Of a stretch of DNA of 23,775 nt, positions 1 through 23,775 are shown piece after piece. Origin of the DNA: a virus. Numbering within the stretch: position 1 is the stretch's first letter; every line of letters starts with the position of its first letter. Made by a program: the position numbers and the translations under genes. Below the pieces are notes generated by a model. It had not been told where the DNA came from, ran no database searches, and worked only from the letters and a program-made list of their open reading frames with translations. The stretch is taken from IMG/VR virus record IMGVR_UViG_3300042691_016606, positions 1 to 23,775 of that record. One strand, written 5' to 3'.

Positions 1-652
1 CAATGATAGGAAGGGATGCAGAAAATGTTGCACGTTCTGCATACATTAAAACACATAACAGACTATCATTCCAGCCCCAGCCTCTGACGCCTTCTGCGAA
101 TGATTGCTCAAAAAGTCTGTCGTAATTTTCTATTAGTGATTCTATGTGATTTTCATAAGCCTGCATAAACTTTTTGCGGCTAATGATTGTTCCTCCGCCT
201 GCAGAGTAGTGTGGGTAGTGTGTAATACCTCCACGTGACTTCACCCATTCCATTGCGCATGGCGCAATAGCATTTTTTATGTTAGGTATCATTACTAAGT
301 CTACTGACTGGAAACGAAAACGCTCCTTAATAAGGATGTCTTCTTCCATCAACATAACATATTCATTACTGATAATCTTACAAGCTTCGTAAATTCTCTC
401 TAACCATAACTTTGCCTCTGATGCAGTCCAACCATATCGACTTGGCTTTTGTGGATACCCATGCGATTCATTTCCATGGATATAGCCTACCGCGCTGTGT
501 TTTTGTGCAACTTCTGAAAAATCTTCACCGGCATCCGATGAGATTACCAGATGAGAATCTGGATAATTCTTGCGCATTCTGCCTAGAACATAATCAGCAC
601 TTTCTATATTGCTATGACCCCAGAGGTAAAAACCTAAAACTGATGAACTCAT
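1..652 (-). CDS. Putative glycosyltransferase, 3' end outside window
   Basis: The reading frame is open from an ATG at 652 to the window edge, giving 217 residues without the C-terminus. The start overlaps the TGA stop of the next gene upstream in an ATGA junction, which supports the chosen start. The protein begins with a hydrophobic strand (SSSVLGFYLWGHSN). About residue 100 it has an acidic motif, VMLMEEDILI, in the place where GT-A glycosyltransferases carry their metal-binding DxD. A later GWGWNDSL segment resembles the acceptor-side region of such enzymes. With two further glycosyltransferases just upstream it forms a three-gene set. The substrate is unknown: virion, host-surface or DNA glycosylation are all possible. 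The family call is inference from fold-like features and context, not from a signature motif. Confidence 0.5.
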   Translation of the reverse strand, partial: MSSSVLGFYLWGHSNIESADYVLGRMRKNYPDSHLVISSDAGEDFSEVAQKHSAVGYIHGNESHGYPQKPSRYGWTASEAKLWLERIYEACKIISNEYVMLMEEDILIKERFRFQSVDLVMIPNIKNAIAPCAMEWVKSRGGITHYPHYSAGGGTIISRKKFMQAYENHIESLIENYDRLFEQSFAEGVRGWGWNDSLLCVLMYAERATFSASLPII

Positions 653-1563
653 GATACATATTTAACTAGACCTATTTTTTCATGCAGCTCCTCTTTCCAA
701 GGGGCATACCGGTCATACTGATGTACAATACAATATGGCTTACCATCAGGAGTGCAAACCTTTCCATCAATCATTTCAGGAACTTCAACCAACATATTTT
801 CTACGTAAGTTCCGCTACGAAACCTTTCATAAGAATTATACGGTGTGCGTGGTCCAGTTGACCATTCAGGGCTATTGAATGGTATTGCTGCCAGTGTTCC
901 TAGATTTGCCACAAAAGGTGTGTCTGCTGGGACAATCTGTGTAATTTCAGCAAAAGATTTTCTGATGAGTAAATTATAGAAATGTTGATCTATAAAACCT
1001 GCAGGGTCTTTTGTAAAAAACGCTGCTTGATACATTGCCTCGCATAAGTCGATAAAAGCCTCCTTTTCTCCGCAAAAAACACCTGAGCATAGAGTTTCGG
1101 TATCAGCTAATTCTCTAAAAATGTTTTCACCAAAATGAAATTGCACTCCATCACCATTCCAGTCCTCATGCTTATATTTAACACCTTCAGCGCTTGCATA
1201 AATTTTATGCACATCATCGATATATGAAGAAAGCCATTCAGCCGGATTGCTTTGAAACAGTACATCTCGAATGTCAGTATGAAGTACATAGTCTATGTCT
1301 ACACAATAGTCACTTTTTAGAATTTGTGCATAATCACGAAACCTTTGTGTGGCAATGTGCGTCAGACCTTCCTCATTGGCTACCAATACATAAAAATCCT
1401 GTTCTTTAAAATAGTCTGCTAATTCTTTTGGAGGGTCGTACATTATGACAAAAACCTTACCATCAAAGCCTGAAGCCTTTAGACTCTGGGTCCAAGGAGC
1501 TACGTCTTCAATACTATAGCCTTTACACGCTGTGAATATCGCTAACTTCTGTTCTTTCTGCAT
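649..1563 (-). CDS. GT-A type glycosyltransferase
   Basis: This 304-residue protein carries VLHTDIRDVLFQSNP near residues 94-108. The DxRDVxFQ pattern is a typical donor/metal-binding motif of a GT-A nucleotide-sugar transferase family. The conserved C-terminal part has a YCIVHQYDR segment, also seen in such enzymes. An ATG at 1605 would extend the protein by 14 residues, but the first beta strand (KLAIFTACKGY) begins just after the ATG at 1563. That later start also shortens the overlap with the upstream gene to 41 bases. The gene ends in TGA, overlapping the next ATG. It probably works with its two glycosyltransferase neighbours. Its C-terminus (GLVKYVS) lacks the T-x-L-F tail found on enzymes of the DNA-modification island, so it may act on something other than DNA. 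Confidence 0.7.
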   Translation of the reverse strand: MQKEQKLAIFTACKGYSIEDVAPWTQSLKASGFDGKVFVIMYDPPKELADYFKEQDFYVLVANEEGLTHIATQRFRDYAQILKSDYCVDIDYVLHTDIRDVLFQSNPAEWLSSYIDDVHKIYASAEGVKYKHEDWNGDGVQFHFGENIFRELADTETLCSGVFCGEKEAFIDLCEAMYQAAFFTKDPAGFIDQHFYNLLIRKSFAEITQIVPADTPFVANLGTLAAIPFNSPEWSTGPRTPYNSYERFRSGTYVENMLVEVPEMIDGKVCTPDGKPYCIVHQYDRYAPWKEELHEKIGLVKYVS

Positions 1564-2722
1564 GTGTATTATATTTGTTTTCAACATTATTCTTGGTTTC
1601 TTCAAGGAAACTTCTTAGATACTCTTCTGAATATGTGCCTAACTCTTTTTCAGCAAACCACAGATTCTTTCTAATCCGTGTAATTTGATTAGGTGGAGTG
1701 GTTGAAGACGCAATCAGCTTTTTAGCAGCTTCTGCACATTCATCAAAATTACCTACCCAAAAAGAAGCAACAGCAAATTCATCTAATCCTTGCCATTCAT
1801 AGACAGAAGCCGTTACAAAGAGGATGTCTTGATGCGGGTAAGGCATGGTTGCACAAGCCTTTAGTAGTTGGTATGCCTGATGCCATTTTTGCTCATTTTT
1901 ATACATCATAGCCACGTGATAAATTGGCTCAGCTCTCCACGGACGACGCATCCAGCACTTTAGCATATGTGTTGAAACTGCATCGATGCCATCACCTCGG
2001 TGAGTCATACACCACCCTGTCATATAATCAGAAAACCAGGCCTCCTCGTCCCACGCGTCCTCGTTTGCGCAGCGAGTATACCAATGAATGGCTTTATCCC
2101 ATTGGCTGGTATCGCGGTATGACTGCGCCAAATAAAACATGTACCGATGATTATTTGGCTCATCAATTAAACCTTGTTCTAAGAGACTAATGTCTCTTTC
2201 AAACTTATCACTTTTAGAGCCTCCGTCGCTGATATCATTAAACCAAAGATTTTCAATTCTTGCGCGGTTGCGTAAGCCATCGGCTGGAGAATAATACTCG
2301 TGAGTTACACCAATACAACGCCAATCTCTTTTTGCATTGAGTATGCGAAAGTTGTAATAGCGAGTTCCGTGATTGTCCTGTATAACATCAAACCCATCAA
2401 TTTTTTCATCCAACATGTTCTTATCAAAACCTTCATCCACCAGCACCATATCGGCGTCAGTTAATAAGGTCCAATCTCCCCATTTTGCAGCATAACCTAA
2501 TGCTTCATTGCGGTTGTGACCAAAGTTAACCCAGGGCCTTTCGATAAGTTCTCCTGGTTTGTCTTTGAGAAAATTCTTAATGATTTCCTGTGTTCCATCA
2601 GTTGAGCCTGTGTCAACTATACACCAGGAATCGATGAGATGATAAACACTTTGCAAACACCTTTCTATGATACGTGATTCATTCTTTACGATCATATTCA
2701 GGCATATCTTATTTTCTGCCAT
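1523..2722 (-). CDS. Family 2 glycosyltransferase with TPR-like repeats
   Basis: The 399-residue protein starts with a classic GT2 N-terminus: ICLNMIVKNES, then IVDTGSTDGT at residues 35-44 and a DxD (TDAD, residues 88-91) for metal and nucleotide-sugar binding. This domain covers roughly residues 1-200. From about 205 to 345 there are helical repeats of TPR type (HRYMFYLAQSYRDTSQWDKA and similar units), which usually bind proteins. The same two-part layout is common in bacteria and large viruses. The acceptor cannot be told from sequence. It is the first gene of a three-glycosyltransferase set and overlaps the next. Family assignment is secure; biological role is not. Confidence 0.85.
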   Translation of the reverse strand: MAENKICLNMIVKNESRIIERCLQSVYHLIDSWCIVDTGSTDGTQEIIKNFLKDKPGELIERPWVNFGHNRNEALGYAAKWGDWTLLTDADMVLVDEGFDKNMLDEKIDGFDVIQDNHGTRYYNFRILNAKRDWRCIGVTHEYYSPADGLRNRARIENLWFNDISDGGSKSDKFERDISLLEQGLIDEPNNHRYMFYLAQSYRDTSQWDKAIHWYTRCANEDAWDEEAWFSDYMTGWCMTHRGDGIDAVSTHMLKCWMRRPWRAEPIYHVAMMYKNEQKWHQAYQLLKACATMPYPHQDILFVTASVYEWQGLDEFAVASFWVGNFDECAEAAKKLIASSTTPPNQITRIRKNLWFAEKELGTYSEEYLRSFLEETKNNVENKYNTHAERTEVSDIHSV

Positions 2723-2736
2723 TGTTTGTAATTTGT

Positions 2737-3072
2737 TTATTTATCCTTCCTAGCGGAGTGTGATTTCTTGGGAGTTATACCTTCTGGAATAGCCCGTTCA
2801 AAAACTAATTCAGGAGCCTCTTTGTGAGTTTTTTCCGCCGTTGCGCTTTCATTATTGTATTTTTCCTCTGCGGTCCTTAATGGCGCAGGCCCTTTCTTAA
2901 AAGGTTTCTTTTTAGGAGTGTACAGGGCCTTACTGATAATTGCAGCCAAGTCTTTGTCAATTTCTAAAGTTAACTCTCCGTTAATCAGCGCTGTGGCAAA
3001 TTTACCTCTACCAGCTTTAATGGTTAACTCGTAACCTTCTTTTGTTTTTTCAATTTCAAATGCGTTTTTCAT
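2737..3072 (-). CDS. Hypothetical protein with basic tail
   Basis: This is a 111-residue protein I do not recognise. The N-terminal 55 residues alternate short beta-like segments (YELTIKAGRG, ALINGELTLEID). The rest is lysine- and glutamate-rich and probably disordered (KKKPFKKGPAP, ending SARKDK). An ATG at 3099 lies in frame, but the ATG at 3072 follows an A-rich leader (AAACAAAAAACAAAAAACT), the initiation pattern used elsewhere in the window, and avoids overlap with the upstream gene. The basic low-complexity tail could bind nucleic acid, but nothing shows this directly. Confidence 0.6.
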   Translation of the reverse strand: MKNAFEIEKTKEGYELTIKAGRGKFATALINGELTLEIDKDLAAIISKALYTPKKKPFKKGPAPLRTAEEKYNNESATAEKTHKEAPELVFERAIPEGITPKKSHSARKDK

Positions 3073-3089
3073 AGTTTTTTGTTTTTTGT

Positions 3090-3329
3090 TTACGACCATC
3101 CATACTGTTTTTGATACCTCATCCAGTTTTCCACGTCTTTTTGGATGATCATTGATACATCATGAATTTCTCCGGTCTTTTTGATTCGTGTTACCACGTA
3201 ATGAAACCACGAGTCCTCAGCGTCCTCATAGTATTGCACCACGTGCTTGGAGTGCTTTTTATTCAGTGTTGCGTACGGTGTGCAATCCTGTAAATACTCA
3301 GTGTAGTTAAAAGGTGCTCTCCAACTCAT
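3090..3329 (-). CDS. Hypothetical protein
   Basis: A 79-residue unrecognised protein, rich in aromatic residues (WRAPFNYTEY, SWFHYVVTRI, NWMRYQKQYGWS). Its mixed strand and helix pattern suggests a small folded domain rather than a disordered peptide. It overlaps the upstream gene by 23 bases and sits in a run of three small unknown genes just downstream of the thymidylate-synthase-family gene. No signal peptide, membrane segment or metal motif is visible. Confidence 0.6.
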   Translation of the reverse strand: MSWRAPFNYTEYLQDCTPYATLNKKHSKHVVQYYEDAEDSWFHYVVTRIKKTGEIHDVSMIIQKDVENWMRYQKQYGWS

Positions 3330-3756
3330 ATTCCTTATATGCTACAATTTTTTTACCCGCGCTTATCAGCTTATCAATGCAAGCTTTAATCATATTTGTA
3401 TATTCGCTAGGGTAATCTGTTGTGTGTATTTGTGAAGACTTGCGATACACTGGAAAAATAGTGGCCGAGTTTTCCATGTGCGAAATTTCATTTATTTCAA
3501 AAATGCTGATAGAAATGCCGTACTGGTCTTCAAAGCATTTTACTATATAATCGCCTATTCCAATTCCTACAAGAGCTTGCTTTTCTCTTCCTTCATTATA
3601 GTAGTATGCACGTTTTGGCTTTCCTTCTCTGCCTAGAATAATAGTTGCACGTTTTAAATCTTCAAATACAGTTAGACTTTCCCATAAACACGGAACCCCG
3701 CTGCGCGTGCGTGCAATCTTAATCTTTTTGTTGTTAACTTCTGTCGTTTCTTTCAT
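3307..3756 (-). CDS. Hypothetical protein
   Basis: A 149-residue unrecognised protein. The N-terminal third (KIKIARTRSGVPCLWES, then VFEDLKRATIILGREGKPKR) is basic. The middle contains a hydrophobic stretch, ALVGIGIGDYIVKCF. The C-terminus is helical. There is no recognisable catalytic motif, signal peptide or membrane span. It begins 6 bases after the stop of the dCMP-hydroxymethylase-like gene, so the two are probably co-transcribed, which makes a role in nucleotide metabolism possible but unproven. Confidence 0.6.
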   Translation of the reverse strand: MKETTEVNNKKIKIARTRSGVPCLWESLTVFEDLKRATIILGREGKPKRAYYYNEGREKQALVGIGIGDYIVKCFEDQYGISISIFEINEISHMENSATIFPVYRKSSQIHTTDYPSEYTNMIKACIDKLISAGKKIVAYKEYELESTF

Positions 3757-3762
3757 GTTGGT

Positions 3763-4659
3763 TTATTGAATATAAAAATACTTGCTAAGAATTTCATGTG
3801 ATACTTCTTGCGTGATAGGTTCTTCTCCATTAACCACAGCTGCTACGTCAGTTAAAAAATTTCTACCAGCATCTGTAATGATGTAATTCTCGCTTACCAT
3901 AGTAAATAAAGGCTCTCTAAGAAGAAAAAAGATTGGAGTCTTTACACCTTCACTTTGAATGTCTTTAGCTAATTCAAAATGTCTTTCGTAATAGTGCAAA
4001 TTGTCTGCTAAGTGGTGATAAGTTCCTAACTCTAGGCTAGGGTATTTTTCTTTTAACCAATACCACATAGTTTGCATAAGTGTAGCAAAAAATGGTGCAT
4101 CGTATGTTAAGCCGTAAAAGATGTCGTTGGAGCGCATTTGGACTTTCATATTCAAGCGGTTATTGCGAATCCAAAAGTTAATATACATGGTGCAAACAAA
4201 ATCCTTGTTGCCCTCGTATTGATACTTAGGTTGATTAACAAAAGAGATTGCTTGACGAGTATTAGGGTCTTTTATTAGAGAATCTTTTGCCCATTGTAAC
4301 TGGCGCCCAAAAAGAATATGGCCATAGTTGGAATTAGCAAAACCATTATCCGAGATGTTTTTCCAAAAACTGGAAAAGTTATTGATCCAATCAATACCAC
4401 AGTCTCGACTCATATACCAGGAAAGTTCGCCCATAAAATACTTCCAGTTAAACTCTCGAGAATCAAAGTCAGGAACTGAAAAACGTGGGTCAATTTCTAA
4501 ATGAGCAAGCTCCATTTCACGAACTTTTAACCCCCTAGGTGCAGATTCATATCCGCCATTTTCTATTTTTTGCAGGGATTGTTTTGTTACGTAATTAAGT
4601 GTTTTGGTAAACCAGGAATGGTTAATTTTTGTGTCTGCGAGAATTTCTTGTACTTCCAT
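3763..4659 (-). CDS. Thymidylate-synthase-family enzyme, probably dCMP hydroxymethylase
   Basis: This 298-residue protein has the thymidylate synthase fold signatures: an ELSWY helix with Glu78, NYG (111-113), DPNTRQAI (131-138), catalytic Cys156, RSND (176-179), and His222/Tyr224 in LHYYERH. The residue equivalent to Asn177 of E. coli thymidylate synthase is Asp187, 31 residues after the catalytic cysteine, exactly the spacing in E. coli. That Asn reads uracil; Asp at this position is the hallmark of T4 dCMP hydroxymethylase (gp42). The likely reaction is therefore transfer of a one-carbon unit from methylene-tetrahydrofolate to C5 of dCMP, giving 5-hydroxymethyl-dCMP. A dCMP methylase is the main alternative. 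It overlaps the upstream dNMP kinase gene by one base in TAATG, matching a T4-like nucleotide pathway. The family is certain; the dCMP specificity is a strong inference. Confidence 0.85.
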   Translation of the reverse strand: MEVQEILADTKINHSWFTKTLNYVTKQSLQKIENGGYESAPRGLKVREMELAHLEIDPRFSVPDFDSREFNWKYFMGELSWYMSRDCGIDWINNFSSFWKNISDNGFANSNYGHILFGRQLQWAKDSLIKDPNTRQAISFVNQPKYQYEGNKDFVCTMYINFWIRNNRLNMKVQMRSNDIFYGLTYDAPFFATLMQTMWYWLKEKYPSLELGTYHHLADNLHYYERHFELAKDIQSEGVKTPIFFLLREPLFTMVSENYIITDAGRNFLTDVAAVVNGEEPITQEVSHEILSKYFYIQ

Positions 4660-5222
4660 TATTGATTGATAAATTTGTTAACTTTGTTAAGTATTTCTTC
4701 TGCTGGATAATAGCCATTTTCATCATGTACACGAATTAGCTTTTTGTTTTGTACTTTGCTATTTTGAAAGGCCTCCATGAATATATCCAATTCTTTTCTT
4801 TTGTCTTCAATTTTTGCCGAGTATGATTTTCCATCATCTTGGCTTGCAATAAAATCAGGATCAGCTACCAGGAGAATAAGATATGCCTGTTCCTCATTTT
4901 CCAAGAAACGTTCTTCGAGTTGTGGAACCCATGTATCAGGATATGAGTCACGGTACATCGTTCCATAGACGTGTTCACCCAAATGCGAGCGATTCCAAAT
5001 GACAATATCTGAAGTGTCCCAGTATTTTTCTACCCGCCACTTCATCATATTTAACTTAAAGTCCTCTTTTTGAAATTCTGTTTTGTCCTCGTTAGTTTCA
5101 CCTAATGGGTAACCCCAGTGCACCATTTCAGTCTTTTCGTACGTTTTTTGCAGGCCTGTAACCAATGTGTCTTTTCCTACACGGTCACAGCCCTCAATGA
5201 TTACAAGCTTAGTTTTTGACAT
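4659..5222 (-). CDS. Deoxynucleoside monophosphate kinase (thymidylate-kinase-like)
   Basis: The 187-residue protein opens with a P-loop, LVIIEGCDRVGKDTLV (GCDRVGKD at residues 11-18), in the form typical of thymidylate and phage dNMP kinases. It has a lid-side WNRSHLGEHVYG segment corresponding to the DR(Y/F/H) nucleobase-binding motif, with Asn in place of the usual Asp. An open frame extends to 5333, but the P-loop strand must start close to the N-terminus, so the ATG at 5222 is chosen; it overlaps the upstream gene by 14 bases. Direct coupling to the dCMP-hydroxymethylase-like gene suggests the same division of labour as T4 gp42/gp1, with this enzyme phosphorylating the modified dCMP on the way to the triphosphate. 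Substrate preference is inference. Confidence 0.82.
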   Translation of the reverse strand: MSKTKLVIIEGCDRVGKDTLVTGLQKTYEKTEMVHWGYPLGETNEDKTEFQKEDFKLNMMKWRVEKYWDTSDIVIWNRSHLGEHVYGTMYRDSYPDTWVPQLEERFLENEEQAYLILLVADPDFIASQDDGKSYSAKIEDKRKELDIFMEAFQNSKVQNKKLIRVHDENGYYPAEEILNKVNKFINQ

Positions 5223-5520
5223 TGGGATGAAATTGAGTTTCTTCAAAGTAAAAGGTATCAATTGCAACATACTCGGTATCAGGCATGTAAAGGCAGCTCC
5301 AAGTAGCCTCGTGGTGGTGATAGAGATGAACATGCAAAGGTTCGTATTTTATTGAGTCTACACAAATTACGCAATCAGTGTAGTTTATGCAATTAGTTCG
5401 AATCTTCGAAGAGCCTGTTTGAAGTTTTTTGTTTGAGCCGTACGCATCACAATCCGCGTTCTTTGTAGATTTGCAGCCAAAAAGCGTAAAGGCGGCTGCA
5501 ACAATGAATAATTTTTTCAT
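5209..5520 (-). CDS. Small predicted lipoprotein
   Basis: The 103-residue product begins MKKLFIVAAAFTLFGCKST, a short lipoprotein signal peptide with a lipobox ending at Cys16 (LFGC). The mature part is cysteine- and histidine-rich (four further cysteines, and HVHLYHHHE near residues 63-71), which could mean disulphides or metal binding. It would be anchored in a host membrane. Phage lipoproteins are best known as superinfection-exclusion or lysis-related proteins, but no homologous family is recognised here. It sits between nucleotide-pathway genes and overlaps the kinase gene, so it is probably expressed with them. Confidence 0.75.
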   Translation of the reverse strand: MKKLFIVAAAFTLFGCKSTKNADCDAYGSNKKLQTGSSKIRTNCINYTDCVICVDSIKYEPLHVHLYHHHEATWSCLYMPDTEYVAIDTFYFEETQFHPNVKN

Positions 5521-5541
5521 AAATGTTTAAAGAATTTAGTA

Positions 5542-6216
5542 TTATATACTCAAGTTGTCAAAAGTTTTCGCAAATGTAGTAATGAACGGGAAGTGGTCAG
5601 AAAGTCTACGATTAATTACCACCTGTTCAATTGGCTTAAGATTGCCCGAGCTTACACAGTAATCAATTCGCCCCTCGTTACAATGAGTATCCTGTGTTCC
5701 AATATCAAAACATTCATTTAACGTGTGTCGGTGTGAATTAAAATCTCCGCCAAAGATACAGTCTCCGGTAGTTGGAACTCGTGATAGCTGTTTCCATGCT
5801 CGGTGAACATGATGCCCTCGGCCGGCTGGCATGTGAACGTTGTAAATCTTTACCGGTCCGCCGTCAAATTCCACAATGATTTCTTGTAGAACGCCTTTTT
5901 CCTTTTTTAAATCTGATAGCAAATAACTTTTTGCTGATAAAATAGGAAGCTTTGAAAATGCTGCTAAACCATAAGTTCCAGGGTTCATATCCAGCCTCTT
6001 TGAAAATACTGGAACCCAGCCGCTGCCTAGCGCATTGCGAATTGCAATTACCTGGTCTATGCCTTGTGATCTTGATGCCCCTCTATCAACCTCTTGTAGT
6101 AAAATTACATCCACATCAGCCTTAGCTATTTCATGCATAAATGCAAATACATCAATGGTCTTGTCGTCCTTCATGCAGTGTCTTATGTTCCAGCAAAGAA
6201 CTTTAAGTTTATCCAT
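5542..6216 (-). CDS. Endonuclease/exonuclease/phosphatase family enzyme
   Basis: A 224-residue protein with the full motif set of the metal-dependent EEP superfamily (DNase I, AP endonuclease and sphingomyelinase fold): LCWNIRH, ILLQEVD (metal-binding Glu), YGLAAFSKLP, VKIYNVHMP, GGDFNSH (catalytic Asp and Asn), RIDY and LSDHFPF (catalytic His). The length suits a bare catalytic domain. An ATG at 6249 would add 11 residues but overlaps a promoter-like element at 6238-6247. The ATG at 6216 directly precedes the first strand and is preferred. A nuclease acting on host or recombining DNA is the simplest role in a phage; a phosphatase or phosphodiesterase on small molecules cannot be excluded. 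It lies between a lipoprotein gene and a glycosyltransferase gene. Confidence 0.85.
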   Translation of the reverse strand: MDKLKVLCWNIRHCMKDDKTIDVFAFMHEIAKADVDVILLQEVDRGASRSQGIDQVIAIRNALGSGWVPVFSKRLDMNPGTYGLAAFSKLPILSAKSYLLSDLKKEKGVLQEIIVEFDGGPVKIYNVHMPAGRGHHVHRAWKQLSRVPTTGDCIFGGDFNSHRHTLNECFDIGTQDTHCNEGRIDYCVSSGNLKPIEQVVINRRLSDHFPFITTFAKTFDNLSI

Positions 6217-6237
6217 TGTAATATGTTTTTCAGTATT

Positions 6238-6247
6238 GTTTATATTC
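6238..6247 (-). promoter_or_regulatory. Promoter-like element GAATATAAAC
   Basis: Reads GAATATAAAC on the minus strand, 21 bases before the preferred ATG of the EEP-family gene and overlapping an earlier in-frame ATG at 6249. Same variant as at 15537. Confidence 0.3.
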
Positions 6248-6266
6248 ATGTAGTTTACTTTAGTTT

Positions 6267-7067
6267 CTAAAAGAGTTTAGTAGCTATCATAGGCTGCATT
6301 GGAATACCTTCGGTAAATGTAATTTGTTTAGGATATGTAAGCTCGCTAATAGCCTTTAGGTGGTCGCCATTATAAGGGGCAATTTCTTTTTGGTATTTTT
6401 TCTTAATTTCTTCTAGTGCAATTTTATACTTTTTAGAGCGGTCAGTACTATTGCGATAAATAGTAGACTCACCTTCATCATAATAAAACCACGCGGTACA
6501 ATTATTTACCTGATAGTACCGATGTTTGCAGCGTAGCATTAGGTTAAAAGAAAACTCCTTGTCTTCCATGTCCTCTAGGTTTTCATCAAAACGTACACCT
6601 AAGCCTGCGCGAATAGCAAATGCACCAGTCGCAAATGACGTTAACCTTTTGAATGTTATCTCTTCTGGTACTTCCGAACTGGGCTTTTTCTTTCCAATGT
6701 AGGTTAAACCCAAAAGTTCCCAATCCGCTCGCGTAGTTATTCTGCTGATAATGGAATCTAATGTTGCTAGAGATGTAAGGTCGTTATCGATAAAAATGCC
6801 AATACCGCCTATGTTATCTAACTGTTCTAACAAAACATTACGCGCGGTTGCCGGGTTCCGCGGTGGCACGTCTAAATAAATGATTCTTTCATCTGCCACA
6901 TAATCTTCTGCTTGATAACCTTGGGAAGCTACATAAATCTTATCGAACTTATGGTTTTCCAATAACCAGATTAGTTGCCGATTGTGTATTTCTTTTCGGT
7001 GATCGCGTAATGTTGAACCTTCCGGCCCACAGTACGATGGAATAAAAACGTTGACTTGTGTGTTCAT
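6267..7067 (-). CDS. GT-A glycosyltransferase with terminal T-x-L-F tag
   Basis: This 266-residue enzyme has a GT2-like Rossmann N-terminus (VNVFIPSYCG), a NPATARNVLLEQL segment typical of the family, and the metal-binding motif IFIDNDLTSL with DND at residues 94-96. Downstream SFATGAFAIRA and DMEDKEFSFNL correspond to the acceptor-loop and catalytic-acid regions. The last residues are ATKLF, matching the T-x-L-F ends of three other proteins in the island. It starts 2 bases after the stop of the C5-methyltransferase-like gene. Tag and position suggest that it glycosylates DNA, perhaps adding sugar to a modified base or to a first sugar. The glycosyltransferase family is well supported; DNA as the substrate is inference. 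Confidence 0.78.
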   Translation of the reverse strand: MNTQVNVFIPSYCGPEGSTLRDHRKEIHNRQLIWLLENHKFDKIYVASQGYQAEDYVADERIIYLDVPPRNPATARNVLLEQLDNIGGIGIFIDNDLTSLATLDSIISRITTRADWELLGLTYIGKKKPSSEVPEEITFKRLTSFATGAFAIRAGLGVRFDENLEDMEDKEFSFNLMLRCKHRYYQVNNCTAWFYYDEGESTIYRNSTDRSKKYKIALEEIKKKYQKEIAPYNGDHLKAISELTYPKQITFTEGIPMQPMIATKLF

Positions 7068-7069
7068 TG

Positions 7070-8290
7070 TTAAAAGAGTGCTGTGTTTTTAATCGAGGTT
7101 TTATCCTCAGTCTGCTCCTCGCTTTGTTTATAGTTGTTCTGCTTGATAAAATCTGAATTGGAAAATTCCAGATTTCCTTTGATATATTCCAGCACCTGGT
7201 AGGTCCAATCCCTCGCAGTATTAACCGGAACATTCTGAGTGATATTAGCAAAACCTTTATGGGCTAACTTATAGTTATGAGGAATTCCCATCATATGCAT
7301 ATATTCACGGACATTTAACCACCTTTCACCAGAAGGATGCACGCCTAATTGAAACAGTCTTCCTACCACTGCCATTGACGGGTCATTACTACTGAGTAAA
7401 TGTGGTGTAGAATCCCAAACCTTCTTCACCTTGGCCCTTTCCAAGAGTCTTAAATGCGCCTGCGCAGGTTTATCATCACGTGTGCGAAGGTATTCGATTG
7501 CAGCATCAACCTTCCCAGAAGAAAAGAGATACAACAATAATGTTTTGTGCCCTGCATCAGCGATTTCACTTAGACTTTTCTTTTCTACCTGTGTTACCCA
7601 TTGAACTAGAGGATCATCAGATAACTGTGAGCCTTGGTTAAACTCATTTTGATATGATGCATCGGCGGGTATTTGCTTTAAATAATCAGCAGTACTAATT
7701 GTCGCAGCCTTGGTGTATTTCATATACGGGGCATTTTCATTGTCCCAGAAAAAGTAGAAGCTGCGGTCGCGTTTCTGAGGTATTCCATGCAGAACAGTTG
7801 AAGTTTTTACCATAGAAAATGAATAGCCATATTCTTTGGCAATGGCGCGCAATTTTTCCACGACTCCTGCGCCCATATTGGTAAATAGACCGGGTGCATT
7901 TTCTCCCCAAAGTACGCGAGGTTGTATATGTTCAAGTACAAACCTGGATGATTTGTACATCCAGTCATTTTGTATTGCATCCGAGCCACGCTTCTTTTCT
8001 GAGCCTTCCTTGGTAGAAGAATTCAATGCAGATAACCCAGCGCATGGACAAAGACTAACTACAAAATCAACTTTCTTTAAGTCCATTTCGCGGTCCCATA
8101 CCACATCATCGCTATCCTGGATAAGGCCAAACGGAACATCAAAGTTTTCACGTGTATGCGCGTCATTGCCTGCAAATGCATCGTATGATACAATATACTC
8201 AGGGTCCTTTCCAGTAGCGGCTTTGGCTCCCATTACCATTCCACCTATCAGAGGTATAATTGCGGAGTAGGTTATTTCTTGTTCTTCCAT
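7070..8290 (-). CDS. C5-cytosine methyltransferase-like protein, copy 2
   Basis: A 406-residue protein with the C5-cytosine methyltransferase motifs: a degenerate SAM-binding motif I (IPLIGGMVMG), motif IV CPCAGLS with catalytic Cys83, motif VI GENAPGL (Glu130, Asn131), and motif VIII PQKRDR (Gln172, Arg174, Arg176). A variable target-recognition region follows, then a C-terminal VNTARDWT segment (motif X-like). The usual PCQ is PCA. Its neighbour at 8292-9506 is clearly paralogous throughout, so the pair arose by tandem duplication. It ends NTALF, one of the shared terminal tags. If phage cytosines are already hydroxymethylated, ordinary C5 methylation would be blocked, so it may act on a subset of cytosines, on host DNA or on the modified base itself. 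Fold assignment is strong; activity is open. Confidence 0.82.
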   Translation of the reverse strand: MEEQEITYSAIIPLIGGMVMGAKAATGKDPEYIVSYDAFAGNDAHTRENFDVPFGLIQDSDDVVWDREMDLKKVDFVVSLCPCAGLSALNSSTKEGSEKKRGSDAIQNDWMYKSSRFVLEHIQPRVLWGENAPGLFTNMGAGVVEKLRAIAKEYGYSFSMVKTSTVLHGIPQKRDRSFYFFWDNENAPYMKYTKAATISTADYLKQIPADASYQNEFNQGSQLSDDPLVQWVTQVEKKSLSEIADAGHKTLLLYLFSSGKVDAAIEYLRTRDDKPAQAHLRLLERAKVKKVWDSTPHLLSSNDPSMAVVGRLFQLGVHPSGERWLNVREYMHMMGIPHNYKLAHKGFANITQNVPVNTARDWTYQVLEYIKGNLEFSNSDFIKQNNYKQSEEQTEDKTSIKNTALF

Positions 8291-8291
8291 C

Positions 8292-9506
8292 TTAAAATAG
8301 TATTGTTGCTTTTTGTGGTTCTGCTACCTTTGCAGTATTGTCCTGTTTATAAAACCATTGTCCAGAGGATGGCAATTCTCCTTTTAGATATTTGAGTACT
8401 TCTGCTGTCCAATCTGCTGCTGTGTTTACCGGAACATTTTGGGCAATGTGGTTATACGAAACTTCAGGGTCTAATAATTGGTAGTCATGAGGTAGACCCA
8501 TAAGGTGCATAAACTCACGAACTGTTAGAAACCTAGGTTCTTCTGGATGGACAGCGCCCCACATATTTTTGCTAATCACCGCATTAAAGGAGTTTTTATA
8601 CAATTTAGTAGATGAATCCCAGTAACCTTTGCCATCCATTAGTTTTTCCTTAATATGAACCAAGGCACGGTATTCATTACTCTTTGGGTAATGTGTGCCT
8701 GACCATTCAATGGCCTCGTCCAGTAAATCGCGATTAACCGTGTACGCAAAAAGACTAGTTTCACCAGAATCCATTAACTCTTGGTGTGTTGAACCTTTTT
8801 CCTTAGTAAGGAATGTATAAAGAACCAAGTCCTGTAATGTCCAACTGTGAATGCTTTCCTGTAAACTGGCATTTTCTGGTATTTTATCAAGATACTCTTT
8901 GAGAGTAGGAGTTTCCTTTTTGTATGTTCCCAATATTGGTGCATGGTCAGAATCCCAGAAAAAGTAAAAAGTTCTCTTTCGTACTTGAGGAACGCCGTGG
9001 AAAAAAGTGTCAGTTTTAACCAGGGACAGCGAATAACCGTATGCCTTTGCAATAGATTTCATTTTTTCCACTACCCCTTCGCCAATTGCTCCGTATAGGC
9101 CTGGTGCATTTTCTCCCATAAGAACTCTTGGTTTGATGTTTTCCAACACAAAGTTAATGGTGTCATACATCCACTGATTCTGCGCCGCATCCGAACCGCG
9201 AGCTTTTCCACTTTCAGTTTTCTGTGATGCATTTAGCATAGAAAGACCTGCGCATGGACATGTACTGGAAACAAAATCTACCCGGTCAAGGATTGGTGTG
9301 TGCTCGTGTTCATCCAATGTAATGAAAGGTACATCTGACCAGTAGTTTTTAAGATGGCTTTCGTTAGCAGCAAATGCTGAATAACTTACCAAATACTCAG
9401 GTTTCTTACCGGTGGCCTTTTCATTTCCTAATGCAAAACCGCCAATCAGCGGTACAATTGCTGCCCATTTTACATCTTCAATGCTTTCTTCACTTCGTCT
9501 TTCCAT
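8292..9506 (-). CDS. C5-cytosine methyltransferase-like protein, copy 1
   Basis: A 404-residue paralogue of the next gene. Motifs are VPLIGGFALG (degenerate motif I), CPCAGLS with catalytic Cys85, GENAPGL (Glu132, Asn133) and PQVRKR (Gln174, Arg176, Arg178), with a C-terminal PVNTAADWT segment. Conservation against the paralogue is high in the catalytic half and low between about residues 190 and 320, where target recognition lies; the two probably differ in sequence target. The chosen ATG is the only Met upstream of motif I and overlaps the upstream gene by 37 bases. The protein ends KATILF, again the T-x-L-F tail. The odd PCA in place of PCQ is shared by both copies, so it is a feature of this lineage rather than decay. 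Confidence 0.82.
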   Translation of the reverse strand: MERRSEESIEDVKWAAIVPLIGGFALGNEKATGKKPEYLVSYSAFAANESHLKNYWSDVPFITLDEHEHTPILDRVDFVSSTCPCAGLSMLNASQKTESGKARGSDAAQNQWMYDTINFVLENIKPRVLMGENAPGLYGAIGEGVVEKMKSIAKAYGYSLSLVKTDTFFHGVPQVRKRTFYFFWDSDHAPILGTYKKETPTLKEYLDKIPENASLQESIHSWTLQDLVLYTFLTKEKGSTHQELMDSGETSLFAYTVNRDLLDEAIEWSGTHYPKSNEYRALVHIKEKLMDGKGYWDSSTKLYKNSFNAVISKNMWGAVHPEEPRFLTVREFMHLMGLPHDYQLLDPEVSYNHIAQNVPVNTAADWTAEVLKYLKGELPSSGQWFYKQDNTAKVAEPQKATILF

Positions 9507-10921
9507 ATTTCTCTAAAGTTATCGATTTGGTAATGTTTTTTCATTTTATCCATGAGTTCTTCACGTTCCTCTGGGTGTGCCTCATAATACGATATTATGA
9601 GTTGAATATCTTCGTGGCTTTCTGCGGTAATTTTTTCCTGGAACTCCTTAGGAACTGCCAAGTACGCAGGGTCGTATCGGTAGTCCAGGATTGGAAACAC
9701 ATTCAATGAGAGATACAAACACATTCTCCAGTTGTAAATGTCATTGATTGCGATGTTTTTTGGCATAAACGCGTATTTGTATTGCGCCAATGTAGGGTTA
9801 AGTTCGTTGGTGTCAAGATATCCACGATACATTGGGTGATTGGAAACATTTTCCCACAATTCTGCGGTTTCTGTGTCCTTACTACGTTTTTCTTGAAACC
9901 GTGAAATTGATGCACCTTCTTTACGGCGCTCGTGGATGATACCGTCCATTTTAGGCGGTGCGTAAATATCGCTTTCTTCCAATCGCAAATCTTTTAAATA
10001 CTTATTCCACACATCTTTTCGCGTACCTTTACTTAGGAAAATTGTCCCGTAGTAGATAAAGAGCTTCTTTTTGGTTTGGTCAATAAGATGGTTCTTTTCG
10101 TAGAACAAGTGTTGTAATTCAGCAATAGGAAATCTTTCCAAGTCACGTGTTCCGCGTTTATCCTCTACTAATGCAAAGTTAACATGGTCTTTTGATACCT
10201 GGTCAAAAACACGGTAGTAACTGCCTGGGTCCACTACAAAGTAGTAACTGCGTTTAAACTCGGGTTGGTCAATGTAGTAACGACCTAAATTAAAGGCCAA
10301 GTTCTTCATCCAGTATGTGTAAGTTAGAAGAGATACATGATAGTCGTACTTTTCAGTTACGTCTTTGCAAATACGATGTATTTCAGAGATTACTTCAGAG
10401 TCGTCGCCTACATAATCATGGAATTCATTTCCGCGGTTAATTTCTCCTCTTACGGTTTTGGTGTTAAAGTAGTCCTTTAGCGGTAGAAAAAGAAAGCGCT
10501 CATCCAAGTACATTACATGTTGTACCGGAGTTTTTGGTAATGATTTGCGGAATTCTTTCCATAATTGCTCCTTGTTATAGAGGTAGGAAATTGCGTCTTC
10601 ATCCTCCATTTCTTTTACCCGTTTCAGTTTGGACTCCTTAAACTGTAAGAAATCTTTGGCTGTGATAACATAAATGTTACTAAACCCAAAGTCCAATAAC
10701 CTTTCACCTTCATTCTCGACTCCTAAAAATATGAGGTTGTACTTTGGCGCAAGGACTTCTTTTACAAAGTCCTTCATCCACCCTATGATGTGCTTCTGCT
10801 CATCAGAGAAAACTAGGCGTGAAAAAATAAGTGCCATTGTTTCCTTGTTAGGATCTAAAGGCTGCGGGTTAATCGCGGTAATAAGGTCATGTTCTTTTAT
10901 GGGTGCATCAAATAATGGCAT
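9470..10921 (-). CDS. GT-B protein resembling T4 beta-glucosyltransferase
   Basis: This 483-residue protein lacks a standard database-like signature, but its C-terminal 100 residues follow the plan of T4 DNA beta-glucosyltransferase. INDIYNWRMCLYLSLNVFP matches the region NFITLRVWETMASDAVM, and the final EIWKDEVKKALKM matches AEWQDAFKKAIDL. A KKLFIYYGTIFLSKGTRKD stretch near the middle resembles the T4 segment around its GGSFRSGQRES motif. These comparisons are from memory. It begins MPLFDAP, almost the same heptapeptide as the methyltransferase encoded upstream (MALFDAP). It starts 2 bases after that gene ends. The likely role is sugar transfer to hydroxymethylated cytosine in DNA. The long N-terminal half (about 280 residues) is larger than in T4 and may hold an extra acceptor or DNA-binding domain. 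Confidence 0.6.
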   Translation of the reverse strand: MPLFDAPIKEHDLITAINPQPLDPNKETMALIFSRLVFSDEQKHIIGWMKDFVKEVLAPKYNLIFLGVENEGERLLDFGFSNIYVITAKDFLQFKESKLKRVKEMEDEDAISYLYNKEQLWKEFRKSLPKTPVQHVMYLDERFLFLPLKDYFNTKTVRGEINRGNEFHDYVGDDSEVISEIHRICKDVTEKYDYHVSLLTYTYWMKNLAFNLGRYYIDQPEFKRSYYFVVDPGSYYRVFDQVSKDHVNFALVEDKRGTRDLERFPIAELQHLFYEKNHLIDQTKKKLFIYYGTIFLSKGTRKDVWNKYLKDLRLEESDIYAPPKMDGIIHERRKEGASISRFQEKRSKDTETAELWENVSNHPMYRGYLDTNELNPTLAQYKYAFMPKNIAINDIYNWRMCLYLSLNVFPILDYRYDPAYLAVPKEFQEKITAESHEDIQLIISYYEAHPEEREELMDKMKKHYQIDNFREIWKDEVKKALKM

Positions 10922-10923
10922 AC

Positions 10924-11802
10924 TTAGAATTTTGTAAAAATTAGAGTTGTTTCATGTACTTTTGTGAGGAACGAGTAGCGATAGTTACGTCGAAATGTAA
11001 AACCCGCACCAGGTGAATTGTTTTCAGTATACAATTTGTCATACAGGACAAACCCAGCTTTCCGTGCAGCAGTTTGGAAGTTATACTCCATATCTATCAA
11101 GCCAGCAGTACCTACTCGTACTGAACCAACTGTGAAGATGACTGGGTGAAACTTCTTCTCTGCGTAGTTAGAGGTTTTAACTACTCGATGTAACTGCGTA
11201 AACATTTTTTCAATCTGTGCATCAAATTCCTCGTTTTTCATGTAGGAAAGGTCGCCTTCTTCTCCTGAATACTTTTCAATTCCATAATATGGCGGACATG
11301 AAAAGACAGCATCAAAAAAACCATCTTCTAAATGTTCTAGGCTAGTACCATCACCATGTACCAACTTACAGAACGCCGTGTTATTTGGAAAGTTCTTTTC
11401 AATCATTGAGCGATTATGTTCTACAGTTTTGGCGCAAGTGTCAAAACCATAGTATTCCCTTCCTGTATGTATCGTCATAACTGGACGTGTCCCGCGTCCC
11501 ATAAAAGGGTCCAAGACCAAATACCCAGGTTCTGTGTAATACTCCAGGATAAACTTGGCCTGTGTTGGATTGTAGATGGAATAACGCAAGTTTTTTGCGT
11601 ATCCACCACCACGAGCAACAGCTTCGCCTTCAACTATTCCCAAATCAGTCTCGTCCTCACCAATCATATCCATAAGGTGTGAGTCCTTACCAAACTTCAT
11701 CACAGATTTTGGGATGCCTCCAAAGCAGTCTTTGAAGTTGATATCATCGATCCGTTTAAAAGGTTGATACAATGAGTTTTGTGGAGCGTCGAAAAGTGCC
11801 AT
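10924..11802 (-). CDS. DNA N6-adenine or N4-cytosine methyltransferase
   Basis: The 292-residue enzyme has motif IV SCPPYYG at residues 168-174 and a SAM-binding motif I, LDPFMGRGTRPV (97-108), preceded by a NPTQAKFILEYYT helix. Motif I lies before motif IV, and the S-x-PPY form is compatible with N4-cytosine or N6-adenine modification of DNA. It begins MALFDAP, the same N-terminal tag as the next gene, and ends TLIFTKF. Its start codon overlaps the stop of the alpha-glucosyltransferase-like gene in TAATG. N4 methylation would be chemically compatible with a C5-modified cytosine, as would adenine methylation, so the enzyme fits the island either way. Target sequence cannot be read from the protein. 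Confidence 0.85.
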   Translation of the reverse strand: MALFDAPQNSLYQPFKRIDDINFKDCFGGIPKSVMKFGKDSHLMDMIGEDETDLGIVEGEAVARGGGYAKNLRYSIYNPTQAKFILEYYTEPGYLVLDPFMGRGTRPVMTIHTGREYYGFDTCAKTVEHNRSMIEKNFPNNTAFCKLVHGDGTSLEHLEDGFFDAVFSCPPYYGIEKYSGEEGDLSYMKNEEFDAQIEKMFTQLHRVVKTSNYAEKKFHPVIFTVGSVRVGTAGLIDMEYNFQTAARKAGFVLYDKLYTENNSPGAGFTFRRNYRYSFLTKVHETTLIFTKF

Positions 11803-13232
11803 TAAAATAGCGCAGTTGATTTATTAGTATTGTAAGGTACCTGCTTCCAGCCTTCCAGGAAGTAGAGTTCTTTGTCCAGGATTTCCTTAATGCCTAGAAC
11901 TGGAATGCGGCCAGTATTTTCCAATTCTTTTACTCCTCGTGCAAAAGAGGAATCCACCAATTCTGTTAAGAGTTCAGTATCATTTTCTACCTTTTGCGTG
12001 TCTTTTCCTAGCGCAAAGATTTTTTCCAGCGTTTTAGGGATAACTACCGAGGAATCAAAGTTTTGATGAATTACCTCATATCCAGTGTCGCGGATACGAT
12101 TGTAGGCAATTGGATTGTTAGCTATTTCCAGCATTTTATCCACTACTTGTGGAATGTCTTGGCCGTTTGAAAAGATTGCCAAATCAGGAATGTTGAAGAA
12201 TGGTGTTCCATCAAAAGACTTATTGTGCTTGCCCCAGTGTTCATCAAACAGTGGAACTGTACCAACACCAATAATTTCAATTTGCGTATACTCCATGCGG
12301 TTTCCATAATCTTCCGGATTCTTTGGAAGCGAATAGAATGCCGAGCCAAATAGATTTTGTGCCACGAATTCCAGACCCCAACGTCGTTCATACTCTGGGT
12401 AGATACGAATAGGTGCCTGTGCAGCCTGCTCAAGTGTCATCAGCTCGTCTCGAACGCCTCCTACACGAATATGCGGTGCTGCATTCTTATTAATCTTAAT
12501 GTATGTGGTTGTTGGATGGTCAATTACTTGGCATTTTGAACCCATTGAAGCCTCCACGCCATGCATTTCGCAAGCCCAGCCAAGATTACGACTATTGAGT
12601 TCATCAGCAATATTCAGTGTTCTGTCAATGTTTTTCAATGTTGACCAACGACCAATGTACGTTAGTTTTTTGGCCTTATCCTCAATACCATACTTTTCAC
12701 GAATGCTGAACAACTCTTGCATATCCACCCACATATGAAAACGTAACATACGGTCCTTTTTATGCGGAAAAAGTTCTTTAACTTTTTGTGAAAACCATGT
12801 GTCAGTTTCAAAGTGGAAAAGGACATCCATTTCGTTAATCAGTGGAACCAGATAAGTAATTTTATCAATGTTGGTTTTGTTAATCTCGTGGATAAACCCA
12901 GCCTTTAGAGCCTTTAAGGGTTTTAAGAAATGATGGTAAAACTTCTTGGCGTCTTCGTGCTCAAATTTGTTATGAGGATAACTGTGAAAAATTACCAAGT
13001 CCCAATTGTCTAATTCCTTACGAGTAGCCTCCAAGGTATCTGGAGTCATTATTCGAAAGTCTAACCCGTGCGAACCTCTGCGCGAGTAAAACTTACAATC
13101 ATAAGAGAATACTTCTAATTGCACGCCATTTTTACGTGCCCAAATTTGCATTTCAGTAGCCACCCGTGTTACACCACATCCTTCGATGCCTTGTCCCATA
13201 ATGACTGCAATTTTCTTGTCCTTTAAGTTCAT
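11802..13232 (-). CDS. agt: DNA alpha-glucosyltransferase homologue (T4 AGT family)
   Basis: The 476-residue protein matches T4 alpha-glucosyltransferase, which transfers glucose from UDP-glucose to 5-hydroxymethylcytosine in DNA, in several separate blocks. KIAVIMGQGIEGCGVTR (7-23) matches RICIFMARGLEGCGVTK; YIGRWSTLKN (192-201) matches WIGRTTTWKG; MHGVEAS matches MEGLERS; and EYTQIEIIGVGTVPLF (314-329) matches EYTHLELGACGTIPVF. The T4 sequence is recalled from memory. The open frame begins at 13301, but the ATG at 13232 follows an A-rich leader, starts just before the first strand, and lies 20 bases after the upstream stop. The protein is about 75 residues longer than T4 AGT, with most of the surplus in a C-terminal extension ending STALF, the shared terminal tag. 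Sugar identity and linkage are not determined by sequence. Confidence 0.85.
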   Translation of the reverse strand: MNLKDKKIAVIMGQGIEGCGVTRVATEMQIWARKNGVQLEVFSYDCKFYSRRGSHGLDFRIMTPDTLEATRKELDNWDLVIFHSYPHNKFEHEDAKKFYHHFLKPLKALKAGFIHEINKTNIDKITYLVPLINEMDVLFHFETDTWFSQKVKELFPHKKDRMLRFHMWVDMQELFSIREKYGIEDKAKKLTYIGRWSTLKNIDRTLNIADELNSRNLGWACEMHGVEASMGSKCQVIDHPTTTYIKINKNAAPHIRVGGVRDELMTLEQAAQAPIRIYPEYERRWGLEFVAQNLFGSAFYSLPKNPEDYGNRMEYTQIEIIGVGTVPLFDEHWGKHNKSFDGTPFFNIPDLAIFSNGQDIPQVVDKMLEIANNPIAYNRIRDTGYEVIHQNFDSSVVIPKTLEKIFALGKDTQKVENDTELLTELVDSSFARGVKELENTGRIPVLGIKEILDKELYFLEGWKQVPYNTNKSTALF

Positions 13233-13251
13233 ATTTAGTGTTTTAGTTAGT

Positions 13252-14844
13252 TTATTTATTGGTGCTGTGTTTTTGCATTTCTTGAATGAGAGACTTACCA
13301 CGCATATACATGGCCTTTTGTCGGTCCGGGCTATCTGCGTGAAAAGGAATTGCCGTGATTAGCAAGAGGATGGCCAGCTTCTTAAGCATTTCCACGTTAT
13401 AACCATGTTCTTTTAGTTCAGCTTCCAGAAACTCGGATAAGTTTTCCGTACCTGGAACCCAGTCAATAATCAGCTCGTCATCTTCATTCCATCGGTAACG
13501 GTTAGCCATAATCATGGCATACCCACAATAAAAATCCTGCAGTAGCTTACCCATGTCATATCGAATATCACCTTGCGTCCAAACGTTTCCAAAAACTCCG
13601 CGTGGGTCTACAAATTTAATGTTTCCGCTGTGTGGGTCATAAATAATGTTTCCTAAATGGCTATCACCATGCATTACCTGTGACCATACTGCGCCTCGGG
13701 ATAGTTCTAGTCCAGTGTCTAAGAGAAATTTTGTTACTTCCCTTTGTAAGTCAACGTGGAGTCTAATTTCATCCACCCTTTTCTTTGTCTTTATGTAATA
13801 GTGCTCAAAGCAGTGTAACGTAGCATCTTCCCATCCAACAGTATCATCAGTGCGTGTATGAAACACATTATGGTGAACTTGTAAAATCTTACGAATAATT
13901 TCGCGCCAGATGTCAGTTCGCAAATTATCATACACCAAGACTTCATTTAATGCCGTCCCAGGCACCATTTCCATTCGTAGTACTCCATGTTTGGAAGAAA
14001 GAATCCTAGGACAGAACAGGGATTGCTCCTCAGTTAAACCAAGAAACCAACTTTTTTCAGCCTCAATTTTGTTTTGCTTATCCACGTCTTCTGACGACTT
14101 TTCAATAGTTCCGTAAAAAGTATCAACCTCCATACGGTTAAATGAACGCGCAGTTCTACTGAGTAAACGTGCCTTGGATTCGTAATATGTGTTAAGTTCT
14201 CCACAATCATACCACTCATTAGCATGTGCCAATTCCATAGGACCTTCAGAAGCCATGTATGCTGTTAACAACGCGGCAATTTGATATTCACCTTTATGCG
14301 TTGGCCATCTCATTCCCTTTTCCAGAGACTTTGCAAAGGCTTTTCGGTTACAGAAATTGTAAACACCAATTAGTGCGGTATTGACAGGCACCGGTCCATC
14401 TGGTTTGTCATATAACTTTCCGTCCTTATCTACTAGACACCAACGGTGTGGGTCCGGTACTTCGTGAACCGCTAAAAAGTCTCGGTAGTAATTAAACTCT
14501 GTTAAACAAATAGTATCGCCTAACCAAACTGTAATACTTGATGCATAGTTGTCCAAAGCTTTGTAGCCTTCGTTGATTGCATGAAGCGGCCCCAGTTTTT
14601 CACCTTGTGGAACACATTTAATATCACGGTCAGGATAAACACGTGAAACAAATTCGGCAATATCACCTATTTCATTTTCCACAATTACGATTTCACAGAC
14701 GTCATTAGCCTCGTAAATCTTTTCAATAACATAAGAAATTAATGGCCGACCGTTAACCGGTATCATGGCTTTACTAACACCCTTTGAGAGTGGTTTCATT
14801 CGAGTGGCCAAGCCCGCAGCAGGAATAATTACGCTTCTGTTCAT
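13252..14844 (-). CDS. Fused sugar nucleotidyltransferase and APH-like kinase
   Basis: A 530-residue two-domain enzyme. Residues 1-235 are a sugar-1-phosphate nucleotidyltransferase: PAAGLATRMKPLS (8-20) with VSKAMIPV containing the catalytic Lys25, a WLGD metal site (107-110) and WYDCGE (211-216). Residues 250-530 are an aminoglycoside-phosphotransferase/choline-kinase fold: LRMEMVPGTAL hinge, HGDSHLGN catalytic loop (392-399) and FVDPRG (411-416) for metal. Such fusions make an activated donor by phosphorylating a small molecule and adding a nucleotide; AmgK/MurU (amino sugars) and LicA/LicC (phosphocholine) are two-enzyme analogues. Flanked by the HAD gene (ATGA overlap) and the alpha-glucosyltransferase-like gene, it probably supplies the sugar donor for DNA glycosylation. 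The actual substrate is unknown. Confidence 0.82.
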   Translation of the reverse strand: MNRSVIIPAAGLATRMKPLSKGVSKAMIPVNGRPLISYVIEKIYEANDVCEIVIVENEIGDIAEFVSRVYPDRDIKCVPQGEKLGPLHAINEGYKALDNYASSITVWLGDTICLTEFNYYRDFLAVHEVPDPHRWCLVDKDGKLYDKPDGPVPVNTALIGVYNFCNRKAFAKSLEKGMRWPTHKGEYQIAALLTAYMASEGPMELAHANEWYDCGELNTYYESKARLLSRTARSFNRMEVDTFYGTIEKSSEDVDKQNKIEAEKSWFLGLTEEQSLFCPRILSSKHGVLRMEMVPGTALNEVLVYDNLRTDIWREIIRKILQVHHNVFHTRTDDTVGWEDATLHCFEHYYIKTKKRVDEIRLHVDLQREVTKFLLDTGLELSRGAVWSQVMHGDSHLGNIIYDPHSGNIKFVDPRGVFGNVWTQGDIRYDMGKLLQDFYCGYAMIMANRYRWNEDDELIIDWVPGTENLSEFLEAELKEHGYNVEMLKKLAILLLITAIPFHADSPDRQKAMYMRGKSLIQEMQKHSTNK

Positions 14845-15236
14845 ATGTTATTTTCAGCTTTAATGATGTTCTCAAAAAACTCTGGGTTTTCCAGTGCAAA
14901 TGATTTGATTGATAAGTTTCGGTTATCCACATAGATTGGGTTTTCACCCCAAGCCTTGCCCATTACTAATTGATGGTATTTTACCTCGTTATCAGCCAAC
15001 CACTTTTCCAAGTTTGGCCGCATATGTTTTTCGACCTTTTTTACATCGCCGTTATGTGTTCGCATTCCGCGAGCAGTACTAAGGACGATAGTATGTCCAG
15101 CATCATATAATTCGTTGATGCGTGAGATGACGCCCTCAATAGGAGTTGCGTTCTCGTAGTCGAAAGAACCATCTTCACGCTGTGGTGAATGGCAGATGGT
15201 GCCGTCGATATCCATGATGAATGTATTTTTTTCCAT
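14841..15236 (-). CDS. HAD-family phosphatase
   Basis: The 131-residue protein has the HAD motifs: FIMDIDGTIC (nucleophile Asp9, acid/base Asp11), LSTARGM (motif II Thr), Lys in VMGKAWG, and YVDNRNLS (motif IV Asp). This small cap-less form resembles phosphatases found in capsule or sugar-nucleotide gene clusters. It lies directly upstream of the nucleotidyltransferase/kinase fusion in an ATGA junction, so removing a phosphate from a sugar intermediate is a sensible role. A GTATATAAAC element ends 4 bases before its ATG, which could make it the first gene of a transcript running through the modification island. The specific substrate is unknown. Confidence 0.8.
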   Translation of the reverse strand: MEKNTFIMDIDGTICHSPQREDGSFDYENATPIEGVISRINELYDAGHTIVLSTARGMRTHNGDVKKVEKHMRPNLEKWLADNEVKYHQLVMGKAWGENPIYVDNRNLSIKSFALENPEFFENIIKAENNI

Positions 15237-15240
15237 TACT

Positions 15241-15250
15241 GTTTATATAC
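15241..15250 (-). promoter_or_regulatory. Promoter-like element GTATATAAAC
   Basis: On the minus strand this reads GTATATAAAC and ends 4 bases before the ATG of the HAD gene. The same core occurs upstream of the genes starting at 17736 and 22263, and as GAATATAAAC before those at 15533 and 6216. It resembles the T4 late-promoter core TATAAATA more than a Bacteroidota house-keeping -7 box. The 98-base gap between genes at 15237-15335 holds no other signal I can support. Confidence 0.4.
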
Positions 15251-15335
15251 TTTTAAGGTTATTTAGTTCCCGTCGCAGTACAAAGGTGTTAATAGGTGAC
15301 CTGTGGTGAACTGGAAGGTAGAGTATATATGTAAC

Positions 15336-15533
15336 CTAATTAAAGGTATTTAGTGAAACTACAGGTTCACTCTTTTCATACTTTTTGCGGATTTCCTCTT
15401 GTAGGAAGTGCGCAGTGTCTGCTGGCCCTATCCAGGCATCAGCTTTTTCAAAGGAGTTAAGGTAATCACTGTTTTCAGTTAGCATTTGCTTCGCCTCTTC
15501 CAGAGGTGGAAGGCGTTTCTTGTTGAATCCCAT
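15336..15533 (-). CDS. Small hypothetical protein
   Basis: A 65-residue acidic, mostly helical protein of unknown function (PPLEEAKQML, YLNSFEKADAWIGPADTAHF). From the ATG at 15533 it overlaps the upstream gene by 59 bases, which is long for this window. An internal ATG at 15485 would cut the overlap to 11 bases and give 49 residues. The longer start is kept because a GAATATAAAC element lies 3 bases before it, but the choice is uncertain. Confidence 0.5.
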   Translation of the reverse strand: MGFNKKRLPPLEEAKQMLTENSDYLNSFEKADAWIGPADTAHFLQEEIRKKYEKSEPVVSLNTFN

Positions 15534-15942
15534 ATTGTTTATATTCGTTGGTTGATATTAAATTTTTGACAGTTTCTTCAATTAAGGTTTTTCTCCACTT
15601 AAAACTTACAGGGTGTGGTAGCTTGGCGTAGGGAACAAACCCCAAGTCATCACAAGCCTTGTGCGCCTGTGAGCTAAAAGCCAAGACTGCAAACCACTCA
15701 TCGTGCTCTAAAGTACGTTTTACCCACTCCAAGTCAGTAGGAAACTTTTGGTCTTTGTTACTACCTATCTCGGAAGTGCATTCACCAAAGTAGAGCTCAA
15801 AATGTGGTTCTAGGTACTTGAGTAAACGGCTATACGTTGCATTACGACGGTTAATGATGCGCGTAGTGTACACAGGCGATTTTAGCCTACCTGGGCGGTA
15901 GCCGTAAAAGTTTTGCAGGAGAATAAGTATCTTTGGTTTCAT
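15475..15942 (-). CDS. Possible uracil-DNA-glycosylase-fold protein
   Basis: A 155-residue protein I can place only tentatively. It opens with a hydrophobic strand and loop, ILILLQNFYGYRPGR, in the position where uracil-DNA glycosylases have their first catalytic loop. WFAVLAFSSQAHKACDDLG looks like the glycosylase helix following a strand, and KLPHPVSFKWRK near residues 107-118 recalls the H-P-S loop that grips DNA. The last 20 residues (ETPSTSGRGEANAN) look disordered. If the fold is right it could remove or sense abnormal bases, which would be notable beside a base-modification island. The standard water-activating motif GQDPY is not present, so activity is uncertain. Confidence 0.4.
   Translation of the reverse strand: MKPKILILLQNFYGYRPGRLKSPVYTTRIINRRNATYSRLLKYLEPHFELYFGECTSEIGSNKDQKFPTDLEWVKRTLEHDEWFAVLAFSSQAHKACDDLGFVPYAKLPHPVSFKWRKTLIEETVKNLISTNEYKQYGIQQETPSTSGRGEANAN
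15537..15546 (-). promoter_or_regulatory. Promoter-like element GAATATAAAC
   Basis: Reads GAATATAAAC on the minus strand, 3 bases before the ATG at 15533. It is a variant of the GTATATAAAC element found at three other places. If it works as a -10 box, the transcript would start at or inside the start codon, so it might give a leaderless message or may be a chance match. Confidence 0.25.
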
Positions 15943-15976
15943 GTATTGTGTGTTAAAAACTGAGGAGCCACCCAGT

Positions 15977-16795
15977 TTAGGCTTTTGTTCCGCAATTAGG
16001 GCAGAACTTCCATGTTGCTTTCTTCATACGCGTTCCGCATTCCGTGCAGTAGTTGCGAATCTCGCTCTGTGTTACCGGTTTTTTGGACACTGGGAGAATT
16101 TTGATTGATGCCGTTTCAAAAGGAAATACCGAGAACGTATCATACGTTTGTGTAAACTGTTGATTGGTCTCTTCACCTTTTTCCACACGGCCAGTCTCAT
16201 TAAGGACATCCATCTTAAAGCCGAAGATTTCGGTTAAGCCGAAGCCTGCGGTTGTAGTAATGGATGTATTCTGTCCAATAATGTCATTGTTAGAGCTATA
16301 AAGGAACACGTCATTGGTAGTGGTGCCGCCATAAATCGGCTGACTACCTGGTCTGGCAGACCAATCTGGGGTTCCCCATACTGTGCTACTCCCTGCAATG
16401 TTCATACTGCTAAATGGTATACGTTCGGAAAAAAACTCTACGTCGATATCACCGTTGTGAGAAATAGCGTCAAGAGACTCTGCTGAATTATCCACCTCAT
16501 AGGTAGAAAAAACAAAGGCATTGTTAGAATCCAGGTAACGTTCCAAGTAGATTCTCTCACCTGGGCGTAAAACTAGACCACTCTCGCCAATGTCAACACC
16601 ATTGAACTTAATCTTGGCTAATACTTTAAAGTTGTGTGGGTTGTAGAGCTCAATTTCAAATTTTTGCTCATCTTTTAAATAGACGACGCTGCGAGGGCTA
16701 CCGTCGGTGCGTTTTGGTGAATCGTACGATTTGATACGATTGCGGTTGGTGGCAATGTGCGCGCCACACTTTTTGGTTTCTGTGCTGTAAATCAT
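15977..16795 (-). CDS. Zinc-ribbon protein of unknown function
   Basis: The 272-residue protein has a long N-terminal region that looks beta-rich (KFEIELYNPHNFKVLAKIKF, VLRPGERIYLERYLD). A Ser/Thr/Gly-rich middle follows (SSTVWGTPDWSARPG, GTTTNDVFLYSSNND). The C-terminus is a zinc ribbon with Cys250, Cys253, Cys265 and Cys268 in a CxxC-x11-CxxC layout. The first 30 residues contain CGAHIATNRNRI. The beta-rich part resembles a virion or surface protein more than an enzyme, but I do not recognise the family. It is separated from the sigma-factor gene by about 110 bases. That gap holds no supported gene; only a 21-codon ORF and a near-palindrome CAAATATATGTTTG are seen there. Confidence 0.6.
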   Translation of the reverse strand: MIYSTETKKCGAHIATNRNRIKSYDSPKRTDGSPRSVVYLKDEQKFEIELYNPHNFKVLAKIKFNGVDIGESGLVLRPGERIYLERYLDSNNAFVFSTYEVDNSAESLDAISHNGDIDVEFFSERIPFSSMNIAGSSTVWGTPDWSARPGSQPIYGGTTTNDVFLYSSNNDIIGQNTSITTTAGFGLTEIFGFKMDVLNETGRVEKGEETNQQFTQTYDTFSVFPFETASIKILPVSKKPVTQSEIRNYCTECGTRMKKATWKFCPNCGTKA

Positions 16796-16904
16796 AATTG
16801 TCTGGTTGTTTTTAGTTTAGGCTTACTTCTTTATGTCCTCTCGAACATTCAAGGGTTGGGTGACCCGAAGCAAACATATATTTGGCTCCCCAGATTTGTT
16901 TTAT

Positions 16905-17534
16905 TTATTCTTCAAAGAGTTGATACTGTCGAGAGAGTTTAACCAATTTCTTTTTGGCCTGTTGTACCTTGTACCAAACCAGGCTAGGACTACAATCCAG
17001 GGCATCAGCAATTTCCTCTGTAGTGCATTCCTCAAAAAATTTCATTTTAATGACAGTGTACTGCTCTGTAGTTAATTTGTTCATTAACATTTTCATTAGG
17101 CGGTAAAACTGCTCTCTGTCAATGTCTTCATCAAAACCCGCCGCGTCTGGAATTTCGTATTCTGTGCGAGTATCGCTATCTCCGTAGATATCGCCTAAAG
17201 AATCTGCCTTAATGCGTTTCTTCTGCTTGGGAATCCCATTAACGTAGTTATGAACACATGCAACCATCCAGGTAAAAAGTTTGGACTTTTCAGGGTCATA
17301 TTGCTTTATTTTAACAAAGGCATTTCCCAGAACAATCATGGTAATGTCCTCTAATTCTTCAGGACCATACCAAGGAAGTCGACGGCTGGCCGCTGTGTAA
17401 ATGATAGGTTTGTATTTTTGAAGAAGAATGCTATAGGCACGTTGATTGCCTTCCATTGCCTGTTTGGCTAATTCTTTATCCTCTTCATGCGTGGTATAAT
17501 GTGCAGGTTTATAACCTTTTTTATTCTTTGCCAT
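16905..17534 (-). CDS. ECF-like sigma factor, possibly phage late sigma
   Basis: A 209-residue sigma-70 family protein with region 2 at about 32-107 (QRAYSILLQKYKPIIYTAAS and the melting/-10 recognition helix FTWMVACVHNYVNG) and region 4 at about 151-199, with a helix-turn-helix CTTEEIADALDCSPSLVWYK. There is no region 1.1 or 3, so it belongs with ECF-type factors. An ATG at 17564 is possible, but the ATG at 17534 follows the frame better and leaves only a 14-base overlap with the upstream gene. The last residues are SRQYQLFEE. A C-terminal hydrophobic-acidic peptide is how T4 late sigma gp55 docks on the sliding clamp, so this may be a late-transcription factor. It probably reads the phage-specific element described upstream of several genes. 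Confidence 0.85.
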   Translation of the reverse strand: MAKNKKGYKPAHYTTHEEDKELAKQAMEGNQRAYSILLQKYKPIIYTAASRRLPWYGPEELEDITMIVLGNAFVKIKQYDPEKSKLFTWMVACVHNYVNGIPKQKKRIKADSLGDIYGDSDTRTEYEIPDAAGFDEDIDREQFYRLMKMLMNKLTTEQYTVIKMKFFEECTTEEIADALDCSPSLVWYKVQQAKKKLVKLSRQYQLFEE

Positions 17535-17736
17535 CTGTGTAGATTTTATAAGCGTTAATTCCAATAACTGCTAGGTTCATAAGTATTACAGGTATCGCGC
17601 CGATAAGTATTCCATAGACCACAAAGCAGCCGCACGCAAAACTGTTAATCAAACGCAAAACAAAGATGTCTTTCATTGTCATTGAAAGAATTACTAATAG
17701 TGATGCAAAGTAACCGAAAATTTCAACCCCGTTCAT
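17521..17736 (-). CDS. Small membrane protein, YgjV-like
   Basis: A 71-residue protein with two or three membrane helices (GYFASLLVILSMT, SFACGCFVVYGILIG, PVILMNLAVIGINAY) and short polar links such as KDIFVLRLIN. The pattern resembles small YgjV-like inner-membrane proteins that are frequent in bacteria; function is unknown. It overlaps the sigma-factor gene and is preceded by the GTGTATATAAACTC element 12 bases upstream, so both are likely transcribed from it. Confidence 0.65.
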   Translation of the reverse strand: MNGVEIFGYFASLLVILSMTMKDIFVLRLINSFACGCFVVYGILIGAIPVILMNLAVIGINAYKIYTDGKE

Positions 17737-17748
17737 TTTTTAATTTTG

Positions 17749-17762
17749 GAGTTTATATACAC
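17749..17762 (-). promoter_or_regulatory. Promoter-like element GTGTATATAAACTC
   Basis: A 14-base sequence on the minus strand, identical to the one at 22282-22295 and matching the GTATATAAAC core at 15241. It lies 12 bases before the ATG of the YgjV-like gene, followed by an A-rich leader. The distance would suit a -10-type box with a very short untranslated leader. No matching -35 sequence is evident. Confidence 0.45.
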
Positions 17763-17778
17763 GAAGAGTCAGATAGTT

Positions 17779-18825
17779 TTAGCCAAGAATGTTAGAAACC
17801 TCTTCCTCGGCTGCCTGAGAAACTGCAAAGATTTTTTCCTTAGCGGCTACCGCCATAGGGTCTTCTGCCTTGTCAAACTTTTTATCTGCACGTAGGCCAG
17901 CCATTTTTTGTGCGTAAATCCGTGCTATTTCTGCTTTCATTTCTGCCGCGTCTTTAAACTTTAGGGTTTTACCGTCTAACAATTCGTTGCGTTCCAGTGA
18001 ATCAGCCAATGCTGCAATTCCGTTTGCAATAGCCCCTAATGATAAATTGCCAGTGTTAATTCCAGGAACACTCACCTCAACTGGGTCTACGCCTTTTAAT
18101 CGACAGAAGAAATCCACCACGTCCTTAAACAGGGTTTTAAAGTTAAGTGAGATTGCTATCTCTTCCGAGTTCTTCCGCATTTTAAAGGGAACTAACGCGC
18201 CATCTTGAAGTTTTGCGCGAGCACCTCGGTCGCCCATACTAATCATCAAGGCATCTGCCATTGATGAGTAGAGATTGCCAGAAACAAAACCTTTAATGTT
18301 GCGAATAGGTGTAAAGCGGTCCATTGCCCATTCGCGGTATTCCGCGTGAGTTATTACCATATCTACCTGAATGTAGATGTCTTTTTCCACTTCTACAATG
18401 AGTACACCTGTGCCGCCATCAGCACCTTTAGATTCCTCAACAATTACGCCAGGGTATTTAGTATCTGCAAAGAAATGGAAGAGTTCACGATTGTACCAAC
18501 GCACAGCCTCAGTTTCGGCCTTTCTTTTGTCCACTGCATCAGCAAATACCGGGTATTGAATAAGGTAGTCAATATCGCCATACACTTTTTCAGGTGCCTC
18601 TTCTAAGTCTTTCTCGTAGTAAACGCCAGAACCTACTGGACGTACTGCCACAAGTGGCGCAGTTCCAGGATAGTTTTTCTCTAACCATTTTCCATAATCA
18701 GCTACCATTTGCTGAACGTACGCGTCGGCCTTCTTTAAAACTGCTGGTGTTATTTTTGTAGCTTGTGTTTTCTTGGAAGTCCATCCACCTTCATTAATGG
18801 CAAGCCATTGACCGTATTTTAGCAT
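17779..18825 (-). CDS. Pol-beta-type nucleotidyltransferase
   Basis: A 348-residue protein with the minimal nucleotidyltransferase signature: VGSGVYY (Gly-Ser at 65-66), then GDIDYLI with Asp84 and Asp86, and a third metal ligand Asp155 in YIQVDMVI. Helical C-terminal half, ending in an alanine-rich amphipathic region. The family transfers nucleotides to RNA, proteins or small molecules; the substrate here is unknown. The N-terminus MLKYGQWLAINEGG resembles the T4 capsid-targeting peptide MKTYQEFIAE, including a possible I-x-E|G prohead-protease site after Glu12. It could therefore be an internal, injected protein, like T4 Alt. The nucleotidyltransferase call is well supported; packaging is speculative. 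Confidence 0.7.
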   Translation of the reverse strand: MLKYGQWLAINEGGWTSKKTQATKITPAVLKKADAYVQQMVADYGKWLEKNYPGTAPLVAVRPVGSGVYYEKDLEEAPEKVYGDIDYLIQYPVFADAVDKRKAETEAVRWYNRELFHFFADTKYPGVIVEESKGADGGTGVLIVEVEKDIYIQVDMVITHAEYREWAMDRFTPIRNIKGFVSGNLYSSMADALMISMGDRGARAKLQDGALVPFKMRKNSEEIAISLNFKTLFKDVVDFFCRLKGVDPVEVSVPGINTGNLSLGAIANGIAALADSLERNELLDGKTLKFKDAAEMKAEIARIYAQKMAGLRADKKFDKAEDPMAVAAKEKIFAVSQAAEEEVSNILG

Positions 18826-18840
18826 TGGATTTTCTTTTAT

Positions 18841-19503
18841 TTATCCGTGACTATCCACTCCCATAAAGGTTCTCTCTTTCATGATTTCTGCAACTTCTAC
18901 AATTGAGTACGGACGAAACTCTGTATGAGTGTCAATACCTACATCCAATGTTCGACCGTTTGGATAGTAATCAGGTATATCCTCGTTGTTTGCAAGACGT
19001 CGAATCACATCCCATTTTCCAGCCTCAATCAATTCACGTAGTAAACGTGCAGGAATTTGGTGTTCTAATCGACCGTGACAATGGCCGTGTAGCATCCATG
19101 AACCATAATGTGATTTGTTCCAGGTACGCAATGGATAATGACAAAGAATAATTTTCTGTCCATTAACATCAACTTCACGATAGAAGGCAACCGAAGTAAA
19201 CGCTGATTGAATTTCCAAATTGCCATGAATGTCAGTATCGTGGTTACCCAAGATAAGATGAACGGTCTTGCAGTTAATGCGGTTACGTAGCGCGTAAATG
19301 TTATCCGGGCCTTTAAACGCCCAATCACCTAAATGAAAAAGTACATCATCAGGTTGCACTACCCGGTTGATATTTTCCACCATGGTATTATCCATTTCCT
19401 CGATGGTGGCAAAATCACGGCAGCCACTTTTATCATCCCACCGGGTTACTCCAGCTACAATGTTTTTGTGGTGGTAATGCGTGTCACTAGTAAACCAAAT
19501 CAT
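18841..19503 (-). CDS. Calcineurin-like metallophosphoesterase
   Basis: The 220-residue protein has all motifs of the metallophosphoesterase family: SDTHYHH (Asp7, His9), GDWAF (Asp60), GNHD (86-89), CHYP (His122) and HGHCHG (139-144). These bind two metal ions. Length and motif spacing match small phage and bacterial phosphoesterases that often have broad specificity (phosphodiesters, nucleotides or RNA ends). The start overlaps the upstream gene by 4 bases. The physiological target is not evident; RNA or nucleotide repair is possible given the nearby tRNA-like gene and nucleotidyltransferase. Confidence 0.88.
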   Translation of the reverse strand: MIWFTSDTHYHHKNIVAGVTRWDDKSGCRDFATIEEMDNTMVENINRVVQPDDVLFHLGDWAFKGPDNIYALRNRINCKTVHLILGNHDTDIHGNLEIQSAFTSVAFYREVDVNGQKIILCHYPLRTWNKSHYGSWMLHGHCHGRLEHQIPARLLRELIEAGKWDVIRRLANNEDIPDYYPNGRTLDVGIDTHTEFRPYSIVEVAEIMKERTFMGVDSHG

Positions 19504-19805
19504 TTTTTATATTCTTTAGGATAAAGTCCTTCCCACCATTCGTATACCGAGTTGCCAGTACGAAACTTTACATAATCAGTGTCATCATTTGTAATTTCTT
19601 CCAGAATTTCTGTTACCTGTGTGGTTAACCAGTAGTCCTGTCCGGAATACGACCTGGCTGTTACCGAACCTACCAACATTGAACATTCCAACATTGGACG
19701 GTGACCTACCACTTCTTTAAACGTGCGGTCCTCATTCCATGCAATTGCCTCGCTACGCGCTCCAGAATCTCCAGCGCCATCGCCTATTCTTCTTAAATTT
19801 GCCAT
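19500..19805 (-). CDS. Hypothetical protein
   Basis: A 101-residue unrecognised protein. It starts MANLRRIGDGAGDSGARSEA, followed by a region of beta-like segments (HRPMLECSMLVGSVTARSYS, DYWLTTQVTEI) and an aromatic C-terminus (VYEWWEGLYPKEYKK). No membrane or signal features. It sits in a run of small genes and overlaps the phosphoesterase gene by 4 bases. Confidence 0.55.
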   Translation of the reverse strand: MANLRRIGDGAGDSGARSEAIAWNEDRTFKEVVGHRPMLECSMLVGSVTARSYSGQDYWLTTQVTEILEEITNDDTDYVKFRTGNSVYEWWEGLYPKEYKK

Positions 19806-19806
19806 C

Positions 19807-20046
19807 TTATACCTCTTTTTCTATTAGTTCGTTAAAAGTGACCCACTCTACCAGGTCATCGCCTTTCGGCATGCCTAGCAGAATTTCACCGTTCTCAGAT
19901 TTTTGAATTGCCACAAAACCATAACCTTCACAAATGTACGGAACGTAGTAGCCGGGCTCCAACCCAGCAGCTACTTCCAGGATATCAAAATCGTGTGGGT
20001 AGTCAAACCCTGACTGCTCCACATACTGCTTGCTAAATTCTGCCAT
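19807..20046 (-). CDS. Hypothetical protein
   Basis: A 79-residue acidic protein I do not recognise. Beta-like segments (GYYVPYICEGYGFVAIQ, GEILLGMPKGDDLVEWV) suggest a compact fold. It overlaps the MazG-like gene by 14 bases and ends one base before the next gene starts, so it belongs to the same transcript. Confidence 0.55.
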   Translation of the reverse strand: MAEFSKQYVEQSGFDYPHDFDILEVAAGLEPGYYVPYICEGYGFVAIQKSENGEILLGMPKGDDLVEWVTFNELIEKEV

Positions 20047-20293
20047 CTGCTTCTTGTCGTTCTAAACTCTTTACTGCCTGCAGTGCTACTGCTGCTGCCT
20101 GAATCAGTTCTTCTTTCAACCTCTCCAGCGAACCAGGCTTCCCAGCCATGTGGAAATCTACTGCCTCTTTGGCAGCCTCGCCAACCTCTTCGGTGAGAAT
20201 AGCAATCCACTCCACCGTGGAGTGATCTTGGATACCCCATTTGGTATCCTGGTTTTGGCATTCAGCCAATGCTTTCAAAATTTCTGCTTCCAT
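20033..20293 (-). CDS. MazG-like nucleotide pyrophosphohydrolase
   Basis: An 86-residue single-domain protein of the all-alpha NTP pyrophosphohydrolase type. The metal-binding helix is TEEVGEAAKEAVD (EEVGE at 35-39), and EELIQAAAVAL (61-71) forms the second conserved helix; KWGIQDHS near residue 18 is also typical of phage MazG-like proteins. The likely reaction is hydrolysis of a nucleoside triphosphate to the monophosphate plus pyrophosphate. In a phage that replaces cytosine, a dCTPase is needed to stop normal dCTP entering DNA and to feed dCMP to the hydroxymethylase, so this protein is a candidate for that step, but substrate specificity is not visible. Alternatively it may lower alarmone levels, as proposed for other phage MazG proteins. 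Confidence 0.75.
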   Translation of the reverse strand: MEAEILKALAECQNQDTKWGIQDHSTVEWIAILTEEVGEAAKEAVDFHMAGKPGSLERLKEELIQAAAVALQAVKSLERQEADGRI

Positions 20294-20294
20294 A

Positions 20295-20516
20295 TTACAA
20301 CATGTCGTTATCTACCATATCGCTAACAAAGGCGTATGTCATCCAAATTATTAAAGCCGCACCAGAAAGCCCGGCAGCTATTGCAATCAATTCAGGCGCG
20401 ACTGCGGCAATTCCGAATAGCCCAATCGAGGCAAGTAATGTTATAATGGTCCAGTATACCTTTTTGGCTTTTCTGTAGTCCTTTTCAGGTTTAGGCTTGT
20501 CAATGATGTTTTTCAT
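20295..20516 (-). CDS. Small two-helix membrane protein
   Basis: The 73-residue protein has a charged N-terminus (KPKPEKDYRKAKK) followed by two membrane segments (WTIITLLASIGLFGIAAVA and IAIAAGLSGAALIIWMTYA) and a short acidic end. No family recognised. It lies directly downstream of the tRNA-like gene, behind an A-rich leader (CTAAAAATAAAAATATG). Confidence 0.6.
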   Translation of the reverse strand: MKNIIDKPKPEKDYRKAKKVYWTIITLLASIGLFGIAAVAPELIAIAAGLSGAALIIWMTYAFVSDMVDNDML

Positions 20517-20530
20517 ATTTTTATTTTTAG

Positions 20531-20608
20531 AAGTCAGAGTAGGACTCGAACCTACAACCGTTACGCTCCTATACAGGGGCGCCCCTCTACCAGTTGAGAT
20601 ACCTGACT
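20531..20608 (-). tRNA. Atypical tRNA-like gene, anticodon uncertain (GUA?)
   Basis: On the minus strand the 78 bases fold with a 7-bp acceptor stem (AGTCAGG with TCTGACT, last pair G-T), a D-arm TCTC-AACTGGTA-GAGG with the conserved A14, GG and A21, and a perfect T-arm GTAGG-TTCGAGT-CCTAC. CCA is not encoded. The part between D- and T-arms is 28 bases instead of about 23, and the anticodon arm is irregular. Pairing CGCCC with GGAGCG needs a bulged A for a 7-base loop CTGTATA, or a C-A mismatch for an 8-base loop CTGTATAG. Both place U before GUA (tyrosine). It may be a decayed tRNA, a special tRNA with an enlarged loop, or a tRNA-like RNA. Confidence 0.7.
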
Positions 20609-20615
20609 TAATTCC

Positions 20616-21557
20616 TTATTTTATATTCAATAGTGTTCCACCGTTCCCTGCAATGGTTGTAGGTAATTTACCATCCCAGTTTGACCATTTAATGTACTCA
20701 ATGTACGCGGGTGTTAATTCACGTTGTTTAAGTTTCATTGAGAGGGCAAGTGCTTGTGCATCAATGATTGCCTTAGCAGAATCACCCTTTGCAATAGCGA
20801 TTTTCTCTTGAGCTTCAGCCTCAGCAACAAGTTTTCTCTGCATCGCAGCCTGTGCCTCTTGTACCGCCTTGGTTTTACCTTCAATGGCTTGTTGCAATGA
20901 TTTAGGTGGTATAATGTTAGTTCTTAGCTGTGAAACTGTAAACCACTTAGAAACCCGCTTATTACATTCAGTAATGATAGCCGCTTCAAATTCCTCACGT
21001 TTATTAAAGATTGCATCCACTTCCCAACGGTTAGCCACGTCGTTTACAGATGAAACGATGGCATTCTTTAGCCATCCCTGTTCTATCTCTTTAATGTCTA
21101 ATCGAAGGTTAACAAACATTTCCCCGATTGCATCCTCACGTAGCGAGTAGTTAAAAGAAGGTTTAATGGTTGCAGCAAATCCACCTTTGGTAATGACAGT
21201 TTGTGCATCGTATTCAATGTGTTGCTGGAAGATTGGAAACTCTTTTACCTGCTCTGTCCAATCATTGTAGAAAACCCATCCCGTCTTGTACTGGTAGCTG
21301 GAAACTCCACGTTCCGAACCAGTGAGGTTCACCTTTAAGCCTTTGTTTCCTGCATCGATACGTTCGATAGAGAAAGGCTGGATTGCGGAAACCAAGAGTC
21401 CCACGACGATAATAACAATGCCCCGCAGTATGCCTCGTGTGCCTTCATCCTTAGCGGCGGTGTTGTCGTAATTTGCGTTGTTGCGTTTCATAATTCCGCG
21501 AACAATAGATGTTGCGCCAATACCTACGGCAACGAGTAGTAAAACTAAACTAATCAT
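20616..21557 (-). CDS. Band 7/SPFH (prohibitin-like) membrane protein
   Basis: A 313-residue protein with two N-terminal membrane segments (ISLVLLLVAVGIGATSIV and LRGIVIIVVGLLVSAI), then an SPFH domain from about 65 to 215 (IDAGNKGLKVNL, VITKGGFAATIKPSFNYSL). A long alanine/glutamate-rich coiled coil follows (VQEAQAAMQRKLVAEAEAQE). This is the prohibitin layout; such proteins form rings or scaffolds on the membrane. Phage versions occur in large phages and may protect the infected membrane or organise proteases, but no role is established by sequence. It is the first gene behind the terminator-promoter cassette at 21588-21657. Confidence 0.88.
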   Translation of the reverse strand: MISLVLLLVAVGIGATSIVRGIMKRNNANYDNTAAKDEGTRGILRGIVIIVVGLLVSAIQPFSIERIDAGNKGLKVNLTGSERGVSSYQYKTGWVFYNDWTEQVKEFPIFQQHIEYDAQTVITKGGFAATIKPSFNYSLREDAIGEMFVNLRLDIKEIEQGWLKNAIVSSVNDVANRWEVDAIFNKREEFEAAIITECNKRVSKWFTVSQLRTNIIPPKSLQQAIEGKTKAVQEAQAAMQRKLVAEAEAQEKIAIAKGDSAKAIIDAQALALSMKLKQRELTPAYIEYIKWSNWDGKLPTTIAGNGGTLLNIK

Positions 21558-21587
21558 ACATTTTTGTTTTTAAGTTATTAAATTAAA

Positions 21588-21607
21588 TTGTTAGTATAAA
21601 ATTAACC
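21588..21607 (-). promoter_or_regulatory. Promoter-like sequence after terminator, copy A
   Basis: GGTTAATTTTATACTAACAA directly follows a terminator and precedes the Band 7 gene by about 30 bases. It is identical to 23493-23512. TATACT would be a plausible -10-type box. Position and conservation support a promoter; function is inference. Confidence 0.45.
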
Positions 21608-21638
21608 AAAAAAACCCAAAGAAAAAAATCTTTGGGTT
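21606..21638 (-). terminator. Rho-independent terminator, copy A
   Basis: Minus strand: stem AACCCAAAGA, loop of six T, stem TCTTTGGGTT, then a T-run. It follows the stop of the 46-residue protein gene by about 23 bases and would end transcription coming from the right. Confidence 0.85.
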
Positions 21639-21661
21639 AGTAGTTATTAACAATTTTGCAT

Positions 21662-21802
21662 TTACTTTTGCACCGGGCAACCCGTCTGCTCTAGTTTATT
21701 AACCTCTTTTTTGATTTCATGCAAACGGTATGTAATGTGTGCAAGTGATACAAACATTGCAACAATTACCACGTAGTTAATGAATTTTACTTTGTCTTTC
21801 AT
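21662..21802 (-). CDS. Small single-span membrane protein, 46 residues
   Basis: An ATG at 21802 opens a 46-residue frame ending in TAA at 21662. It starts MKDKVKFINYVVIVAMFV, with one membrane helix (about residues 8-24), then a charged helix HEIKKEVNKLEQ and ends TGCPVQK. This size and order (short helix, then coiled-coil-like tail) is seen in phage spanin- or holin-associated peptides, but there is no clear family. It follows the upstream gene by 2 bases and precedes the terminator, so it is probably the last gene of that transcript. Confidence 0.6.
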   Translation of the reverse strand: MKDKVKFINYVVIVAMFVSLAHITYRLHEIKKEVNKLEQTGCPVQK

Positions 21803-21804
21803 AC

Positions 21805-22263
21805 TTATTTTTCCTTTTTAATTTCAGTTTCTTTTTTGACTCTTGGCTTTCTTGGCTTTTTAGCCGCAGGTTTTGCCTCGGCTGTAGCTGGCTTTTCAGC
21901 AGTTGTTTTTTTCTTATAAGTTCTCTTAGGCTTAGCATGCTGTATAGGTTCATCCATTACTACATTGCGCTCTTCCGCCACCACAGTACTCTTTTCTGTA
22001 ACCGGCTCCTCTTTAACTGGAATGTCACTTTCTTGAAATACTTTCATTGGCACTGGTGCCTCTTTAAAATTTTGGATTAGTGTGGCAACCATTTTTGCAG
22101 TTAAGCCGATTAAACCAAGAGTTGCCAAAACTGCAAAGACTTGCAGATATCCATTTACAGGTCGGCTAATAACATATTCACCTACCGCGGAAATTGCTAT
22201 TATTGTTAATAGTACCGCGAAGATTACGCTCCCTGCGGTTGGAGACTTAATGTAGTTTTTCAT
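21805..22263 (-). CDS. Membrane protein with histone-like basic tail
   Basis: A 152-residue protein with two membrane segments (AGSVIFAVLLTIIAISAVG, VFAVLATLGLIGLTAKMVA) and a long C-terminal tail. The tail has an acidic part (about 68-108) followed by Lys/Ala/Pro-rich repeats (KPKRTYKKKTTAEKPATAEA, KKPRKPRVKK), resembling histone H1 or AT-hook-rich tails. Such a tail could bind DNA or other acidic polymers, placing nucleic acid at the membrane. It is preceded by the element at 22282-22295. The family is not recognised; DNA binding is inference from composition. Confidence 0.65.
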   Translation of the reverse strand: MKNYIKSPTAGSVIFAVLLTIIAISAVGEYVISRPVNGYLQVFAVLATLGLIGLTAKMVATLIQNFKEAPVPMKVFQESDIPVKEEPVTEKSTVVAEERNVVMDEPIQHAKPKRTYKKKTTAEKPATAEAKPAAKKPRKPRVKKETEIKKEK

Positions 22264-22281
22264 TTTTTATTTTTAGAATTA

Positions 22282-22295
22282 GAGTTTATATACAC
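22282..22295 (-). promoter_or_regulatory. Promoter-like element GTGTATATAAACTC
   Basis: Identical over 14 bases to 17749-17762. It lies 18 bases before the ATG of the membrane protein with the basic tail, in the short gap between that gene and the one at 22312-22914. Confidence 0.45.
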
Positions 22296-22311
22296 ATAGT
22301 TGTAAAAAGTT

Positions 22312-22914
22312 CTACTCTGCCAGCGAGTCTGGAAGGAAAAGCAGCGTAGGGTTTTTCTTCTGGATATCAATGTCAGGGTAATTCTCAGAAAAAGTTTTGA
22401 CATCAAAACGAGAAGTAATTAAATGAACACCATTTTTAGTTGGTATTATTGCTTCAATTTTGTCTCCTATCGGTCTGCATAATTCGATACTTAAAACTAC
22501 TGAAGAGATAGTTGCTGCATCAAAAGTATCGATATCAACAATCCACCGCTTTTCTTGAGTTTTTATTTGGCCAACAACAGAATCAAACAGACCTTGCTGC
22601 CTGTGAGAATTGTTTTTAATGCGGTTTGCCAGGGTTGCTAACATTTCCAGGGAAACGTCGGCATGGTTTTGCTTTTGAACGTGAATGTATGCTCGTGCCT
22701 TAAACATTTCGCACAGTTGCTTGATTTCATCATATCGCTTTTCCAAGTGCTCAACGGACTCGATGCAGTACGACTTGATAGTTCTTACTGATTGATGATT
22801 GTCCCGTTCTTCGGGTGGCATATCCTTCTTTCGTTTAAAGACATAGAGCATGTAGAAATCTCCAGGGTCAGAGTACGAAAGAAGAGGCTTAATAAGTTCT
22901 AGGTTATCAATCAT
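22312..22914 (-). CDS. Hypothetical protein, possibly primase/polymerase-like fold
   Basis: A 200-residue protein of unknown function. The N-terminal part is helical (HLEKRYDEIKQLCEMF, LEMLATLANRIKNN). The C-terminal part holds RWIVDIDTFD (a D-x-D pair near residues 127-129) followed by IPTKNGVHLITSRFD, which recalls the DxD and GxH motifs of archaeo-eukaryotic primase-type enzymes. The full motif set cannot be confirmed. A QQGLFDS segment resembles the L-F-D tags of the modification proteins but is internal. It ends in TAG, showing that TAG is a stop here. Confidence 0.5.
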   Translation of the reverse strand: MIDNLELIKPLLSYSDPGDFYMLYVFKRKKDMPPEERDNHQSVRTIKSYCIESVEHLEKRYDEIKQLCEMFKARAYIHVQKQNHADVSLEMLATLANRIKNNSHRQQGLFDSVVGQIKTQEKRWIVDIDTFDAATISSVVLSIELCRPIGDKIEAIIPTKNGVHLITSRFDVKTFSENYPDIDIQKKNPTLLFLPDSLAE

Positions 22915-22915
22915 G

Positions 22916-23194
22916 TTAATTATTTGTTATGTAAAAATCAGCGCCGGTTCCTTTTGCGTAGTGAACTGAAACGCCTTTAGGTGTGTGTAATTCCACAAAC
23001 ATAGGTGCGCCTGTGTTATGGCAGAATTCCACTTCCCGTTCCACTGGGCGTATTTCAGTAATGAGTAGCCGTGTAGGGCCCAGAATGCGTAGGAAGGAAC
23101 CCTCAATATCCAAATCCTCGTCAATGGTTATCTTTACACAGTCGTCACTTGTTGCAACCACTGACCAATCGTGAAGTGCAGGTATCGCGTGCAT
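22916..23194 (-). CDS. Hypothetical protein
   Basis: A 92-residue unrecognised protein, predicted mainly beta (SVVATSDDCVKITIDEDLD, RLLITEIRPVEREVEF, GVSVHYAKGTGADFYI). Might be a small beta-barrel or sandwich. It starts one base after the stop of its upstream neighbour and ends one base before the next start, so the three genes are co-transcribed. Confidence 0.55.
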   Translation of the reverse strand: MHAIPALHDWSVVATSDDCVKITIDEDLDIEGSFLRILGPTRLLITEIRPVEREVEFCHNTGAPMFVELHTPKGVSVHYAKGTGADFYITNN

Positions 23195-23195
23195 C

Positions 23196-23480
23196 TTATT
23201 GAAAATAGTAGTTAGTGATTATTTCCTCCACATCTTCGCCTGCCTCGATATAGAAAAGATTTGTAGGATGCACGTCCTTTGTGGAGTTTCGGTAAAAACC
23301 ACGTTGAACAACTACCTTAATGTTACGGTCAGTTCTTTGCAATGTAACACGGTCGTTAAAGATATTGTAGACCGCCTCGGTCACTTCCACCGTATCAGCT
23401 TTGTCGTATACTACAGTCATTAAATGAGCGTTCAAATCCTGACATAAATCTACCGGGATGCCTAATTCTTTTGTTTCCAT
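23196..23480 (-). CDS. Hypothetical protein
   Basis: A 94-residue acidic protein without a known family. It has a central beta-like part (DRVTLQRTDRNIKVVVQRGF) and an acidic C-terminus (YIEAGEDVEEIITNYYFQ). It is the first gene behind the second terminator-promoter cassette, with the A-rich leader AAATTAAAAATAAT directly before its ATG. Confidence 0.55.
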   Translation of the reverse strand: METKELGIPVDLCQDLNAHLMTVVYDKADTVEVTEAVYNIFNDRVTLQRTDRNIKVVVQRGFYRNSTKDVHPTNLFYIEAGEDVEEIITNYYFQ

Positions 23481-23492
23481 ATTATTTTTAAT

Positions 23493-23512
23493 TTGTTAGT
23501 ATAAAATTAACC
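23493..23512 (-). promoter_or_regulatory. Promoter-like sequence after terminator, copy B
   Basis: Identical to 21588-21607. It lies between a terminator and the gene starting at 23480, where a new transcript would have to begin. Confidence 0.45.
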
Positions 23513-23544
23513 AAAAAAAACCCAAAGAGTACAATCTTTGGGTT
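23513..23544 (-). terminator. Rho-independent terminator, copy B
   Basis: Minus strand: stem AACCCAAAGA, loop TTGTAC, stem TCTTTGGGTT, then a run of T. It begins about 8 bases after the upstream stop codon. Confidence 0.85.
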
Positions 23545-23552
23545 AAAAGTTA

Positions 23553-23775
23553 TTAACAATTTTCCGTTACCTGAAAGAACGGTTTACTCCATTTAGGTTT
23601 TACTGCTTTCCATGCAATATCATCAGCGGGCCTACCGTCCAGGAAGCGAAAGACAAAATGTTTTAACGGTTCATCTGTTAAGGCTTCCGCATATTCCTTT
23701 CGGTCAGCTTCACCCAGCTTTCGTGTCAGCCGGTCAAAAACTTCATGCGCATCCCACAGCAAATCTGAGTGTTTA
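23553..23775 (-). CDS. C-terminal fragment, possibly RNA ligase
   Basis: Only the last 73 residues lie in the window; the frame stays open to the edge, so the start is outside. The visible part is helical and charged (HEVFDRLTRKLGEADRKEYA) and ends LKHFVFRFLDGRPADDIAWK followed by AVKPKWSKPFF. The pattern of a short hydrophobic stretch, DGR/K, IxWK and a KP segment resembles the ends of T4 Rnl1-type RNA ligases as I recall them, but the catalytic part cannot be seen. A TTG at 23762 could serve as a start, but nothing favours it over read-through from the edge. Confidence 0.5.
   Translation of the reverse strand, partial: KHSDLLWDAHEVFDRLTRKLGEADRKEYAEALTDEPLKHFVFRFLDGRPADDIAWKAVKPKWSKPFFQVTENC

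Follow-up and report, generated by a model that had tools for sequence, protein, structure and literature searches.

The window analysed here is a stretch of 23,775 nt, the entire viral record IMGVR_UViG_3300042691_016606, and is probably a piece of a phage genome. A search of annotated phages at the DNA level with the whole window returned no match. On the minus strand, positions 3763–4659 encode a 298 amino acid homologue of thymidylate synthase (PF00303, E 4e-14) and probable dCMP hydroxymethylase, which carries an aspartate at the position where thymidylate synthase has its base-reading asparagine; we refer to this gene and its relatives as Asp-type. An earlier note on this DNA had predicted that automatic annotation would label the gene thyA, and Pfam and PHROGs do both give 'thymidylate synthase'. 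The scores of the protein against the NCBIfam thyA models fall far under their cut-offs.

Directly upstream on the same strand lies a gene for a thymidylate-kinase-like P-loop kinase (4659–5222; phrog_761 thymidylate kinase, E 9e-12); its stop shares a single base with the Asp-type start. The kinase and Asp-type genes also occur as a pair, either adjacent or separated by a short gap, at loci L002, L005, L008-L011, L057-L061, L063, L068 and L088. T4 gp1 phosphorylates 5-hydroxymethyl-dCMP, and by analogy the kinase is likely to perform this same step, making it a probable hydroxymethyl-dCMP kinase. No solved structure was matched by its sequence. T4 and the window both have a glycosyltransferase gene close by, but in T4 no kinase gene is annotated adjoining gene 42. 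Further along the minus strand are two tandem genes for C5-cytosine-methyltransferase-like proteins (7070–8290 and 8292–9506), a gene for a glycosyltransferase-like protein (9470–10921; weak PF13524 match) and one for a relative of the phage alpha-glucosyltransferases (11802–13301; phrog_2888 alpha-glucosyltransferase, E 1e-94), which is 40% identical to phage G gp306 and is a probable hydroxymethylcytosine glycosyltransferase. These are followed, also on the minus strand, by a sugar-1-phosphate nucleotidyltransferase fused to a phosphotransferase-like domain (13252–14844; PF00483, E 3e-14, with a weak PF01636 match), which would probably supply the sugar nucleotide, and by an adjoining HAD-type phosphatase (14841–15236; TIGR01689 capsule biosynthesis phosphatase, E 2e-22, under the cut-off of that model). 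The fused nucleotidyltransferase recurs in the cassette, as do homologues of the 9470–10921 protein (L008-L011, L088, L104, L105 and L152).

The simplest reading of these neighbours is a pathway that modifies cytosine and finishes by attaching a sugar to hydroxymethylcytosine. The modification region of Bacillus phage G (gp301, gp306, gp309, gp310, gp313 and gp319) contains the same set of parts, namely an Asp-type homologue, two alpha-glucosyltransferase relatives, a nucleotidyltransferase, a HAD phosphatase and a C5-methyltransferase-like protein. Unlike in the window, the phage G nucleotidyltransferase is separate and unfused, the C5-methyltransferase similarity is weak (25%) and a CMP/dCMP deaminase is also annotated. 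A T4-like dCTPase (PF08761) was not found above cut-off in 12 related contigs, where other pyrophosphatases may be present. In the window, an 86 amino acid protein (20033–20293) contains an EEVGEA stretch that recalls MazG-type pyrophosphatases; it matches unnamed phage families only, and is a possible nucleotide-pool enzyme. The protein encoded at 10924–11802 has a short match to N4/N6 DNA methylases (PF01555) and a strong match to the unnamed phage family phrog_12517; phage G has it too, close to its own C5-like gene. Elsewhere in the window we observed a sigma-factor-like protein with region 4 (16905–17564; PF08281, phrog_1740) and an SPFH/Band 7 domain protein (20616–21557; PF01145, E 2e-18).

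Within the predicted active site, Asp187 (GAT, 4099–4101, minus strand) stands opposite Asp179 of T4 gp42 and the base-reading Asn177 of E. coli ThyA in our alignment. The catalytic nucleophile, Cys156 (4192–4194, minus strand; Cys146 in E. coli and Cys148 in T4), is invariant in all 70 family sequences and precedes Asp187 by 31 residues, the same spacing that separates Cys146 from Asn177 in ThyA and Cys148 from Asp179 in gp42. The residues leading up to the aspartate read R176-S-N-D-IFY-G183-L184-TY-D187, preserving the pattern RSND-x3-GL-x2-D. The earlier note had proposed the replacement, the spacing and the conserved flank, and each is borne out by the alignment; of the range it gave, 4075–4110, the aspartate and the residues after it do lie inside, whereas R176-S177-N178-D179 falls just outside, at 4123–4134 on the minus strand. 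Mutational evidence from 1992, as summarised in PMC8670742, shows that Asn to Asp at position 177 picks cytosine over uracil, and according to the same summary thymidylate synthase mutants of this kind yield 5-methyl-dCMP. Because these mutants make the methylated product, the aspartate alone says only 'cytosine', and not whether a methyl or a hydroxymethyl group is added.

The remaining residues around the active site carry that distinction. The ternary structure of the T4 enzyme implicates Asp145, Ser94 and Tyr96 in handling the reaction waters, with Asp145 the proposed activator of the hydroxylating water, and has Val85 where E. coli has Trp83 (PMC6400193). The water-handling trio is present in the window protein as Asp153 (4201–4203; Asp in 70/70, Leu143 in E. 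coli), Ser110 (4330–4332; Ser in 69/70, Pro in E. coli) and Tyr112, and the position of Val85 is taken by Ile102 (4354–4356; Ile, Leu or Val in 67/70), all on the minus strand. Thr157 (4189–4191, minus strand; Thr in 69 of the 70) follows the nucleophile, as a threonine does in T4, and occupies the place of E. coli His147. Positions 177 and 147 were the two best separators of modified from unmodified phage contigs in PMC8670742. The presence of Asp153, Ser110, Thr157 and Ile102 therefore makes hydroxymethyl a better guess than methyl. Cys156 and Glu78, the catalytic pair of the thymidylate synthase fold, are both invariant across the aligned family. Ser177 corresponds to T4 Ser169, on the deoxyribose side of the site, and Asp179 to T4 Asp171, on the pterin side (PMC6400193, PMC5175136). 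Two features differ from T4 gp42: Gln136 (Gln in 67/70) sits where T4 has Arg124, the second phosphate-binding arginine in that enzyme, and the C-terminus extends by about 50 residues that gp42 does without.

Comparison with solved structures points in the same direction. By sequence the best match is the T4 dCMP hydroxymethylase 1b49 (E 1.4e-14), followed by the CMP hydroxymethylase MilA; every thymidylate synthase ranks behind these two, with the wild-type E. coli ThyA entries at E 4.6e-5. Identity to gp42 is nevertheless low, at 25% in a six-row alignment. The AlphaFold2 model of the 298 amino acid protein has a pLDDT of 94, and its closest structural match is MilA (PDB 5jnh, 5b6d, 5b6e, 5jp9), with a Z score of 26.9 and an rmsd of 2.6 over 258 aligned residues at 24% identity; MilA also has an aspartate at the base-reading site. 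E. coli ThyA aligns with Z 23.3 and rmsd 2.4 over 236 residues, and shares the superfamily fold and the catalytic Cys, Glu, His and Tyr, but its Asn177, His147, Leu143 and Trp83 are Asp, Thr, Asp and Ile here. The T4 gp42 structures (PDB 1b49, 1b5d, 1b5e, 6a9b) are absent among the 50 structural matches listed for the model.

Scanning viral contigs with the single protein identified one relative only, whereas an alignment-based scan reached 80 related loci and gave 70 distinct sequences, including the window protein. All 69 sequences that reach column 187 have aspartate there. The scan used an Asp-type profile, with search patterns that left out column 187; as the query was Asp-type, the count describes conservation inside one family and is not a rule for all synthases. 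A better, internal control than this family-wide count is provided by five phage contigs (G006, G007, G019, G024 and G025), which encode, in addition to the Asp-type protein, another homologue that has Asn177, His147 and Leu143; G006 and G007 are near-copies, leaving at most four independent cases. Given the family-wide aspartate and the asparagine in these co-resident synthases, the sequences indicate that Asp187 is not a chance substitution. In an unrooted tree with some long branches, 22 Asp-type rows including T4 gp42 stand apart from the Asn-type synthases with a support of 100/100.

Several homologues in other phages deserve separate mention. Cyanophage S-TIM5 gp076 (L092, 5757–6593), annotated as a thymidylate synthase, has an aspartate at the base-reading site together with His147 and a synthase-like C-terminus, and falls on the synthase side of the tree; from its sequence it is a candidate natural dCMP methyltransferase. 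A synthase homologue in a control contig (L272, contig G052) similarly combines the aspartate with a histidine after the cysteine. Five contigs of 64–69 kb (L267-L271) have in common an Asp-type homologue with the motif DTPCTYAVQF and a YGFCNDQY loop, and seem to belong to a single phage group. In Acinetobacter phage MD-2021a an Asp-type homologue annotated thyA lies near a carbamoyltransferase gene (L006, 6868–8514 and 9965–10768), a pairing that has been tied to 5-carbamoyloxymethylcytosine (PMC8670742).

The analysis shows which residues the protein has, what fold is predicted for it, where it falls in its family and which genes are linked to it; from these results we infer with a probability of about 0.9 that the gene at 3763–4659 encodes a dCMP hydroxymethylase of the T4 gp42 kind. 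The earlier note had taken the aspartate as the mark of such an enzyme, and its proposal gains support from the further T4-type residues, the tree and the T4 enzyme as the best solved match. Following the T4 mechanism, Cys156 would attack C6 of dCMP and Asp187 would read and protonate N3 of the cytosine. Methylene-tetrahydrofolate would donate a one-carbon unit to C5, and a water near Asp153, rather than a hydride, would complete the hydroxymethyl group. The resulting 5-hydroxymethyl-dCMP would probably be the substrate of the thymidylate-kinase-like protein from the adjoining upstream gene, and once phosphorylated it would be incorporated into phage DNA by the polymerase. Glycosylation of the hydroxymethylcytosine by the neighbouring transferases may finally shield the DNA from host nucleases. 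Counted against this proposal are Gln136 in place of T4 Arg124, the C-terminal extension and the size of the 23,775-base fragment, which limits the search for partners such as a dCTPase. The principle itself is more than 30 years old (1992) and was confirmed by metagenome-wide association in 2021; what is new is another phage carrying it.

Were a hydride to reduce the one-carbon unit, as in thymidylate synthase, while Asp187 selected cytosine, the protein would be a dCMP methyltransferase producing 5-methyl-dCMP. The synthase mutants described in the summary of PMC8670742 set a precedent for this chemistry, and S-TIM5 gp076 is a possible natural example. However, the reaction-centre residues Asp153, Ser110, Thr157 and Ile102 follow the T4 hydroxymethylase and not the synthase. 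The T4 alpha-glucosyltransferase acts on a hydroxymethyl acceptor, and the linked alpha-glucosyltransferase relative would require one too; we regard a methyltransferase as improbable. Less probable still is a hydroxymethylase that, like MilA, acts on CMP for a non-DNA nucleotide. MilA is the top structural match of the predicted model, but its choice of ribose rests on Ala176 and Lys133, and the equivalent residues here are Ser177 and Arg135, as in the dCMP and dUMP enzymes (PMC5175136). As judged from the alignment, this pair would fit deoxyribose over ribose, and the gene is set in a phage DNA-modification cassette. That the protein is an ordinary thymidylate synthase tolerating Asp187, as the names given by Pfam and PHROGs would have it, is hardly credible when Asn, His, Leu and Trp are replaced by Asp187, Thr157, Asp153 and Ile102, and when its relatives share phage contigs with a separate Asn-type synthase.

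Besides the predicted dCMP hydroxymethylase and its probable kinase and glycosyltransferase partners, the cassette contains the tandem C5-cytosine-methyltransferase-like genes, both of which keep the catalytic cysteine. Copy a (7070–8290, minus strand) matches PF00145 with E 7e-16 and retains the motif CPCAGLS, and copy b (8292–9506, minus strand) matches with E 2e-22. The AlphaFold2 model of copy b (pLDDT 82) superposes on M.HaeIII (1dct) with a Z score of 26.5. Across 11 aligned rows Cys85 of motif IV, Glu132-Asn133 of motif VI and Arg176 and Arg178 of motif VIII are invariant, so the proteins have both the predicted fold and these motifs of the C5-methyltransferases. Motif I of the family reads PLIGGM, where FxGxG is usual for this class of enzyme.

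Starting from this family we fetched 80 loci, among which were 16 contigs of at least 100 kb. An Asp-type gene was present in 15 of these 16, or 13 of 14 with near-duplicates counted once. In the reverse direction, only 1/14 large contigs with an Asp-type gene had a C5-like gene. Eight unrelated control contigs of at least 100 kb contained neither the C5-like family nor the T4-like Asp type, though one of them had an S-TIM5-like aspartate at the site. A rough exact test for the T4-like type, 15/16 against 0/8, gives p about 1e-5, with non-independent contigs and a small control. The control is also not fully clean: aspartate occupies the site in 6/21 control contigs, of which five resemble one another in sequence and size and are probably one phage group. 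Both genes occur in the annotated phage G and Pseudoalteromonas phage vB_Psh_XG4, while S-TIM5 has a C5-like gene, four genes away from gp076, alongside its own Asp-carrying synthase; Fusobacterium phage Fnu1 has a weak C5-like match and no Asp-type gene. The C5-like family thus occurs almost only in phages with an Asp-type enzyme, most of which are without a C5-like gene. That C5-like genes are merely common in large phages is unlikely, given 0/8 in the controls and their absence from 13 of the 14 large Asp-type contigs. No report of this linkage was found in a literature search limited to open-licence papers.

The presence of the C5-like family in such phages is odd. A C5-methyltransferase works by substituting the C5 hydrogen of cytosine, which is missing from hydroxymethylcytosine. 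Either cytosine is only partially substituted in the phage, or the enzyme is directed at host or incoming DNA, or its target is the hydroxymethylated base. According to work cited in PMC11347137, C5-methyltransferases are reported to take the hydroxymethyl group off in vitro. It is possible, although we think it rather unlikely, that the family acts on 5-hydroxymethylcytosine in phage DNA instead of plain cytosine, with the same cysteine chemistry at C6 serving to exchange the hydroxymethyl group, strip it off or build on it.

Annotation pipelines that label such genes thymidylate synthase conceal a cytosine-modification pathway. The residues suggest a practical rule for phage genomes, in which Asp177, Asp143, Thr147 and the lack of Trp83 (E. 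coli numbering) distinguish the Asp-type enzyme from the synthase. Phages likely to have sugar-decorated DNA may be picked out by the linked genes. If the C5-like proteins do act on the hydroxymethylated base, they would add a further layer of DNA modification, carried out by enzymes of a class known for plain methylation. Their recurrence as a partner of the Asp-type enzyme poses a testable question, namely what their task is in DNA with C5-substituted cytosines.
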